Below are positions 1-64,000 of a DNA stretch of 64,000 bases, one piece after another. Source of the DNA: Anaerolineaceae bacterium (GTDB lineage Bacteria > Chloroflexota > Anaerolineae > Anaerolineales > Anaerolineaceae); contig JAJUGU010000005.1 of the NCBI GenBank assembly GCA_029265815.1, positions 124,001-188,000 on the forward strand, given 5' to 3'. The translations under genes were made by a program, and so were the position numbers. Within the stretch, counting starts at the first letter, position 1, and each line of letters begins with the position of its first letter. The notes under the pieces are model-generated. The model did not search any database and was not told the DNA's origin. It saw only the letters and a program-made list of their open reading frames with translations.

Positions 1-584
1 CCTTGCAGAAAATCCTCGTCTTCCACATGAGCCAGCAGGTAGCCGTTAGCATAGAGAGCAAGCTCATGACCTACGCAATCGAAGCGCAGGTGATTAACCG
101 TTGTGCCGTCTGCCACTTTATCGGTAGGCTGTAATTTTTCACCGCTGAGCAGGATATTTTCACCATCGAAACGTTTGCCAATCGCATAATACCCATCGCT
201 GCCAACAATACCAAAGTAGAAATGATCCACGTCCTGATAGCGGCAGATCAGACCATAAGTGTTGCTGACCGGCCCATCGACCCGGGCGGCGTCAACCTCA
301 ATGTTCACATCCTTCAGATCCAGCCCGGGGTTTGCCCAAAGGTCAAGGTTGGGCTGTTTCACCCAGATGAGATATCCGCCCTTGACATAAACGGTCTGCC
401 CGTCATCCCCTGTGTCGATATCCCAGCCTGAAAACGGGCTGGAGAATTCGTCATAGAAGAGCACATTGGTTTTGGTATCAGGTGTGGGATTGCCCCTGAG
501 CTCATTCACAACCTCAAGGATGTCGCAGCCCGAGAGGGTGAACAGAAGGATGAGGGTCAGAGAAAAGCGAACGAAGATTTTCAC
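1..584 (-). CDS. Lipoprotein with LamG-like/DUF1080-like domain (3' end outside window)
   Basis: This minus-strand reading frame runs off the left edge, so the C-terminus is missing. I choose the GTG start at 582-584 because the product opens with a lipoprotein signal (MKIFVRFSLTLILLF, lipobox LSGC), with an AGGAA ribosome site upstream. After the Cys the chain reads FYDEFSS...FSGWD, then strand-rich sequence with RVDGPVSNTYGLICRYQ and DHFYFGIVGSDGYYAIG. This order (D-F-S...GW, then 'YG..CRY' and 'YYF.I..DG.Y.I') is usual for extracytoplasmic beta-sandwich domains of the LamG/3-keto-disaccharide hydrolase-like type. The role is probably glycan binding or an unknown surface function. The lipoprotein at 54097-54822 has the same layout, so the two are likely paralogues. 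Confidence 0.72.
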   Translation of the reverse strand, partial: MKIFVRFSLTLILLFTLSGCDILEVVNELRGNPTPDTKTNVLFYDEFSSPFSGWDIDTGDDGQTVYVKGGYLIWVKQPNLDLWANPGLDLKDVNIEVDAARVDGPVSNTYGLICRYQDVDHFYFGIVGSDGYYAIGKRFDGENILLSGEKLQPTDKVADGTTVNHLRFDCVGHELALYANGYLLAHVEDEDFLQ

Positions 585-620
585 AAGGGGTTCCTGAAGA
601 ATCAGTCAATGTTGAAATTG

Positions 621-650
621 ATTATATCTCATGCGGAAAATGCAGATCAA
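621..650 (-). promoter_or_regulatory. Probable sigma70 promoter of the left-edge lipoprotein
   Basis: On the minus strand there is TTGATC (650-645), an 18-base spacer and TATAAT (626-621), giving a leader of about 30 bases before the GTG start at 584. The rest of the 585-893 gap is AT-rich and shows no gene or clear terminator. Confidence 0.45.
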
Positions 651-893
651 CCGTGAATATCAACCAACTCACCCAATTTGAACGAAATTGCGTGAATGGT
701 TTTTCTCAATGGATCAATCGTCAGGAGTATATTTGATCTGCCTTATAAATGATGAAACCGAGTCGCGCTGACATCATCTACCGCTGATGGATCGAAACGA
801 TATTTACAGTAGATCAATGATGATGCCGATCTTACGAGGGGATGTGGTTCTTTGCTGTTGTGGTCAATCCTTGCAAGCCCGTTCCAGCCAGGC

Positions 894-2720
894 TCACTCT
901 TCCCCTGCCGCCGCGGCCATCTCACGCGCGTGTTCCACATATTCCAGCGATTGGTGACGGAAATAAGTGTTATAGAGCAAAGCGTAATGCCCGCCCTGTG
1001 CCAGCAGCCCCAGGTGGTTCCCCTCTTCAATGATGCGCCCGTTTTCCATGACAATAATGCGGTCGGCGGATTTAACAGTTGATAACCTGTGCGCAATCAA
1101 TATACTGGTCGACTGCTGCAGGATCAGGTCAAGCGCCTGCTGGATTTGCCATTCGGTAAAAGGATCGATACTGGCTGTGGCTTCATCGAGGATGAAAATT
1201 GCCGGATGCTGCACAAGCACACGCATCAACGCCACGAGCTGGCGTTGCCCCATCGAGAGCCGGGTACCGCGTTCGCCGACTTCGGTGGCCAACCCCTGCG
1301 GCAGGGTATCGAGCCATTCTCCATCTCCAATCTTCCGGGCAAGCGAGAGAATTTCTTTTACTGTCGCGTCACGCCGGGCGTAACGGATGTTCTCTTCGAC
1401 CGTACCAGAAAAAAGGAAAGGCACCTGCGAAACCACGCCTAGCCTGCGCCGATAATCCTCGAGGTTGAAACTGCGGATGTCGTGCCCGTCAATCAAAATA
1501 CGGCCTTCTTGAAATTCATAGAAACGCGCAATCAATTTGGCAATGGATGTCTTCCCCGCACCGGTGTGCCCCACGATGGCCAGGTTCTCACCCGCGTCGA
1601 TCCTGAGATTAAACCCCGAAAGGATCTGTTCGCTTTCTTTGTAATGAAAACTGACATTTTCAAAGGTGATCTGACCTTTCAACAAAGGCACCGCATCTGC
1701 CGCGGTCTGCACCACGGCTGTGGGAGTATCGATGAGAGCGAACACTCGTTCAGAGGCTGACAACCCGTTCTGGATCGAACTCCAGAATGATGTCAGGTTC
1801 ATGATCGGAAAGAGAAAACGGTCGAGACTGCTGATAAAAAGATACCAGGCTCCGAGGGTGACCACCCCGGCAATAACGCTGTGACCGCCAGCCAGCACCA
1901 TTACACCCGTTGCGATCATCGCGATCGCGTTGAGGGTCGGAAACACAACCGCCAGAGCCAGCCCGCGCCTGACGTTGACTTTGTAAGAAGTGTCATTTGC
2001 AGCAGTAAACTCGTCATAGATACTGGCTTCTTGGCGGAAGTTCTTGGCTACCGAAATGCCGCTGACGGTTTCTTTGATCGTGGCATTCACGTTAGCCATG
2101 GCGCGCATTCCCTGACGGGTGACCTTGCGGGCGACCGTGCGGTAGAGAATACCCAGTACGGTCACAATGGGGATCAGGGCAAAAACATAGAGAGAAAGTT
2201 TCCACTCAATGATCAGCAGGATAACCGCCAAAATAAGAGCTTCAATAAACATGCTGCCTACATCAGTGATCAGCGATACCAGTTCGCCAAAATCACGCGT
2301 ATCGGAGGTGATGCGCGAAACGATCTTTCCAGATGAGAATTCATCATAAAACGAAAGGTCGTGTTCCACTGAGGCGGTGTACGCCTGCGTGGAAAGTTCA
2401 GCAACCACCTCAGCAATGGCAGTGGTGATAAGACGCCGCAGTGCCCAGTTGCAGAGCCACATGATCAGTCCTATAGCCATCACCGCGCCCGCAACCGCGA
2501 TCACCCCCCACAGCGTTGGCACCCCTTCCAGCAGGTCTACCCCGCGGCTGACGGTAACCGGCATCAATGAACCGGCTCCGGCGATGGCCAGGGTGAGAAA
2601 AGAGATCAGCACCAGGCGCTTCCACTGCGGTTTGAAATAACCAACAATGCGTTTTACCAGGTCGCTGTCTGAATATGTCCGGTCGTATTTTTCTGCGTCA
2701 AGCCCGTCAAAGAATCCCAT
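894..2720 (-). CDS. ABC exporter half-transporter (TMD-NBD), subunit with degenerate signature motif
   Basis: An ABC half-exporter of about 608 residues. Six membrane helices lie in residues ~30-320, followed by a nucleotide-binding domain with Walker A GHTGAGKTS, signature LSMGQRQ, Walker B FILDEATASID and switch region AHRLS. The ATG at 2720 is chosen over the TTG four codons upstream because GAAGGGA lies just before it. It follows the gene at 2804-4564 by 83 bases, and the two must form a heterodimer: this subunit keeps the catalytic Glu after Walker B but has LSMGQ instead of LSGGQ, while its partner has the reverse pattern. Heterodimeric exporters such as TM287/288 and BmrCD export drugs, lipids or peptides. 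The substrate cannot be read from the sequence. Confidence 0.9.
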   Translation of the reverse strand: MGFFDGLDAEKYDRTYSDSDLVKRIVGYFKPQWKRLVLISFLTLAIAGAGSLMPVTVSRGVDLLEGVPTLWGVIAVAGAVMAIGLIMWLCNWALRRLITTAIAEVVAELSTQAYTASVEHDLSFYDEFSSGKIVSRITSDTRDFGELVSLITDVGSMFIEALILAVILLIIEWKLSLYVFALIPIVTVLGILYRTVARKVTRQGMRAMANVNATIKETVSGISVAKNFRQEASIYDEFTAANDTSYKVNVRRGLALAVVFPTLNAIAMIATGVMVLAGGHSVIAGVVTLGAWYLFISSLDRFLFPIMNLTSFWSSIQNGLSASERVFALIDTPTAVVQTAADAVPLLKGQITFENVSFHYKESEQILSGFNLRIDAGENLAIVGHTGAGKTSIAKLIARFYEFQEGRILIDGHDIRSFNLEDYRRRLGVVSQVPFLFSGTVEENIRYARRDATVKEILSLARKIGDGEWLDTLPQGLATEVGERGTRLSMGQRQLVALMRVLVQHPAIFILDEATASIDPFTEWQIQQALDLILQQSTSILIAHRLSTVKSADRIIVMENGRIIEEGNHLGLLAQGGHYALLYNTYFRHQSLEYVEHAREMAAAAGEE

Positions 2721-2803
2721 AATTCCCTTCAAGAACCGTAAACCGGGTTTCGAGATCTACATCACATTCTGATTCGTGGCTCTCGAAAACCAGATCTTTT
2801 GAT

Positions 2804-4564
2804 TTATTCACTAAATATTCTGCGATACGCCTCGCTGGTTTGCATCAGCTCTTCATGCGTGCCAGAGGCTGCCAGCCTGCCATTCTTCACCACCAGGATG
2901 AGATCAGCCCAACGGATTTGTGAAAGGCGGTGCGTGATGATAAAAGTGGTACGTCCGCGCGCTGCTGCATAAATGGCACGCTGGATTTTATCTTCGGTGG
3001 CAGAGTCAATGGCGCTGGTTGAATCATCCAGCATCAGAATGCGCGGATCGGTCAAGAAAGCACGTGCCAGTGCCAGACGTTGGCGCTGCCCGCCTGAAAG
3101 AGTGATCCCGCGTTCGCCAATGACGGTATCGTACCCCTTTTCAAAAGACATAATGAAATCATGCGCCTGGGCGGCCATGGCTGCCGCCTCGATTTCTGAT
3201 CGTGTGGCACCGGGTTTCCCAAAGGCAATATTCTCAGCGATGGTGCGCGAGAAGAGAAAAATATCCTGCTCGATAATTGAGATGCTGCGCCGCAGGTTTT
3301 CAAGGTTCCATTCGCGTACGTCCACACCGTCCACCAGCACCTGCCCGCCAGTGACATCATAGGTGCGGTTGATCAACCTCACCAGCGAAGTCTTGCCCGA
3401 CCCTGTCTGCCCGACAATCGCCACGGTCTGACCGGGCTGAACATTGAAGCTCACGTTTTCAAGAACCGATTCTCCGCTTTCGTAGCGGAAAGTCACATTG
3501 CGGAACTCAACCTCCCCGCGTAATGGCCGCGCATACCCGCTGGTATTTTGATCAAGATTGTTTTCGCGGTTCATGACATCAAGGATGCGTTTCGCGCCCG
3601 CCAATCCGAGAGAGATGCGCGAATAAGCCCACAGCGACGCGAAGGTTGGAAAATCAAGCATCAACAGCAGACCAAAATAACCCACCACGCCGCCGATATC
3701 CACCAGCCCCTGACGGTAGAGAAGCAAAACGTGCAGCAATCCCGCGCCAAGCGCTACAGCGTAAAGCAGCATGGGCAGGAACCTGGCTTCCTTACGCCCC
3801 TGGGCAATGACCGCATCTTTATAGCGGATAACATTGCGCTTGAAGAGATCAATCTCACCGGTTTCCTGCGCAGATCCTTTAACCGTCTCGATTCCATCAA
3901 GGGATTCGTTCAAACGAATGTTGAGCCCGCCGAAAGATTCGCGCACTTCCTCGGTGATTGGGGCCAGCCCGCGCATGTAGATTTTGAGGGTGACGAAATA
4001 CAGCACAACAAAAATACACGGAACGAGCAGCAGCGATGGATGATAACGCGGTGCGTAGAGGATCGGAAAGACCAAAAAGGTCAGTGACCCCACAACCATG
4101 TTCAGCCCCGGGCTGAAGAGGAAGTTGACCTCACGCACGTCATTGGTGGCACGCGCCATCGTATCACCCACCGGCTGCAGGTTGTGAAATGTCATGCTCT
4201 TGCTGAGCAGGCTGGCGTATAACTCGCGGCGTACATTGCGCTCGATACGCTGCGCGCAGAACTCGAAGCCAAAGTTACGTGAAAATTGCAAAATCCCTCT
4301 GGCCACTCCAGCCGCGACAATGATCAAAAAGATTCTAAAAAGTGCGTTTGGATTAAACACCGGCGCAGAAACGACATTGAAAGCTTCGCCGACCTGCACC
4401 TGCCCGACAGCCATCAGCGCAGCGTTGCCAAAAGCACCAACAAGGGCGATGAGCAGGACCCACCACTGACGCAGGGAATGGGAAATGATCCAGCGCACGG
4501 GTGAGCGGCGGTCCGTTGTATATTGCGGGGGGATGGTGAATTCAGCAGTTGTTTCCTGTATCAT
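2804..4564 (-). CDS. ABC exporter half-transporter (TMD-NBD), subunit with degenerate Walker B
   Basis: First gene of the exporter pair. An N-terminal tail of about 35 residues precedes six membrane helices and an NBD with Walker A GQTGSGKTS, canonical signature LSGGQRQRLA and Walker B ILMLDDSTSAID. The residue after the Walker B Asp is Asp instead of the catalytic Glu, the hallmark of the inactive ATP site in heterodimeric exporters. The paired subunit (894-2720) carries the matching altered signature motif. The start is uncertain: ATG at 4564 is taken, but a GTG at 4585 is in frame and neither has a strong ribosome site. Inference: one unit with the downstream gene, exporting an unknown substrate. 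Confidence 0.9.
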   Translation of the reverse strand: MIQETTAEFTIPPQYTTDRRSPVRWIISHSLRQWWVLLIALVGAFGNAALMAVGQVQVGEAFNVVSAPVFNPNALFRIFLIIVAAGVARGILQFSRNFGFEFCAQRIERNVRRELYASLLSKSMTFHNLQPVGDTMARATNDVREVNFLFSPGLNMVVGSLTFLVFPILYAPRYHPSLLLVPCIFVVLYFVTLKIYMRGLAPITEEVRESFGGLNIRLNESLDGIETVKGSAQETGEIDLFKRNVIRYKDAVIAQGRKEARFLPMLLYAVALGAGLLHVLLLYRQGLVDIGGVVGYFGLLLMLDFPTFASLWAYSRISLGLAGAKRILDVMNRENNLDQNTSGYARPLRGEVEFRNVTFRYESGESVLENVSFNVQPGQTVAIVGQTGSGKTSLVRLINRTYDVTGGQVLVDGVDVREWNLENLRRSISIIEQDIFLFSRTIAENIAFGKPGATRSEIEAAAMAAQAHDFIMSFEKGYDTVIGERGITLSGGQRQRLALARAFLTDPRILMLDDSTSAIDSATEDKIQRAIYAAARGRTTFIITHRLSQIRWADLILVVKNGRLAASGTHEELMQTSEAYRRIFSE

Positions 4565-4655
4565 GGCAAGAGTTAAGTCTATCACGACTTGACGCAGCAG
4601 ACTTCAAAAAGACATAATATTTTAAGGTTTAAATCATGTGATCGAAATATTGGTA

Positions 4656-4680
4656 AGGGGCAGGCTTCATACCTGCCCCT
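4656..4680 (-). terminator. Stem-loop after the 4707-5822 gene
   Basis: Perfect 9-base arms AGGGGCAGG / CCTGCCCCT around a 7-base loop, just downstream of the minus-strand membrane protein gene. The following T-tract is weak. A near copy of this hairpin lies at 5908-5935. Confidence 0.55.
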
Positions 4681-4706
4681 TTGCACAAATTAAAAGCCCG
4701 AATAGG

Positions 4707-5822
4707 TTAAGACTCCGGCATCACAGGGGGCTGTGCCAGCGGCGGCGGGGTATTGATACCCTGTAACTTGCGGAAGGTAAGCGTCCAGACATTCGATGAA
4801 TACACAGTGAACGCGCCACCCAAGAAACTGAGCGGTAAAAACACTACCATGAAGAAGGTCATGAGCGCTATAAAACCGCCAATGATCCAGGGCCACACCT
4901 CAGGAGCAAACAGACTGGTGATGCCATACGCAATTCCACCCGGAACGGCCGCCACGATCGCGCCGGGCACCACCAGCAGCAGGTAAGCAGGGATGAGAAG
5001 GAATACAGCGATCATCATCGCCACGCCCACCCCAATGCCCACACCCACCATCACCAGACCCATGAGGAAAGTGTTTTTAAAATTGGTCTTATAGAGCGTC
5101 CACCCACGGCGGAAAGACTCCCACACGCCCGCGTTTTCGAGCGTGTTGTAACGTGCCACGTACTGGCGGAGCAGTGAGACAAACCACATGAAGATGGAAA
5201 AGGCAATGATCAGCAGAACAAAGATGATCATCCCGATGATTAAACCGGTGTTCAATGAGGCGGTCACAGAATCTGCAAGCCGAAATGCCATCCAGACAAT
5301 CAGCCCCACCAGGGTCATCACGATCGCGAAGGCCGGGGTGCCGATCAGCAGGTCGATCAGAAACAGACGCCAGGCGCGCCGGTTCCAGCCCAGCTTCCAT
5401 GCCTCTTTAAAGCGATATTTCGCGCCGCTCTGCTCGTGCTCATCCACCAGGCGCATCACCGCCGTTTCAGAAGGATAACGGACGAGTGCCAGGAGCAATC
5501 CAATAACGATGGAAAACAGGATAATGCCGCCGATCAGCCAGGCCATGGTTTCAAAAGCCTTCTGTTCGGTGGCAAAAAGCGGAGCAATATTGTGCTCGAT
5601 CCAATCCTCCACTTCAGGGTACCACGCTGGAGGTGTAAAGTTGTGGATAACACCGCCGTCTTCGAAATTGGCCGAGTAACCCGAGCTGCTGCCGCCACCT
5701 CCACCACCGCCGCTGCTGCTCGCACCACCGCTTAACGCCAGCAAGAGAGCAAACAGCCATAAGAGTTTATACGACCACAGGATCTGCCACGCACGTTTAA
5801 GCACACTTCCAATATTGAACAT
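4707..5822 (-). CDS. Polytopic membrane protein with Gly/Ser-rich extracytoplasmic linker
   Basis: A protein of about 371 residues starting at the ATG at 5822, which has a strong AAGGAG site. It opens with an amphipathic segment (VLKRAWQILWSYKLLWLF), then a first membrane helix, then a striking Gly/Ser run (ASSSGGGGGGGSSSG) before a soluble stretch. Five to six more hydrophobic segments follow, with long Ile/Val/Gly runs. The 'W..LW..KLLWLFA' opening and the late PL..LGGAF.VY.S..WTL..R element resemble the membrane domains of DUF975/GDPD-anchor-like proteins, but I cannot name the family with confidence. The function is unknown. It stands alone between two similar hairpins. Confidence 0.75.
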   Translation of the reverse strand: MFNIGSVLKRAWQILWSYKLLWLFALLLALSGGASSSGGGGGGGSSSGYSANFEDGGVIHNFTPPAWYPEVEDWIEHNIAPLFATEQKAFETMAWLIGGIILFSIVIGLLLALVRYPSETAVMRLVDEHEQSGAKYRFKEAWKLGWNRRAWRLFLIDLLIGTPAFAIVMTLVGLIVWMAFRLADSVTASLNTGLIIGMIIFVLLIIAFSIFMWFVSLLRQYVARYNTLENAGVWESFRRGWTLYKTNFKNTFLMGLVMVGVGIGVGVAMMIAVFLLIPAYLLLVVPGAIVAAVPGGIAYGITSLFAPEVWPWIIGGFIALMTFFMVVFLPLSFLGGAFTVYSSNVWTLTFRKLQGINTPPPLAQPPVMPES

Positions 5823-5907
5823 TTGAGACTCCTTAAATTTGAACCTACCACCATATACGTAATCTGCACCCAAAAAGACGCATTGAATTCGTAGAAAAAC
5901 GATCACA

Positions 5908-5935
5908 AAGGGGCAGGTCCGAAAACCCGCCCCTT
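5908..5935 (-). terminator. Stem-loop after the giant beta-helix gene
   Basis: Arms AAGGGGCAGGT / ACCCGCCCCTT (one mismatch), 55 bases past the stop of the 5990-12715 gene. It has nearly the same sequence as the hairpin at 4656-4680. Confidence 0.5.
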
Positions 5936-5989
5936 CAATGAATAACTGGTGATCGTCTGCCACCATCCAGCGGATGATGCACTCAATGC

Positions 5990-8900
5990 TTATGCGTCGC
6001 GCGTGTAAAGGTTCAGGTCTCCAGAGAAGTCACTATCATTGCCATAATAGAGAGTACGCAGCAAAGTCAGCGGGTATGGTTTGGCAGTGATGGCCGGATC
6101 AGCGAAATAGATTTCAATACCGCTGCCGGTGTTGCCAACAAAAACGCTGTCTGTGAAGGTTACTGATCCGCTGTCGATCTGGAGGAAGATACCATCCGTG
6201 GCGTAGAATTCTTCAACCCGGTCACCGTCGCTATCATAAACACCGTTGTTGAGAGAAATGACCTTGTTGATAGCCGCTCCGCTTCCCGCCTGGCCGTTGA
6301 TGCCATACCTGTTATTTTGAATCAGAGCGTTGTTAATCGTAATCTTTCCGGTTGTTGTGAGCACCACACCGCCGTTGTTATTGATGACATCCAGGCGGTT
6401 GAGGGTGATGCCGCCAGCGCCGGCGTTGATGGTGATCGAATCACCGACAAACGAATCGTTGAATTCATTCTTGTAGTAGGTGCCGAGGAGTGTGAACGAA
6501 CCAGAGGTATCGACGTAAAGGCTGCGGTCATTTCTGCTGGAGATAATGGAATCCAGAATGACATTGCCGTTGGAATGGATCCTGATCCCGTATCCAGAAT
6601 CGTTATTCCCGTTCGACCACATATAAGCACGTTTAACCGTGATGTCGCCAGAGGTTGAAGTGATATCCAATCCATCGCCATACGGGAAAACGCTTTGAAT
6701 CTTATCCACCCACACGGGCCCGGCTGCAGAAATGCGAATACCGTCAGAGAGGTGGCTGTCGCTGCCCGCTCCTTGGACAGTGATGTTCGTCAGTTTCACA
6801 GATGAGGGTTTCCCAACGCCGAAATCATCACCAACCAAAATCGCGTGGTAGAGGGTGTCGTTAGAAGAGATATTGCTCAACACCGCAGGTCCCTGCGTAA
6901 AGACCACCAACCCATATCCCCCGTTATGGCTGGTGAAGTACATCTGCCCTGGTTTGGAGGTTGATGTGGCCTGCACCCCGCCAGTGGTCACGCCAACAGC
7001 AGTACCTCCAACACTATTATCGAGATAGACTCCATCAGTACCATTGTATTCAATGTAAAGGTTCTTGGTGGTGGTCAGTTTAATCAGACCGGACGAATGG
7101 ATATCCAATCCCCTGTATTGATTTGAATCCACCCAACGTTCAAGGGTGTAAACAAGCGTCACACCCGGTTTAACTGTGCCAGAGGAAACCTGGTTGTTCA
7201 CATAGATGCCGTTTCCTGAATTTCTACCCGTTCCCACGTTAGTAAGGGTCACAGTACCTTTTGAGTAGATCGTCAGACCATCAGATCCATTCACACCGAT
7301 CCATTCGCCGGTGGTGTTATTGACCGTTACAGATCCGGTGCCTGTAGTATTATCGATATAAATACCACTCCAACGGTTCCACATACCACCAACGCTGGTG
7401 AGCAATACATTGCCTGTAGAATATATTTCCACTCCATAACCATTGACGGCTTTATTGAAAGACACCTTGGTGATCGTCACTGGCTGCGCTGTCGCTGCAC
7501 CACTGTTGTTGATCATGGCGCCATAGAGCGAACCTGACGACTCTCCAGTAGTCCAAGAAATTGCACCTGCGGCATAAACCTGAGCATTCTTGTAGTAGTT
7601 ATCCAACACAACCGTGCGGTTAACCGTGATCGGTTTGCCAGGTACCGGGCTGTTAAGATTGATCCCGGCGTACAGGTTCTCGTTGGCTTTGATGTCGCTC
7701 ATTGTGATACTGCCGTCGGTGTAAATCCGCACGCCGTTCCAACCGTTTCTATTGAAATTGTTTGTGGGGCGGGCTGTACTGCGGGCGATGATAACATTAC
7801 CCTCGGTGTTGATTTCCACACCGTTGGCATAGGAAGATGGAAACGCCGATTCAGAATCTACGTTGAGACCGATGTGATACATGCCGCCATCTGCAAACAT
7901 GTAAGCATGCAGCAGGATGCGATAGTCCCCTGGCTGCAGGATATAGTGCGGCACATCATCACCATCATAGTAATCGGCGAAGAGAGAATTGCCATCGCTG
8001 TCGTAGAGGTCCCAGTAGCCGTCGAAATCCAGGTAGACATCAAGGGCTAGGTCGTAATCGATTTCGGTGACGGTGAAAACCCAGCTGGCTTCGTTTCCAC
8101 CGTAGATTAAGCCATAGTTGTCGATATCGGTCTTGAAGAAGCCTGGCAGGTTAGCGGTCATGCTGCTGTCGAGATTTATCGTGTGCCCGCGATCATAGTT
8201 CCCCTCTACATCCACGCCTTTCAACGTCACTGCACCCTTTGAATTGACGTACAGGCCAAAATTATTGTAATTGAAATTGCTATCGGTGATGCTTACCCCG
8301 GCCGGTGTCAGACTGGCACTGGAAGAGTTATCAAGATAAGCACCATAGATATAGGAATTTTCAGGGTCATAATTTGCGGTGGCATTGACCCGATTGAGCG
8401 TGATAGCGCCGGAAGTCGTTACGGTGATTCCGTTTTCATGGTTATCGATAGCGTCCACATCCGTTAGGGTCACCGCACCTTTTGCATAAATGTTCAAACC
8501 CTGCCCATGCGAACCATAGATCTTTACTTTTGTAAGCGTAACAGGGGCGGCAGCAGAAGACATATCATTGATCATCACACCGTAACCGTCATTGTTTCTA
8601 ATCATGCCGGTTGTCCAGTTGACGGCCCCCAGGGTAATCAGCGTCATCCCATGATTATGATTATCCTCGACGGTGATATCGGTGATGGTTGTGGTCTTGG
8701 CTTCGGTCATGGATTGGATATAGATTCCCTGGTCAAAGTTGCGTGCCACGTATGTGGAACCCAGTCTGATATTGCCATTGGTGAAGATGCCAAGACCATA
8801 CCCGGTATTTTCGGTTACCCTGTTGGTTTTCCCCGTGGAAGACTTGCCAACAAGCACGTCACCGGTGCCATAGGTGTTGTCAATCGTAATACCGGATGCC

Positions 8901-11900
8901 GGGAATGTGAAATCACGATCGACAATCCCTTCATGATCGCTGACCGAGAGCCTGTATCCGAATGGCGTCGTGTACCAGGGCCACATCTCAACGAAATATG
9001 TTCCACCGCTGACGATTCCTGCATCGATGCTGACAGGATCATCAGAATCCACTACGGCCGTTCCCAGCCAGTTCCAGTATTGGTCATACAGCTGGATTTC
9101 ACCGAGGAATGTGTCTGAATTGAAATCGATCACAAGTTCCACAGCATCAGGAACATCAAACCAGAAGTACAGATCGCCATTCCCCAGCCCCTCAATGGTC
9201 TCTCCATAACCAATGGATGCATCTTTGTAAGCGTTCGAAGTGGAGGTAACCCCATTGATAGTCACCGTTCCGCGAGATTTGATATCGATGCCGGTAGAAC
9301 CTGAGCGAGAGACGTTGACGTTGGTGAGCGTCACCGGTTTGTTGGTCGCGGCATACCGGTTGTTGATCATAATACCACTGGATTGATTTTCATAAACATC
9401 CAGGTTGGTCAGAGTAACCGGGCCGTAAGTATAGATATAGAGCCCAACGCCCTCGTAGGTGTTGCCGATGGAATTGATGAATCCGCCGGTAGAGGTCATG
9501 GTCACCCCGCCGCTGGCCGGGATCACGGTCAACGATCCACTGGCTGGCGCGCTGATGAAAATACCCGTGTTAACGTTGCCGTAAGCATCAATATTGTTCA
9601 GAGTGACCAGTCCGATGGTGTAAATGTTCAGACCAAATTCACCGTTGTTGCTGATTGCATTGGTGCCGGTGAGTGAAACCGCTCCGCTTCCTTTGCACGC
9701 GCCAGAATCAAGGAGGCAGTTAACTACTTCAATGCCGGTAGAACCGTTTTCATTGGAAGAAATGTTGCTCATGGTTACAGCACCGATGGAGGTGATGCGC
9801 AGCCCCACCCAGCCAGATCGATAGATATCAAGGCTGCCGGCTGTGACCGTCTTGGAGGTGAGGGCGATCGAATTGTCGAGAGTCGCGCCGTCTCTTTGGT
9901 TGCGGTGCAGGCTGGTATTCATCAATTTAATATTGCCCGCACTTCTGACAAAGATACCTGCGTTCGTGTTATTCGATACCCGGGGATTCGGATTTTTGCT
10001 TGATCCCTGGATAATCACATCTGCACTGCCGAAGGAATTGTCAATATAGATGCCGGTATTGTAAGGCGCACTGTTGGCATAGGGAATGGTGGCATTGTAC
10101 CGGTAGTTCAACAGGTAGGTATAGTCATCCTGCCAGTCGCTGTTCCATACCATCGAAAGGTAATACTCGCCGGTTGTCGGCAGGGTCAAAATGCCTGATT
10201 CAAAGGGATCCGACCAGTATCCAGATTCATCTGACCAGAGCAAATCGCCGTTTGAGGCATCATACAGTTCCATCGCAGCGTAACCGGTGTAATTCATGGT
10301 AATTGAAATCTGCGCGCCGGACTCGCCCAAAAAATTGAACCAGGTCTGGTCAACGGCGTACCCGCTGAGATCGATGCTCTGGTATTGAGGGAGCATCATG
10401 CCCGAGTTGTTAAAAGAATCAACGCCGTTCAGAGTGACCGTACCCTTGGAGAGGATTTCGATGCCGTTGCCGTGCGCCCGCTCAACAGTGACATCTGTCA
10501 GTTTCACCGGTTGAGCAGTGGTCACACTGCTGTTGTCAATGTAAATGCCCCGCTGCCCCGGCTGATAAACGGAAACAGAAGTGAGTGTCACAGCCCCCTT
10601 GCTGGTGATGTAGAAGCCGTACGCATCAACATAATTGGCCGCGGCATTGCTGATGGTTACTCCGCCGCTGCCAAAAGTGTTGTTGAGGTTGAACCCGGAA
10701 CCGCCGTAACTCTCACTCCAAGACTGATCAACCCATACCGAATCGATCGTGATGGCTCCCTTACTGTAAACCGTCACCGCCGTATCACCGGTGTTGGAAA
10801 GATTCACTCCCGTGATCTTTACGGTACTTCCTGATGGATTGAAATGATCACCAACGATGATGCCACCCTGGGTGTTGTTATTCATACGCATAGGGAAGGA
10901 AGATTTGCCATTAATCGCCACCGGCCCGTTAGAAAAGACCTCCAAACCCACAAGACCATTGGCGTCAAACTTGCTCTGCTGCGGGTAACCGAGCACTTCT
11001 GGTAAAGAATTGAGAGTCACACCGCCAGTTTTGCCCGGAAAATTGTTGACCACATACAGACCTGAGCCTGTGTTCACGCGGGCAGAAATACCGGTGATCG
11101 TCACGGCACCTGCCGCATAAATGTCTAAACCATCAAATGTACCCGCAATGCCGTTAAAACTGAAATCCATTGTGGTCTGGTACGGATTGAGGATGGTAAC
11201 CGATCCGGCACCAAGACATTTTATTCCATCAAAAAGGCAGGTATCAATAATTGCACCTTCATTTGAATTATAAGTAGCATTCACGTAAGAAAAGGTAACG
11301 TTGCCTTTTGCGTGAACCCGTAAGCCTTCAGTAGTATTGTTATTGAAGCTGCTGTCTGAGATGCTAACTGTGGTTGAGCTTTGCGTGCTGCCATTCCAGT
11401 AATCATCCGTAACCAGCAAACCCTGATAGCCATTGTAAGCCGCGGTAACATTCTTTACCGTGACCGGCCCAATGGTCCATACCCAGATACCGGCATCCTC
11501 GTTGCCCTTGGCCTGTATATTCTCCAGTGTGACGGGCGCTATCGCAGCCTGGTTACGAATAAACAACCCCCCTCCCCAACCCTCATAGTTACCGACGTCA
11601 ACCAGAGTGTTATTGGAAAAGACACCGTTCTTGACCGTGACCGCACCCCTGGTTTCGATCACCATTCCGTCACCGCCGTTGCGGCTGGAAGAAACACCAT
11701 CAACGGTTACCGCCCCATTGGAGTAGATAAACGTGCCTTGGCCGTTATCTTCAACTTCAGAATTGGTGATGGTTACCGGGTAGGCCGTTGTGGTTGTCGA
11801 ATTATCCACCACCAGACCGACCCCGAGGTTTTCGGTTGTTGCTACCCCGCTGACTGTTACCCCGCCGCGCTGGTCGATGACCAATACGCCGTCGCCCGAT

Positions 11901-12715
11901 GTGTTTTTCACATCCAGGTCATTCAATACCGTGCTTCCAGTAACAGACGCAATCGTCACACCGCCTTGGATCGTGAACCCTGAAAGGGTGAATCCTGCTG
12001 TGGTACCAGCCACGGTCACATCACCGATGATCGTGGTATTTTCTGAGCCGTTCACACCGATCAGGCCGTTGAGCTGCTTGAGAAAGACACTGCTCGTCCC
12101 ATCGATAAAAACACCCGCCGCACTTTCGTCATAGGTGCCCGCCTCAACGTAAATCTTCTTATCGGTAGGAACAAGGCCATTGGTGTCAATGAAATTCAAT
12201 ACCTCTGCGATCGTACCTGTGCCTGTGGCCTGAAAACAGGTCGTGCCCGGCGTGGTGCCGGCAGGGCAGTCGCTCTGCCAGCCCGGGAGGCCGTCAATAT
12301 CGAACACCCAGGCGTATTTCTGCGTGCCCACGATAAAGTAGGGGTCACCGCCGCGCAGTAGTGCAGCGGTTTCTTCGCTGGCTAAAACCAGCGGATCCCC
12401 GGCTTCATCCGCCAGAATCAATTCTTCATCTAAAGCGAGGCTTTCATCGGAGGGTGGCGTTTCTTCTAACGCTGGAGTTTCGGTTGGCAGAGGTTCTTCC
12501 ACCACTGCTGATTCGGCCGCTGTTCCCTCGGGAAGCGGTGTGGCTTCCATCACGGGGGCTTCGGTTTGCACCGGCTCCCCGATCCCGGGTTCCGCAGCGG
12601 CTGGAGTTTCTCCACTCGTGCCGCCATCATCAGCAAAAACGCTGCTCGTAGAAAACAACACGAACAGCGCTGCCAGTAACAATGCCAACGAAATCGTTTT
12701 GAAGTATCTTTGCAT
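5990..12715 (-). CDS. Giant secreted right-handed parallel beta-helix protein with PPC-like inserts
   Basis: A 2241-residue protein with an N-terminal signal peptide (cleavage near VFA-DDGG) and a Pro/Glu/Thr-rich low-complexity stretch to about residue 110. More than 1900 residues of degenerate beta-helix rungs follow. A recurring unit of roughly 45-50 residues reads 'G(I/L).I.S.G.VTL..V.....N...GI.VDN......PVTLT.V.V', typical of pectate-lyase-like or adhesin helices. Three strand-rich inserts (about residues 775-880, 1165-1260 and 1525-1625) look like PPC-type domains: each has Asp-rich turns of the kind 'LYD..G..L' and ends in 'G.Y...L'. The C-terminus (NLYTRDA) shows no LPXTG, PEP-CTERM or other anchor. 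GGAGGGG precedes the ATG. It probably works at the cell surface in adhesion or polysaccharide binding; no catalytic residues were identified. Confidence 0.88.
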   Translation of the reverse strand: MQRYFKTISLALLLAALFVLFSTSSVFADDGGTSGETPAAAEPGIGEPVQTEAPVMEATPLPEGTAAESAVVEEPLPTETPALEETPPSDESLALDEELILADEAGDPLVLASEETAALLRGGDPYFIVGTQKYAWVFDIDGLPGWQSDCPAGTTPGTTCFQATGTGTIAEVLNFIDTNGLVPTDKKIYVEAGTYDESAAGVFIDGTSSVFLKQLNGLIGVNGSENTTIIGDVTVAGTTAGFTLSGFTIQGGVTIASVTGSTVLNDLDVKNTSGDGVLVIDQRGGVTVSGVATTENLGVGLVVDNSTTTTAYPVTITNSEVEDNGQGTFIYSNGAVTVDGVSSSRNGGDGMVIETRGAVTVKNGVFSNNTLVDVGNYEGWGGGLFIRNQAAIAPVTLENIQAKGNEDAGIWVWTIGPVTVKNVTAAYNGYQGLLVTDDYWNGSTQSSTTVSISDSSFNNNTTEGLRVHAKGNVTFSYVNATYNSNEGAIIDTCLFDGIKCLGAGSVTILNPYQTTMDFSFNGIAGTFDGLDIYAAGAVTITGISARVNTGSGLYVVNNFPGKTGGVTLNSLPEVLGYPQQSKFDANGLVGLEVFSNGPVAINGKSSFPMRMNNNTQGGIIVGDHFNPSGSTVKITGVNLSNTGDTAVTVYSKGAITIDSVWVDQSWSESYGGSGFNLNNTFGSGGVTISNAAANYVDAYGFYITSKGAVTLTSVSVYQPGQRGIYIDNSSVTTAQPVKLTDVTVERAHGNGIEILSKGTVTLNGVDSFNNSGMMLPQYQSIDLSGYAVDQTWFNFLGESGAQISITMNYTGYAAMELYDASNGDLLWSDESGYWSDPFESGILTLPTTGEYYLSMVWNSDWQDDYTYLLNYRYNATIPYANSAPYNTGIYIDNSFGSADVIIQGSSKNPNPRVSNNTNAGIFVRSAGNIKLMNTSLHRNQRDGATLDNSIALTSKTVTAGSLDIYRSGWVGLRITSIGAVTMSNISSNENGSTGIEVVNCLLDSGACKGSGAVSLTGTNAISNNGEFGLNIYTIGLVTLNNIDAYGNVNTGIFISAPASGSLTVIPASGGVTMTSTGGFINSIGNTYEGVGLYIYTYGPVTLTNLDVYENQSSGIMINNRYAATNKPVTLTNVNVSRSGSTGIDIKSRGTVTINGVTSTSNAYKDASIGYGETIEGLGNGDLYFWFDVPDAVELVIDFNSDTFLGEIQLYDQYWNWLGTAVVDSDDPVSIDAGIVSGGTYFVEMWPWYTTPFGYRLSVSDHEGIVDRDFTFPASGITIDNTYGTGDVLVGKSSTGKTNRVTENTGYGLGIFTNGNIRLGSTYVARNFDQGIYIQSMTEAKTTTITDITVEDNHNHGMTLITLGAVNWTTGMIRNNDGYGVMINDMSSAAAPVTLTKVKIYGSHGQGLNIYAKGAVTLTDVDAIDNHENGITVTTSGAITLNRVNATANYDPENSYIYGAYLDNSSSASLTPAGVSITDSNFNYNNFGLYVNSKGAVTLKGVDVEGNYDRGHTINLDSSMTANLPGFFKTDIDNYGLIYGGNEASWVFTVTEIDYDLALDVYLDFDGYWDLYDSDGNSLFADYYDGDDVPHYILQPGDYRILLHAYMFADGGMYHIGLNVDSESAFPSSYANGVEINTEGNVIIARSTARPTNNFNRNGWNGVRIYTDGSITMSDIKANENLYAGINLNSPVPGKPITVNRTVVLDNYYKNAQVYAAGAISWTTGESSGSLYGAMINNSGAATAQPVTITKVSFNKAVNGYGVEIYSTGNVLLTSVGGMWNRWSGIYIDNTTGTGSVTVNNTTGEWIGVNGSDGLTIYSKGTVTLTNVGTGRNSGNGIYVNNQVSSGTVKPGVTLVYTLERWVDSNQYRGLDIHSSGLIKLTTTKNLYIEYNGTDGVYLDNSVGGTAVGVTTGGVQATSTSKPGQMYFTSHNGGYGLVVFTQGPAVLSNISSNDTLYHAILVGDDFGVGKPSSVKLTNITVQGAGSDSHLSDGIRISAAGPVWVDKIQSVFPYGDGLDITSTSGDITVKRAYMWSNGNNDSGYGIRIHSNGNVILDSIISSRNDRSLYVDTSGSFTLLGTYYKNEFNDSFVGDSITINAGAGGITLNRLDVINNNGGVVLTTTGKITINNALIQNNRYGINGQAGSGAAINKVISLNNGVYDSDGDRVEEFYATDGIFLQIDSGSVTFTDSVFVGNTGSGIEIYFADPAITAKPYPLTLLRTLYYGNDSDFSGDLNLYTRDA

Positions 12716-12906
12716 GATTCCCCTCCAGCATATTTATTTTTTAAGTCAAAGTGAAAAGAATACCTTAATTTCCACCCAACTTACTAATAGTATCATATTG
12801 ATCTTTCTAATACAATCAAGAATATTATCGTTCTCTGATTGTGTTTTTATTGTTAACTCCTGCCGTGTCGTTTGATCTCATTCTAAATTTGAACAACTCA
12901 AAATTT

Positions 12907-12935
12907 CCCCGGCATCTTTTCATCAGATGCCGGGG
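12907..12935 (-). terminator. Terminator of the tex gene
   Basis: Perfect 11-base arms CCCCGGCATCT / AGATGCCGGGG with a 7-base loop, 30 bases past the tex stop. On the minus strand the stem is followed by AAATTTTG. The 12716-12966 gap is otherwise AT-rich and empty. Confidence 0.75.
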
Positions 12936-12966
12936 GGTTACACTAAATCCAGTTATTAAGCTTTGC

Positions 12967-15096
12967 TTATTCCTTCATCCCCAGAGAAATGCGTCCGCGT
13001 TCTGGCTCAACTTTGAGGATGCTCACCTCGATGATGTCACCCACCTGCAGCATGGCGCCCGGTTTCAACTGGCTGCGGTGCAGCAGACCATCCTGTTTAA
13101 CACCAATATCGACAAAGATGCCAAAATCGACCACGTTGCGCACCGTCCCCTTGAGTTTCATTCCCACTGTCAAATCTTCCATTTTGAGCACGTCAGATCG
13201 CAGGATAGGAGCCGGAGCATCTTCACGGGGATCGCGCCCGGGCCGGACGAGCTGCTCAAGAATGTCTGTAAGGGTTGGCACCCCGCAGCCAATCTCCTCC
13301 GCCAGCTCCTCCACCGGCCGCTTGCGCAGCCTGTCAATAGCAGCCTGACGTTCTTCAAAGAGTGCGTCAGCACTGACGCCGGCAACCTCCAGCACAGCCG
13401 TAGCCACCGGGTAACTTTCAGGGTGAATGGCACTGGCATCCAGCGGGTTCACGCCGCCTCGGATGCGCAGAAATCCGGCAGACTGTTCGAAGGCTTTTGG
13501 CCCGAGGCCGGGCACACTGCGCAGGCTCTCACGATCGGGAAACGGACCCTGTTCATTACGCACGGCAACGATCTTTTCCGCCAGTTTGGGTCCGATGCCT
13601 GAAACATACCCCAGCAGAGCCGCCGAAGCTGTATTCACCTCTACACCCACGCGGTTGACCACATCCTCCACCACCCCGGTCAGCGCTGCAGCCAGCGCGG
13701 TTTGATCCACATCGTGCTGATAGAGGCCGACGCCGATCGAGCGCGGGTCGATCTTCACCAGTTCAGCCAGCGGATCCTGCACCCGGCGTGCAATCGAGAC
13801 TGCACCTCGAATAGAAACATCAAGGTCAGGCATTTCAGCACGCGCCAGCGGGCTGGCCGAATAAACCGAAGCCCCCGCCTCATTGGTAATGATGTATTTC
13901 ACCTGAGGCATCTCGCGCGTCAATTCAGCCGCCAGCTGTTCGGTTTCGCGTGAAGCCGTACCGTTGCCTATCGAAATCAGGGTGACTTTGTGCTTCTCGA
14001 TCAGACTCTTCAGCTTTTCTTTCGCTTCTTTCCACTGCTTCTGAGGCTCATGTGGATAGATGGTGCCCGTATCCAGCAGTTTACCCGAAGGGTCAACCAC
14101 CGCGAGCTTGGTTCCGGTGCGAAAGCCCGGATCAAGTCCAAGAACTGTCTGATTGGCCAGCGGCGGCAGCCCCAGCAGCGCTTTGAGATTGGTACCAAAG
14201 ACCTTGATAGCATGCGTTTCAGCCGCCAGGGTCAATTCGCGGCGTACATCGCGCTCAATGGCAGGCAGCAGCAGACGTTCGGCGGCGTCGGCAATGGCCA
14301 GTTCAAGATGGCTGCAAAATGGACTCCGCAGGTCTGGTCTGAAAACATTAACAATGCAGAGCTTCCAATCTTTCTCTTCGAGTACAACCTTCACCCGCAG
14401 CACTTTTTCAGTTTCACCACGGTTGAGGGCTAAAACCTGGTGAGGGCGTATGCGGTTGACCTGACCGCTGAACTCGTAATAAGTTTCATAAACCGCCTTT
14501 TCATCAACAGCATCCTCGATCTTCTCACTGATGATCTGGCCATTCTGCATGGCTTTCTGGCGCACCCCGGCGCGGATCTCGGCATGGTCACTGATGGTTT
14601 CAGCCACAATATCGCGTGCACCGGCCAGCGCATCTTCAATAGTGAGCACCTGCTCATTGAGATATTCCTGCGCCGCAGCTTCAGCGGTAGACGAAGTTTG
14701 CGCCTGCGTCAGAATCAGATCAGCCAGTCCCTGCAGGCCTTTTTCACGCGCCGCAGAAGCACGGGTTTTCCGCTTGGGTTTATAAGGCGCGTAGAGATCC
14801 TCAACAGCGGTGATGGTATCAGCCGCGGTCAGTTTTTCCAGAAGTTCAGGGGTCATTTTCCCCTGTTCTTCGATAGAGGCAATGACAGCAGCGCGGCGTT
14901 CTTCGAGCGCGCGCCCTTTTTCGAGCAGCGTTTGTACCTGTCGTAACTGGTCTTCATCCAACGTGCCGGTGGCTTCCTTGCGGTAACGGGCAATAAAAGG
15001 AATAGTGGCTCCACCATCCAGGAGTTCGATGGCGGCAGATACTTGGGTTGGGCGCAAATTCAGCGCCCTGGCAATGGATACAGCAAAGTCGGGCAT
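12967..15096 (-). CDS. tex: Tex-like transcription accessory / S1 RNA-binding protein
   Basis: 709 residues, a normal length for Tex. The order matches the family: N-terminal helical region with PFIARYRKEATGTLDE, a YqgF/RNase H-like domain (LGLDPGFRTGTKLAVVD), tandem helix-hairpin-helix motifs (GIGPKLAEKIVAVRN, VPGLGPKAFEQSAGFLRI) and a C-terminal S1 domain (KLKGTVRNVVDFGIFVDIG...DGLLHRSQL). Tex binds nucleic acid and affects transcription and, in some species, toxin expression; recent work links Tex proteins to rescue of stalled RNA polymerase. An AAAGG site precedes the ATG. It is monocistronic, with a strong terminator downstream. The call is very safe; the physiological role is known only from the family. 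Confidence 0.95.
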   Translation of the reverse strand: MPDFAVSIARALNLRPTQVSAAIELLDGGATIPFIARYRKEATGTLDEDQLRQVQTLLEKGRALEERRAAVIASIEEQGKMTPELLEKLTAADTITAVEDLYAPYKPKRKTRASAAREKGLQGLADLILTQAQTSSTAEAAAQEYLNEQVLTIEDALAGARDIVAETISDHAEIRAGVRQKAMQNGQIISEKIEDAVDEKAVYETYYEFSGQVNRIRPHQVLALNRGETEKVLRVKVVLEEKDWKLCIVNVFRPDLRSPFCSHLELAIADAAERLLLPAIERDVRRELTLAAETHAIKVFGTNLKALLGLPPLANQTVLGLDPGFRTGTKLAVVDPSGKLLDTGTIYPHEPQKQWKEAKEKLKSLIEKHKVTLISIGNGTASRETEQLAAELTREMPQVKYIITNEAGASVYSASPLARAEMPDLDVSIRGAVSIARRVQDPLAELVKIDPRSIGVGLYQHDVDQTALAAALTGVVEDVVNRVGVEVNTASAALLGYVSGIGPKLAEKIVAVRNEQGPFPDRESLRSVPGLGPKAFEQSAGFLRIRGGVNPLDASAIHPESYPVATAVLEVAGVSADALFEERQAAIDRLRKRPVEELAEEIGCGVPTLTDILEQLVRPGRDPREDAPAPILRSDVLKMEDLTVGMKLKGTVRNVVDFGIFVDIGVKQDGLLHRSQLKPGAMLQVGDIIEVSILKVEPERGRISLGMKE

Positions 15097-15516
15097 GAGT
15101 AAACCTTTTCAATAATGAAATTTAAAACGGAGGTTATTCTAACACAGCCTTGACGCCAGCTGCTTTCTTGGAACCTGGTTCAGATCAATTCCAAACGCAA
15201 GCCATGTAAGATGACAAACGATGCCGGATACTGCTCTGCTCTCAGGCAAAAATGGATGTTCGATAAGCCCGGTGGAATTACATCCCTTTTGGTTGAAAAC
15301 ACCAGATTTCATCAAAATTCAGCGGACTTACCCTGTACCTTAAATATATTTAATGAGCCATTTGACAATTTATTCGTGTCTGAATATGATTAGTCCTGTT
15401 CCAGGAACATACGGTAAATTTATCGAAAGGCCCTGCCATTATCGAGAAGAATCATCAGCAGGAATTTGACTTTGCTTTATATCAAGATGCAAGCAAGCAA
15501 ATAAAGGTATTGAAAA
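15097..15516. other. Intergenic region between tex and the TiaS-like gene
   Basis: 420 bases without a convincing gene. A 60-codon frame at 15211-15393 (+) has no ribosome site and no recognisable sequence. The right end holds the presumed promoter of the 15517 gene (TTGACT near 15467 and AT-rich sequence after it). Confidence 0.4.
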
Positions 15517-16257
15517 ATGTTATTTTTAATCGGCATCGATGATACAGATAACCCTAAAACCGGAGACACAGGCAGTCTGGCACAACGCCTGGGTGCGAAA
15601 ATCGAAGCCAGCCGCAGCGGAAGGATGGTTTCGGTCACCGGCCACCAGCTCGCCCACCATCCTAACATCATTTCGACTTCTCAAAACCAGAGCGTTTGTC
15701 TGCTGGTCGATGCCGACCACGATGCTCAGCGCGACATCGAATTGATCTGTCGCACGTTCCTGATGCACGAATGCGCTGCCGGGTCGAATTCAGGGTTTGC
15801 GCTAGCCGCCTGGAGTTCGGTCTCGCCCGCTATCACCGCCTGGGGACACCAGGCGAAGTCAGTTTTCCTTGACCGTCAAGAAGCGATTAACCTCGCCCGC
15901 GCGTATAAAATATCCATTGCCGGGTTTACCGGCAGCGGTCAGGGTGTCATCGGTGCGTTAGCTGCAATAGGTCTCTATTTTGACGGCAACGACGGCCGGT
16001 TCCTGTGGTTAGATGGGCTGCGCAGCCTTAAAGGAATTTTTACTCTGACCAGTCTTGTCGAGACATGCGCGATCGACCGCGTGGAAAACCTGCGGGGTAG
16101 AAAGCCCATGCCCAACGATCGCATTCATATCAGCGAAGAAGCCTACCCTATCTTACGTGACGGTCAATCGCTGCTGCTGGTTGAACCTTCCAAAAAAGAC
16201 GAAACCTGGGAATGGAATTCGATCAGCCTGGAAAAATTGAAACACCTTTCCTCCTGA
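15517..16257 (+). CDS. Stand-alone TiaS-like (tRNA-Ile2 agmatinylcytidine synthetase N-terminal) protein
   Basis: 246 residues. The N-terminus LIGIDDTDNPKTGDTGSLA and the later block FTGSGQGVIGALAAIG match the two best-conserved stretches of archaeal TiaS (the 'GIDDTD...G..T' start of the kinase-like region and 'G.G.GLIGALAAIG'). Archaeal TiaS continues with a zinc ribbon and an OB domain. This protein stops soon after the second block with a short PNDRIHIS...LL tail, so the RNA-binding half is absent. Bacteria normally use TilS/lysidine for the same tRNA. This protein is therefore more likely an enzyme or binding protein of unknown substrate using the same fold than a true TiaS. The start has a weak AAAGG site. 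It converges with 16319-17413 across 61 bases. Confidence 0.7.
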   Translation: MLFLIGIDDTDNPKTGDTGSLAQRLGAKIEASRSGRMVSVTGHQLAHHPNIISTSQNQSVCLLVDADHDAQRDIELICRTFLMHECAAGSNSGFALAAWSSVSPAITAWGHQAKSVFLDRQEAINLARAYKISIAGFTGSGQGVIGALAAIGLYFDGNDGRFLWLDGLRSLKGIFTLTSLVETCAIDRVENLRGRKPMPNDRIHISEEAYPILRDGQSLLLVEPSKKDETWEWNSISLEKLKHLSS

Positions 16258-16318
16258 TGATCCGCTTCAGGGTGATTTTTTCTCCATTTCGATTAAGGTT
16301 TATTAATACCGCCAGCGC

Positions 16319-17413
16319 CTAATTCGACAAATTCGGGCGAGGAGCTTTTTTATAACGGATCTTAAACGTGATGCGGTTACGGGCATTTTCCCCCAGGTCG
16401 CCGCGGCCACCGGTTTTTATACCGGTGAGTACCAACACTTCGTCTTCCGTCGCCTGACCGGTCACATTATAAAAGGCAGCCCCGCCACCTGGGCAGGCAT
16501 GAAACGAGATCGTCCCGCTCACCCAGCCTGAATCGTCCTGAACTAAAGAGACATTCCAGCGGAAAGGTGGATTCTCACCCTCACCGCAGGCGCCCCCGCC
16601 GGCCCAGTCTCCTCCAAACTGCTGCAAGACAGTTTCTGTTTCTTCGATCGTCGGAGAAACTTTGGTCTCTTCTGGTCTAACGATTTCAGGCATGCGCGTC
16701 TTCTGCCATTCAGTCAGTTCTTCGTCACAGGCTCCGCCAACATCCAAAGAACCGCCGATCACCCGTACCACCCTCTCGAAGGCATAATTTTTAATCTCGC
16801 GTTTAACTTCCCGTCTGAGCACGGCGCGCACCACACTGCCGGTCACCGGCTGGTTGGCGATCACCATTTCTTTAACGGCTTCACCAACATTGCGCACGAT
16901 GCGCCTGCCCGGCGCGCCCAGTTTGTGCCAGATATTGCGGCGGAAGGCATTGATCCTGCCAAATAATTTGGTGGTCGCCTTCCGGCGGTCACCCCAAAAA
17001 CTGCGCAGAAGGTCTTCCTGTGTTTTCAACTCGGTTTTCTTCTTGTTGCACAGCGCGTTCAGCTTTTCCAGATAGCATTTGTCATTGGGATAACGTTGCC
17101 GGGCCGCCTGGCATTCCGCATCCAGGCGCGCGCGTTCAGCTTTGACCGCGTTCAGTTCCGCTTCGATCAGCGACATATCGAATTCGTCTTCCTGTACGGA
17201 TTCAATCAGCGCTGGAGACATCAATCCCCCGCCCGATAACATTCCCAGCCAGGCATCCCCGGCCAGCAGCTCCTCGCTGACCGCCTGGAGCATCGAGGCT
17301 TCGTCATAGGAGGGTCCTGGGGGCAGATGGCTGCCCTGTACCGATTGAAGAAAACCTGCCGCAAAGAAAGCGCACGCCAGCAGAATTGAAAGCATCATAC
17401 CCAGAGGTTTCAT
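16319..17413 (-). CDS. Secreted coiled-coil protein of unknown function
   Basis: 364 residues with a signal peptide (MKPLGMMLSILLACAFFAAG). Residues ~75-140 are charged and helical (EAELNAVKAERARLDAECQ...ALCNKKKTELKTQ), with Cys residues that could cross-link. The middle is basic, and the last ~110 residues form a strand-rich domain with GGDWAGGGACGEGENP and WVSGTISFHACPGGGAAFYNVTG. I do not recognise the family. Its ATG overlaps the stop of the zinc-ribbon gene upstream (17410-18342) by four bases (ATGA), so the two are translationally coupled and probably act together at the envelope. Confidence 0.78.
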   Translation of the reverse strand: MKPLGMMLSILLACAFFAAGFLQSVQGSHLPPGPSYDEASMLQAVSEELLAGDAWLGMLSGGGLMSPALIESVQEDEFDMSLIEAELNAVKAERARLDAECQAARQRYPNDKCYLEKLNALCNKKKTELKTQEDLLRSFWGDRRKATTKLFGRINAFRRNIWHKLGAPGRRIVRNVGEAVKEMVIANQPVTGSVVRAVLRREVKREIKNYAFERVVRVIGGSLDVGGACDEELTEWQKTRMPEIVRPEETKVSPTIEETETVLQQFGGDWAGGGACGEGENPPFRWNVSLVQDDSGWVSGTISFHACPGGGAAFYNVTGQATEDEVLVLTGIKTGGRGDLGENARNRITFKIRYKKAPRPNLSN

Positions 17414-18342
17414 TGCCCGCCTCCTTCTACCAATGCCGTCCCGCTGACGAAAGCAAGCGCGCTCTTTTTAAATCCCCACGCAAGCTGTGGGGCATAATAC
17501 AACCGCCCGTCTTCCACCAGTTCCGAATCCAGAGGAATATAGAGGTAAGTGTCCAACCCTGCTGCTGCTGCCAGATCAGCGAGGGTCATTTCCGCTGTGA
17601 ACTGTTCCGGTACATAGCCTGTGGGAATGATGCCTGCGAGATCATGGGTGATTTCGTCGCTTCCTTCCAGGTCGCCGTTGATGAAAGTAAATTCCTTTCC
17701 GGCCGAGTAATAGGTCCAGGTCTCGGCGCGGGTATCTTCAAACGAACCATCCATTTGCTCTTCCTGGTAAAACAGAATGGAGAACGACTCCGGTGGTCCG
17801 TACTCTGACCGGATCAGCGTCTGCGCGGAAGAAAGCACGTAAGGGCTGGGGATATCTTCAGCAGCAGGGACATCCTCGATGATCTTTGCCAGCGCCTGGT
17901 ATTCATCGAATCCTGCCAGCAGGAAGCCGCCTGCAAAATAAATCAGTACCAGCAGTGGTAAAAGCACAAACAACACTGTCATCAGACGTTTGCGTTTCAA
18001 CTTACTATCCGCCGGAAGTGATCCCACAGGCGATTCCGTAGACAAGACATTACCACCAGGAACAACCTCTTCCCATTGATTGCGCTCGAATCTCAGCCAC
18101 CGATCGTTCGCCGGATCAAATGTCCACCATGCTCCATTCGCATCCTGAACAAGGAGTTTTTGTAATCTCTCCCGATAGATATTGACATCAAACTTGCCAC
18201 TGGAATAACCGCGCAGGATCTCGACTGCCCGATTGTGGAGATCAGCAAACTCAACAACATTCTGTGGCTGGAATGTTCCGCATTGCTGACAGAGCGGGGT
18301 CTTTTCGTCCATGAATGTCCCGCATTTTGCACAGTTCATCAT
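17410..18342 (-). CDS. Zinc-ribbon membrane-anchored protein
   Basis: 310 residues. The N-terminus has two CxxC knuckles (CAKCG...CQQCG), typical of the zinc-ribbon start of many Chloroflexota/Firmicutes membrane proteins. Residues ~25-85 form a small soluble domain (LLVQDANGAWWTFDPANDRWLR; WW-like, as seen in 'SHOCT/zinc-ribbon' proteins). One membrane helix (about 115-140, VLFVLLPLLVLIYFAGGFLLAG) and an outside domain follow. That domain contains RSEYGPPESFSILFY and WTYYSAGKEFTFINGDLEG, which suggests a sensing or carrier fold. Start ATG at 18342 with AAGGACGAG. Coupled to the secreted coiled-coil gene 16319-17413. The function is unknown. Confidence 0.8.
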   Translation of the reverse strand: MMNCAKCGTFMDEKTPLCQQCGTFQPQNVVEFADLHNRAVEILRGYSSGKFDVNIYRERLQKLLVQDANGAWWTFDPANDRWLRFERNQWEEVVPGGNVLSTESPVGSLPADSKLKRKRLMTVLFVLLPLLVLIYFAGGFLLAGFDEYQALAKIIEDVPAAEDIPSPYVLSSAQTLIRSEYGPPESFSILFYQEEQMDGSFEDTRAETWTYYSAGKEFTFINGDLEGSDEITHDLAGIIPTGYVPEQFTAEMTLADLAAAAGLDTYLYIPLDSELVEDGRLYYAPQLAWGFKKSALAFVSGTALVEGGGQ

Positions 18343-18807
18343 CTCGTCCTTTCAGTTTATTCATTGGTGCCACCCGGAGACGTTGATTTATGATGAAACT
18401 ATGATGTCATCTTAAAGATAAAAATACTATAGCAAAACTTTCCTGGATGCACAATTCAGCACAAATAAATTCCACAGAAAAAAACGCTTTTTCATCAAGA
18501 AAGTGTGTGAGATTCCAGCCTGGGGAATATACAGTTCAGCATCCCATCCGATCCGCTAATTTCGTTTGATTTATTCTAAAAATACCCTTTGATAAATGAA
18601 AAAGAAAAGAGGAAGCAAATCTTCTTTTAAAGTTGATGATCGCAAAATTTTTGACCTTTGAGAAGGCTAAAGGATGGTTGAAAGCAAGAAAAGGTTTATA
18701 AAGATAATTCCATTATTGTCTTGTTTTATCCATTCTTTATGTATCTATGGTTTTCCTCTCGCTATACTAACAATAATATTCAACAAATCGATACTGGGAG
18801 GATAGTC
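18343..18807. other. AT-rich intergenic region
   Basis: 465 bases with no convincing gene on either strand. It holds divergent promoters: a TATACT box lies near 18764 on the + strand ahead of the 18808 gene. Low GC compared with its neighbours. Confidence 0.4.
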
Positions 18808-19707
18808 GTGAAAAAGGCAATTCTGATTCTGTTAAGCATCACTCTTGTTATCAGCTTCCTGCTCGTTCCATCTTCGACAACGCAGGCATCGATCTGGCCT
18901 AATCCTGTCGTCACCCCACTCAGCGGCGACACAGAGTTCACTGTCAGGTTGCTTGACCCCATTCGTCTCAACTTTGGCCTGGCGAAGACCGGCAGTGGTT
19001 TGGTTGTCCCTGCTGGCTTCCCTCTCGGCGAAAAACAGTTCGGCGGGAAAGCCGTCACCATCAAAGGGCTTGAGGGCGGAAAGGCAAGTTTGTGTTTCTC
19101 CTTCCCCACCTACCGCTATGGTTGGAATGGTAATATCTATCAGTGGAAAGAATCAGCCTGGAGCCTCTTCCCTTCTACCCTCATCGAGGGTAAGGAAGGC
19201 AGTGCCGCCACCGTTTGCACCACCATTGACTCTGACGGTACCTATGCCCTTATCATTAGTTACAATAGTACACAGGTCAAATCCTCCCTGCCTGAATGTG
19301 GTGAGGATTTCGAAATTTTCCCAATATTAGAAGTTGTGGATAATGATGATGATACCGTTGAAACGGCAGCTGTTATTGGGGCAGTACTCAACGCTTCATA
19401 TCCGGTTGGTACAAATATTAGTTACTCGGTCTTTAATATCTCGCCGAGCGGCATCCTCACCGGAGCGCTGCATCAGACCGGCAAAGTATACCCGTCCGAT
19501 GGATTACCTGACAATTTCAGTATAGTGTATTTCCTGAAAGAGGAAGACATCCCCGAAGCTTGGGAGTTTTTTATTCCACCTGAATATATTCTTGTAACCT
19601 TTCATTATATAGATGGTTGGGTAAACGCTAACTATACCGTCCGCATCACTACACCCAACTGTTATAAAGATTTTTCATCAGAGGAATTACTAGAGTCAGG
19701 AGTATAG
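18808..19707 (+). CDS. Secreted protein of tandem family, copy 1
   Basis: The GTG at 18808 is preferred over an upstream ATG in frame because GGGAGGA lies before it and a clean signal peptide follows (VKKAILILLSITLVISFLL, cleavage near TQA). The mature part has two blocks. An N-terminal block contains PVVTPLSGDTEFTVRLLDP, GFPLGEKQFGGKAV, LCFSFPTYRYGWNG and DGTYALI. A C-terminal block ends in YTVRITTPNCYKDFS. Cys residues are paired and few. The copy at 20021-20926 matches along the whole length, and a truncated third copy lies at 21000-21266. The family is not one I can name. It is probably extracellular or surface-exposed. Confidence 0.85.
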   Translation: MKKAILILLSITLVISFLLVPSSTTQASIWPNPVVTPLSGDTEFTVRLLDPIRLNFGLAKTGSGLVVPAGFPLGEKQFGGKAVTIKGLEGGKASLCFSFPTYRYGWNGNIYQWKESAWSLFPSTLIEGKEGSAATVCTTIDSDGTYALIISYNSTQVKSSLPECGEDFEIFPILEVVDNDDDTVETAAVIGAVLNASYPVGTNISYSVFNISPSGILTGALHQTGKVYPSDGLPDNFSIVYFLKEEDIPEAWEFFIPPEYILVTFHYIDGWVNANYTVRITTPNCYKDFSSEELLESGV

Positions 19708-19731
19708 AAAAATTCCCCATGCAATTTTTTT

Positions 19732-19769
19732 CTCCCGTCAACAGATTTTCCTCAGGCGGGAGTCTTTCT
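19732..19769 (+). terminator. Terminator after copy 1
   Basis: CTCCCGTC / GGCGGGAG arms (one G-T pair) followed by TCTTTCT, 25 bases past the stop. The rest of the gap to 20021 is AT-rich and holds the promoter of copy 2 (TATACT near 19974). Confidence 0.65.
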
Positions 19770-20020
19770 AATCCAAATCGAGTCCTTACCTATACATCTG
19801 ATGACCGGATTAATCATTCGTTGCATGAATTGGATGCTGCTCTGAAGACCATCACAAAGACGATAATTTGTCTTAATAATTTCATCGGGAAAAATGCGTT
19901 GACGACCTGGCATCCTTTTTATTGAGAACCAAATAAGTAAGGTAAAAACATTTAATGGTTATACATTTGCTGTATACTGATCAAATCATATCCATACACT
20001 CATATTTCGGGAGGAAATTC

Positions 20021-20926
20021 ATGAAAAAAACTGCACTGGCATTGTTATCCATTACTCTCATCATCAGCCTTTTACTCGCCCCTGCTGGTACAGTCCAGGC
20101 AGCGGGATGGGCTGACCCCGTCGTCACTCCGCTCAGCGGAACCTCTAACTTCACCACCAGCGTGATCGACCCCATCACCCTCCAGTACGGGATTACCAGA
20201 ACCGCGCAAGGGCTCACCGTTCCTTCCGGCTTCCCGCCAGGCGAGAAGCAGTTTGGCGGCAAGGCTGTGATCATCAAAGGATTGGAAACCGGAACAGCCA
20301 GCTTGTGCTTCTCGTTCCCAACCTACCGGTATGGATGGAGAGGTGGCGTTTACCAGTGGAACGGAACGATGTGGAGTTTGATCCCTTCCACGACCACCGA
20401 AGGCATTGAAGGCAGCCCGGCAACCGTCTGCGCCACGATCACAGGTGATGGCACCTATGCGCTGATCACCGGATTCACAGAACCACCAGCGCTGTCTTCA
20501 TCGCTTCCCAAATGTGCCGAGCCCTTTTCTGTGGCATTCCTCACATATCCTGTGATGATTTCTGAAAGTGATCTGTTTACACTGGGAATATATGGGATGA
20601 TAACCGAGCCCGGATTTCCTGCCGGATCCCGGATCAGCTATTCCATATTTGGTGTCACACCTCATGGCGCAGTGAGCGGTGCTCTTTCTCAATCAGGTGA
20701 CGTCTTCATAGGCGACGAAGACTTCAGCGTTGTATTTTTCATTGACCCGGATACGCTTTTTTCCATTTCATCACCCGAGGATTTTCCTGAATCCTCCCGC
20801 CTGTACTTTAACGTGAACCCGGAAACACCGGAGCTTGATTTCACCATCCGGGTTACGACCCCCACCTGTTATAAAGATTTTCCGTTCTCACTCGAATTAT
20901 TCAATTTTCTTGACGAACTGAATTAA
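20021..20926 (+). CDS. Secreted protein of tandem family, copy 2
   Basis: Start ATG at 20021 with GGGAGGA seven bases upstream. Signal peptide MKKTALALLSITLIISLLL, cleavage near VQA. The sequence repeats the family blocks: DPVVTPLSG, GFPPGEKQFGGKAV, LCFSFPTYRYGWRGG, DGTYALITG and the terminal FTIRVTTPTCYKDFP. Identity to copy 1 is high in the first half and weaker in the middle, which suggests an old duplication with relaxed selection on the central part. Codon use resembles its neighbours. It has its own promoter and terminator, so the copies are separate transcription units. The function is unknown. Confidence 0.86.
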   Translation: MKKTALALLSITLIISLLLAPAGTVQAAGWADPVVTPLSGTSNFTTSVIDPITLQYGITRTAQGLTVPSGFPPGEKQFGGKAVIIKGLETGTASLCFSFPTYRYGWRGGVYQWNGTMWSLIPSTTTEGIEGSPATVCATITGDGTYALITGFTEPPALSSSLPKCAEPFSVAFLTYPVMISESDLFTLGIYGMITEPGFPAGSRISYSIFGVTPHGAVSGALSQSGDVFIGDEDFSVVFFIDPDTLFSISSPEDFPESSRLYFNVNPETPELDFTIRVTTPTCYKDFPFSLELFNFLDELN

Positions 20927-20944
20927 TCATCTACACCAACCATC

Positions 20945-20979
20945 AGCCCGCTGGAAGGTTCAGCGGGCTAGTCTTCTTT
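20945..20979 (+). terminator. Terminator after copy 2
   Basis: Perfect AGCCCGCT / AGCGGGCT arms with a 9-base loop, followed by a T-rich tract (GTCTTCTTT). Confidence 0.75.
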
Positions 20980-20999
20980 AAGCACCGTTCATAGATTGC

Positions 21000-21266
21000 A
21001 TGAAGAGATTTGAACCACTCCCGACAGGGCTTTTAGCCTGTCCCAATCTATCTTACGCTTTCCTGCTGGATGATCCGCACCCGCCATTCTGGCTGCTTCC
21101 TCCACCCTGGGAGTGGTCGGAAGACAACAGACTCTATGTCAACGATGTTCCGGGCATATACAACCCAGACTGGTTTACCGTGCGCATTACCACGCCCACC
21201 TGCTACAAGGATTTCTCCTTTTCTACTGGTGTTGTTGACGGCTTTTTACCCGGAGGACCATACTAA
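21000..21266 (+). pseudogene. Truncated third copy of the secreted family
   Basis: An open frame of 88 codons whose last ~70 residues align with the C-terminal block of copies 1 and 2: a LSYAFLLDD stretch, RLYVNDVPG, then FTVRITTPTCYKDFSFS. There is no signal peptide, no ribosome site and no N-terminal block. The first ~17 codons are unrelated and include a GACAGGGC...GCCTGTC hairpin that may mark the deletion junction. It is a remnant and is probably not expressed. Confidence 0.75.
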
Positions 21267-21294
21267 TATCTTTCCCCAAATATTTGCTCAAACA

Positions 21295-21327
21295 AACAGC
21301 GGGAGGATTTCTCCCGCTGTTCTTTTA
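21295..21327. terminator. Bidirectional terminator
   Basis: Perfect 11-base arms AACAGCGGGAG / CTCCCGCTGTT with a 5-base loop, followed by CTTTTATTT on the + strand. It separates the family remnant (+) from the convergent methyltransferase gene (-), whose last codons overlap its right edge. Confidence 0.75.
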
Positions 21328-22143
21328 TTTCGGTTTATGTGCTCTTAGCGAGAACATCAACGGAACGGGCTCGGAGCCGCCCGGGAAGCGCCACACCCCA
21401 TCTTTAGTTTTCTCAAGGAAAGGCAGCTGTTCAAAAACGGTGAACGGGTGTTCATGTAAAAATTCGATCACCAACCCCGCATCGATCAACGAGCTGACAA
21501 CTTCACCGAGGGTGTAATTCCATTCATAATCCTCATGGTGCTGCAGCAGGGCACCGCGGTCGGCGTAAGTTCCCTCAAATTCATAGCGCACCGCCCCTTT
21601 GCCAAAGTAAGGATACCGGTATTTCAGGTGGTCACTCTCGTCGTCAAAAACAAAAGCGAAGGGATGGAATTCTGCGATATAGAAGACACCGCCTGGTTTG
21701 ACATAAGAGGCAGCGATGCGTGCCCATTCGCGCAGGTCAGGCAGCCAGCCAAGAACGCCGTAAGAAGTGAACACGATGTCGAATTGACCCTTTAGATGCT
21801 GCGGTAAATCATAAAGATTGCAGCAAACAAATTCTGCCTGCAGGCCGCTTTCACCCGCAAGTTCTCGGGCTTTACGAATCGCCTCTATGGAATAATCCAT
21901 GCCGGTGACCCGCGCCCCCAGCCGCGCCCAGGAGAGGGTATCTAACCCAAAATGACACTGCAGGTGCAGCAGCGACTTGCCAGCCACGTCGCCCACCTCA
22001 CCGCGTTCGAGAGCGTCGAGGGTGTTCGCTCCCGCCACGAACCCGGCTGTGTTATAAAAATCAGACCCGGCGTGCACAGGAACCACTTCGTTCCAGTACC
22101 CCAGGTTGAAATCCATTTTTCGGCGATCATCATCTGTGACCAT
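21325..22143 (-). CDS. SAM-dependent methyltransferase
   Basis: 272 residues from the ATG at 22143, chosen because GGGAGGT sits eight bases upstream; a longer frame to 22215 adds residues without support. The class I fold is clear: motif I is LLHLQCHFGLDTLSWARLG (an atypical L-Q-C-H-F-G instead of D.G.G.G), then VTGMDYSIEAI (acidic loop binding the SAM ribose) and FDIVFTSYGVLGWLPD (motif IV region). This 'LHLQCHFG.D' form is typical of a small-molecule methyltransferase group common in actinobacteria and Chloroflexota. The substrate is unknown. It is a single gene, convergent with the secreted-family cluster. Confidence 0.87.
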   Translation of the reverse strand: MVTDDDRRKMDFNLGYWNEVVPVHAGSDFYNTAGFVAGANTLDALERGEVGDVAGKSLLHLQCHFGLDTLSWARLGARVTGMDYSIEAIRKARELAGESGLQAEFVCCNLYDLPQHLKGQFDIVFTSYGVLGWLPDLREWARIAASYVKPGGVFYIAEFHPFAFVFDDESDHLKYRYPYFGKGAVRYEFEGTYADRGALLQHHEDYEWNYTLGEVVSSLIDAGLVIEFLHEHPFTVFEQLPFLEKTKDGVWRFPGGSEPVPLMFSLRAHKPK

Positions 22144-22224
22144 AAATAAATACCTCCCGGTAATTTCACCGGGAAGTATTGTATCATTTACGCCTTTCCC
22201 CCACGTCTGTGGCAATGAAGCGAA

Positions 22225-22725
22225 TTATTCTTTCTTGATCTCGATCTTGCGGCTCTTCTTGATGGCCTCTTCTGCCTTGGGCAGGGTGATGGTTAACACG
22301 CCGTTTTTGAAAACCGCGCTGGCTTTGTCTTCATTCAGTTCGCGGTCAAATTGAATCACGCGCTGGAAGGAACCGTATGAGCGTTCGATGCGGTGATAAT
22401 TTTTATCCTTTTCTTCAGCTTCACTTTTCTTTTCACCGCTCAAGATCAGGGCGCTTTTCTCCAGACTGATCTGCACGTCTTTATCTTCCATACCGGGCAG
22501 TTCAGCACTGACCTTATATTCAGTATCTGTTTCACTGACGTCAACCCGCGGATAAAACTCCGTTGGCCTGTAATACCTGCCAGACAACAGCTGGAATGGA
22601 TCGGTGAAGAATTGATCGAACAGACGGTTCATCTCATTCTGGATCGCCAGCATAGGGCTGTCTTCTTCGCGGCGCAAGCTTAACCGGTTGCCCTTTCGAT
22701 AAATGGGTAGATTGGAACTGTTCAT
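22225..22725 (-). CDS. Small heat shock protein, Hsp20/alpha-crystallin family
   Basis: 166 residues, ATG at 22725 with AAAGGAG. The alpha-crystallin domain is complete: PRVDVSETDTEYKVSAELPGM, then EDKDVQISLEKSALILSGEKK, RSYGSFQRVIQFDRELNEDKA and the terminal AVFKNGVLTITLPKAEEA. A short N-terminal arm carries MNRLFDQFF. A basic C-terminal IEIKK tail takes the place of the IXI motif. It acts as an ATP-independent chaperone that holds unfolding proteins. Likely stress-induced; no CIRCE element was seen upstream. Confidence 0.95.
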   Translation of the reverse strand: MNSSNLPIYRKGNRLSLRREEDSPMLAIQNEMNRLFDQFFTDPFQLLSGRYYRPTEFYPRVDVSETDTEYKVSAELPGMEDKDVQISLEKSALILSGEKKSEAEEKDKNYHRIERSYGSFQRVIQFDRELNEDKASAVFKNGVLTITLPKAEEAIKKSRKIEIKKE

Positions 22726-22814
22726 AATTCATTCTCCTTTCTTTCCATTTTGATTACAGTTTGAATATTAATGCGCGCAGGTTAACAATCCATCTGAGAT
22801 TTATCAGAAATGTA

Positions 22815-22863
22815 TAAAAAAGCCCCCTTTAAAACAATTGATCTTCCACTGGTTGAGGGGGGC
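22815..22863 (-). terminator. Terminator of the acetate-CoA ligase gene
   Basis: On the minus strand a GCCCCCT arm, a long loop and an AGGGGGC arm are followed by TTTTTTA. It is placed 90-135 bases past the stop at 22950. Confidence 0.65.
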
Positions 22864-22949
22864 AACCAGCAGAAGATCTTTTTAATTATAGCAGAAATTG
22901 ATTCAGATTCTTAAATCTCCACAATTTTCTGATTAAGAAATCTGTAAGC

Positions 22950-25049
22950 TTATTTCTTAAGAATCACCCGGCCGTCGAGAGCAAGGGCGCCCTGCCCTTC
23001 GGGATAAACCAGCAGTGGATTCACTTCAATTTCCTCAATCTGCGGAAAATCGAGCGAGATGCGCCCCAACCGCTGGATAACATTCACCACGGCGTCCAGG
23101 TCGGCTTTGGCTGAGCCGCGGAAGCCGGTGAGCAGCTTACCGGCGCGGGTTTCAGCGATCATTTGATGCGCTTCCACAGCGCTTACCGGCGCGATACGAA
23201 AGGCCACATCTTTGAACAATTCCACATAGATGCCGCCCAACCCGAACATCAGCAGCGGGCCAAAACCCGCATCGCGCTTCATTCCAATAATGACCTCCTG
23301 GCCACGGGGCGCCATCTTTTCAATCAGCACGCCTTCCAGGTGAGCGTCGGGTTTGGCTCTGCGGATGTCGTTCATTAACCTGTCATATTCAGCCATTACC
23401 GCGCTGCGGTCTGCAAGATTCAGGCGGATGCCGCCGACATCCGATTTATGCAGGATTTCAGGAGAAACAATCTTCATCACCACCGGTCCGCCGATCTCAT
23501 CAAAGAGATGAGCCGCTTCAGAAGCGCTGGCGGCAAAACCACCTTTCACCACCGGTATTCCGTAAGCCTCGAGCAGGGGGCGCGTTTGAGCTTCACCCAG
23601 GCTGCCTGCTTTTTGAGCATCATCAAGGATCTTCTGCACCGGTTCGACACGGATGTCGTTCAATACTTGAATACCCTCCATTTGCTGTTCGCGCCATTCA
23701 GCATAGGTGAGCATTTTTCTCAATACCAGGCCGGGTGTTTCAGGGTACACATACATCGGCAGGCGGTTGCCCTGCAATGTAATGCGTGCTTCGGCTACCG
23801 ATTGATCACCCATGAAAACCGGCAACACGGGTTTGCTGCCCGTCTTCGAAGCATTAATGATCGCCTGGGCCACCTCGACTGAATTGGTGAGCGCATGCGG
23901 CACCAGAATCGGCAGAATGATATCCACGTTCTTGTCTTTCATTAGAGTGCTCACGGCCATGCCATACATCGGTCCATCTACTCCGCCGAGCATATCCACG
24001 GGGTTAGAAACCTGCGCTGCAGGGTTGAGATGCTTGCGCAGTTCTACTTTGGTCGCTTCTTCCAGATCTTCAAGCAGCAGGCCGTTGTTGGCCAGGGCAT
24101 CGGAGGTGATGGCCGCCGGCCCGCCGGCGTTGGTGATGATCACGGCGCGTCTGCCAGCCGGGATGGGCTGAAAATCAAAAGCAATCGCCACATCAAACAA
24201 TTCAGACCAGTTCTGCACTTCGATCACCCCGGCCTGTTTAAACGCCGTCTGGTAAGCGGTGTATGAACCGGCAAGCGAGCCGGTATGAGAAGAGACTGCC
24301 CGCGCTCCTGCGCCTGACCTACCCGCCTTGAGCAGAACGATGGGTTTAACGCGTGAAACTTTGCGCGCCACTTCGAGAAAGCGCCGTCCGTCACGGATCT
24401 GCTCCACATAGGCCGCGATCACCCGCGTTGAAGGATCCTCACCCAGGTATTCGATGAGATCCGTCTCGGTCACGTCAGCTTCGTTGCCCATGCTGATAAA
24501 GTGAGAAAACCCGATTTTCTTGCCCAATACCATATCAATCACGCCGCCGCAAACCGCGCCAGATTGAGAAAGAAAACCGATCCCGCCGGTATCGGGTACG
24601 CCGTAGATAAAGGTTGTGTTCAACCCGGTGCGCATGCACATAGTACCCACACAATTGGGCCCGATGAGTCGCATGCCGTAACGTCGGGCAATTTCAAGAC
24701 ATTCTTTTTCGAGATCAGATCCGCTCTCGCCAACTTCCTTGAAACCGCCAGAAATAATGATTGCAGCTTTAATCCCGCGTTTACCGCAGTCTTCCAGCGT
24801 TTGGGGGGTGACCGGCGCGGGAACAACGATCACAGCCAGATCCACCGGATCCGGCACTTCGGAAATGTGCGCATAACAGCGCCTGCCGAGAATTTCAGCC
24901 GAACCTGGATTGACCGGATATACCGCGCCCTTATACGTGGAATTGATGAGGTTCTTCAGAATGCCGTAACTGAGCTTTTGCGGGTTTGAAGAAGCACCAA
25001 TTACCGCCACACCGGCAGCGTTGAAAAACGGAGAAAGAGAAGATGTCAT
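22950..25049 (-). CDS. acd: Acetate-CoA ligase (ADP-forming), fused alpha-beta subunits
   Basis: 699 residues from the ATG at 25049 (AAGGA upstream). The order is that of the fused ADP-forming acyl-CoA synthetases: CoA-binding Rossmann domain (VAVIGASSNPQKLSYGILKNL), CoA-ligase domain with the phospho-histidine loop SSHTGSLAGSYTAY, then a C-terminal ATP-grasp domain (from ~residue 480; GGPVVMKIVSPEILHKSDVGG). The enzyme converts acetyl-CoA (or another acyl-CoA), ADP and phosphate to the acid, ATP and CoA. It yields ATP at the end of fermentation and is typical of anaerobes of archaea and Chloroflexota. The natural acyl substrate is not certain. Single gene with its own terminator. Confidence 0.93.
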   Translation of the reverse strand: MTSSLSPFFNAAGVAVIGASSNPQKLSYGILKNLINSTYKGAVYPVNPGSAEILGRRCYAHISEVPDPVDLAVIVVPAPVTPQTLEDCGKRGIKAAIIISGGFKEVGESGSDLEKECLEIARRYGMRLIGPNCVGTMCMRTGLNTTFIYGVPDTGGIGFLSQSGAVCGGVIDMVLGKKIGFSHFISMGNEADVTETDLIEYLGEDPSTRVIAAYVEQIRDGRRFLEVARKVSRVKPIVLLKAGRSGAGARAVSSHTGSLAGSYTAYQTAFKQAGVIEVQNWSELFDVAIAFDFQPIPAGRRAVIITNAGGPAAITSDALANNGLLLEDLEEATKVELRKHLNPAAQVSNPVDMLGGVDGPMYGMAVSTLMKDKNVDIILPILVPHALTNSVEVAQAIINASKTGSKPVLPVFMGDQSVAEARITLQGNRLPMYVYPETPGLVLRKMLTYAEWREQQMEGIQVLNDIRVEPVQKILDDAQKAGSLGEAQTRPLLEAYGIPVVKGGFAASASEAAHLFDEIGGPVVMKIVSPEILHKSDVGGIRLNLADRSAVMAEYDRLMNDIRRAKPDAHLEGVLIEKMAPRGQEVIIGMKRDAGFGPLLMFGLGGIYVELFKDVAFRIAPVSAVEAHQMIAETRAGKLLTGFRGSAKADLDAVVNVIQRLGRISLDFPQIEEIEVNPLLVYPEGQGALALDGRVILKK

Positions 25050-25146
25050 TGATTTTCCTTGGAGAGTCAGGTTTATCAAGAGTGACAGACGGGATCGCAG
25101 ATCCTGTTTTCTGTCCATCCCTGATTATATCAAGTTCGCCAGAAGG

Positions 25147-26043
25147 TTATTCATTTTGGAACCCCTCTGCGTACCAGCGCAGGTATTCTGCCACATGCTG
25201 CTGCCAGTAAGCCTGGTTGTGAGAACCCGGGTTAATGACGAATTCGTGAGGGATGCCGTTGTTATACAGTACTTTCTCAAACGAATCAATGTCCTGTTTG
25301 AGAAAATCATCTTCCCCGCGGTCGATGTAGATGCGGGGGTATTCTTCGGGTTTGTGCGTTTCAAGGTGTTTTTGCGCCTGCCACCAGTCGCCGGCCATTG
25401 GCCCCGGCGAGTGTGCACCGACGGCACCGAAAAGGTCAAAGTTGCGCATCGCCAGCCGCAACGCCCAGCCCCCTCCGCGGCTGATGCCCCCCACAGCGCG
25501 GCAGCTGCGAGCGTTGCACACCGCATAATTCTCTTCTATCCACGGAACCAGTTCGTTGATAATCGATTCACCGAATTTTGACTCAGTTGGCGGATCGAAG
25601 TTATCCGTCTCATAAGGCATCACCATCAGGAAAGGCTGGCCGCCCTCAGCGATCAACCCGTCAACGATTTCTGCCGCCCCGAGAGACAGCCAGAAGGTAT
25701 CATCCATATTCTGCCCGTGGAACAGGTAAAGAACGGGATATTGTGTTGCCTGAGATTCTTGACCGTAACACGGAGGAGTGTAAATGCTCACAGTGTAATT
25801 TTTTTCAAGCAAGGAGGATTGAAAGATCACCCTTTCCAGAGTGCCGTTTTCTTCTTTACATACAGCGCTTGTCACTGTTGGGATAGGTGTTGGCTTGTGG
25901 GTATATGTAGCTGCGGGCGTATTCGCTTTTATTATTGGCGTACTTTCTACGGCAGGAGTCTGCGTTTGTTCCTTCCCTGTCTCCTGACAGGCCGCCAGGG
26001 CCGCCAAAAAGAGAAAACCAACTGCCAATTTAACTATGCGCAT
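25147..26043 (-). CDS. Lipoprotein esterase of the Fes/esterase-D-like alpha/beta hydrolase type
   Basis: About 298 residues from the ATG at 26043; the lipoprotein signal MRIVKLAVGFLFLAALAAC fits only this start. A Thr-rich linker (TPTP-like repeats) precedes the hydrolase domain: strand and oxyanion region YPVLYLFHGQNMDDTFW, nucleophile elbow VGGISRGGGWALR (GISRG), acid loop IYIDRGEDD, and NPGSHNQAYW with the catalytic His. The sequence resembles enterochelin-esterase-like and feruloyl/acetyl esterases. It is anchored outside the membrane. It overlaps the acyltransferase gene by 14 bases, so the two are co-transcribed. Confidence 0.9.
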   Translation of the reverse strand: MRIVKLAVGFLFLAALAACQETGKEQTQTPAVESTPIIKANTPAATYTHKPTPIPTVTSAVCKEENGTLERVIFQSSLLEKNYTVSIYTPPCYGQESQATQYPVLYLFHGQNMDDTFWLSLGAAEIVDGLIAEGGQPFLMVMPYETDNFDPPTESKFGESIINELVPWIEENYAVCNARSCRAVGGISRGGGWALRLAMRNFDLFGAVGAHSPGPMAGDWWQAQKHLETHKPEEYPRIYIDRGEDDFLKQDIDSFEKVLYNNGIPHEFVINPGSHNQAYWQQHVAEYLRWYAEGFQNE

Positions 26044-26965
26044 TACTCTTGACTCCAGCATGGTGTTTCAGATTTGCCTGCTCGCCCGGCCAAACTGGGA
26101 AGAACATCATCCATTGATCCGGATCTTTACGGATGAATTCCTCTGCAAGCTTTAGAACCTTCTCGGCGTTCACAATCAGTTCGCGTTCCAGATCATCAAA
26201 ACGCTCCATGGTCACTTCTTCTGAAACATCGATAACCTGCGTGTGATCCTTAAGGGTCATGAATCCAACAACAAACACTCGCGCGTTTGTTTTTAGAGCC
26301 AGGCGAATATAGGCAACCGGCAGGTCTGCCGGGTAGCCGAAAAATTGCGGGCGGTAGTTTGACCCTTCCAGAGGACGGTCCACCGCGGTTAAAACCGTCC
26401 CTCCCTGCTGCAGCCGTTCGCGCGCGCGTACTAAGTTGGCAGGGGTGAAAGGAACCACTTCCATACCCCGTTCGTTACGCAGCTTGTTCTGCCAGCGGTA
26501 ACCGCGTGAAGGATTCGGGTGAGCCAAAACCAGGTAACGCATACCTTCCTGCACCAAACGTAGTCCCCCTAGATTGAACCCGGTGAGATGCGGCATCAAC
26601 AGCAAGATAGGCTGGTCTCCGCGTTTGCTTTGCTCTACCAGTTGCATGAATGCGGGGGTCATTTTCACCAGGCGCCGAACCAGGTCGGGTCGATTGAGAG
26701 CGCGGTAAAAATCGTAGAGGGCAATCCCCTGGTTGTAAAAGATGCGGCGCACCCGTCTGTTGAGCTCCTGCTCGTTCAACATCTTTCCGCTGGCAATCCA
26801 CTGGTTCAATTTGAGCGCCTGGTAGGCGGAACCACGCGGAAAACAACTCACGACCCAGCTGATCAGGTGTGCAACTGGATATCCAATGAATGGCGGCAGC
26901 ACCTGGCTCAAGATGATCGCCAGCCCGGTGCCAAAAGCTTCGGTGGAGATTAATGATTTTTTCAT
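26030..26965 (-). CDS. LPLAT-family acyltransferase (LpxL/HtrB- or PatA-like) with altered catalytic box
   Basis: 311 residues. A short N-terminal hydrophobic segment leads into a domain with block I PHLTGFNLGG, block III TAVDRPLEGSN...FFGYPADLP, and a later HTQVIDVSEEV...EFIRKDPDQWMMFFPVWPG. The fold is that of HtrB/PatA enzymes that acylate lipid A or phosphatidylinositol mannosides. In block I the HX4D/E motif reads H-L-T-G-F-N, so the acid residue is Asn. Since this group has no LPS, a glycolipid or phospholipid acceptor is likely. First gene of the pair with the esterase 25147-26043. There is no strong ribosome site at the ATG (26965). Confidence 0.85.
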   Translation of the reverse strand: MKKSLISTEAFGTGLAIILSQVLPPFIGYPVAHLISWVVSCFPRGSAYQALKLNQWIASGKMLNEQELNRRVRRIFYNQGIALYDFYRALNRPDLVRRLVKMTPAFMQLVEQSKRGDQPILLLMPHLTGFNLGGLRLVQEGMRYLVLAHPNPSRGYRWQNKLRNERGMEVVPFTPANLVRARERLQQGGTVLTAVDRPLEGSNYRPQFFGYPADLPVAYIRLALKTNARVFVVGFMTLKDHTQVIDVSEEVTMERFDDLERELIVNAEKVLKLAEEFIRKDPDQWMMFFPVWPGEQANLKHHAGVKSNAHS

Positions 26966-27114
26966 ATCGTTGTAATTGAATTGTAACGAACACTCACAAA
27001 ATTTGGAATGTTTAATGTTGTAACCAACTCAATGAAACTGTGTTAAACAATTTGTTATAGTAAAATTCTGTTACGGAAATTCCCGTAATCACTACAGTTC
27101 CCAGGAGTAAACAC

Positions 27115-28437
27115 ATGGCACAAGCTGTTGTTGCGAAACCATCCAGAAGAACTCGTTGGTCTTGGTATTTCTATGATTTCGGTAATTCAGCCTATGCGGC
27201 GATCATTCTGCTCGCGGTCTTTTCAACCTACTTCTCAAACGTGGTCGTAGGCGGTGTCAACGGCCCCACCCTTTGGAATTACGCCGTTGGAATCGCTGCC
27301 ATCATCGTGGCCATCATCTCGCCCATAATTGGAACGATCGCCGATTTTTCAAGAGCAAAGAAAAAATTCTTGCTGGTCTTTACCGCTATGTCGGTTGTTT
27401 TCACTTCCTTGCTTTTCTTTGTTCAAGAAGGCGATATTTTCCTCGCCATGCTCTTTTTTATCCTGGCTGAGATCGGTTACCGCGCCTCACAGGTTTTTTA
27501 CGATGCTCTTCTGGTGGATGTTTCGACGCCTGAAACGATTGGTTCGGTATCCGGTACGGGCTGGGCACTGGGTATGCTGGGCGGCATCATCTGCCTGGGT
27601 ATCGTTTTAGTTCCCATTCAAATGGTCGGCGGCACGCTCATGGTAAGGATTGCCTTCCTTATTACCGGCCTCTTCTATGCCCTTTCATCCATTCCAACCC
27701 TCCTCTGGGTCAAGCAGGTTAATGAACCGGAACCCATTCCCGAAGGAGAGACAACCCTCAGCCTGGCCTTTAAAAAACTTGGCGCGACTTTTAAAGCCAT
27801 CAAGAACTTCAGGGAATTTATCAAATACACCATTTCCTTCCTGATCTACAACGACGGCATTATGATGCTGATGGATAACGCGGCGTTGATCGGCGGAATC
27901 CTTTTTGGATTCAAGACAGAGCAATTGATCATCCTCATCATCATCCTCCATATTACCGGTGCTATCGGTGCCTATCTGTTTGGAGTGATCTCGAACAAGT
28001 TCAGCAGCAAGGAATCTCTGGTCTACGCGTTACTGATGTTGATCGCTGTCATCTGCGTCTTGTTCTTTATTAAGTCCATTCCGGCTTTCTACGTCATCGG
28101 CGGGTTGGCAGGGTTTTCACTTTCAGGCGTGCAGGCAGTCAGCCGTACCATGGTCAGCCAGCTCTCGCCAACCGACAAAACTGCGGAATTTTACGGCTTT
28201 TTATCGGTTGCCGGTCGCACCTCCACGTTTATTGGACCCGTTGTGTTTGGTTCACTTTATGGAGGACTGGCCAACTGGTATCTCAAACAGGGTGTTGCTG
28301 AAGCCGCAGCTAAAAGCTACGGCATCCTCTGGGGGATTGGATCGATCCTTGCTTTCCTGGTGATCGGTTTGATCTTTTTGCTGCGCGTCAAGAAGGTAAC
28401 CCACCGCAACCCGTTGAAGTTCGACGGCACTGATTAA
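27115..28437 (+). CDS. MFS transporter of the UMF1/Atg22-like family
   Basis: 440 residues with 11-12 membrane helices. The N-terminus has the family signature WYFYDFGNSAYAAIILLAVFSTYF. A short basic loop DFSRAKKKFL (MFS motif A region) follows helix 2, and a second related block lies near the middle (GVISNKFSSKESL). The UMF1 group ('unknown major facilitator') includes Atg22-like vacuolar amino-acid effluxers in fungi; bacterial members are unassigned. AGGAG precedes the ATG by 8 bases. A strong terminator follows. Substrate unknown, amino acids possible. Confidence 0.9.
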   Translation: MAQAVVAKPSRRTRWSWYFYDFGNSAYAAIILLAVFSTYFSNVVVGGVNGPTLWNYAVGIAAIIVAIISPIIGTIADFSRAKKKFLLVFTAMSVVFTSLLFFVQEGDIFLAMLFFILAEIGYRASQVFYDALLVDVSTPETIGSVSGTGWALGMLGGIICLGIVLVPIQMVGGTLMVRIAFLITGLFYALSSIPTLLWVKQVNEPEPIPEGETTLSLAFKKLGATFKAIKNFREFIKYTISFLIYNDGIMMLMDNAALIGGILFGFKTEQLIILIIILHITGAIGAYLFGVISNKFSSKESLVYALLMLIAVICVLFFIKSIPAFYVIGGLAGFSLSGVQAVSRTMVSQLSPTDKTAEFYGFLSVAGRTSTFIGPVVFGSLYGGLANWYLKQGVAEAAAKSYGILWGIGSILAFLVIGLIFLLRVKKVTHRNPLKFDGTD

Positions 28438-28455
28438 TCGTTTTTTTTACAGGTT

Positions 28456-28492
28456 ACCCCCGGTGATGAATCAACAACACCGGGGGTTTTTT
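28456..28492 (+). terminator. Terminator of the MFS gene
   Basis: Perfect 10-base arms ACCCCCGGTG / CACCGGGGGT and a T-run TTTTTT. Nearly ideal rho-independent form. Confidence 0.9.
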
Positions 28493-28571
28493 CTCTTCCA
28501 CCGTTTACATTTTTCCTCAACCCCCTCGCCGGTGATTCCAAACAGGGCTCCTCTTCGTTCTTTTAACAATC

Positions 28572-28784
28572 TCAATCAGAAAAGCAGCACAAAATGGTAT
28601 CAGGAAACTCCACCCCGCGAAAATAACGGCACAGCGAAACATTTTTCACAGCGCAGCGGTGCAGATTCGTCTGCTCCACCAGGTTCCACGGGCATTTGTC
28701 CTGCTTCCACGAAATATTTTCATCCGCGGTCGCCAGATCAATATCCATGTTTGCCCCTGAAAACTTTCTATACAAATCATTCAT
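28572..28784 (-). CDS. Small cysteine-rich protein of unknown function
   Basis: 70 residues, ATG at 28784 with GGGAG about 11 bases upstream. The sequence has SWKQDKCPWN, TNLHRCAVKNVSLCRYF and GVEFPDTILCC. Five Cys and one His (C-W-N...H-R-C...C-R-Y-F...C-C) are spaced like a small zinc or disulphide module. I recall similar short conserved proteins in Chloroflexota but no named family. It lies alone between two + strand genes, opposite in direction. Probably real because of the patterned Cys and the ribosome site; the function is unknown. Confidence 0.6.
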   Translation of the reverse strand: MNDLYRKFSGANMDIDLATADENISWKQDKCPWNLVEQTNLHRCAVKNVSLCRYFRGVEFPDTILCCFSD

Positions 28785-28871
28785 CTGTTCTAACTCCCTT
28801 TCTATAAATTATATGTACTTTCAAGAATATATCTGCGCATTCTCTCGACAACTTACTGCCAGGAATTAGGC

Positions 28872-28884
28872 TATAATAGCCGCA
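28872..28884 (+). promoter_or_regulatory. -10 box for leaderless plsC-like transcript
   Basis: TATAAT at 28872-28877 is followed by six bases and then the ATG at 28884, with no Shine-Dalgarno. The start of transcription should coincide with the start codon. Confidence 0.55.
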
Positions 28885-29615
28885 TGAAAAAAGAGATTCG
28901 ATACCCCCGTCGTCAGTTGATTCGCAAAGTGCTCAAAGCCGGCATAGGAATGGCATTTGGCATTCTCACCAAATTCGATATTGAAGGTGAAGAGAACATT
29001 CCTGCCAAAGGCCCATTGATCGTTGTGGCGAATCACTTCAATTTCATCGACCCCCTGGTGTTAATTCACATGGCACCCTGGCCGATGGAATTTGTTGGAG
29101 GCGCCAAGATGCCTAACGCACCCACCTCAGTGCATTTTCTACAGCGACTGTTTGGCGTCATCCCCACCTACCGCGGCACCGGCTCGCGCGATACCCTTTA
29201 CGGTGCAGAATCCATCCTGCGCCAGAATGGCGTATTGGGGATCTTTCCTGAAGGCGGAAGCTGGGCAACTGTTCTTCGCCCCCCGCGGCCAGGCACAGCT
29301 TTCCTCGCCTGGCGTACCAACGCTCGCATTTTGCCAATGGGTATTGACGGAACGGTGAAGTTCTTCGACCAGGTGAGAAAAAACGGCCGCGCCCATCTTA
29401 CCTTGAAGATCGGCAAGCCTTTCGGTCCCTTTAATACTGCCGCTGCGGCGCGCCCCAGCCGTGTTGAGCTGGAAGAAATTGGCCACACTATCATGCACAA
29501 CATCGCTACACTGATTCCACCAGAACGGCGCGGTTTTTATTCCGATGACCCCGCCATTCGCGAGGCGGCACGCGGCACTGAGATTTATCCATTCGCAACC
29601 GTCAGCGAAATCTGA
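28884..29615 (+). CDS. 1-acyl-sn-glycerol-3-phosphate acyltransferase (PlsC-like)
   Basis: 243 residues. Family boxes are present: block I NHFNFIDPL (HX4D: H-F-N-F-I-D), block II region GVIPTYRGTGSRD, block III GIFPEGGSW and block IV ILPMGIDG. The enzyme acylates position 2 of lysophosphatidic acid to make phosphatidic acid at the inner membrane face. An N-terminal amphipathic or hydrophobic segment (VLKAGIGMAFGIL) may anchor it. The mRNA is probably leaderless, starting at or next to the ATG. A GC-rich hairpin terminator follows. Well supported; the acyl donor is not known. Confidence 0.92.
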   Translation: MKKEIRYPRRQLIRKVLKAGIGMAFGILTKFDIEGEENIPAKGPLIVVANHFNFIDPLVLIHMAPWPMEFVGGAKMPNAPTSVHFLQRLFGVIPTYRGTGSRDTLYGAESILRQNGVLGIFPEGGSWATVLRPPRPGTAFLAWRTNARILPMGIDGTVKFFDQVRKNGRAHLTLKIGKPFGPFNTAAAARPSRVELEEIGHTIMHNIATLIPPERRGFYSDDPAIREAARGTEIYPFATVSEI

Positions 29616-29638
29616 GGTTCTCCTTTCAGACAAATTCT

Positions 29639-29667
29639 TTCCGGCGATTTCAATGAAATCGCCGGAA
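29639..29667 (+). terminator. Terminator of plsC-like gene
   Basis: Perfect 13-base arms TTCCGGCGATTTC / GAAATCGCCGGAA separated by three bases, with CAATTT following. Confidence 0.8.
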
Positions 29668-29728
29668 CAATTTAAGCCCTTTTAGCGTATGATAAATAAG
29701 TCATACCTATAAAATAAAGGATACTTAT

Positions 29729-30619
29729 ATGAAAAGAATCTTAATCCTGCTCACACTGGTGGTCTTCCTGACCGCTTGCACCCTGCCTGAGATTGGCGGT
29801 AATGCCTCACCCGAAGCCACTCAATCCCCTGCCACACAGCCAGTGCTGCCGACCGCGCCCCCTGCTGAAGCGTCAACCGCGGCTCCACCCACCGCCGAAC
29901 CCATCGATGGCAGCGAAATGAACCTGGGTGGTGTGTATATGATCGTTCCCAGCTGCCTGCCGGTTACGGTATCCGGTGTCATCGTTCAGGCGCAGCCTAC
30001 AAATGAAGCCGGAATGCCCTTTGAAATCTGGCCGCAGCACCGGCAATTCAGCTACGCGGGCTATCCCTTAAGCGAAAAGTTCTTTGACCCCATCATGCGC
30101 GTATACCCCGTGGCTGAATACGCCGCGCTGCAGGATTTTGTGAATCAACAGGTGAGCGATATGCAGATGCTTCTTTCCAGCCGTCCGGCACAGATCGAAG
30201 CCTCAATCCCCTTCCTGCCCACCCTTGGAGCCGCCCAGGTGTTTCATACCAGCGTGCAGTATATTGATTTTCAGAATGGAGCCGGAGTGCGCTTTTTGAC
30301 CCAATACGCTCAATACTCTGCCCCATACAATAATCACGACCTCTTCTATGCCTTCCAGGGATTGACGGCCGACGGCAAGTACTGGATCTCAGCGATGTTC
30401 CCCATAAATCATCCGATCCTGCCCCCCACTTATGATTCGACCGAAGTTCCTGCCGGCGGCATCGCCCTCCCGCAGATGACCTCTGCAACCTATGTCGATG
30501 ACATGAACACCTACTACGCAAATATGAAGGCCTTGATCGAATCACAGCCGGCTGATTCCTTTACCCCCTCAATGGACTGCCTTGACCGGTACTTCGCTTC
30601 GCTATCGATCGGAGATTAA
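29729..30619 (+). CDS. Lipoprotein of unknown function
   Basis: 296 residues with lipoprotein signal MKRILILLTLVVFLTAC. A Pro/Ala/Thr-rich linker (~residues 20-60) follows the Cys, then a globular domain of ~230 residues with VPSCLPVTVSGVIVQAQP, FEIWPQHRQFSYAGYPL, TQYAQYSAPYNNHDLFYAFQG and DGKYWISAMFPINHP. The '(Y/F)AFQGLT.DGKY..S..FPI.HP.LP' block recurs in Anaerolineae lipoproteins, but I have no functional name. Probably monocistronic and anchored on the outer face. It has its own terminator. Confidence 0.82.
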   Translation: MKRILILLTLVVFLTACTLPEIGGNASPEATQSPATQPVLPTAPPAEASTAAPPTAEPIDGSEMNLGGVYMIVPSCLPVTVSGVIVQAQPTNEAGMPFEIWPQHRQFSYAGYPLSEKFFDPIMRVYPVAEYAALQDFVNQQVSDMQMLLSSRPAQIEASIPFLPTLGAAQVFHTSVQYIDFQNGAGVRFLTQYAQYSAPYNNHDLFYAFQGLTADGKYWISAMFPINHPILPPTYDSTEVPAGGIALPQMTSATYVDDMNTYYANMKALIESQPADSFTPSMDCLDRYFASLSIGD

Positions 30620-30651
30620 TCCTTCCGGTGAGTTTTACAGTCACAGCATAC

Positions 30652-30678
30652 ACTCCTCCCTTCCGGGAGGAGTTTTTT
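30652..30678 (+). terminator. Terminator of the 29729 lipoprotein
   Basis: ACTCCTCCC / GGGAGGAGT perfect arms with a 4-base loop and a TTTTTT run. Confidence 0.88.
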
Positions 30679-30765
30679 AATACCCTCGCAAGAAAGTCTT
30701 ATGGTTTCATGATTGATCCTTCTTTCACACGCCAAACAGCAAATTCTCCGTTAAAATAAGAGCCT

Positions 30766-32166
30766 ATGAAAATGACTGTTCCTCAAGTGCTCATTCGTGC
30801 AGCGTTGATCCTGACGATTGCGTCTGCGCTTCTTCCCGTCCATACAGCTGCCGCCCAATCAGAGGGTGCTTATTACACCGTGCAAGAAGGTGACAGCCTC
30901 ACTTCGATCGCCCGTTACTTTCACACCTCCACGAACAGCCTGCTGACCCTGAACTACCTGCCCAATCCAGATGTGCTGTCGCCGGGCAAGACCCTGCTCA
31001 TCCCCGGTTTTGAAGACCTGAGTGGCGAGATCGTGCGTTCCACTTTTCCGGCCGGCGAAACGGTGAACACCCTCAACCGCAGGCTTCGCCAGGGAGATGA
31101 CGTGATCATGCGATTGAACTTTCTCACCGCGCCAGATGCCCTTTGCATCGGGCAGCGCTTTTTCATGTTAAAGGCAGAAACAATCGAACAAACTCGCATT
31201 CCCCTCACCTCTGGCATCAGTTCCCTTGAACTGGCGGTGCAGACCGCCACCAATCCCTGGCTCGCCGCCGAATACAATGCGCTGCGCGGCACATGGCATC
31301 TGCTGCAAAACGACACGATCTTCCTGCCGGGAACCGTGACCGCGCCCCCTCAGGTCGGTTTGCTGGCTTTCTCGAATGTATCGGTGAATCCTGTTCCGCT
31401 TCAACAGGGAAAAACAACGGTCATTCAGGTGGAGGCGTCTCCTGAAGCCACCCTTTCTGGCTCTCTGATGGGTTTTACGCTGCACTTCTTCCCTGATTCG
31501 GGCGGTAGTTACACTGCCCTGCAGGGCGTTCCGCGCCTGGCCACACCAGGGCTGGTGGAAATCATGCTCAGCACATCCACCGCAGATGGAAAAACCTTCT
31601 CGATGCAGCAGAACATCCTGTTGAAAGAAGTGGATTACGGTTTTGATACACCGCTGCAGGTTTCAGATGACACGGTCGACCCCGAAGTGACCGAACCCGA
31701 ATTGCAATGGCTGACAGAAATCACAAGCGATGCCCCACCCGAAAAGATGTGGTACAGCGCGTTCCAGCCGCCCGCGCCCAAAGAGAGCAATATCACCTCC
31801 TACTACGGCAGGCTGCGTTCCTATAACGGCAGCCCGTACGAGTATTTTCACAGCGGACTGGATTATGCGGGCAACGAATCTACACCTGTTTTTGCAGCCG
31901 CACCAGGGATCGTGGTCTTTGCTGGCGAGCTCACCGTGCGCGGCAACGCCACGATCATCTCCCACGGCTGGGGGGTCTACACCGGTTACTGGCACCAGTC
32001 CCGCATCGATGTAAAAGTAGGTGATAAGGTGCAGGTCGGGCAGCAGATCGGGATGGTAGGCCGCACCGGGCGCGTCACCGGTCCACACCTGCACTATGAC
32101 CTGATCGTGGGCACCGTCGAGGTCGATCCAGAAGATTGGTTTACCAGCGTTTACGCAGGATTTTAA
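30766..32166 (+). CDS. Secreted LysM / M23 metallopeptidase (LytM-like)
   Basis: 466 residues: signal peptide (about 1-27, AAAQ), a clear LysM domain (YYTVQEGDSLTSIARYFHTS...NPDVLSPGKTLLIPG), a degenerate second LysM-like stretch, a beta-sandwich-like middle region and a C-terminal M23 domain. M23 marks are HSGLDYAG, GVYTGYWHQ and GPHLHYDLIVG (the HxH zinc motif), with N, D and H in place for a zinc endopeptidase that cuts peptidoglycan cross-bridges. TAAAAT lies nine bases before the ATG, so the transcript may be leaderless. The zinc-ribbon gene 32171-32851 starts five bases after the stop, so the two form an operon. Confidence 0.92.
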   Translation: MKMTVPQVLIRAALILTIASALLPVHTAAAQSEGAYYTVQEGDSLTSIARYFHTSTNSLLTLNYLPNPDVLSPGKTLLIPGFEDLSGEIVRSTFPAGETVNTLNRRLRQGDDVIMRLNFLTAPDALCIGQRFFMLKAETIEQTRIPLTSGISSLELAVQTATNPWLAAEYNALRGTWHLLQNDTIFLPGTVTAPPQVGLLAFSNVSVNPVPLQQGKTTVIQVEASPEATLSGSLMGFTLHFFPDSGGSYTALQGVPRLATPGLVEIMLSTSTADGKTFSMQQNILLKEVDYGFDTPLQVSDDTVDPEVTEPELQWLTEITSDAPPEKMWYSAFQPPAPKESNITSYYGRLRSYNGSPYEYFHSGLDYAGNESTPVFAAAPGIVVFAGELTVRGNATIISHGWGVYTGYWHQSRIDVKVGDKVQVGQQIGMVGRTGRVTGPHLHYDLIVGTVEVDPEDWFTSVYAGF

Positions 32167-32170
32167 CCTG

Positions 32171-32851
32171 ATGAAAACAGACCGGGTCACCTGTGAGTAT
32201 TGCGCCGTATTGAATCCGCCTGATGGGAAGCGCTGCGTCGCCTGCGGTGCCCCCCTGCCGGTAAAGAGCACCCCGTCCATGAAGGTAACCATTATTGACA
32301 GCCCCCCCTTGCCACCGGCTGACGCCGCGCAGCTTGAACCTCCATCCATCAGCCAGCAATTGAAAGAAGGGGCATCCGTCGCTGCTGCCGGTCTGGGCGC
32401 GCTCGGAATCGGATCGATCCTCCTGCGCGCAGCTGCGCAAATGATCGCAGCAGCCGCGGCAGGCTTTATCATCGGCATCAATACCGGCCAGGCCACACAC
32501 ATCACCCGCACCGTGCCCTTGATGATGCTCCTGGCCCTCAGTGGTGGAGCATTGACCGGGCTATGCGTGGGCCTGGTGCACAAGCGCGCTTTCTGGAGCC
32601 TGATCTCTGCGCCGGGGGGCGCCCTTCTCGGAACAGTTCTGGCTATCTTTCTTTCATTAAATAAAATCCGCAATGTTCCCTGGCTGGCGATACTCTCTAT
32701 CTTCGGGGCGGTGCTCACAGCACTGCTGGGCGGCAGGCAGCCCTCCCGTAAAGCGATACGCTGTTTTCAGATCATTCCCCCGATTTCTGGAATGATTGTC
32801 GGATTGCTGTTCAGTTTGTTCGGCTTTCTCGTCATGTATCATATCTACTAA
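32171..32851 (+). CDS. Zinc-ribbon multi-pass membrane protein
   Basis: 226 residues. N-terminal zinc ribbon CEYCAVLNPPDGKRCVACGAPL, a linker, then about five hydrophobic segments from residue ~70 (e.g. AGLGALGIGSILLRAAAQMIAAAA, MMLLALSGGALTGLCVGLV, IPPISGMIVGLLFSLFGFLV). Function unknown. The start ATG has only a weak AGGA. The gap to the LysM-M23 gene is five bases, so it is likely coupled to that cell-wall peptidase. Compare the zinc ribbon of 17410-18342: the motif recurs in this genome's membrane proteins. Confidence 0.78.
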   Translation: MKTDRVTCEYCAVLNPPDGKRCVACGAPLPVKSTPSMKVTIIDSPPLPPADAAQLEPPSISQQLKEGASVAAAGLGALGIGSILLRAAAQMIAAAAAGFIIGINTGQATHITRTVPLMMLLALSGGALTGLCVGLVHKRAFWSLISAPGGALLGTVLAIFLSLNKIRNVPWLAILSIFGAVLTALLGGRQPSRKAIRCFQIIPPISGMIVGLLFSLFGFLVMYHIY

Positions 32852-32870
32852 GTCACCACTGGAGATTGAC

Positions 32871-33215
32871 ATGAATTCATCCCCCTTTTTCAAGATCGAA
32901 ATCTTCGCTCCGGCTGAGAGTGTAGATGAAATCCTCGAAACCCTGGCTGCGGTCCACGCGGGAGAGATTGGCAAGTACGATCACTGCGCAACTGTCATCC
33001 CCGTGCAGGGATTCTGGCGCCCGCTCGAAGATGCCAGGCCTTATCTGGGCAATTCCGGCGAGTTATTTTCAGGCAGCGAGGTGAAGATCGAGGTTCTCTG
33101 CCGTGAACCATACCTGCAGGAAGCGGTTCAAGCGGTGCGCAATGTGCACCCATACGAAGAGCCGGTAATCAACATTATTTCTCTCGCCAATGCCCGCTAC
33201 GGTGGCACAGTATAA
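32871..33215 (+). CDS. NIF3/CutA-like small protein (YqfO insert-like)
   Basis: 114 residues from the ATG at 32871 (GGAG upstream). The fold is the ~100-residue ferredoxin-like domain found as an insert in NIF3/YqfO proteins and related to CutA: FKIEIFAPAESVDEILETLA, GKYDHCATVI, FWRP...P, and the C-terminal VRNVHPYEEPVINIISLAN with the typical HPYEEP. In Bacillus YqfO this domain may bind metal or nucleotide; its biological role is unclear. Third gene of a likely run with 30766 and 32171. Confidence 0.85.
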   Translation: MNSSPFFKIEIFAPAESVDEILETLAAVHAGEIGKYDHCATVIPVQGFWRPLEDARPYLGNSGELFSGSEVKIEVLCREPYLQEAVQAVRNVHPYEEPVINIISLANARYGGTV

Positions 33216-33256
33216 GTTGTAAAGCCCTGTGCTTTCTCTCCTGCGATAATTAATGA

Positions 33257-33285
33257 TTGACATTTTAGAACAATTGTTTTATTAT
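33257..33285 (+). promoter_or_regulatory. Promoter of the VOC-family gene
   Basis: TTGACA (33257-33262), 17-base spacer, TATTAT (33280-33285): a near-consensus sigma70 promoter 40 bases ahead of the ATG at 33325. Confidence 0.75.
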
Positions 33286-33324
33286 TATATTGTCGTTTGA
33301 AATTGCAGGATTCAGGAGGAGAAA

Positions 33325-33732
33325 ATGAAATCAAATTTGGAACATTTGCAGGTTAATGTTGACGCCAAAAACCTTGGCTTTTACAAGGATCTGTTTGGTT
33401 TTTTAGGCTGGAAAACATTGTATGAAGATGCAGAAGTGATCGGGTTTGGTTGTGAAAGTGGATCAAGTTTGTGGTTTTGTCCCGGTCTAAAAGACCTCGC
33501 CAATGACTATGACGGCAGGGGAATGAATCACCTGGGCATCTCGGTGGAAAAACAAAGTGAAGTGGATCAAGCGGTCGAGTACCTTCAACAGCACAACATC
33601 AAACCCCTCTTCGACACCCCGCGCCACAGACCCGAGTTTTCAAAACCGGGCAGCACATACTATCAGGTGATGTTTGAGACACCAGATAAACTGCTGTTTG
33701 AAGTGGTTTACACCGGTCCAAAGGAATCTTAA
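33325..33732 (+). CDS. Glyoxalase/VOC-family protein
   Basis: 135 residues with GGAGGA upstream. Single VOC domain: NLEHLQVNVDAKNLGFYKDLFGFLGWK, SGSSLWF, NHLGISVEKQSEVDQAVEYLQ and YYQVMFETPDKLLFEVVY. The pattern of His (residue ~6), His (NHLGI) and Glu (LFEVV) fits the metal-binding set of the vicinal-oxygen-chelate fold. Such single-domain members are lyases, dioxygenases or antibiotic-binding proteins; no closer assignment is possible. Own promoter and terminator. Confidence 0.88.
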   Translation: MKSNLEHLQVNVDAKNLGFYKDLFGFLGWKTLYEDAEVIGFGCESGSSLWFCPGLKDLANDYDGRGMNHLGISVEKQSEVDQAVEYLQQHNIKPLFDTPRHRPEFSKPGSTYYQVMFETPDKLLFEVVYTGPKES

Positions 33733-33765
33733 TCTCAGCTCCATCACAATCAGGAATTAAATTTT

Positions 33766-33800
33766 CAGGAGCACGGGACTATTCCCGTACTCCTGTTTTT
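33766..33800. terminator. Bidirectional terminator of VOC gene and FN3-like lipoprotein gene
   Basis: Arms CAGGAGCACGGGA / TCCCGTACTCCTG (one mismatch), then TTTTTCG on the + strand. It lies between convergent genes. Confidence 0.82.
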
Positions 33801-33815
33801 CGTTAAAAATCGAGC

Positions 33816-35339
33816 CTATGGAACCACCACGTCCGGTGCGACTTCTGAATATGCAGTACAGATCGTGCCGTTATACAGACAGAGCCTGAAGTTATAAGTC
33901 ATTCCTGAGGTCAAACCTTGAACCGTAAAGGTGCGGGCGGCTGGGTTAGAAACGGTGTATTTCACGGCTTCGGGGAAGATGGGGGTATCGGGGTAAGCCT
34001 GCAGGATCAGGTAACCACCCGCATTGTCACCGGCAGGAATATCCCAATCCAGTTTGACCTTGCCGGGTTCAGAGAAAGCTCCATCCACCGCGAAACTGAT
34101 CGTCGCATCTTCGCTGATATCGGCGTAAGTGAATTCGTAAACATTCGAATAGACGCTGCAGGCGCTGCCGGTGTACTTGCAGATACGGTAATAATAATGA
34201 CCGCGCGGCACACCGGTGACCACTGCCGCGCGCAGCGATCCATCAACGAGAATGGCCGTCACCCCCGCCCCGCCTAACGTCGGGGTGCTGTTGGTGGTTG
34301 AAGAGAGAATTTTGAACCCGCTGCTGAACGTGCCAGTTGCGGACCAGTTGATGGTAGCCGATCCAGCCTCCAGATCATTGACGCTGGTAATGCTTATGGT
34401 TGCCGTGTCGGTTGTGGCGGTTTTCGTGGGAGTTGAAGCAAAGGTCGGGAAAGTAAAAGTGTAGACTGGAGAATATTCGCAGGTCGATCCGTTGTATTTG
34501 CAGATGCGGTAGTAATATTTGGTGTTCGATTTGCCGTCTACATAAGCCGAGCGCGCGGTATTGCTGCTGACCACATAGTATGAATCCTTTCCGAGCACCG
34601 GCAGAGTATTCGTTGTGGAATAAAGGATCTTCCATCCCTTGGTAGGATTGGTATCCGAAGTCCATTCCATATAGGCTTTACCGGTTGTGCCGCCAGTAAC
34701 TTTAACGATTTTAACTGTGGGCACCGGTGTCAGCGTTGCGCCGCTGCCACCGCCTCCTCCACCAGAAACCACCTTGGTAGGAACAACTGTCTTGTTGACC
34801 GCAACACCTGTGGCTGTCTTTACCGATGGATTAAACGCGAAGATACCCAGGTCGCTGTAAACATCACAGATGACGCCGGTAAACCGGCACACGCGCAGGT
34901 AATAAATATTACCCGGAGCGCCGGCAAACATGGCGGAGCGCGCGTTCGGATCGCTGGCAAACGAACTTGAATCATCCGGGAAGCTTGGATAACGCTGCTC
35001 GGTGGTCCAAACCAGTTTGAACCCGTAGGGGAATTCGCCGATGGCATCCCAGCTGACGATCGCACGTCCATATTCCGTCTGCTGGATGCCGGTTATGGTG
35101 ATCACAGCGTTAACGGGAGTGGGCTGAAGTTCGGTCACCTGCATCGCAGGCGTTTCAATTGAAACCGCCGGTGCGGTAGGAACAACTGGTGTTAATGCAG
35201 CCGATTTCGTTGCAATCACAGACTGGGCAGTGAGTTCAACGATCTGGTCGATATTCGCCTGGTCAGTGTTATTTCCGCCACAGGCAGATAGAACGAATAA
35301 TCCAATGATCAAAATAACAAAAGCCTTCTTGTTTCCCAT
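33816..35339 (-). CDS. Lipoprotein with four FN3-like Cys-paired repeats
   Basis: 507 residues from the ATG at 35339 (GGGAGGG upstream). Lipoprotein signal MGNKKAFVILIIGLFVLSAC, a Thr/Pro/Val linker, then four beta-sandwich repeats of ~90-100 residues. Each ends in a variant of YYYRICKYTGSACSVYS: IYYLRVCRFTGVICDVYS, YYYRICKYNGSTCEYS, the one just cited, and FRLCLYNGTICTAYS. The two conserved Cys per repeat sit seven to eight residues apart, so each repeat probably carries its own disulphide. A Gly-rich linker (VVSGGGGGGSG) separates repeats 1 and 2. Fold by eye: fibronectin type III-like. Likely a surface-exposed binding protein; the ligand is unknown. Confidence 0.85.
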   Translation of the reverse strand: MGNKKAFVILIIGLFVLSACGGNNTDQANIDQIVELTAQSVIATKSAALTPVVPTAPAVSIETPAMQVTELQPTPVNAVITITGIQQTEYGRAIVSWDAIGEFPYGFKLVWTTEQRYPSFPDDSSSFASDPNARSAMFAGAPGNIYYLRVCRFTGVICDVYSDLGIFAFNPSVKTATGVAVNKTVVPTKVVSGGGGGGSGATLTPVPTVKIVKVTGGTTGKAYMEWTSDTNPTKGWKILYSTTNTLPVLGKDSYYVVSSNTARSAYVDGKSNTKYYYRICKYNGSTCEYSPVYTFTFPTFASTPTKTATTDTATISITSVNDLEAGSATINWSATGTFSSGFKILSSTTNSTPTLGGAGVTAILVDGSLRAAVVTGVPRGHYYYRICKYTGSACSVYSNVYEFTYADISEDATISFAVDGAFSEPGKVKLDWDIPAGDNAGGYLILQAYPDTPIFPEAVKYTVSNPAARTFTVQGLTSGMTYNFRLCLYNGTICTAYSEVAPDVVVP

Positions 35340-35515
35340 GTTCCCTCCCATTGGTAATCCAACACATTCATTATACAGTTCGAGCCGGTTTCCCTGCCCA
35401 ACACTCCTGTTAATCATCTATACGCAATATGCAATTCGGTACACCAGCCGTCTGCTTCTTTTCATCATAACCCATGAAGTCTTTGCATGATGTGGGTCAC
35501 CTGTTTGTCGCAAGA

Positions 35516-35890
35516 TTATCTTAAGCCCGGATCATCTTCAGTCATGTGCAGGTGGTGTAAAATACGGTGCGCTGCCGGCGCAATCATCACCCCGGCTACA
35601 ACCAGAAAGATCACGCCAGAAAAGATGGCATATATCGATGCAAAAATCTTGCCACCAGTAGTCACGATGGGAGCAACCGGTCCCATGCCGCCAAGGATCA
35701 TTGAGGCATTCAACAGGGCATCCAGCCAGGGTAGAAGTTCGAGAAAATGATATCCCAGCACACCAATACCCAGAGAGAAAACCAGCAGCGCTGATCCAGC
35801 GGCGATGTGATAGCCAAGACGCGCCACAAATTCGCGCCGCGAGATGAGCGGCTGATCACGCCTTTCGTAGCGGAACAAGCGGTGTTTCAT
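35516..35890 (-). CDS. Small K+-channel-like membrane protein with degenerate filter
   Basis: 124 residues with three hydrophobic segments. The middle part reads ASMILGGMGPVAPIVTTGGKIFASIYAIFSGVIFLVVAGVMIAP. Its layout equals the pore helix, filter and inner helix of two-TM potassium channels ('S.TT.GYGD..P.T..GK.F...Y...G...'), but the filter T-V-G-Y-G-D is replaced by G-G-M-G-P-V. It is therefore probably a non-conducting or differently selective relative. An N-terminal soluble tail (KHRLFRYERRDQP) and a His-rich C-terminus (AHRILHHLHM) flank it. Single gene, no terminator visible. Confidence 0.7.
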   Translation of the reverse strand: MKHRLFRYERRDQPLISRREFVARLGYHIAAGSALLVFSLGIGVLGYHFLELLPWLDALLNASMILGGMGPVAPIVTTGGKIFASIYAIFSGVIFLVVAGVMIAPAAHRILHHLHMTEDDPGLR

Positions 35891-36029
35891 TATTTATCAT
35901 TCTAATAACCCGCGTTATAAAAATCAATTACCATCAGGTGCCGGTGCCATAATGTTTTTTATTCAGCACAGATAAATTCAATCATTCTTTTTCGTTGAGA
36001 GAAAAACGAATTTATCAAATCCGACCTCA

Positions 36030-36860
36030 GCGTTCAGAATGTCCTCATCACCCCGTAAATTCTGGCATTGGAAAAGCCTCCTTTCTCCTTGCTTGCTGCA
36101 AAGCCAACGTGATCATTGGCAGCCGCTCAATGGAGCGTGGGATGACTGCATGCGATGAGATCCAGCAGGTCTCAACCGGTGGCAGCGTGGATCTGATGCA
36201 GGTTGATTTTGATTCCCTGGCGTCGGTTCGTCGTTTTTCCGGTGAATTCCAATCACGCTATACCCGGCGGCACATGCTCATTCATAACAACGCCGATGTT
36301 GATCTTTCCATGAATTTAAAAGCTGTGCTCTTCAAAATAGTCTTGAAACCATCTTTACCACGAATCACATGCAGCCTTTCCTGCTCACCTGGCTGCCGCT
36401 CGATCTGCTGAAAGCCAGCGCGCCCAGCGGCATCATCATGGTGGCGTCCAAGGGTTTGACCGGGTATCCCAACCTCGATATCAAATTCGACAACTTCCAG
36501 GGCATCCTCAAGTTCAGCCTGCAACATGCCTGTGATCACTCCAAACTGGCACGGCTGGTGTTCAACAATGATCTGGCAAAACGCCTGAAAGGTGCGGTGG
36601 TGACGGTCAATTGCGTGCCTGTGACCAATGTTGCCCCTCCTGATGATCGTTTGACAACATCCCCGCATGGATGCAAAAGTTATATAATATTAAGCGCAGG
36701 ATGTCCATAACCCCCGAACAACAGGCACAGACCTATGCATACCTGGCGGCTGACCCCGAAAATGCAGGTATCACCGGAGGATACTGGAACGAACATAACA
36801 AGTACGTAAGGTCGAGCAAGAACTCTCCCATCGCATTGAAACATAAAAGCGGTTATGGAT
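36030..36860 (+). pseudogene. Decayed short-chain dehydrogenase (retinol-dehydrogenase-like)
   Basis: Three frames together give an SDR gene. Frame one (36058-36291): SGIGKASFLLACCKANVIIGSRSMERG, SVDLMQVDFDSLASVRRF, LIHNNADV. Frame two (about 36335-36660): ETIFTTNHMQPFLLTWLPLDLL, SAPSGIIMVASKG, CDHSKLARLVFNNDLAKRL, VTVNC. Frame three (36701-36840): SITPEQQAQTYAYLAADPENAGITGGYW. At least two frameshifts and the loss of the TGAN start and the YxxxK motif (here H-S-K) show it is dead. The presumed ancestor was an SDR of the WWOX/retinol-dehydrogenase type. It precedes the live gene 36909-37364. Confidence 0.85.
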
Positions 36861-36908
36861 TCAAACCGGCAGATGAGCCAGATTATTCTGACCCCGACAG
36901 GAGGAGTT

Positions 36909-37364
36909 ATGGAACCGATCAAGTACACTGATCTGCCTGCCTTCAAGGTGATGGGATTGAAGTACCACGGCGATAATGCCCACCAGGAGATCAGCCAGAT
37001 GTGGGGCGAACTCAACAAACGCTCCAGCGAGATCCCCATCAAAGGTGAATGGGCTTACGGTGTCTGCACCATGCTCAAGGATGCCCCGCCAGGGGTGTTT
37101 GAATATGTCGCTGGATTCAAGGTGGAAGATTATGAAAGAGTGCCTGAAGGTATGGTGGTAGTGGACGTTCCCGCCAACCATTACGCGGTATTCGCCCATC
37201 ATGGTTCGCTGGAAACTCTTAAAGCCACCTACGAGCACATCACCCACTGGATCCACCGCGCAGCGCTAAACCCCCAATCAGGTTACGATCTTGAAGTCTA
37301 CACAGAAGAATTTAAAGACTTCGCTCCAGATTCGATTTTCTACATCTACGAACCCACAAAGTAA
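36909..37364 (+). CDS. GyrI-like/AraC effector-binding domain protein
   Basis: 151 residues from the ATG at 36909, with GGAGGAG just upstream. The chain matches the SOUL/GyrI-like 'effector-binding' fold: KYTDLPAFKVMGLKYHG, EISQMWGELNKR, FEYVAGFKVEDYERVPEGMVVVDVPANHYAVFAHHGSLETLKATYEHI, then DLEVYTEEFKDFAPDS.FYIYEP. Such proteins bind small hydrophobic ligands or inhibit gyrase; this one stands alone without a DNA-binding domain. A related domain forms the C-terminal half of the AraC-type regulator at 44334-45239. Confidence 0.88.
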   Translation: MEPIKYTDLPAFKVMGLKYHGDNAHQEISQMWGELNKRSSEIPIKGEWAYGVCTMLKDAPPGVFEYVAGFKVEDYERVPEGMVVVDVPANHYAVFAHHGSLETLKATYEHITHWIHRAALNPQSGYDLEVYTEEFKDFAPDSIFYIYEPTK

Positions 37365-37419
37365 TTACTGCACATCACGTAACGCGAATCTCAACCTTGC
37401 ATCAATTTAAATTTTTTCT

Positions 37420-37839
37420 TTACGTTGAATGAATGCCGCCCGTGCCGCCGCGCTGAGAATGCACCCGGTGGATCTCTTCCAGCGGCAGTTCCTCCACTGG
37501 TTCACAGATCACAGGAAGCTGCACCAGTTGGGCGATGGCATCTCCCGCTTTGATGCGCAGCACCCGCCACGAGTAATTGACCACCTTGACCATGATTTCT
37601 CCCTGGTAACCGGCATCCACGATGCCCGATCCGATGAGGTGGTTGTTGCGTCCCTTGGGCCGAATCTCGAGCATGCTTCCTTCGGGCACTTCGAAAGTCA
37701 CACCGGTGTGCACCACACGATAAGAAAACGGCGGAATGCGCACATCTTCGCTGGCATACACATCCACACCGGCATCTGTGGGGTGTTTTCGTGCCGGAGA
37801 GACGGCTTTGCGGGTCAGGCGGGAAAATTTCAAGGTCAT
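37420..37839 (-). CDS. dut: dUTP diphosphatase (dUTPase)
   Basis: 139 residues from the ATG at 37839 (GAGG upstream). The five trimeric dUTPase motifs are there: 1 TDAGVDVYA, 2 EIRPKGRN (variant of PRSG), 3 GSGIVDAGYQGEIMVKVVN (with the catalytic Asp), 4 GDAIAQLVQLP and 5 QRGGTGGIHST (P-loop-like, closing over the phosphates). It hydrolyses dUTP to dUMP and PPi, lowering uracil incorporation in DNA and feeding thymidylate synthesis. Motif 2 lacks the usual Ser-Gly, as in a subgroup with 'RPKSRN'. Single gene. Confidence 0.92.
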   Translation of the reverse strand: MTLKFSRLTRKAVSPARKHPTDAGVDVYASEDVRIPPFSYRVVHTGVTFEVPEGSMLEIRPKGRNNHLIGSGIVDAGYQGEIMVKVVNYSWRVLRIKAGDAIAQLVQLPVICEPVEELPLEEIHRVHSQRGGTGGIHST

Positions 37840-37977
37840 CTTCACCTCATCTTAATCAGGATGTTCTTCGAATGGTTGATCATTCCAGATCTTGATCCTG
37901 TATTGTACCCTTAGTTGTTGAATTCTCCTTAAAAACTGATGTTGATTTGCTGATGAATCTTTAACACTTATTGCGAT

Positions 37978-37995
37978 ATTATTTATCTAAATAAT
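37978..37995. promoter_or_regulatory. AT-rich palindrome upstream of the SDR gene
   Basis: ATTATTTA / TAAATAAT perfect arms separated by TC, about 60 bases before the SDR ATG at 38057. A possible regulator site; no regulator is proven. Confidence 0.3.
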
Positions 37996-38056
37996 AAATA
38001 ATCAAACAACTCAGCTTCGCTGCAGAAGGCCCTTAAGAAGACAAAGGAGGTATGAG

Positions 38057-38863
38057 ATGAAAGTTACAGACAGAGTGATCGTCGTTACAGGCGGAGGAAG
38101 CGGCATTGGACGCGAACTGGTGCTCTTATTACTGCGAAAAGGTGCCCGGGTTGCCGCCGTGGATTTGAACGAAAAAACGCTGAACGAAACAGCCGACCTG
38201 TCAGGTGACCTGAAAGCGCACTTGAGCACGCATGTGGCCAACATTGCTCATCTCTCAGAAGTTGAAGCGCTGCCTGCCGCGGTTATCGCTGCTCACGGCA
38301 GTGTGGACGGTTTAATCAACAACGCGGGCATCATCCAGCCTTTTGTGCGCTTTAAAGACCTGTCACTGACAGATATCGAGCGCGTGATGAACGTGAATTT
38401 TTACGGCTCGATCTATATGACCAGGGCATTCCTCCCCTTCCTGCTGCAGCGGCCTGAAGCCCACATCGTTAACGTAAGCAGTATGGGCGGCTTCCTGCCC
38501 GTTCCAGGGCAGACCATATACGGCGCATCCAAAGCCGCTGTCAAGCTCTTCAGTGAAGGTTTGAAATCTGAACTGATGAACACCCGGGTGGGTGTGACAG
38601 TTGTGTTTCCTGGAGCCACCGCCACTAACATCGCAGTGAATTCCGGTGTGATGCCCCCCGGCCAGAAAGCCGGATCAACGCCGTCTCACAAGACCACCCC
38701 CGCCAGCATTGCCGCCCGGGTCATTGTGGAAGGGATCGAAAACAACCGCTATCGCGTGTTGATCGGCCGCGATGCCAGGATGATGGACATCCTCTCCCGT
38801 TTAATGCCGCGCCGGTCGGCCATGATCATCTATGAACAGATGAAGGACCTCCTCCCTGCATAA
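38057..38863 (+). CDS. Short-chain dehydrogenase/reductase (SDR)
   Basis: 268 residues with AAAGGAGGT upstream of the ATG. Classical SDR marks are complete: cofactor motif TGGGSGIGRE, LINNAGIIQP (NNAG), the catalytic set with Ser (NVSSMGG) and Tyr-Lys (YGASKAAVKL), plus a PGATAT motif after it. Asp at the end of the second strand (AAVDLNEKT) favours NAD(H). The C-terminus is basic. Substrate unknown, lipid or sterol-like alcohol possible. The TetR gene at 39156 follows, after a terminator. Confidence 0.92.
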   Translation: MKVTDRVIVVTGGGSGIGRELVLLLLRKGARVAAVDLNEKTLNETADLSGDLKAHLSTHVANIAHLSEVEALPAAVIAAHGSVDGLINNAGIIQPFVRFKDLSLTDIERVMNVNFYGSIYMTRAFLPFLLQRPEAHIVNVSSMGGFLPVPGQTIYGASKAAVKLFSEGLKSELMNTRVGVTVVFPGATATNIAVNSGVMPPGQKAGSTPSHKTTPASIAARVIVEGIENNRYRVLIGRDARMMDILSRLMPRRSAMIIYEQMKDLLPA

Positions 38864-38881
38864 AACCTGCTCCAAACCTTC

Positions 38882-38912
38882 AAAAAGTCTGCGGGTGATC
38901 TGCAGACTTTTT
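38882..38912. terminator. Terminator of the SDR gene
   Basis: AAAAAGTCTGC / GCAGACTTTTT arms with a 9-base loop: a classical hairpin with T-tract, symmetrical for both strands. Confidence 0.82.
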
Positions 38913-39044
38913 GGTTACAACAGGCCTGACATCTCTGCCTTTCTTCTTTCAATTTGGCCTGCGCTCAAAGGGAAGCGTTTTCAAACACGGGTGAATTGTG
39001 TCAGAGTGCGCACCAATACGGGTTTGAATCAATATCTTGCTTAT

Positions 39045-39103
39045 AAGAACACTTCGTTCTTTTTTTTCGCGCCATATTCCATTTCGCCATGTTCGTTTAT
39101 AAT
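39045..39103 (+). promoter_or_regulatory. Promoter and candidate operator of the TetR gene
   Basis: AAGAAC-ACTTC-GTTCTT (39045-39061) is an inverted repeat in the -35 region, and TATAAT lies at 39098-39103. A second palindrome GAACGATCGTTC (39158-39169) overlaps the start codon. Such pairs fit autoregulation by the TetR protein at 39156, by analogy with known TetR family operators. Confidence 0.4.
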
Positions 39104-39155
39104 CTTGAACGCTCGATCATTTCTCACATCAAAGATTGGAAGACCCGCAATAATT

Positions 39156-39764
39156 ATGAACGATCGTTCTGCAGAAACACCCAAGAGCAACCATACCCGC
39201 GCAAGAGCGCAGATCATCTCGGCTTCTCACCGCCTGTTCCTGGAACAGGGATTTCATGGCACGACCATGCGCCAGATCGCTAAAGAATCAGGCATGGCAC
39301 TGGGATCCCTTTACAACCATTTCATCGACAAAGACGACCTCTTCCGTGCGGTTTTTGAAGCCTACAACCCCTACCCCATCCTGCTCCTCGCGCTCGAGAA
39401 CTCACAGGGTCCCACCGCCGCCGATCTGGCGCGCACCGCGGCCAACCGCCTGGTGAAAGCCCTCGCCGCCCGCCCAGATTTATTGAAACTGGTCTTTATT
39501 GATGTGGTTGAATTTCAGGGCAAGCATTTACGCCAGGCTTACCCCGATGTGGCTCCAGGCATGGAGCGCTTCGCCGGGCGCCTGAAACACGAACCGTACG
39601 CCGTGCGCAGTTTATCAAACGACGGTTTACTGCGCGCATTCTTTGGCCTCTTTTATACCTTTCATATGACCGAAATGCTGCTCGGAAAACCTACCGATCC
39701 CGAAGAACAGTCTGTTGCCCTGCAAGAACTGATTGAAGTCTACCTCCATGGAATCCTCGCCTGA
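39156..39764 (+). CDS. TetR-family transcriptional regulator
   Basis: 202 residues from the ATG at 39156. The N-terminal helix-turn-helix is canonical: RARAQIISASHRLFLEQGFHGTTMRQIAKESGMALGSLYNHFIDKDDLFRAVF. The C-terminal ligand domain is helical (FIDVVEFQGKHLRQAYP, FGLFYTFHMTEML). It probably represses a nearby gene and itself; the SDR upstream (38057) is the first candidate. A longer frame to 38895 exists but its N-terminus is not related to the family. Own promoter region with inverted repeats. Confidence 0.9.
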   Translation: MNDRSAETPKSNHTRARAQIISASHRLFLEQGFHGTTMRQIAKESGMALGSLYNHFIDKDDLFRAVFEAYNPYPILLLALENSQGPTAADLARTAANRLVKALAARPDLLKLVFIDVVEFQGKHLRQAYPDVAPGMERFAGRLKHEPYAVRSLSNDGLLRAFFGLFYTFHMTEMLLGKPTDPEEQSVALQELIEVYLHGILA

Positions 39765-39813
39765 TCGGTAAACCTCACTTTCACCTATAACGCGGCACGT
39801 ACATACGATTATC

Positions 39814-39842
39814 TTGACAGTATTACGTAATAGTGTTATAAT
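39814..39842 (+). promoter_or_regulatory. MerR-type promoter with palindromic operator between -35 and -10
   Basis: TTGACA (39814-39819), 17-base spacer, TATAAT (39837-39842). The perfect palindrome TATTACGTAATA (39821-39832) fills most of the spacer and extends to 18 of 20 matching bases with AC..GT outside. MerR proteins bind exactly there. The spacer is the normal 17 bases rather than 19, so repression or mild control is expected instead of DNA twisting. Confidence 0.8.
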
Positions 39843-39865
39843 ATTTAAAGAAAGTGGGAAAAATC

Positions 39866-40426
39866 ATGCAGGAAGAATTCTGGATCTCAGAACTTGCAGA
39901 CCGCACCGGTGTTTCCACCCGCACCATCCGCTATTACATCGAGGAAGGTCTGCTCCCGCAGCCAGAAGTGCGCGGCAAGTATGCCGTATTCACCACCGAA
40001 TACCTTCTCCGCCTGCGTTTGATCAAAATTTTAAAAGAGACTTACCTGCCTTTAAAAGAGATCAAAGCACTGCTCGACACGCTCGACAGCGCACAGATCA
40101 GCGAGTATCTTGACAAATACGATAGAGACCCGGCGGGAACTCTGGCGAGCCTTCAACTTCTTCCCGCTCGCAGCCAGGCGCCAGCGATTAAAGAAAGCGC
40201 GCTGGAATACATCACCCGGCTGCGGAGCAAAACTGAAGATGATCATCTATCCCGCACGGTCAATCCACAAACATCAGCATCTGGCACCGTGCACACACAG
40301 GTAAAGACCAAACAGGAAACCTGGCTGCGCATCGAAATAAAACCGGGGATTGAACTGCATGTGCGCCAGCCGCTGACTGCAAAAGACCAACAGCTCATCG
40401 ATCTGCTGCTCGGAGTGATCCAATAG
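39866..40426 (+). CDS. MerR-family transcriptional regulator
   Basis: 186 residues from the ATG at 39866; a GTG four codons upstream is possible. Winged helix typical of MerR: WISELADRTGVSTRTIRYYIEEGLLPQPEV, then a coiled region LKETYLPLKEIKALLDTLD. The C-terminal half (LRIEIKPGIELHVRQPLTAKDQQ) has no known effector residues; in similar MerR-VWA pairs of Chloroflexota this part may sense a signal. The promoter carries the palindromic site. The VWA gene follows 33 bases after the stop, so the two make one operon. Confidence 0.9.
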   Translation: MQEEFWISELADRTGVSTRTIRYYIEEGLLPQPEVRGKYAVFTTEYLLRLRLIKILKETYLPLKEIKALLDTLDSAQISEYLDKYDRDPAGTLASLQLLPARSQAPAIKESALEYITRLRSKTEDDHLSRTVNPQTSASGTVHTQVKTKQETWLRIEIKPGIELHVRQPLTAKDQQLIDLLLGVIQ

Positions 40427-40459
40427 TAACGCACTCAACTTCAGGGGAGAAAATTTAAC

Positions 40460-41698
40460 ATGAAAACTCTCAGTATTAAATTAAAATCTGATGCGGCTCT
40501 GATTTCAAAAGATTCCGAAACCCAACGCATCCTCGAACTTGAATTAACCGCACCAGAATCAAAAGCAGAGAAAGACTCTGCGCCGCTTAACCTGGCGCTG
40601 GTCATTGACCGCAGCGGTTCGATGTCTGGCGGCAAACTGGAACAGGCAAAACTGGCTGCTGATCAGGTGCTCAGTCTGCTGCGGCCCAAAGACAGCATTT
40701 CACTGGTAGCATACGATGACATTATCAATGTCCTTGCAGAAACCGACTCGGTAACTCCATCCAGTTTTGAGGAATTGACTCATGCGTTGAATCAGGTGCG
40801 CAGCGGTGGATCGACAAACCTGAGTGGAGGGTGGCTGAAGGGCTGCGAATGCGTTGCCCGCCGCCAGTCGGCTGAAAAAGTCAACCGCACGCTGCTGCTC
40901 ACCGACGGCCTTGCCAATGTGGGCATCACCAGGGATCATGAATTGTTCATGCACGCTTCCGAGATTTTCAATCGCGGCGTCGCCACCTCCACCTTCGGCA
41001 TCGGCTCCGGCTATAATGAACACCTGCTCGAAGGGATGGCCAATCATGGGGGAGGCAATTATTACTTCATCGAATCTGCCGATCAGATACCCGGCCTTCT
41101 CATGGAAGAGTTCCAGACCCTCGCTGCGGTTACCATCAGAAACGTGGTGCTGGAAGTCAATTTGCCGGATGGGGTTAAGATCGAGTTATTCGGAGACTGG
41201 AAAACCGAACAAAGCCCCCGGGGAGTTTTCATTCATCTTTCGGATCTTCCGGCGAAACGTAAGGTAACCATCTATGGCAAATTGCTCATTCCGCCGGGAG
41301 AAGGCCAGCTGGTGATGAACGCCCTGGCCAGGGGACTGAACGAAGACGACATGATCATTCAAGAGGCTGCTGAACTCTCGCTGCAGTATGCCGCCCAATC
41401 CAAAGCAGATCAGGCGCCAAGAGACCGTGAGCTGCTCACACACTTCGCCACGGTGGCCGTCGGCCAATTATCCAACGAGGCGATGAAATTAGAACGGGAA
41501 GGATTGACCGACAAGGCGCTCAAAATGATGGGCAAAATTCTGGAAGAATATGGACAGTACCTCCCCGCCCCCACCTTGAGCCGGTATAACGATCTGACCC
41601 TGCGCATGGAACACGGGCTGAATGAACTTGACCGTAAACTAACCAGCCAGGATACCTATCTGTTGAAGAAACACCGCCACCCCGATCAATTCCATTGA
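40460..41698 (+). CDS. VWA-domain protein (extracellular-type fold, cytoplasmic)
   Basis: 412 residues. The VWA domain is in residues ~45-220 with the MIDAS set DRSGSMSGG, STNLSGG and LLLTDG, complete for metal-dependent adhesion. A beta-strand module follows (residues ~240-290; VNLPDGVKIELFGDW, then EQSPRGVFIHLSDLPAKRKVTIYGKLLIPPGEG) and an alpha-helical tail (EGLTDKALKMMGKILEEYGQYLP). No signal peptide or membrane helix was found, so it acts inside the cell, perhaps in complex assembly. Co-transcribed with the MerR gene and preceded by GGGGAGAA. A terminator follows. Confidence 0.9.
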   Translation: MKTLSIKLKSDAALISKDSETQRILELELTAPESKAEKDSAPLNLALVIDRSGSMSGGKLEQAKLAADQVLSLLRPKDSISLVAYDDIINVLAETDSVTPSSFEELTHALNQVRSGGSTNLSGGWLKGCECVARRQSAEKVNRTLLLTDGLANVGITRDHELFMHASEIFNRGVATSTFGIGSGYNEHLLEGMANHGGGNYYFIESADQIPGLLMEEFQTLAAVTIRNVVLEVNLPDGVKIELFGDWKTEQSPRGVFIHLSDLPAKRKVTIYGKLLIPPGEGQLVMNALARGLNEDDMIIQEAAELSLQYAAQSKADQAPRDRELLTHFATVAVGQLSNEAMKLEREGLTDKALKMMGKILEEYGQYLPAPTLSRYNDLTLRMEHGLNELDRKLTSQDTYLLKKHRHPDQFH

Positions 41699-41785
41699 CG
41701 CGGGCGAAAATTGAATCATTGAACCGGTTCGTGCGCAGGATGCTGTATAGATTCTGCCGATCAACGCGGGGCAGCCGGTGAATCA

Positions 41786-41820
41786 ACACCCCGGACGGTT
41801 TATTCGTCAGGGGTGTTTTA
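41786..41820 (+). terminator. Terminator of the MerR-VWA operon
   Basis: ACACCCC..GACG / CGTC..GGGGTGT arms and TTTTA after the stem. Confidence 0.65.
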
Positions 41821-41889
41821 TGAACGCTTGTTCATTCAAAATAAAAATTATATCTATACGCAATTAATAAAATGTAGTATGATTAGAGT

Positions 41890-42426
41890 ATGTCGTCCAC
41901 GATTCCGATCGAAGTTGTCCCTTACGATCCCCGCTGGCCTGATTTATATGAATTGGAAAAGGCTTTACTCTTACCGGCTTTTGGAGATGGTTTGTGCTGC
42001 ATCGAACACATCGGCAGCACGGCCGTTCCCGGGCTTGCCGCAAAGCCGGTAATCGACATCCTGGTCGGTGTCCGCAGCCTCGCGGAAGCCCCGATTTTCA
42101 TCCCTGCCCTGCTGGCCCTGGGTTATGAGTATATTCAAAAACACGAAGCCGTCTTTCCCGAAAGACGCTATTTGCACAAAATTGTGAACGGTCGGCACAC
42201 GCACCATCTTCATATCGTTGAGCCAGAGAGTGATTTCTTCAGGGTTCAGATCCTGTTCCGTGATTATTTGCGCGGTCACCCAGAAGACGCCGCGCGTTAT
42301 GCGGATTTGAAATACCGCCTCGCGCAGCAATTTCGCAACGATCGTGAAGCGTATACTGATGGAAAAAGTCAGTTGATCCAGGAAATCCTGCGTGCCGCGC
42401 AGCAGCAGACGCAATCGAATCGGTAA
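41890..42426 (+). CDS. GrpB/UPF0157-family nucleotidyltransferase-fold protein
   Basis: 178 residues. Family marks: VEVVPYDPRWP-like start (IEVVPYDPRWPDLYELEK), HIGSTAVPGLAAKPVIDILVGV (nucleotidyltransferase GS motif and acid residues), FPERRYLHKIVNGRHTHHLHIVEP and FRDYLRGHPEDAARYADLK. The GrpB group belongs to the nucleotidyltransferase superfamily; some members are linked to dephospho-CoA metabolism. TATGAT ends six bases before the ATG, so the mRNA is probably leaderless. It marks the left border of the replicon-like region. Confidence 0.92.
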   Translation: MSSTIPIEVVPYDPRWPDLYELEKALLLPAFGDGLCCIEHIGSTAVPGLAAKPVIDILVGVRSLAEAPIFIPALLALGYEYIQKHEAVFPERRYLHKIVNGRHTHHLHIVEPESDFFRVQILFRDYLRGHPEDAARYADLKYRLAQQFRNDREAYTDGKSQLIQEILRAAQQQTQSNR

Positions 42427-42490
42427 TGGAACAGAGAGTTCCGCCAACCTGCCAAGAGCATCCCTCCTCTTATAACCCGCAATTCTTAAA

Positions 42491-42512
42491 AAATGTTACC
42501 AGGGTTACACAG
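42491..42512. repeat. 22-bp palindromic site, copy C1 (degenerate)
   Basis: Half-sites ATGTTACC and GGTTACAC around AG: a partial match to the consensus AAGTGTWACC-GC-GGTWACACTT (W = A/T) whose better copies lie at 44206, 45305 and 45351. It stands directly before the 25-bp array. Confidence 0.6.
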
Positions 42513-42524
42513 TTTGCCCCGACC

Positions 42525-42674
42525 CCTGAATGCAAGATTTTCACTTACGCCTGAAGGCAATATATGCACTCTTACCAGAAGGCAATTCTTGCATACTGGC
42601 CTGAAGGAATTATTTGCAATCTGGCCAGATGAAAAATTTTGCACCCCGGCCAGAGGGAATTGTTTGCCTTAAGG
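42525..42674. repeat. Iteron-like array: six 25-bp tandem repeats
   Basis: Six units of exactly 25 bases in unbroken register (starts 42525, 42550, 42575, 42600, 42625, 42650). Consensus: CC(T/A)GAAGG, an AT-rich core often reading AATT, TTGCA and (C)TGG. Units are imperfect (units 1, 5 and 6 most diverged), so this is not a CRISPR. No coding frame runs through it. The layout fits iterons bound by a replication initiator or centromere repeats bound by a partition protein; it lies downstream of the RHH-type and parA genes. Confidence 0.85.
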
Positions 42675-42791
42675 ACGCCGGAGTGCAAAAAATGTCAATC
42701 AGTTGAGTGCAGCCGCTGCACCTCTTCATGATGCAGAATTTGCACGTGATTCTATTCACTACTTAATTAACGACTTAAACGACTTAAGATC
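42675..42791. repeat. AT-rich / TGCA-palindrome stretch after the array
   Basis: Contains the perfect palindrome GTGCAG-CCG-CTGCAC (42707-42721) and the repeated ACGACTTAA block (about 42765-42795) with TTAAGATCTTAA. AT-rich repeats next to an iteron array are usual for replication origins. No gene fits here. Confidence 0.5.
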
Positions 42792-43190
42792 TTAACCACC
42801 CTTTTTCTTTTTACTAACAAACAGCATCTCTTCAGGAAAGATCAGGTTCCAGTCATAACGCGGACTGCGCGAGGGCTGTTTATATTTACCCAGATCAATA
42901 GTGCCTTTCTTGTATTCTGTTAAAAACCGTGACAAAGCCAGCGTCACCAGCTGCGATGCTGGCAGACGCAATTCTTCTGCAAGTACGCGGATTTCTTCGC
43001 GGATGGATGGCGGAAGATCGTACGTGGCGCGCAGATCGCGGCGCGATTGAATTTTTGCGCGTTCACGCGAGAGACGTTCGCGTTCTTTGCGTGGCAGCTG
43101 CGCTTCAGATTGTTTTTGCTGCATTCCCTTAAGCAGATCCGCCACTGCCGGGTCAAGCGTGGAACGCCGTTGAGTCTTTGATTCAGCCAT
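42792..43190 (-). CDS. Ribbon-helix-helix-type partition/DNA-binding partner of ParA
   Basis: 132 residues. The N-terminal half is charged and helical (KQSEAQLPRKERERLSRERAKIQSRRD); then LPPSIREEIRVLAEELRLPASQLVTLALSRFLTEY shows the strand-helix-helix pattern of RHH proteins (type Ib ParG/CopG-like). The tail is basic (KKKKGG). It overlaps the parA 43183-43953 by 8 bases, as partner genes do in par operons. It likely binds the nearby repeats and also represses the operon. The repeats at 44013-44109 are upstream of the operon and the 25-bp array lies just after this gene. Confidence 0.78.
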   Translation of the reverse strand: MAESKTQRRSTLDPAVADLLKGMQQKQSEAQLPRKERERLSRERAKIQSRRDLRATYDLPPSIREEIRVLAEELRLPASQLVTLALSRFLTEYKKGTIDLGKYKQPSRSPRYDWNLIFPEEMLFVSKKKKGG

Positions 43191-43953
43191 TGATCACCTC
43201 GATCATTTTTTCAAGCACCTGATGGTATCCGCCAAGATGCTGCCGACCTTCGATAAAACCCTGGATCGAAGACGATTCAGGAGAATAATCCCACAGTGTT
43301 TTGCCATAAGCAGCGGTTTCTCGCACCCGCGTATCCTGCGGAATCGGCGGCCAAACACTGGCCCCGAAGACGCGGGTAATCTCCTCGAACTGCAGCAGAG
43401 TCTCGCGCGTGGTGCGGTCAAAGAATGTGGGCAGAATACTGTAACCACGGTAACGATGTCCATTGCGGCTGATCTCGGCCATGGTGGTCAGGATCTCCTT
43501 TACCCCATCGACAGCCAGCGCATCCAAACGGGTGGGAATCACCACCCAGTCGGCCGCGATCAAACCGTTAATGTGCAGCACATCCAGCGAGGGCGCCATA
43601 TCGAGCAGCACCACCTCGTAATCTGATCCGCGCAGCAGGTCGATGAGAATTGTTTCCCGAAAGTCAGAGAGCGTGATCTGCCGTTTCACCTTCTCGGTCA
43701 GCTTGTCACCTGCAACCAGATCAAGGTTTGGGCGCACGGACTGAACGACTTCTGGCAGAGTTTCATCCAGACAGATCAGGCGGTAGAGACCGGGCGACTT
43801 TTCTAAACCAAAGGAAAGCGCCAGGTGCCCCTGCGGATCGAGATCGACCAGCAGGGTGCGCTTCCCTCTGCGCGCCAGACCGTCACCCAGCGTCACCGCT
43901 GTGGTGGTCTTTCCCACACCGCCTTTTTGATTGGCAAAGGCAAAAATGATCAT
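43183..43953 (-). CDS. ParA-family partition ATPase (MinD/Soj type)
   Basis: 256 residues from the ATG at 43953, preceded by AAAGGAG; a longer frame to 44046 is unsupported. The deviant Walker A is MIIFAFANQKGGVGKTTTAV; TLLVDLDPQGHLALSFG (A' box), VVLLDMAPSLD (Walker B) and DWVVIPTRLDALAVDGV follow. There is no N-terminal DNA-binding domain, so it is of the Soj/type Ib kind. The enzyme forms ATP-driven patterns on the nucleoid that position cargo DNA. It is coupled to the RHH-type gene 42792-43190. A second ParA is encoded at 46580-47428. Confidence 0.93.
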   Translation of the reverse strand: MIIFAFANQKGGVGKTTTAVTLGDGLARRGKRTLLVDLDPQGHLALSFGLEKSPGLYRLICLDETLPEVVQSVRPNLDLVAGDKLTEKVKRQITLSDFRETILIDLLRGSDYEVVLLDMAPSLDVLHINGLIAADWVVIPTRLDALAVDGVKEILTTMAEISRNGHRYRGYSILPTFFDRTTRETLLQFEEITRVFGASVWPPIPQDTRVRETAAYGKTLWDYSPESSSIQGFIEGRQHLGGYHQVLEKMIEVING

Positions 43954-44012
43954 GCGCGAACTCCTTTGCTGCAGCGTTGATGGTGAAGCGGCATTTCCCC
44001 GCAATAGCCCAA

Positions 44013-44109
44013 TCAAGGGTCGCCTCTGCAAATTATATAGGGTCACCCCTTGAAAATCAAGGGTCGCCCCTGGAATACTGCATCTGATACTGACAGGGTC
44101 ACCCCTTGA
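44013..44109. repeat. Four direct repeats AGGGTC(G/A)CC(C/T)CT upstream of parA
   Basis: Copies start at 44016, 44039, 44060 and 44095, all in the same orientation. Copies 1 and 3 carry TCA on the left; copies 2 and 4 carry TTGA on the right, so flanks alternate and each site is half of a TCAAGGG..CCCTTGA palindrome. They lie 60-155 bases before the ATG at 43953, where operator or centromere sites of type Ib par operons occur. The rest of 43954-44333 is non-coding. Confidence 0.8.
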
Positions 44110-44205
44110 TCCAACAGAAAGCCCGGAAACCCTTCTCTTCAGAAAAACATGAGGAATTATCCTGTGCTCCTGGTGAACGCCCGGAATCCAGAAAAACTCA
44201 CAGAA

Positions 44206-44227
44206 AAGTGTAACCGCGGTAACACTT
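44206..44227. repeat. 22-bp palindromic site, copy C2
   Basis: AAGTGTAACC-GC-GGTAACACTT: each arm pairs with the other apart from one mismatch. It lies between the two par-type modules, about 30 bases before the AraC gene's -10 (TATAAT, 44253-44258), so an operator role for that gene cannot be excluded. Confidence 0.65.
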
Positions 44228-44333
44228 GTTTAGAGAGGGCTGCTGCGAATTGTATAATGGATAAGAACCATCACAAAGAAAGTCAAGCGCCGCGTAAAAG
44301 CCGGTGATATTCTTTCATGGTCAGGGAGAAAGC

Positions 44334-45239
44334 ATGGATCGTCTGGAAAACATCGATGCGGTGGAGCGGATGCAGTCCTATATCGAGAGCCACTTGAAAG
44401 GCAGTATCACCCTTCATCAACTGGCAGTCGCAGCAGGGTATTCGCCATGGCATGCTGCAAAGATATTTAAGGAACTGACGGGCAAGAGTCCCTTCGAATA
44501 CATCCGCCTCCTGCGGCTGTCTCGAGCAGCGGTCAGGCTGCGGGAAGAAGACGTCAAGATCGTAGACGTGGCTTTTGATTTTGTTTTCGATTCTCACGAG
44601 GGCTTCACCCGCGCGTTTTCAAAGCAATTTGGGTTAACTCCACAAAATTACATCCGATATAAAACTCCCGTGAAGCTGTTTCTTCCAGAACCCATCCGTG
44701 AAAAATACCTCGCCCTGGAAAGAGGAGAAATTAAAATGACAGAAACTCAAAAAACAAACACGATCTTTGTTCAGGTGGTTGACCGGCCGGCCAGAAAATT
44801 GATCATAAAGCGCGGTATAAAAGCAGCCGATTACTACGCCTACTGCGAGGAAGTGGGCTGTGAGGTTTGGAATGTGCTCAGCAGTATCAAGCAGGCTGTC
44901 AATGAACCGATCGGCATGTGGCTGCCGGAGAACCTGCGCAGACCCGGCACGTCCATCTATGCACAGGGTGTCGAAGTACCGCTGAATTATTCCGGCCCTG
45001 TTCCCGAGGGTTTCGAATTGACCGAACTCCCCGCCTGTAAGATGATGATCTTTCAGGGACCACCGTATGATGATGCCGATTTCGAAGAAGCGATCAGCAG
45101 TCTGTGGGAGACGATCAAAAATTACAGGCCGGAGATCTATGGTTTCCGGTGGGCAGATGAAGACGGACCGCGTTTTCAACTCGCGCCTCAGGGCTACCGG
45201 GGGTACATCGAAGGGCGGCCGGTCAGACCCTTAAACTAA
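44334..45239 (+). CDS. AraC-family regulator with GyrI-like effector domain
   Basis: 301 residues from the ATG at 44334 (AGGGAG upstream). Two AraC-type helix-turn-helices come first (LHQLAVAAGYSPWHAAKIFKELTGKSPFEYIRLLRL; VDVAFDFVFDSHEGFTRAFSKQFGLTPQNY), then a GyrI-like binding domain (TIFVQVVDRPARKLIIKRG...YYAYCEEVGCEVW, PEGFELTELPACKMMIFQGPPY). This order matches Rob/SoxS-like multidrug regulators with a ligand domain. It sits as an extra gene between the RHH-ParA pair and the ParB/ParA pair. Confidence 0.9.
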   Translation: MDRLENIDAVERMQSYIESHLKGSITLHQLAVAAGYSPWHAAKIFKELTGKSPFEYIRLLRLSRAAVRLREEDVKIVDVAFDFVFDSHEGFTRAFSKQFGLTPQNYIRYKTPVKLFLPEPIREKYLALERGEIKMTETQKTNTIFVQVVDRPARKLIIKRGIKAADYYAYCEEVGCEVWNVLSSIKQAVNEPIGMWLPENLRRPGTSIYAQGVEVPLNYSGPVPEGFELTELPACKMMIFQGPPYDDADFEEAISSLWETIKNYRPEIYGFRWADEDGPRFQLAPQGYRGYIEGRPVRPLN

Positions 45240-45304
45240 CCCGACCGAAGCAGTGTGAAAGGGAAGAGACAGCCGGTTGGCTGTCTCTTGTATGTTTTTC
45301 ACAA

Positions 45305-45372
45305 AAGTGTAACCGTGGTTACACTTTTCGATCGTTTTCAACATCCGATAAAGCGTTACCGCGGTTACACTT
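45305..45372. repeat. 22-bp palindromic sites, copies C3 and C4
   Basis: C3 (45305-45326) reads AAGTGTAACC-GT-GGTTACACTT, with perfect arms extending to 12 bases (AAAAGTGTAACC). C4 (45351-45372) reads AAGCGTTACC-GC-GGTTACACTT. They are 46 bases apart between the convergent AraC and ParB genes, a place that does not fit an operator for either and fits parS-type sites near parB. Confidence 0.75.
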
Positions 45373-45422
45373 GGTGATTTTTATAGAAAATTGGTCAGGT
45401 TGGATTGCGCGTTTAAAAAAGC

Positions 45423-46565
45423 TCAATTGTGATCGAGGCGGGCGCGGATCAGGCGGGCGAGTTCCTCAAGGAAGGTTAATGCTTCCTTACCGCCGCCTTT
45501 GACCACCAGGGTGTCGGCGATTTCATCCAGTGCCTGGTCCTGTCCTTTGCGGTCCAGTTCGCTGAGGGTCTGCACGAAGCGCCTCAGGGAGCGCGCCGCC
45601 TGGCGGCCGGGTTCGGGAAGGATGGGAGTAGAGGCGCGTCTGGGAAGCACGGTCTCATTCTGCGGGGGGACGGCAATTTCTGCAACTTCTTCTGATGTGA
45701 GCTGGTTCTGAATGCTGAGCCTGATCATGCGTTCCCACTGATCGCGGGGCGATGAAAGGATTTCGCGCAGCACTCGTTCAGAAAGGCGGTAGCGGTCAGC
45801 CAGGTCGAGCTGCGAACTGGGCAATTGAAGGATGTTGAGCAGCTGCACCATGCGCGGACGGGTCAGTTGCATGATAGGGATCAGGCGGTCCCACAGACCG
45901 GTGGGCATGCGCTGGGTGCGGGCGATGCGAAAGAAATCGTAATCATCGGTCACGTCAGATTCGGGTTCGATGCCGAGTTCAGCGAGGATCAGAGAAGCCA
46001 CTTCACACGCCTGCTCTACAGCTGAAGGCGGTTCGGCGTGGCGGTTTTCGAGCACCTGACGCTGGCGGGTGGGCTTTTCGACCACCTCAACGCGCAGCAG
46101 GGGTTCGTCTTCAGCGCCAGAAGAAGCGTACTGCAGGCAGGCAGCCCAAAAGCGCCGCTCACCGGTTTCGATCTGAAACACATATTCGCCGTTTGTGTTC
46201 AGTACCCATTTGCCGGTAATGGATTTGATTTGACCATGCTCTTCAAAAGAAGAACCCATGGCCAGCAGGCGGTCGATTTCCTGCGCAGTACCGGGGTCTG
46301 AGCGTGCCAGGGCCAGCCATTCCATGGCTGCCTGGTAGCAGTTGATTGAACCGGAGAAAAAAGCCGCTCTGATCTCGGCGGGCAGCAGGCGGCGCGGCTG
46401 AAAGCGATCCGGCTGCATCTGGCTGGGTTTAAGGCGTTCGATGCGTTCCACCGCAGGGGCAATCTGGACGACTTGCGATGGAATAACCGGGGGTTGAATT
46501 TTCGGCTGTTCACTGCCGTTTGAATTCAGATCCTCAAATGCGCTGTACCTTTTTTTGGCTGGCAT
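45423..46565 (-). CDS. ParB-like partition protein
   Basis: 380 residues, start ATG with AAGGA. N-terminal low-complexity and Pro-rich (~40 residues), then the ParB/Srx-type domain with ERLKPSQMQPDRFQPRR, GSSFEEHGQIKSITGKWV and the CTP-binding box ETGERRFWAACLQYAS. A region of ~45 residues lies between the first and second boxes, larger than in chromosomal ParB. The helix-turn-helix-type middle (MPTGLWDRLIPIMQLTRPRMVQLLNILQLP) and C-terminal helices follow. It forms an operon with parA 46580-47428 (14 bases between). Likely targets are the 22-bp palindromes nearby. Confidence 0.88.
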   Translation of the reverse strand: MPAKKRYSAFEDLNSNGSEQPKIQPPVIPSQVVQIAPAVERIERLKPSQMQPDRFQPRRLLPAEIRAAFFSGSINCYQAAMEWLALARSDPGTAQEIDRLLAMGSSFEEHGQIKSITGKWVLNTNGEYVFQIETGERRFWAACLQYASSGAEDEPLLRVEVVEKPTRQRQVLENRHAEPPSAVEQACEVASLILAELGIEPESDVTDDYDFFRIARTQRMPTGLWDRLIPIMQLTRPRMVQLLNILQLPSSQLDLADRYRLSERVLREILSSPRDQWERMIRLSIQNQLTSEEVAEIAVPPQNETVLPRRASTPILPEPGRQAARSLRRFVQTLSELDRKGQDQALDEIADTLVVKGGGKEALTFLEELARLIRARLDHN

Positions 46566-46579
46566 AAGCGATTCCTTTT

Positions 46580-47428
46580 TCAGGTACGTCCGTTGGTACC
46601 CGTTTTCATGAGCACAATGTCGATCAGGCTGGCGTATTCCCGGGTGGCGCGTGAACTGGAAGCGATATTATCAGCACTGCGGATGCGCGGCGGGCGGTAG
46701 GTGAAAACATCCATGTGGCTGGAATGGGCATAAGCCAGGTCGGATGCTTTATGGATTGGCGGCAGGATCATTTGTTTGTAACGGCTCTGCAGTTCGGCCA
46801 GGATTTCCTGCGCCTCGCTGCGCTGCTCTTCGCACAGGGTCGGCAGGTACCCCATGATCTTCAGATCAGGTTTGAAATGCGTCTGCACCTGTTCGATCGT
46901 GCGCTGCAATTCGATCAGGCCCGACACCCCCAGATAAGAAGTCTCGACAGGCACGATGACCTGGTCGGCAGCGACAAGCGCGTTGATGAGCAGGTCGCCC
47001 GTGTTTGGGGGAGTATCGATGACGATGTAAGCGTACTCAGACTGCACGGCAGAAAGTGCGCGCAGCAGGCGGGTTTCATTCGCCATCAAAGAAGGCAGCT
47101 CGCGTGCCGCCCGAATCATGGCGGCGCGGTCTGAAGGAACATAGAAAAGGTTGGGGTGATATTCACTGCGCTGGATCAAGCGCTGGATCGAAGGCGGGGG
47201 AGTCTCGGTCAGCAGGGTTGCCAGAGAGACCGGGAAACTCATCTGGTGTTTGTCGTATCCGATTGCCAGCAGGGCGTGCACCTGGGGGTCCATATCCACA
47301 AGCAGTACACGGCTTCGGGTGGCGGGTTCATCAACCAGGCGCAGCGCTAGCCCGGCGGCGAGGTTCACGGCGGTGGTGGTCTTGCCTACCCCGCCTTTTT
47401 CATTCGCAATCGTGATGGTAATGGCCAT
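46580..47428 (-). CDS. ParA-family partition ATPase
   Basis: 282 residues. AITITIANEKGGVGKTTTAVNLAAGL is the deviant Walker A; VLLVDMDPQVHALLAIGYD, YIVIDTPPNTGDLLINALVAADQVIVPV and the later RIRSADNIASSSRATREYA complete the Soj/ParA pattern. It is distinct from the ParA at 43183-43953 and coupled to the ParB gene. It has the role of a dedicated DNA-segregation motor with ParB. The region upstream has TTTGGGTGA / TCACCCAAA arms, candidates for autoregulation. Confidence 0.94.
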   Translation of the reverse strand: MAITITIANEKGGVGKTTTAVNLAAGLALRLVDEPATRSRVLLVDMDPQVHALLAIGYDKHQMSFPVSLATLLTETPPPSIQRLIQRSEYHPNLFYVPSDRAAMIRAARELPSLMANETRLLRALSAVQSEYAYIVIDTPPNTGDLLINALVAADQVIVPVETSYLGVSGLIELQRTIEQVQTHFKPDLKIMGYLPTLCEEQRSEAQEILAELQSRYKQMILPPIHKASDLAYAHSSHMDVFTYRPPRIRSADNIASSSRATREYASLIDIVLMKTGTNGRT

Positions 47429-47451
47429 TATTTCCTGTCTGTTCTTTGCAT

Positions 47452-47482
47452 TTTGGGTGAAATATTGAGTAAATCACCCAAA
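47452..47482. repeat. Inverted repeat between parA and the ExeA-like gene
   Basis: TTTGGGTGA (47452-47460) and TCACCCAAA (47474-47482) form perfect 9-base arms over a 13-base spacer. Related half-sites occur at 47524 (TTGGGTA), 48798 (TACCCAAAA) and 48833 (TATGGGTA). The position, in the divergent promoter region, suggests shared control of the parAB and ExeA operons. Confidence 0.55.
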
Positions 47483-47637
47483 TTATACACAAAAGTAACG
47501 ATTTATCCTATATTAGCATAAAATTGGGTATACTTCAACTAATTATGTTATTTTTAATCAATTCCGATATAAAATACGTTAACTCTATTGATTTCACTCG
47601 TTAATCGTGCGATAATTAAGGAGCAATAGGAGGATTT

Positions 47638-48456
47638 ATGGGCGATTTGATGAACGACGACGAGTGGCGCCTGGTTCGCATGGACCGCCTGGGGCTGAAG
47701 GAAGATCCTTTCAAACTCTCAGCCGATCCGCGTTATCTCTATCTCGGGCCTGAACACCTGGCCGTCTATCGGCAGGCGCAGGGTGTGATTTCGCGCCGGC
47801 GCGGCCTGGCGTTGATCACGGGAGATATGGGAATGGGCAAGAGTTCGCTCGCACGGCGGCTCTATGACGTATACGCCTCCGAAGAAGCGGTGGATATCTG
47901 TTATATCCACACCGCTGCTTTTAAGTCTGCGATGGATGCAGCACGGCAGATCTCGCAGAACCTGGGGGTACCGCCGCAGCGCTCATTCCAGCGCCAGATG
48001 GAGGGGCTGGAAAAATTCATGGCCGATGCCTATACCTCAAATCACAACGTCATCGTTCTACTGGATGACGCGCAGTTGATGGAACCAGAAGCGCTGGAAG
48101 TGTTGCACCGCCTCTACAATTTTGATTACGATGCCAAGGTGGTGCAGGTGCTCGCCTTCGGACAATCTGAAATGCAGGCTGTTTTCGAGACCAATAAACC
48201 CGTCAATTCGCGCGTTTTTGTCCGCCTGGCCCTGCCGCCCCTAACGCTCTCCAGCGCACTCCAGATGGTTCTCTTCCGCCTGCGCGTTGCGGGCCGATCC
48301 GAACCGCTCATTAATGACGATGCGTTTGAAGTCCTCTACGAAAAATCCCAGGGCGTGCCGCGTGAGATCATCCGCCTGTGCGCCCTCTCGATGGATCACC
48401 TGTTGGAAAGCGATGAATCCATGATCAATATTGAAAATGCTCGAAAGGTGAACTGA
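47638..48456 (+). CDS. ExeA/TniB-like AAA ATPase
   Basis: 272 residues with GGAGGATTT upstream. The N-terminus LGLKEDPFKLSADPRYLYLGPEHLAVYRQ is the standard ExeA-like opening ('F..tPDP.FL...H..AL'). Walker A GDMGMGKSSLARRL, Walker B NVIVLLDDAQLM, sensor-like QVLAFGQSEM and a C-terminal lid (NDDAFEVLYEKSQGVPREIIRLC) follow. Such ATPases serve type II secretion (ExeA), transposon target choice (TniB/MuB) or plasmid functions. No transposase is near, and it is followed two bases later by the 48459 gene, then a DnaA-domain protein, so a role in DNA handling is more likely than secretion. Confidence 0.85.
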   Translation: MGDLMNDDEWRLVRMDRLGLKEDPFKLSADPRYLYLGPEHLAVYRQAQGVISRRRGLALITGDMGMGKSSLARRLYDVYASEEAVDICYIHTAAFKSAMDAARQISQNLGVPPQRSFQRQMEGLEKFMADAYTSNHNVIVLLDDAQLMEPEALEVLHRLYNFDYDAKVVQVLAFGQSEMQAVFETNKPVNSRVFVRLALPPLTLSSALQMVLFRLRVAGRSEPLINDDAFEVLYEKSQGVPREIIRLCALSMDHLLESDESMINIENARKVN

Positions 48457-48458
48457 TT

Positions 48459-48788
48459 ATGGCGTCTTTACAAAACCCGAACAGGAATGCCTGGGTGCAG
48501 CTTTACGAAGCCCGGCGCGTCCCCAATGAGCCAGAAGTGCGCTCTCCCGGACGCCCTCCCGGCATCGTTCCCCGCCGTAAGGTTGGTCTGACTCTCTCTC
48601 AGGGTGAGATCACCGAACTTGAAAACTGGCGTGAGCGATTCTCGCGAATGCTCCACCGTTCTGTTTCAGCCGGTGAGACGGTGGGAATCTTAACACGCAT
48701 CTGCACTGCCCGCTTTGCCCGTATGAAAGATGAAGAAGGAATGGAAGCGCTGGCGGCGCTGGTTGAACGCCTGGTAGGTGAGGAGTGA
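48459..48788 (+). CDS. Small basic DNA-binding-like protein (RHH-like)
   Basis: 109 residues. The N-terminal part has SPGRPPG (AT-hook-like GRP core) followed by PRRKVGLTLSQGEITELENWRERFSRMLHRSVSAGETVGILTRICTARF, which fits a strand plus two helices as in RHH proteins. Unknown function. It starts two bases after the ExeA-like gene's stop, so the two are co-translated. It ends before an AT-rich stretch that carries the promoter of the DnaA-domain gene. Confidence 0.72.
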   Translation: MASLQNPNRNAWVQLYEARRVPNEPEVRSPGRPPGIVPRRKVGLTLSQGEITELENWRERFSRMLHRSVSAGETVGILTRICTARFARMKDEEGMEALAALVERLVGEE

Positions 48789-48879
48789 ATATTTTCTACC
48801 CAAAAATAACTTGTTTAATGGTAGAAAAAAATATGGGTAAAAAATGAAAATGCTGCATGGCCTGAAAAAAATTAGATAC

Positions 48880-48907
48880 TTGAAAAATAGAAAAATTGTT
48901 CTATAAT
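48880..48907 (+). promoter_or_regulatory. Promoter of the DnaA-domain gene
   Basis: TTGAAA (48880-48885), 16-base spacer, TATAAT (48902-48907), with AT-rich sequence upstream. The leader to the ATG at 48990 is about 75 bases. Confidence 0.6.
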
Positions 48908-48989
48908 TATGAAAGGCCATCGGGTGGGAATCGGGAATTCACAAAAGGTTATACGCTGACAGGTTGAGCGCAGATGAACGGAATATGAA

Positions 48990-49910
48990 ATGGATCAAAG
49001 CGTGAAGGGTCATTCAATCGGATTTGAAAAACCAGATTACCAGCAAGCCTGGGAAATGGTTTTAGGCGACCTGCGGGCAGAAATGTCCAGAGCGCTTTAT
49101 GAAACCTGGGTTCAGCCGCTGCGCCCGGTTGGATACCAGAACAAGACCTTTACGGTTGGAGCTTACAACACCTACGGCCGTGCATGGGTTGAGGAACGAC
49201 TGAGCGCGCGCATTACGAGACTGCTTGAGGGGATGTACGGTGAACCGGTGAAATTCAATGTTGTGGTCTCTAACGGTTTTTACAGGCCGGGCGATAGAGC
49301 GGGTGAAGGGGTTACCCCCAGTAAAAAAGCTGTCCCGCAGGATATTAACGCCCGCGTGTCAGAGGTTAAGCCGGATCCGCTTTCTCTTGATGAAATAGAT
49401 GCCCGGGAGGTGATTGAAGAAACCGGCGGCGGGAATACTGCTTCAATCCGGTCGCGCAAGGTAATGCTGCAGCGCGCGTACGGCAGTGAGCGTGCCAAGT
49501 TGATCCAGCCGGAACGAGGCATGTTCGTCACCGGGTATTTCTTCAACAACTGGCTGCCGTTGTTGGGTCATTCAGCCTTTACCATTATCATGGCGGCGCG
49601 CTCGATGTGTTACTGGAACCCGATGACCGGCGAACTGCGCAATGTGGTCGAAACAGAAATGGGTGAAATTGCCGAGCGCGCAGCTGTTTCGGTGCGCACG
49701 GTAAAAGACGTGCTGAACGCCGAACTGGTGCAGCGCTACTTCCTGCGCTACCGGGTGCGCCGCGTGATGACGTCCAACGGCGTGCGCACGGCCGGCATCA
49801 GCCTGCAGGTGCGCATGGACGATCCACTGACGCCGCTCGACCAGGTGAAAACCGGTTTAATGGAAGAAGAGGAATGGTACCTGCCTGAATTTTCGGGGGA
49901 AAAGGAATAA
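48990..49910 (+). CDS. DnaA domain I-like / winged-helix replication-initiator candidate
   Basis: 306 residues. Residues ~14-95 fit DnaA domain I closely: WEMVLGDLRAEMSRALYETWVQPLRP, then FTVGAYNTYGRAWVEERLSARITRLLEGMYGEPVKFNVVVS (E. coli: W..CL..L......F..WI.PL). After a linker, residues ~170-270 form a helix-turn-helix-like region (VVETEMGEIAERAAVSVRTVKDVLNAELVQRYFLRY). There is no AAA+ domain, so this is not DnaA itself. It is the best initiator candidate for the iteron array 6 kb away. A DnaA domain I tail could recruit DnaB or DnaA. Confidence 0.75.
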   Translation: MDQSVKGHSIGFEKPDYQQAWEMVLGDLRAEMSRALYETWVQPLRPVGYQNKTFTVGAYNTYGRAWVEERLSARITRLLEGMYGEPVKFNVVVSNGFYRPGDRAGEGVTPSKKAVPQDINARVSEVKPDPLSLDEIDAREVIEETGGGNTASIRSRKVMLQRAYGSERAKLIQPERGMFVTGYFFNNWLPLLGHSAFTIIMAARSMCYWNPMTGELRNVVETEMGEIAERAAVSVRTVKDVLNAELVQRYFLRYRVRRVMTSNGVRTAGISLQVRMDDPLTPLDQVKTGLMEEEEWYLPEFSGEKE

Positions 49911-50064
49911 GCGGGTTATTAAAGACATCTTCGTTCGAGATTTTCAACTCAACCACCGAAATTTCTCTGAATTCTACCTCTAAAATACCCGCTTGACGCG
50001 AATTTAAATTTCTCTAGAATGCGCGAAAGGGCCGGTGATTAACAGACAGCGGGTTTATTAGGGC

Positions 50065-51234
50065 TCATTGTGCACTGGCTGATGAATCAGTGTTGGTCGG
50101 ATTGCCCGCCTCTGAACGGTCGTTAGTTGAAATATCCTTTAAAGAAGTATGTTGCAGCCTGCGGAATGAGTAAAACCCAACCCCAAACGAAAACCAGAGG
50201 GTGATCCCGCGGTAGATGAGAGTGATCAGCACCGCCATCGAAAATGGGACGTTCAGCGCATTAAGGGTGAGGGGGAAAAGACCTTCAACAAATCCAATTC
50301 CGGCGGGGGAGGGAGTGACATAAAAGAAAAGTTGAGCGATACCGTAACCCGCCACCACCGTCCCCAGAGAAAAGGGCACTTTGAGAGAGAGAAAGATCGA
50401 GGTTAGAACCCCGATTAAAAGCAGCTTGTTATTCAACGCAAAGATTAACGGCCAGTACAGTTCACGCGTCGTTCCGCGCAGAGCGGCAATGCCTTCTCCA
50501 ATCTCCTTCGCCAGAGAGTGGGCTTTTTCAGCCTGGATCAACTCGCGGTGGATGAATCGACCTGTGAGACGATTGGCCAGGCTGGCCATTTTGAACATCA
50601 GATCACCCAGCTGTTTTTGAGAGCGGTATCCGATATAAAGGATCGCGCTGAGGACAAGCGTGATCAGAAGGAGGATGAAGGCCGCTGCGATCTCGCTGTG
50701 GGTGATGTTGTGGCGGCGAATCAGCGCTACGAAACCCAGGACGACCACGCATAATAACGAAATGTATTCATAAATCGCAAACAAAATCCCTGCCACCATG
50801 ACGCGCGCCGTGGGCTGGTTGCGCTGTTTGGCCGCGTCCATGAACACAGCCACTCCCACCAATCCACCGCTGGGAGCGATCATATTGACAAATGTTGAAG
50901 CCGTGCTCAACAGCCAGAGCTGGCGCCAGGATTCATCCAGACCGACCAGACGGTATAACGACCGGTAGGTCAGCGAGTTATTGATCAGACACGTGATCTG
51001 CAAGGCCAACGCGAGCAGAATAAAAAGCCAGTTTCCCCGGCTCATCGCTGCGGCGATACGTTCTAACTCCGTGATGCTGACCACGATAAAGATTATGGCG
51101 GCGATCACGGCAATCCATAAAATGATTTTACGCATGGGCACGCGGCGGTGGTTGATTTCCATTTTTGCTTTCTCTGCATGTTTCCGATAAATGCTTGATC
51201 TTGACCCTGGGGCGACCTTTTTTTCAAAACTCAT
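50065..51234 (-). CDS. UPF0104 / YbhN (AglD2)-like integral membrane protein
   Basis: 389 residues with about nine membrane helices after a basic N-terminal tail. Family marks: RGNWLFILLALALQITCLINNSLTYRSLYRLVG, ASTFVNMIAPSGGLVGVAVFMDAAKQRN (the GG motif of the fold), and the late FFYVTPSPAGIGFVEGLFPLTLNALNV (TPSPAG.G..E). Relatives are MprF membrane domains (lysyl-phosphatidylglycerol flippases) and archaeal AglD. Probably moves a lipid-linked sugar or lipid. The first codon used (ATG at 51234) could be replaced by ATG at 51162 or 51135; the tail is not conserved. Confidence 0.87.
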   Translation of the reverse strand: MSFEKKVAPGSRSSIYRKHAEKAKMEINHRRVPMRKIILWIAVIAAIIFIVVSITELERIAAAMSRGNWLFILLALALQITCLINNSLTYRSLYRLVGLDESWRQLWLLSTASTFVNMIAPSGGLVGVAVFMDAAKQRNQPTARVMVAGILFAIYEYISLLCVVVLGFVALIRRHNITHSEIAAAFILLLITLVLSAILYIGYRSQKQLGDLMFKMASLANRLTGRFIHRELIQAEKAHSLAKEIGEGIAALRGTTRELYWPLIFALNNKLLLIGVLTSIFLSLKVPFSLGTVVAGYGIAQLFFYVTPSPAGIGFVEGLFPLTLNALNVPFSMAVLITLIYRGITLWFSFGVGFYSFRRLQHTSLKDISTNDRSEAGNPTNTDSSASAQ

Positions 51235-51427
51235 TTAACTATAATCTTTTTATTTCAACAAACCAATGGTTGAAACCATGGCGAAAAATCGCAGAGAGAA
51301 AACCTGCCTGCCAGCATCAGACTGTTTTTTATCATAAATTCATGTAAAGATCGATTGATGGCGTAGTATGATGATTAAGTAGATTGAACTCATAGAAGAA
51401 AGTAAGTTGTATTATGAGGAGGTCAGT

Positions 51428-52324
51428 ATGCGATCCTACCGAAATCGATATTTCTTCGGTCTCCTTCTCATGATGTCCTTGGTGCTGATTTGCGCCTGTC
51501 AACCGCCCACTCCCCGGCCTACCGCCACAGCCCAGCCTACTCCCACCATCACCCCCACGCCCGCCCCTCAACCAATGGAAATTGAGGAACTCCTGCAAAA
51601 CTGCGCCAGCCTGGATGAACAGGATGTAACGGTGATCCTGACGGGCAAGGTGTTCCTGCCGCCTGAATCAGTATACGGGTACGAGGGTTGGTACGGCATG
51701 AACCTGATCACCGGAACCCGTGTCAACGCCCTTTTCCAGGTGGGCACGGGTGCCAACACGATGAACGATCTTCCACATTATTTCTTTGAACAGGATCTGG
51801 TGATCCGCGCCGATGACGGCAGAATCATCCGCCATGGGCACCAAGTAAGGGTGACCGGGCGTCCCAGGTATCGCGCCGATAGCGAAAACCGCCGCTGTGA
51901 AATTTTTGTGGACAGAGTAGATTCATTGATGCCTGAAGATGTATTGCAGCCGTTAGATCTGACCGTTGAAGAGCTGAATGACGACGACACCGTGAACGAT
52001 TGTTCAGACCTGGAATTCTCGCGCCAGTTTGTGCGCCTGAGCGGAGAATTGCGTATAGACGAATTTACATCCCTGTGTCAGCTAAAAAACTGCAAGGTAA
52101 CATTCGAAGATCCCACTGGATCTGCCGATGTGATGATCCTGGAAGGGGAGGGACCCAACCACATGGCGGCGCTCCCCGAGACACCCACTAACCAGGATCT
52201 GCAGGTCAGAGATCAAAATGGAGACCTGGTCGATAACGCGAATCTTTCATTGATCGGCGTGGTGTCCTTGTCAGATAAATATGAATGTGAGATGACTGTT
52301 TACGAGATTGAAAAAGGGAAGTGA
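51428..52324 (+). CDS. Lipoprotein with duplicated OB-like domain
   Basis: 298 residues from the ATG at 51428 (GAGGAGG upstream). The lipobox is around LICAC, and the Thr/Pro-rich linker (TATAQPTPTITPTPAPQ) is typical of this genome's lipoproteins. Two halves of ~100 residues repeat each other: 'DVTVILTGKVFLPP...GRIIRHGHQVRVTGRPRY...CEIFVDRV' and 'RQFVRLSGELRIDE...CKVTFEDPTGSAD...NANLSLIGVVSL...CEMTVYEIE'. Each half looks like a five-stranded OB fold (tRNA_anti-like). Binding target unknown. Confidence 0.82.
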   Translation: MRSYRNRYFFGLLLMMSLVLICACQPPTPRPTATAQPTPTITPTPAPQPMEIEELLQNCASLDEQDVTVILTGKVFLPPESVYGYEGWYGMNLITGTRVNALFQVGTGANTMNDLPHYFFEQDLVIRADDGRIIRHGHQVRVTGRPRYRADSENRRCEIFVDRVDSLMPEDVLQPLDLTVEELNDDDTVNDCSDLEFSRQFVRLSGELRIDEFTSLCQLKNCKVTFEDPTGSADVMILEGEGPNHMAALPETPTNQDLQVRDQNGDLVDNANLSLIGVVSLSDKYECEMTVYEIEKGK

Positions 52325-52336
52325 CCGCGCTGGTGA

Positions 52337-53014
52337 TCACGCGATCCAGAGAAAGTAGAATCCTACCGCCAGTAAGAGAACACCCCCGGCCCGTTCAATG
52401 GTACTCGACCGGCTGCCCAGTCCGCGCAGACGCTTTAACACTGCGGTGAAGGTGCCGGCCAGGATGATTGGCACGCTGCGTCCAAGCGCATAGATAAAAA
52501 GCAGCACGGCACCGTAAAGCAGCCCCGAGTTTTCGGCCATCACGTAAGTGAGAATTACCGCCAGCACAGGCGTTCCGCATTGAGATGCCACCAACCCTGA
52601 GACCAATCCCAGCAGAAATGCACCCCACAACCCTCTGGCGGTCACCTTTTCCCGCAGGTTGCCGAACCATGCGGGTTCAGGGATGCGCAGCACTCCGATC
52701 ATTTGCAGCCCGATGAGGAAGCACACCACCGCCACCAGGTAGTACCAGATGCGCGTACCACCGCCCAGTAATCCACCAACCAGCGCAGCGGCGATCCCCA
52801 GCAGCATGAAGGTGATTGCCAGGCCGATCGAGAACAACAGCGAGATGCTGAAAGCGCGCCTGCGAGGCAGATCGTGTGAACCGCCGATGACGCCAACAAT
52901 GAGGGGGATCATTGCCACATTGCAGGGTTCGATGCTGGTCACCACACCTCCAGCGAACACCAGGAGGTAGCCCAGAATGGATGCCGGCTGTAAGAACGAA
53001 AGGTCGATGGCTAT
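52337..53014 (-). CDS. ccdA: CcdA-type cytochrome c biogenesis / disulphide transfer membrane protein
   Basis: About 225 residues with six helices. The redox Cys pair is in SIEPCNVAMIP and VASQCGTPV, and the family linker PRRRAFSISLLFSIG is present. An annotated-type start (GTG at 52960) gives 207 residues and cuts the conserved first helix. The sequence upstream in frame is AIDLSFLQPASILGYLL, with an AGGAGAT ribosome site seven bases before an ATA codon at 53014-53012, which overlaps the TAG stop of the thioredoxin gene as ATAG. CcdA carries electrons across the membrane from thioredoxin to periplasmic partners. Co-transcribed with the thioredoxin-like gene at 53011-53466. Confidence 0.85.
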   Translation of the reverse strand: MAIDLSFLQPASILGYLLVFAGGVVTSIEPCNVAMIPLIVGVIGGSHDLPRRRAFSISLLFSIGLAITFMLLGIAAALVGGLLGGGTRIWYYLVAVVCFLIGLQMIGVLRIPEPAWFGNLREKVTARGLWGAFLLGLVSGLVASQCGTPVLAVILTYVMAENSGLLYGAVLLFIYALGRSVPIILAGTFTAVLKRLRGLGSRSSTIERAGGVLLLAVGFYFLWIA

Positions 53015-53466
53015 GGCTGATCTCCTGCTAAGTCTGATAATTGTGTGCGCAATTCCTCCGCGCTCATTTTTTCTGGAACCAGAAGTCTCCGTCCGGTTTT
53101 ATCGATGAAAAGAGTCGTGGGGGTGATCTGAACGCCTGTTTTCTCGATCAGATCCATATTTTTTTCGTCGTAAACATTAACCTCGATCAGGGCCACGGTT
53201 GCCGTGAATGGGGGGTAGACTTCTTCAATCACCGCTTCCATTTCCCGGCAACTGCTGCAGGAGTCTGAATAGAAGTAAACCATCACAGGCATGCCCTCGG
53301 TAAGGTAAGTGTCGAGGGTTTCTTGCGCTGACCTGCTGCCTGAAAGAGCTGAAGGGGGGAGGATGACGAACTTTACCACCAGCGTCGCCGCAATGAGCAG
53401 CAGCACAATGCTGAGGATCATCACACGTGTGGATTTACTCAATTCTTTGGGCATTTGTTCATTCAT
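53011..53466 (-). CDS. Membrane-anchored thioredoxin-fold protein
   Basis: 151 residues: a short cytoplasmic tail, one membrane anchor (VMILSIVLLLIAATLVVKFVI) and a thioredoxin-like domain with active site FYSDSCSSCREMEAVI (CxxC = CSSC), EVNVYDEKN, and the cis-Pro loop VQITPTTLFID. It probably takes electrons from CcdA to reduce exported or apocytochrome-type targets. First gene of a two-gene operon with ccdA; the coupled ATAG junction suggests fixed stoichiometry. The start ATG is not preceded by a strong ribosome site. Confidence 0.88.
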   Translation of the reverse strand: MNEQMPKELSKSTRVMILSIVLLLIAATLVVKFVILPPSALSGSRSAQETLDTYLTEGMPVMVYFYSDSCSSCREMEAVIEEVYPPFTATVALIEVNVYDEKNMDLIEKTGVQITPTTLFIDKTGRRLLVPEKMSAEELRTQLSDLAGDQP

Positions 53467-54096
53467 CTCATCACTCGCCGCTGTGTAAAATCGAATGCGC
53501 TAATTGTAACTGAGATTAATCCGCGCCTGTCATTTGAAAGTCATATTTTTAATGAAAATTAATCAATCCTTCACCGGTCATGATAAACCTTTGTGCGCGA
53601 TCCATCCCTTGAGCGTCTTCCTGCATTTACGCTTGAAACGAAAGCCGCCTGAGATGGGTCCGGGGTTTGATGGTGACTTACAGAGCGGGGATGTTGGTGT
53701 GCTGACAGGTTTTATCGTGATGACAAAACCGGAATCACTCCGACCTGCAGGGATTTTAAGGCCTGGTTTCTTTAACTTTTTTAATAAGGTGCGTACACCC
53801 GAATGATTATTAGCGGAATAATATTCACCTTTACGGTTTGCAATGAATTTCCGGCTCATTCCTTCCATCGTTGGGTTGCGTGTCAAAATGCTTGCCAGCG
53901 ATATGAGAGGTCATCGCTTTATTAAAATAAGTGGAAACAAAATAACTGAAGGTAAAAATTCAATCCTGCTATTAATTTTCTGTAAAAAAATCATAACGAA
54001 TCTGTTAATCAACCTTTCGATAATAACGATGATGAATTGTCCGTTTCATCCATACAATATTCTTATATCCTAAGTTCATAACAACGGGAGGGCTGC
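53467..54096. other. 630-base region with one doubtful small gene
   Basis: A minus-strand frame at 53578-53859 would give 93 basic residues (MSRKFIANRKGEYYSANNHS...GVRTLLKKLKKPGLKIPAG). Its ribosome site (GGAAGGA) is almost on top of the ATG and I recognise no family. The rest is AT-rich, especially 53930-54060 just ahead of the 54097 lipoprotein, where its promoter should lie. Confidence 0.35.
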
Positions 54097-54822
54097 ATGT
54101 TCAAAAAAATGCTGGTTATCACTCTGCTTGCGTTGCTCATGATTGCCTGTTCGCTGACCAATTCACTGACCAAAACCTCTGAACCGGAGGTGATCGTTGT
54201 CACAGCCACTCCCCAGTCGGTTCCTGTGATAAATACTGCCCCGGCGGCAGCTACCCCACCTGAGACAGAACCTGTTGAAGTAACACAGTTGATTACCGAT
54301 ACCATTTCCGATCCGGTGGCGGCCGATCTGACCCTTCTGGCCGGGCCGTTTACCAGTACACTGGTCAGAGAAGATGATTACCTGGTGCCGTGGTATTGTG
54401 CCGGTGTGGAGGTCGAGGACTTTGCGGCGCGGGTTACCTTTACCAGCCTGCCGGCTTTCGATAAGAACGCCAATTCGTTTGCTCTTTTCTTCCGCCAGAC
54501 CGGCGATGGTGATCAATACCGGCTGATCGTTTACAGCACCGGCTGGGAATTCTATAACGTACGCAACCTTGATCACGTTTTGGTGAACTCGGGCACGTTG
54601 AATATGAACTGGGATATCCACGGCGACAACACTCTTGAGGTATACGCGGTGGGTGATACCGGTTATTTTTACCTGAACGGCTACCGTATCTACACCCTCA
54701 ACCTCAAAGATCGTGATTACCCGGGCAACGTGTGCGTGGTCTCCAGCGTTTACACCAGCGACACTTACGGCGTGGTCACCGAGTTTCAGGATTTCGAGGT
54801 CTGGCAGCTCGACCCGCAATAG
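54097..54822 (+). CDS. Lipoprotein with LamG-like domain
   Basis: 241 residues, GGGAGG five bases before the ATG. Lipoprotein signal MFKKMLVITLLALLMIACS, then a Thr/Pro/Val-rich linker and a beta-sandwich domain: VEVEDFAARVTFTSLPAFD, FALFFRQTGDGDQYRLIVYSTGWEFY, TLEVYAVGDTGYFYLNGYRIYTL and VVTEFQDFEVWQLDP. The 'FALFFRQ..D...Y.L......' and 'G.FYLNG..I' blocks equal those of the lipoprotein at the left edge (1-584), so both belong to one family of glycan-binding-like lipoproteins. The flavoprotein gene downstream is convergent. Confidence 0.85.
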   Translation: MFKKMLVITLLALLMIACSLTNSLTKTSEPEVIVVTATPQSVPVINTAPAAATPPETEPVEVTQLITDTISDPVAADLTLLAGPFTSTLVREDDYLVPWYCAGVEVEDFAARVTFTSLPAFDKNANSFALFFRQTGDGDQYRLIVYSTGWEFYNVRNLDHVLVNSGTLNMNWDIHGDNTLEVYAVGDTGYFYLNGYRIYTLNLKDRDYPGNVCVVSSVYTSDTYGVVTEFQDFEVWQLDPQ

Positions 54823-54825
54823 ATT

Positions 54826-56055
54826 TTATCTTTCAGGTTTTGAAGCATCCCGGTTGGCCATTCCCGCGATCGCGCCTGTGCTGAAAGCGAAGTGAAGGTT
54901 GTAACCGCCGCAGGGGCCGACCACGTCGAGCGTTTCGCCTGCCAGCTGCAGGTTGGGCACCACGCGCGAGCGCATCGTGAGCGGGTCAACCTCGCTCACC
55001 GGAACGCCTCCGGCGCTGACCTGGCAGTACTCGAACCCGCGCACTCCCGTCACCTTGAAGGGCAGGGCGGTGAGCAGCGTGAACACCTTTTCCAGCTCAA
55101 TATCCGAAATCTGCTCCATTCTCGCACGTTCAGCAACCCCGGCCATGGGCAGCACCACTGACGGCACCTTGGGCGGCAGCGCCGCGCCCAGTAAGACAGC
55201 CAGCGGGGTCGCCGAGCGGCGGTTCTTACGGGCGAGCAGGCGCAGGGCTTCTTCGCTGGCAAAGAGCGGGTTCAGTTCCAGGCGCAGCGAACCCCCCGGT
55301 CGGGTGGAGATGTGGTGACTGAGATCCATCACGGCCGGGCCGTTCAACCCCCATTCGGTGAAGATCAGGTTGCCAGTGGTTTCCGCCAGCAATGTTTTCC
55401 CTTCGAATAACCTCACACGTGCATCAAAGCGTACACCTTTTAACTTCTGGTAGGGAGTCATGTCGCAGGTAACCGGCGCCAGCGCGGGCACTACCGGTCG
55501 GATAGTGTGCCCCAGTTCCTTCAGGATGGGAAATAGCGTTCCCCGCGACCCCAGGGTGGGGTAGGCGGCCCCTCCCGCGGCGATGAGCAGATGTTTACAG
55601 GTCACCGGGCGCTGGGTTTTGAAGTTGATTTCGAAGCCGCCGGAGGTATTGCGTATAGCAGTAACTTTGTGGTCCAGCAGCAGCCTGACCCCCTCTTGCA
55701 CCAGCGCGTAATAGAAGGCATCCACCACGGTCTGGGCAGATTCAGACAGCGGATAGCACCAGCCGTCGTGCGTGGCGTAGGTAAAAATTCCAATGGTGGG
55801 CAAGAAGGCGAGCAGATCCGCGATGCCAAACTGCGCCAGTACCTCTTCCATCCACTGCGGGTCGCCGCAGGTGTAACGTTCTGCGCATACATGGTCATTC
55901 GACAGGTTGCAGCGCCCTGCGCCGGTCACCAGCAGCTTGCGGCCTACGCTGGCGTTGCCCTCGATGAGGGTCACCCGTGTTCCGCCGCGCGCCGCGAAAA
56001 GCGCGGCGGTCATCCCCGCCGGCCCGGCGCCAATGATGGTTAATTCGTTGGTCAT
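54826..56055 (-). CDS. BaiN/HI0933-like FAD-dependent oxidoreductase
   Basis: 409 residues from the ATG at 56055. The Rossmann start is LTIIGAGPAGMTAALFAARGG, then VTLIEGNASVGRKLLVTGAGRCNLSND (FAD-binding GRCN motif). LLIAAGGAAYPTLGSRG and the C-terminal GEVDVVGPCGGYNLHFAF-type end (GETLDVVGPCGGYNLHFAFSTGAIAG) complete the family. Reduction of unknown unsaturated substrates is the usual proposal; BaiN acts on bile acids in gut clostridia. TACAAT ends six bases before the ATG on the minus strand with no ribosome site, so this mRNA is probably leaderless. Convergent with 54097-54822, only 3 bases between stops. Confidence 0.92.
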   Translation of the reverse strand: MTNELTIIGAGPAGMTAALFAARGGTRVTLIEGNASVGRKLLVTGAGRCNLSNDHVCAERYTCGDPQWMEEVLAQFGIADLLAFLPTIGIFTYATHDGWCYPLSESAQTVVDAFYYALVQEGVRLLLDHKVTAIRNTSGGFEINFKTQRPVTCKHLLIAAGGAAYPTLGSRGTLFPILKELGHTIRPVVPALAPVTCDMTPYQKLKGVRFDARVRLFEGKTLLAETTGNLIFTEWGLNGPAVMDLSHHISTRPGGSLRLELNPLFASEEALRLLARKNRRSATPLAVLLGAALPPKVPSVVLPMAGVAERARMEQISDIELEKVFTLLTALPFKVTGVRGFEYCQVSAGGVPVSEVDPLTMRSRVVPNLQLAGETLDVVGPCGGYNLHFAFSTGAIAGMANRDASKPER

Positions 56056-56217
56056 ATAAATATTGTAACGGCGGTATCTCATCGAGGCAAGTTTCTTAAC
56101 GCACTGTCTCCACTGGCTCTTATTCTTCGGAGGTCTGCTTGATTCTAAAAGTTGGAATATGATGTAGAAATAATAATTTCAACATGATATATAAATCAGA
56201 TGTATAATTAAGATGTA

Positions 56218-56472
56218 ATGAAAAAGCAAAATTTGTACCGCACCCAGGTGCTGCTGGAACCGCAGCAGTACCGGCAGCTCACTGCGCTGGCAGAGAGAGA
56301 GGGCATCAGCCTGTCTGCACTCCTGAGGCGCATGGTGGCACAGGCTCTCGACGCCCGCCGCAGGCAGGATCTGGCGCATGCGGCTGAAAAACTGATGGGC
56401 GCTTACTATACCGATGGCGAGCTGGTGGGTTACTCCACCCTCGACGGCGATGACTTCATGGGTAAAGGGTAG
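56218..56472 (+). CDS. Ribbon-helix-helix antitoxin (CopG/MazE-like)
   Basis: 84 residues: MKKQNLYRTQVLLEPQQYRQLTALAEREGISLSALLRRMVAQALD is a clear RHH domain, and the charged C-terminal tail binds the toxin. TATAAT is 10 bases before the ATG and no ribosome site is seen. The toxin gene 56476-56820 begins three bases after the stop. As in known TA pairs, this protein should neutralise the toxin and repress the operon. Confidence 0.9.
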   Translation: MKKQNLYRTQVLLEPQQYRQLTALAEREGISLSALLRRMVAQALDARRRQDLAHAAEKLMGAYYTDGELVGYSTLDGDDFMGKG

Positions 56473-56475
56473 GGG

Positions 56476-56820
56476 ATGAACCGCAGCGAAGTGTGGCAGA
56501 TGTCGCTTGACAGCCCGGCTGCTGACCAAACGACCGAGGGCGCAACCCGCCTGGTCGTGATCCTTTCCAGTGATGCTCTGGCCGTACTACCGCTGCGGAT
56601 CATCGTGCCGTTGACCCCCTGGAAAGAAGATTTCTCCTCCGCGCCCTGGATCGTGCGCGTGCCGCCCGTGCTCAATAGCGGCCTGGAGCAGGTGATGGCC
56701 GCCGATGCCCTCCAGGTGCGTTCGGTCTCCACAGCCCGCCTCAGGCGAAAGGTGGGTGATCTACCCCAGAGGCTGACGGGTGAGATCGTTGAGGCTGTGG
56801 CGGGAATCATCCAGCCTTGA
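56476..56820 (+). CDS. MazF/PemK-type toxin (predicted mRNA interferase)
   Basis: 114 residues. SEVWQMSLDSP-like opening (GEVW in the family), TRLVVILSSD (RP.VVIS in relatives), IIVPLTPW and LEQVMAADALQVRSVSTARLRRKVGDLPQ follow the PemK order. The proline-rich 'R.RP' loop is reduced (TTEGATRLV), so catalytic strength is uncertain. Co-transcribed with the RHH antitoxin. No neighbouring prophage or transposon genes were found. Confidence 0.85.
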   Translation: MNRSEVWQMSLDSPAADQTTEGATRLVVILSSDALAVLPLRIIVPLTPWKEDFSSAPWIVRVPPVLNSGLEQVMAADALQVRSVSTARLRRKVGDLPQRLTGEIVEAVAGIIQP

Positions 56821-57040
56821 TCCTTCATGATCGATATCAACTCCCTCAAGATTCAAATTTTTTGATACTGAAATTTTTAAGATAGCCGCATCCGCCTGGC
56901 TGTGTGGTCCATCGGCTGCATTTTCCTGCCTGATTTCATCTCCACGGAGGTTCGAACTCCGGTTTTAACAGGCTGAGTGAGCGTTCTTAAGGCGCGTTTG
57001 AAATGATTTTAATAATCAGAAAATTTTAAAATTAAATATA

Positions 57041-57069
57041 TTGTAATACTGTGTAATACATAGTATAAT
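57041..57069 (+). promoter_or_regulatory. PadR-operon promoter with overlapping palindrome
   Basis: TTGTAA (57041-57046), 17-base spacer, TATAAT (57064-57069). ATACT..TGT..ACA..AGTAT (57046-57066) is an inverted repeat with one mismatch, spanning the spacer up to the -10. The ATG follows six bases after the -10 box, so the transcript is predicted leaderless. A fitting autoregulatory site for PadR. Confidence 0.75.
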
Positions 57070-57075
57070 GAGTGC

Positions 57076-57453
57076 ATGAAAACAACCGAAATGAACGACC
57101 AGTTATTGAATCTGACCCAGGAACTGCGGCGCGGTGCGCTTCCTCTGGCGGTGCTCAGTATGCTGCGCGAAAACAAATACGGTTACGCGCTCATTACTGA
57201 CCTGGACTCACGCGGCATCGAGATCGACCAGGGAACCCTGTACCCCATGCTGCGCAGACTCGAATCACAGGGTTTGCTGCAGAGTTCCTGGATCATTGAG
57301 GGCACGCGTCCTCGCAGGTATTACCAGGTCAGTGCTGAGGGCATTCAGGTATTAGAAGCCCTCTCCGCTGAATGGAGAAGCCTGAACATGGTGATGGAGA
57401 ATTTATTGGGCGCTCAGCCCGTGAACGATGGAGGTAAGAATGAATCTGATTGA
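57076..57453 (+). CDS. PadR-family transcriptional regulator
   Basis: 125 residues with the PadR winged helix: RRGALPLAVLSMLRENKYGYALITDLDSRGIEIDQGTLYPMLRRLESQGLLQSSW and RRYYQVSAEGIQVLEAL. Short-type PadR with a helical C-terminus. It represses its own operon by analogy with the family, through the palindrome at 57046-57066. It overlaps the membrane protein gene 57440-58444 by 14 bases, the usual PadR-HAAS partner arrangement. No ribosome site, predicted leaderless start. Confidence 0.92.
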   Translation: MKTTEMNDQLLNLTQELRRGALPLAVLSMLRENKYGYALITDLDSRGIEIDQGTLYPMLRRLESQGLLQSSWIIEGTRPRRYYQVSAEGIQVLEALSAEWRSLNMVMENLLGAQPVNDGGKNESD

Positions 57454-58444
57454 ACGCTATTTACATGAAGTTGGGCGTTATCTGCCCCCCAAAAACCGCG
57501 CAGATATTCTGGCGGAAATTCGATCCTTTTTGCTCGATAAACTCGACGAACGCGTCGAGGGTGAACCGCAGGAAGCAGACGTGATCGCGCTGCTCAAAGA
57601 GGTTGGCTCGCCGCAAAAACTTGCCTCCTCTTACCCGGGCGGGCAGCAGTATCTCATCGGCCCCGACCTGTACCCGTTCTTCCGCATGGTGGCGTGGATC
57701 GTGCTCGCCTGTGTGGCCGGCGCGCAATTGCTGGCCTTCGGTATCAACGCCTGGATCGGCGAAGAACCGCTGAACGTGTGGGAGTCTCTGGTTTCTCTGG
57801 TTTCCAGCTTACCGGGGGCGCTGGGCTCGGTGGTGATCGTCTTTCTCATCCTGCAGCATTTCGGTGTTCAGCCCAAGTTAGATGACGAACCCTGGGATCC
57901 TCGCAGCCTGCCGGAGATCGAAGGAATGGAAGAGATCAAGAAAGGTGAGCAGATCTTTGGCATCGTGGGCGGCAGCATCCTGCTGGCGATTGTGGCGGTC
58001 ATCCCAGAAAAGATCGGCATCTACTTCTTCCCGGGCGGCCAGTTCTATCCTGACCCCGTCATTCTTCAATATACCGGGTGGATCTTCGTCTCTCTTCTGG
58101 CCGGCATCTGTCTCAACATCTACCTGCTCTGGCAGGGGCGCTGGTCAACGGGTAGCCGCCTGGCCCAGATCGCGGTCAATCTCCTCTCCATCGCCGTCCT
58201 TGCCCTTCTCGTTCAGGGCCATAGCGCATGGCTGGCCGCACACGGATCAACCGGGTTCTTCGCCAGCATCGAGAAGATCGAGACCATGCTCTCCAGCGAC
58301 CTGCAGGTGGTCGGTATGGAGCTCTTCAAGTTCGCCTTCAGCATCGCCCTGATCGTCACCATCATCGAGACCATTGTTTTGATCGTCAAGCTGTTGCGCG
58401 GCTTCTTCACCAGGAATCCTCTCCCTGAAATTCCCACCAAATAA
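57440..58444 (+). CDS. HAAS-domain membrane protein
   Basis: 334 residues from the ATG at 57440 (GGAGG six bases upstream, inside the padR gene). Residues ~1-65 (IERYLHEVGRYLPPKNRADILAEIRSFLLDKLDERVEG...LLKEVGSPQKLASSY) fit the HAAS signalling domain found with PadR genes. At least six membrane helices follow. The pair probably senses envelope or small-molecule stress and tunes the operon. A strong terminator lies 43 bases past the stop. Confidence 0.85.
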   Translation: MNLIERYLHEVGRYLPPKNRADILAEIRSFLLDKLDERVEGEPQEADVIALLKEVGSPQKLASSYPGGQQYLIGPDLYPFFRMVAWIVLACVAGAQLLAFGINAWIGEEPLNVWESLVSLVSSLPGALGSVVIVFLILQHFGVQPKLDDEPWDPRSLPEIEGMEEIKKGEQIFGIVGGSILLAIVAVIPEKIGIYFFPGGQFYPDPVILQYTGWIFVSLLAGICLNIYLLWQGRWSTGSRLAQIAVNLLSIAVLALLVQGHSAWLAAHGSTGFFASIEKIETMLSSDLQVVGMELFKFAFSIALIVTIIETIVLIVKLLRGFFTRNPLPEIPTK

Positions 58445-58486
58445 TCGTGGGTCTACTCCAACATCAGCAGTACGGATGGTAAAATC

Positions 58487-58513
58487 GGAACAGGGCGCCC
58501 GGCGCCCTGTTCC
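58487..58513 (+). terminator. Terminator of the PadR-HAAS operon
   Basis: Perfect 13-base arms GGAACAGGGCGCC / GGCGCCCTGTTCC, one of the strongest stems in the window. The T-tract is short (TCTGTGTG). Confidence 0.7.
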
Positions 58514-58559
58514 TCTGTGTGTGGGTGTTTCATTTCTCGATTGCGTGTAGAATAAGACC

Positions 58560-60206
58560 ATGATCTCGATCAGCCTCAACCATATTCACCTCGTTCTAGG
58601 CGCTAAAACCATCTTCAAAGATCTCGATTGGGAGATCCAGCACGACCAGAAGATCGGTCTCATCGGTCCCAACGGGGCGGGCAAATCCTCGTTGTTCAGG
58701 CTCATCATCGGCGAATACACGCCAGAGCAGGGCGGGGCGGTGGTGCGCGCCCGCGGTGTGAGTGTGGGCTACCTGGCGCAGGAACCCCGCCTCGATCCGC
58801 AACAGACTGGTTTCGATGCCGCGCTGCAGGGCAATCCGCGCGTCGCAGAGACGGCCGGCGAGCTGGCGCGCGTCGAGCAAAGCCTGAACGACCCCGCGGT
58901 CTATGGCGACGAAAAGCGCCTTGCCCGCGCTCTCGACCGCCAGCAGCAGCTCCTCACTGAATACCAGTCCCTCGGCGGTGATCAGTACCCCCTGCGCGTG
59001 CGCGAAGTTTTGCGCGGTCTGGGGCTGCAGCCTGGCGAAGAAGACAAACCCATCTCCACGCTGAGCGGCGGGCAGAAGAAGCTCATCGGTCTGGCGCGCC
59101 TGCTCTTGAGTCAACCCGACGTGCTGCTGCTCGACGAACCCGATAATCATCTCGACCTGGCCGGAAAGCAGTATCTCGAGCGTTTCATCCAGAACTACCC
59201 CGGCGCGGTGGTGGTCATCTCTCACGACCGCTACCTGCTCGACGTAGTGGTGACCGACATTGTCGAACTGGAGAACGGGCACCTGACCACGTTCAACGGC
59301 GATTACTCCTCCTTCATGATTGACAAACAGCAGCGCCTGGCACGCCAGAACGAACTCTACCAGGTGCAGCAGCGCCAGATCGCGCGCATCGAGGCTGCCA
59401 TCAAGCGCTACACCGTATGGGCCAAAACTTACGACAGCGAAAAATTCGCCAAACGCGCCCGGGCCATCCAGAACCGCCTCGATCACATGGATCGGCTGGA
59501 GCGCCCCTTGATCGAGCGCCGCCGCATGGAGCTAAAACTGCACGGATGGCGCGGGTCGCAGAAGGTGCTTCAATTCAAAAGCGTCAGCAAGTCCTTTGGC
59601 GAGCGCCGTGTGCTGTCGCACGTCAACCTGGTGCTGCATCACGGCGAGCGGGTAGGGGTGATCGGCCCCAACGGCACCGGTAAATCAGTGTTGCTGCGCC
59701 TGGCTTTAGGCACACTCCAACCCGATACGGGCGAGGTGATCCTGGGGCCGAGCGTCGCGCCCGGTTACTATGCCCAGGAGCACGAGACCCTCGATCCTGA
59801 ACAAACACTGCTGGATACCGTGCGCCTGGCCGGAAACATCGGCGAGAGCGCGGCCGTGGCGCTGCTGGGCAGGTATCTCTTTGATTACCACATGTGTTCT
59901 CTTAAGGTGAAGGAGTTATCGGGCGGCGAACGCAGCCGCCTGCAGTTGCTGCTGGTGGTGCTCTCCAGAGCCAATTTCCTGCTGCTCGACGAGCCCACCA
60001 ACAACCTCGACATCGCCTCGGCTGAGGTGCTCGAAGCCGCGCTGGCCGAATTCGAGGGCACGGCGCTGATCATCTCACATGACCGCTACTTCCTTGACCA
60101 GGTGGTCGACCGCATCCTGGTGGTCGAGGAGGGAAGGGTGGCAAGCCACCCCGGCGGTTACAGCGACTGGCTGGCGGGCAAAACCAGGCCGGCCCCTCTC
60201 TCGTGA
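58560..60206 (+). CDS. ABC-F family ATPase
   Basis: 548 residues with two ABC domains and no membrane helix. Domain 1: GPNGAGKSSLFRLIIGEY, LSGGQKKLIGLARLLLSQPDVLLLDEPDNHLD; domain 2: GPNGTGKSVLLRLALGTL, LSGGERSRLQLLLVVL and NFLLLDEPTNNLDIAS. The linker with IARIEAAIKRYTVWAKTYDSEKFAKRARAIQNRLDHMD is the ABC-F P-site tRNA interaction motif region. ABC-F proteins act on stalled or antibiotic-bound ribosomes (EttA, Uup, ARE types). This is closest to general ABC-F proteins; no resistance role is shown. TAGAAT ends six bases before the ATG, so it is probably leaderless. Confidence 0.93.
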   Translation: MISISLNHIHLVLGAKTIFKDLDWEIQHDQKIGLIGPNGAGKSSLFRLIIGEYTPEQGGAVVRARGVSVGYLAQEPRLDPQQTGFDAALQGNPRVAETAGELARVEQSLNDPAVYGDEKRLARALDRQQQLLTEYQSLGGDQYPLRVREVLRGLGLQPGEEDKPISTLSGGQKKLIGLARLLLSQPDVLLLDEPDNHLDLAGKQYLERFIQNYPGAVVVISHDRYLLDVVVTDIVELENGHLTTFNGDYSSFMIDKQQRLARQNELYQVQQRQIARIEAAIKRYTVWAKTYDSEKFAKRARAIQNRLDHMDRLERPLIERRRMELKLHGWRGSQKVLQFKSVSKSFGERRVLSHVNLVLHHGERVGVIGPNGTGKSVLLRLALGTLQPDTGEVILGPSVAPGYYAQEHETLDPEQTLLDTVRLAGNIGESAAVALLGRYLFDYHMCSLKVKELSGGERSRLQLLLVVLSRANFLLLDEPTNNLDIASAEVLEAALAEFEGTALIISHDRYFLDQVVDRILVVEEGRVASHPGGYSDWLAGKTRPAPLS

Positions 60207-60221
60207 TTCGCGAACCTCAGG

Positions 60222-60761
60222 TTACTCAAATTCCAGCCATTCGCGCGGAAGGAACTCCCGCAAGATCACGCGGTACGCGGGCGCGTACTCGCGGGTGTAG
60301 ACCTTCGAGTGATGGACGGACGGGTATCCCTTTTCCTTCATCTCCGCCAGAAAAATCTCCAAATTTCCCGCTTCGGCTTCAGGCAGGATTTTGCCGGCAA
60401 GCGGCAGCGTTTGGGCGGCATAATACTCCAGCCGGGCGGTCGAACCGTAATATTCCGTGGCGGTGCGCACGTAAATCTCCAGCAACACATCCGCGGGCAG
60501 TTTCAAGCGGGCAAACGGGCGCAGGTTCAATCTGACGATGCTGCCGTCCGTGTTAACAGGCTCGATCAGCGGCTCTGAGAACTGCACCGGCGTCAAGAAC
60601 GCCAGTTCCTGTTCGAGCCAGGTGCGGGCATATTCAGGGTTGATCATGGCGTGTTCGCTGCCCTGCACGGCTTGAAAAATCAGCTTGTAGATGTCTTCCA
60701 CCTGCCACAGCGGAAAGCGGCTTGCCTGCCCGATTAAGATCAGTTGAAAAGGTGTTGGCAT
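60222..60761 (-). CDS. Conserved protein of unknown function
   Basis: 179 residues: LILIGQASRFPLWQVEDIYKLIFQAVQGSEHAM, ARTWLEQELAFLTPV, LEIYVRTATEYYGSTARLEYYAAQTLPLA and RVILREFLPREWLEFE. Soluble, with helical content. I do not recognise a named family. The ATG has AAGGATC before it. Convergent with the ABC-F gene, 15 bases between stops. Confidence 0.75.
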   Translation of the reverse strand: MPTPFQLILIGQASRFPLWQVEDIYKLIFQAVQGSEHAMINPEYARTWLEQELAFLTPVQFSEPLIEPVNTDGSIVRLNLRPFARLKLPADVLLEIYVRTATEYYGSTARLEYYAAQTLPLAGKILPEAEAGNLEIFLAEMKEKGYPSVHHSKVYTREYAPAYRVILREFLPREWLEFE

Positions 60762-60849
60762 CGCGATCCTTATCGACCGGAACCTCCAGCCTGGAGTCTT
60801 CCGGTTGTTTGATGTCTCAATGATACCGCGTAAATACTCTCTCGGCGGG

Positions 60850-61011
60850 TCACACCATGTAGCGCGCGGGCAGATCCGGCACCTGCCTGATCAGGTTCTG
60901 GATGAACTGCTTCTTGCGCAGAGGCAGGTTCTGATACCACCAGCGCAGTCCCAGGCCAACCAGCAGGAGGATCAGAAGGGTGATCAGTGATTTGCGAATC
61001 GAACGGCTCAT
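60850..61011 (-). CDS. Small single-pass membrane peptide downstream of crtI-like gene
   Basis: 53 residues: MSRSIRKSLITLLILLLVG is a positively charged start plus one membrane helix, followed by LRWWYQNLPLRKKQFIQNLI and a short tail. GGAGGA stands seven bases upstream. It starts 12 bases after the oxidoreductase stop (61024), in the same operon. Probably a real microprotein. Unknown function; a role in docking the oxidoreductase to the membrane is only a guess. Confidence 0.75.
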   Translation of the reverse strand: MSRSIRKSLITLLILLLVGLGLRWWYQNLPLRKKQFIQNLIRQVPDLPARYMV

Positions 61012-61023
61012 GGTTTCCTCCTC

Positions 61024-62523
61024 TCAGCTTTCCATCTGCTCGATGAGATGGGCAGCGATGTAGCCCGAAGCGATCGTCGATGGCACCCCTCCGCCCGGGT
61101 GGGTCGAAGACCCCACCAGGTACAGCCCCTTGATGCTCTTCGATTTTGCCGCCGGTCTGAAAACCGCCTGGGCGGCAAGGTCCTGCTGCAGGCAGTAGAT
61201 CGCGCCCTCGGGCAGCAGCAGCTGGCGCTCAAAATCCAGCGGAGTGGCGCACTCGGCCGTCACCACATGATCCTTCAGCCCCGGTATCGCCGATTTCGAC
61301 AGGTTGTTGATCGTGCGCTCAATAAAGCGCGGCTTTTCTGTGTCCCAGTCCGTACCCTCCAGGTGGTAGAACCCCTGCGGGATGAGATTGAGCACGTGCT
61401 TGCCGCGCGGCGCCAGCGATTTATCCGTGTGCGTCGGCCAGCAGATCAGCCCAAAATTCTCGTCGTTCAGCCTGCCGGGCAGCACCTGCTCGTAATAGAA
61501 GCGGTTCACGTCCTCCGGCGAGGCGGCGATGACGCTGTGATGCCCGTCGAGATCCGGCGCGGCATCCAGCCCCAGGTAGATCATGGGCACCGAGATCGAA
61601 AGTTTGTAACTCTTGATGCCCTTCACCACCGGCGTGGGCAGGTGTTCTTCGCCGATCAGATCGAGGTAGAGCGTTTTGGCGTTGATGTCTGATACCACCA
61701 GGTCGGTGGTGATTTCGCTGCCGTCGGCCAGCACCACGCCCGAGGCGCGCCCGCCGTAGACTTCCACCTTTGAAACGCGCGTCTTCCGCCTCACCTCCAT
61801 CCCCAGCTGAGTCCCCACGCGCTCCAGCGCCTCGGGGATGCGGATCATCCCCCCGCGCGGATAGTAGATGCCCACATGCTCCGAGTAGGGCACCATCGCA
61901 TACGGCCCCGGCACCAGGTTGGGCGGCAGCCCAAAGTACAGCGCCTGGTACGCCATCGTCTTCAGCACCTTTTCGTCTTTGAAGTATTTCTCCAGAATGT
62001 CTTGATACGATGAGAGGAACACCGGCAAAAACTTGAGAAAGCGCGGGTTCTTCTTGATCAGCGCCGCCATATCCCCCAGCGTGCTTGCGGGCATCTGGAA
62101 GAAGGTGTCGAGGGTCACGTTCATCAGATCGTCGGCGAAAGCGCAGAATTCGCGCCACTTCAGCCCGTCTGATGGCGACATTTCAGCGATGATCCGCCCC
62201 GTCTCTTCCACCGAAAGCGGGTAGGTGACGCGCGAACCGTCGGGAAAAATGTAAGACATCATCGGGTCGCACGCGATCAGGTCCACTTCCTTCTGCAGCG
62301 TGGTGCCCAGCTTCTCGAACACACGCTCGATGGGTTGAATGATCTCCACAATCGAAGCGCCCACGTCAAAACGGAAGCCGTCGCGCTCAAAGGTCGAGCA
62401 GCACCCGCCGATGCGGTCAGATTGTTCCAGCAGCAGCACGCGCCTGCCCTGTTTCGAAAGCAGCGCCCCCGCCGAGAGCCCGCCCAGCCCCCCGCCAATG
62501 ACGATCACATCATAATCCGCCAT
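61024..62523 (-). CDS. CrtI/phytoene-desaturase-like FAD-dependent oxidoreductase
   Basis: 499 residues. ADYDVIVIGGGLGGLSAGALLSKQGRRVLLLEQ is the N-terminal FAD-binding dinucleotide motif with GGCCSTFERDGFRFDVGASIVEI after it. PRGGMIRIPEALERVG and the C-terminal GLYLVGSSTHPGGGVPSTIASGYIAAHLIE complete the CrtI family pattern. Relatives desaturate carotenoids or other isoprenoids, or saturate them (CrtO, retinol saturase). No other carotenoid gene is near. GGGAGGGAG precedes the ATG. It forms an operon with the 53-residue membrane peptide. Confidence 0.92.
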   Translation of the reverse strand: MADYDVIVIGGGLGGLSAGALLSKQGRRVLLLEQSDRIGGCCSTFERDGFRFDVGASIVEIIQPIERVFEKLGTTLQKEVDLIACDPMMSYIFPDGSRVTYPLSVEETGRIIAEMSPSDGLKWREFCAFADDLMNVTLDTFFQMPASTLGDMAALIKKNPRFLKFLPVFLSSYQDILEKYFKDEKVLKTMAYQALYFGLPPNLVPGPYAMVPYSEHVGIYYPRGGMIRIPEALERVGTQLGMEVRRKTRVSKVEVYGGRASGVVLADGSEITTDLVVSDINAKTLYLDLIGEEHLPTPVVKGIKSYKLSISVPMIYLGLDAAPDLDGHHSVIAASPEDVNRFYYEQVLPGRLNDENFGLICWPTHTDKSLAPRGKHVLNLIPQGFYHLEGTDWDTEKPRFIERTINNLSKSAIPGLKDHVVTAECATPLDFERQLLLPEGAIYCLQQDLAAQAVFRPAAKSKSIKGLYLVGSSTHPGGGVPSTIASGYIAAHLIEQMES

Positions 62524-62778
62524 TTCTCCCTCCCCGGAACGAATTGAAAAGCGCGAAATCCCACCAATAACATGATTATAGACCGAATACCTGAAAATGC
62601 GCTCCCTTCAAACGGCTTTTTTTCCGCGGAGTGCTGCGCTGCGCGCATCCAAACCGCCCGGATGACGCGCGCCTCTCCCCCTGAATTTACGGGTTCGTTA
62701 ACCTGCATGAGGATGACAGCGGCATCCATTGTTTTTGTATATAATTAAAAGACCATCATCACAAGGGGTGAAAGAATT

Positions 62779-64000
62779 ATGCCCAAAAAGACCAAACCCT
62801 CCAACGGAGCCAACCTTGGCTTCGAGCAGACCCTCTTCAAAGCCGCGGATAAACTGCGCGGTTCGATGGACGCCTCTGAATATAAGCACGTCGTCCTTGG
62901 ACTGATGTTCCTCAAATACATCTCCGACGGTTTCGAGGAGCAGTATCAAAAGCTCGTCGCTCAAAGTTCTTCCGGCGCTGACCCCGAGGACCGCGACGAG
63001 TACCGCGCAGAAAATGTCTTCTGGGTCCCCCAGGTCGCCCGTTGGAGCTATCTGCAGAAGAACGCCAAACAGCCCAACATCGGCACGCTCATCGACGACG
63101 CCATGGTCGCCATCGAAAAGGAGAACCCCTCCCTCAAGGGCGTCCTCCCCAAAGATTTCGCCCGCCCCGCCCTCGATAAGACCCGCCTGGGTGAGCTGAT
63201 CGACCTGCTCAGCAGCGTGGGGCTTGGCGATAAAGAGAACCGCTCAAAAGACATTCTCGGGCGCGTGTATGAGTATTTCCTCGCCCAGTTCGCCAGCGCG
63301 GAGGGCAAGAAGGGCGGCGAGTTCTACACCCCCCGCTCGGTCGTCCGCGTCCTCGTGGAAATGCTCGCCCCCTACAAAGGCCGCGTCTATGACCCCTGCT
63401 GCGGCACCGGCGGCATGTTCGTCCAGTCCGAAGAGTTCATCCTCGCCCACGGCGGCAAACTCGACGCCCTCTCCATCTACGGGCAGGAATCCAACCCCAC
63501 CACCTGGCGCCTCGCCAAGATGAACCTCGCCATTCGCGGCATCTCCAACAACCTCGGCCCCGAGCACGCCGATTCCTTCCACCGCGACCTGCACCCCGAT
63601 CTCAAGGCTGATTACGTCCTCGCCAACCCGCCCTTCAACATGTCCGATTGGGGTGGCGAACGCCTGCGTGAAGATAAACGCTGGGTCTACGGCGTCCCGC
63701 CCGTCGGCAACGCCAACTACGCCTGGATCCAGCACTTCATCCACCACCTCGCCCCGGGCGGCGCCGCCGGCTTCGTCATGGCCAACGGCAGCCTTTCCTC
63801 CAACACCTCCGGCGAGGGCGAGATCCGCAAAGCCATCATCGAGGCCGACCTGGTGGATTGCATCGTCGCCCTGCCCACCCAGCTCTTCTACACCACTGCC
63901 ATCCCCGTCACCCTCTGGTTCCTCTCCCGCGATAAGACCGCCCGTACGGGTGGGTCCGTGACCCACCCTGCCTTGCGCGACCGCCGTAACCAAACCCTCT
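62779..64000 (+). CDS. hsdM: Type I restriction-modification methyltransferase HsdM (5' part)
   Basis: 407 codons visible; the 3' end is beyond the window. [44 protein letters not shown] is the N-terminal helical domain; [35 protein letters not shown] (SAM motif I), [21 protein letters not shown] and [12 protein letters not shown] (catalytic NPPF) follow. It adds N6-methyladenine and with HsdS/HsdR restricts foreign DNA. Near the window's end the frame gains residues [10 protein letters not shown] from a palindromic DNA insertion at 63948-63968. A TATAAT box is at 62741-62746. Confidence 0.95.
63948..63968. repeat. Palindromic repeat element inside hsdM
   Basis: GGGTGGGTC-CGT-GACCCACCC, perfect 9-base arms. 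In frame it encodes about TGGSVTHP, placed where other HsdM proteins go directly from 'R(D/N)K' to 'R.RRG.TLF'. Size and symmetry match small mobile REP-like elements that insert in frame. Confidence 0.6.

Follow-up and report, generated by a model that had tools for sequence, protein, structure and literature searches.

Iteron origins such as those of RK2, R6K, P1, F and pSC101 are built from tandem repeats in strict register, which lie by an AT-rich block with short repeats of its own, and in RK2 the iterons adjoin this block (PMC4980987). The same arrangement was found in the window, by which we mean the whole stretch of 64,000 nucleotides that was analysed (positions 124001-188000 of the 188,049-bp contig C1, from a genome of 2.58 Mb in 26 contigs), and here too a candidate initiator is encoded on the same plasmid. 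However, the array differs from these origins in its unit of 25 bp, compared with 17-22 bp in well-studied examples (PMC4980987 also mentions units of up to 76 bp), in the addition of three palindromic sites at 24 bp, in the absence of an exact DnaA box, and in an initiator of other domain make-up whose gene lies about 5-20 kb away. Our reading, which we hold to be likely, is that the array forms the central part of an iteron-type replication origin (oriV) that serves a family of large plasmids in Anaerolineaceae, a group of bacteria from soil and sludge, with the product of the gene at 48990 (48990 protein) as putative initiator. This kind of origin is itself known, and what is new here is the domain make-up of the initiator, the order of two classes of sites and their separable placement.

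Three further described systems are close to this locus. RepA_N-type plasmid initiators, which we take 4pql, 4pt7 and 5kbj to be, align over about 100 residues with the winged helix of the 48990 protein. Unlike them, the 48990 protein has no RepA_N Pfam match (E up to 0.1) and carries an N-terminal DnaA domain I, its structural scores of Z about 7 are tied with those of other winged helices, and the array is located outside the rep gene. Chromosomal origins with DnaA boxes and DnaA-trios (PMC8287927) share with the locus the domain I of the protein and the succession of repeated double-strand sites and a short-repeat AT-rich element, and ACTACT would read as GAT-like trios on the other strand. 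In contrast, the 48990 protein shows no detected AAA+ domain and has another DNA-binding domain, exact DnaA boxes are absent from the array, and its AT-rich repeats are of about 10-12 bp instead of consecutive trinucleotides. Finally, type Ib ParA-RHH systems (TP228 ParF/ParG, pSM19035) have their counterpart in a ParA1-RHH operon with promoter repeats in the cassette, but the array lies 3' of this operon, is kept where no RHH gene is detectable and has a motif different from that of the promoter repeats.

Structure and conservation of the array

The 25-bp register is unbroken over six units of the forward strand (42523-42672), whose consensus across relatives is approximately GGCCWGNRKGCAAAWTTTKCMYTCW. 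The initial annotation had described six iterons in perfect register at 42525-42674, and this was borne out with a 2-bp shift. Self-identity over 42520-42674 was 65% at lags of both 25 and 50, against 37% at lag 24 and 29% at lag 26. The best lag-25 window gave 84 matching pairs out of 125, the top value for all lags between 10 and 79 in the 64 kb, compared with a maximum of 61/125 in 30 first-order Markov sequences of the window. The array was also detected by TRF, as periods of 25 and 50, and no second region of the window equals its periodicity. A spacing of 25 bp corresponds to 2.4 helical turns (25/10.5), and the spiral of bound proteins round the DNA that the initial annotation envisaged is a matter of this arithmetic.

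After unit 6 the register shifts, with a step of 28 bp to the start of unit 7 (42676-42700, forward strand) and two further steps of 24 bp each to units 8 and 9 (42700-42748, forward strand), which end in CACGTG. The cores of these last two units are GTGCAGCCGCTGCAC (42707-42721) and ATGCAGAATTTGCAC (42731-42745), both on the forward strand; unit 8, whose degenerate centre falls below the cut-off of the matrix described below, was counted by its position and its intact GTGCA-N5-TGCAC arms. The array in the window therefore totals six 25-bp units plus three 24-bp-spaced units on GTGCA-N5-TGCAC, followed by AT-rich AACKACTYTTAA-like repeats. The initial annotation had listed six units and then a TGCA palindrome and TTAA-rich repeats. 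Both elements exist, but its number of units was too low: the palindrome is unit 8 of the array, and the TTAA-rich repeats are the block immediately 3' of unit 9, which recurs in relatives. This block, formed by ATTC and the AACKACTYTTAA-like repeats (42749-42787, forward strand), is a candidate unwinding element that would melt during initiation. The stretch 3' of unit 9 is 72% AT and is also kept in loci without the RHH gene.

The same order was found in relatives, where 25-bp units are followed by a step of 28 or 29 bp (27 bp in a few) and then by 24-bp units with GTGCA-N5-TGCAC cores; L230 is the exception that lacks the wider step before unit 7. Their last unit leads into CACGTG or a sequence close to it; ATTC or TTTC comes next, and AT-rich repeats such as ACTACTTAATTAACGACTTAA follow. 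A position weight matrix was built from the array regions of the window and 17 relatives (18 loci, 16 of which yielded units), and a 90-position sequence model of the last 90 bp of the module (R1) was used to survey 147 Anaerolineaceae genomes. The R1 model matched 40 of these; the weakest match (G143, E 8.4e-4), which has no array, was excluded, leaving 39 module genomes. The array's own matrix, trained on 16 of the loci, confirmed it in 37 of the 39, a count in which the G174 and G177 contigs were left out and five genomes and HRD-7 were matched to the surveyed genomes by gene coordinates. The module with its AT-rich block was present in 34 of the 36 loci compared (24 named loci, two misses and 10 loci from the surveyed genomes, some genomes being counted twice).

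Among the 36 named loci the array was present in 23 and not seen in 13. In two of these 13, L232 and L235 (counterparts G174:C99 and G176:C5), the module and the initiator are about 19-20 kb apart. The remaining 11 (L207, L210, L211, L214-L217, L219, L227, L236 and L239) show no RHH gene, and the contig or stretch ends before that side or just beyond ParB. The first scan was empty for L058 and L063 because some 2 kb separate the array from the RHH gene there. In three genomes (G088, G090 and G131) the contig with the array, 5.2-12.2 kb long, bears none of the cassette genes. The array motif was not found in RHH or RHH-ParA relatives that lack the short initiator (L135, L136, L138, L141 and L144); L135 has a 24-bp repeat that looks like coding low complexity.

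The cassette and its putative initiator

The cassette comprises RHH-ParA1, ParB-ParA2, an AAA_22 ATPase, the small protein p109 and the DnaA_N protein, and its gene order is kept in most relatives with long enough contigs. Named carriers of the 48990 gene belong to the Anaerolineaceae, Anaerolineae or Chloroflexi and include Ornatilinea apprima, Leptolinea tardivitalis and Longilinea arvoryzae. The proposed initiator (48990-49910, forward strand) consists of a DnaA domain I at residues ~17-93, a low-confidence linker (102-150) and a winged helix (~178-291). Domain I was identified by Pfam (PF11638, 42.9 bits), by profile search (E 1.3e-10) and by fold (4tps_B, Z 15.3 over 82 residues). The NCBIfam DnaA model covers only residues 21-103, and Pfam at E up to 0.1 gave DnaA_N, a weak LacI match and nothing else, with no match to the AAA+ domain III or to domain IV. 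PHROGs gave nothing useful for this protein. The winged helix is its most conserved part, and its best fold matches include the plasmid initiators 4pql_B (Z 7.4, 98 residues, 4.7 A), 4pt7_B (Z 7.1) and 5kbj (Z 6.7), tied with unrelated CRP/MarR-type proteins. A family call for the C-terminus from its fold was dropped, the structure matches being tied at Z 6.5-7.4.

Trp21 of the 48990 protein is invariant in 37 sequences and, by our own reading of the alignments, would be placed at Trp6 of E. coli DnaA, a dimerisation residue of domain I (PMC5448010). Helicase recruitment by the 48990 protein is something that we infer, because the helicase contact by domain I has, according to the same review, been demonstrated for E. 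coli only. The mechanism that we propose is that the 48990 protein would use its C-terminal winged helix to bind both the 25-bp iterons and the three 24-bp palindromic sites, and would open the adjacent AT-rich AACKACTYTTAA repeats, after which its domain I may recruit the replicative helicase with the help of the neighbouring AAA_22 ATPase. This ExeA-like ATPase (47638-48456, forward strand) could act as helicase loader or as AAA+ partner in trans. More tentatively, and as a possibility that we would not yet favour, the locus may represent a split DnaA replicon family, in which domain I sits on a winged-helix plasmid initiator, the AAA_22 ATPase provides the AAA+ engine in trans, and two ordered classes of sites (25-bp iterons and three 24-bp palindromes) point to an unwinding element built of repeats.

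The DnaA_N protein was found in 37 of the 147 genomes at E up to 1e-30, and 36 genomes have both the module and the gene; that is, the module occurs in 36 of 37 gene carriers and the gene in 36 of 39 module carriers. Relatives that keep the genes and lack the array had been named as part of what would refute the initial annotation. The module was not found in one of the 37 gene-bearing genomes, G017, where the 48990-type gene is on a 5,172-bp contig ending inside ParB. The module without an initiator match was seen in G006, G010 and G131. In the first two the contigs are 5.5 and 4.6 kb long and break off within ParA2 and ParB, respectively, and that of G131 (5.2 kb) holds no cassette genes.

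An origin of this type could instead have its iterons bound by p109 or by host DnaA, and not by the 48990 protein. The p109 gene (48459-48788, forward strand), between the ATPase and the initiator, encodes a protein that is ribbon-helix-helix-like by eye only. In 35 of the 36 named loci both this gene and the ATPase gene are next to the initiator; the exception is L210, whose contig starts 338 bp before the initiator. Help from DnaA is also common, as this protein assists many iteron plasmids (PMC4980987). However, no exact DnaA box (TTWTNCACA) was found at the array, and the fold of p109 is uncertain, with no usable match in a fold search, so either binder appears unlikely to us and the 48990 protein is still the preferred one.

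The start of the initiator gene is 6.2 kb from the array in the window and up to 20 kb elsewhere, whereas rep genes usually adjoin their own origin. The 230 bp that precede the initiator gene were scanned in 24 loci and contained no iteron-like site of at least 10 bits, so autoregulation of the kind usual for iteron Reps is not apparent. An inverted repeat (TTTCTACC..GGTAGAAA) was observed at 48790-48840, between p109 and the initiator gene, and also in several relatives; it is a possible autoregulation site.

Longer DnaA_N proteins were also encountered (L133, L134, L137, L139, L140 and L142). They are open frames of 570-777 aa whose later part resembles the winged helix of the initiator, with a ParA gene nearby, and one of them sits on a 4.1-Mb contig of G044. 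The array motif was not found at any of these six, which may represent a second class of replicon or element. In L133 (9690-9955) and L134 (near 12335) the downstream part of the long DnaA_N gene contains a 21-bp tandem repeat (TTGGCGCGANTGACACCNNTA-like). Its length equals exactly two helical turns and also seven codons, and the repeats are perhaps iterons inside a rep gene.

Partition genes in relation to the array

Two partition operons lie between the array and the ATPase gene, all on the reverse strand: the RHH-like gene (42792-43190), which adjoins the array in the window and whose product matches PF12651 at E 0.015, below the curated cut-off, in an operon with the ParA1 ATPase gene (43183-43956), and the divergent ParB gene (45423-46565) in an operon with that of the ParA2 ATPase (46580-47428). 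An AraC-family gene (44304-45239) lies between ParA1 and ParB; it was also seen in some close relatives (L204 and L129, and beside ParA1 in L130) and is absent from most cassettes.

The RHH-like protein had been proposed in the initial annotation as a possible binder of the array. On one alternative reading the array is the centromere of the ParA1-RHH partition system, with RHH bound to the repeats and ParA1 segregating the plasmid. The array is indeed less than 1 kb from the 3' end of the RHH gene in the window and in 14 of the 16 RHH-bearing relatives of the first set. At E up to 1e-22 the RHH protein was found in 36 genomes, 35 of them among the 39 with the module, and co-occurrence by itself does not tell it from the DnaA_N protein (35/39 versus 36/39). 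In addition, a centromere can sit near an origin, so the GC skew does not exclude it. However, the array is kept in four genomes where no RHH gene was detected, namely G015 and G023 (no match at E up to 1e-4) and G088 and G131 (no match at E up to 1e-22). The G015 genome is 100% complete, and one of its contigs bears the DnaA_N protein, p109, the ATPase, ParA2, ParB and the array; neither RHH nor ParA1 was matched in the interval that separates ParB from the array. The assemblies of the other three are 88-92% complete. A single contig of G176 holds all three elements, with the array 15 kb away from the RHH gene and 20 kb away from the initiator. Retention of RHH nearby is not needed for retention of the array.

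The ParA1-RHH operon also has repeats of its own. Four GGYGACCCT repeats are found upstream of ParA1 (44016-44103, reverse strand), with similar ones in relatives, and they are probably the type Ib operator/centromere of the RHH protein, given that in type Ib systems the centromere is described as lying upstream of the operon and its binding protein also acts as the repressor (PMC5016525). All 20 loci examined have at least one copy of GGYRACCC no more than 350 bp from the ParA1 start, and 18 of the 20 have at least two, compared with 2-18 copies in the whole stretches of 12.8-64 kb and no cluster in three loci without RHH. These promoter repeats are unrelated to the array. Because the array is kept without RHH or far from it, and because the ParA1-RHH promoter carries its own repeats, the array is unlikely to be the site of the RHH protein, and the proposal that it is the ParA1-RHH centromere retains little credibility.

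A parS or centromere of ParB-ParA2 is the least probable of the functions considered, and we see almost no chance for it. ParB, ParA2 or both are indeed present in most cassettes, but no ParB match was found, at E up to 1e-3, either in G025 (99% complete) or on the complete HRD-7 plasmid, and both have a full array.

Plasmid context and GC skew

In Leptolinea sp. HRD-7 the cassette is on a complete circular plasmid of 212,187 bp (AP024711). When 72,556 plasmid records were searched with the DnaA_N protein at E up to 1e-5, this was the only one that gave a match, and a search of 50,697 phage records found none. Longilinea arvoryzae (L231) has two contigs, the smaller of which (NZ_DF967973.1, 293,070 bp) bears the cassette. 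No tRNA genes were found on this contig or on contig C1. Neither C1 nor G044:C2 showed an exact end overlap (15-299 and 12-399 bases were tried), and circularity is unproved for either. Two other features of these replicons were recorded. Positions 32001-36000 of C1 (L005) are a 4-kb segment of 33% G+C, compared with mostly about 50% elsewhere on the contig, perhaps an insertion. On the HRD-7 plasmid, a type I-C CRISPR-Cas operon (L240 24327-32040, equal to AP024711 204327-212040) lies a few kb from the replication cassette.

On AP024711 the array has ten sites (191334-191584), and the cumulative GC skew has its minimum at 191076, which is 258 bp from the array, and its maximum at 79040. In the other six replicons the minimum was 926 bp (G012), 1453 bp (C1), 2149 bp (G026), 8935 bp (G044), 12170 bp (G033) and 68107 bp (G022) from the array; these six are contigs not known to be complete, G012 being its first 100 kb only, and the bias due to gene strand is left in the values. 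The minima are nearer to the array than random placement predicts (Fisher combined p 3.6e-5, seven replicons, none dropped), although skew is an indirect measure of where replication starts. The seven include two minima that are 9-12 kb off (G044 and G033) and that of G022, which misses wholly and does not fit. The detrended minimum of C1 is at 4453, in a near-tie with 168 kb. Judged by the largest skew jump, the change is located no more than about 4 kb from the array in G026, G012 and G022, at about 7 kb in G033 and at 24 kb in G044; this comparison leaves out C1, whose end is only 21 kb away from the array.

Being separable from the initiator gene, the array could also serve in copy-number control, as an inc (handcuffing) locus where the initiator is titrated, with the true start of replication elsewhere near the cassette. 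The incA iterons of plasmid P1 are likewise separable from the initiator gene. We regard this as very unlikely, because the array occupies a single place on each of the seven replicons scanned and thus no second iteron set marks another origin, because it carries the conserved AT-rich repeat block, and because the skew minima are closer to the array than to the initiator gene in all seven (trivially so in G022). The origin-like order of elements that the initial annotation had recognised is in turn supported by the conservation of the array with its AT-rich block, by the skew minima, including that of the complete plasmid, and by the co-occurrence with the DnaA-domain gene, which together favour an iteron origin, probably served by the 48990 protein.

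In the annotation of the HRD-7 plasmid the initiator, ATPase and p109 genes are given as hypothetical proteins, and PLSDB typing assigns it a mobility but no replicon type. A search of the open-access literature on plasmids, iterons and DnaA-domain initiators of Leptolinea, Chloroflexi/Chloroflexota, Anaerolineae and Anaerolineaceae gave no description of such a system among the matches listed. Once origin and initiator are defined, large Anaerolineaceae contigs could be identified as plasmids, and work on shuttle vectors in this family would have a starting point. A defined system of this kind would also put to the test the reuse of DnaA domain I as a stand-alone module for helicase recruitment.
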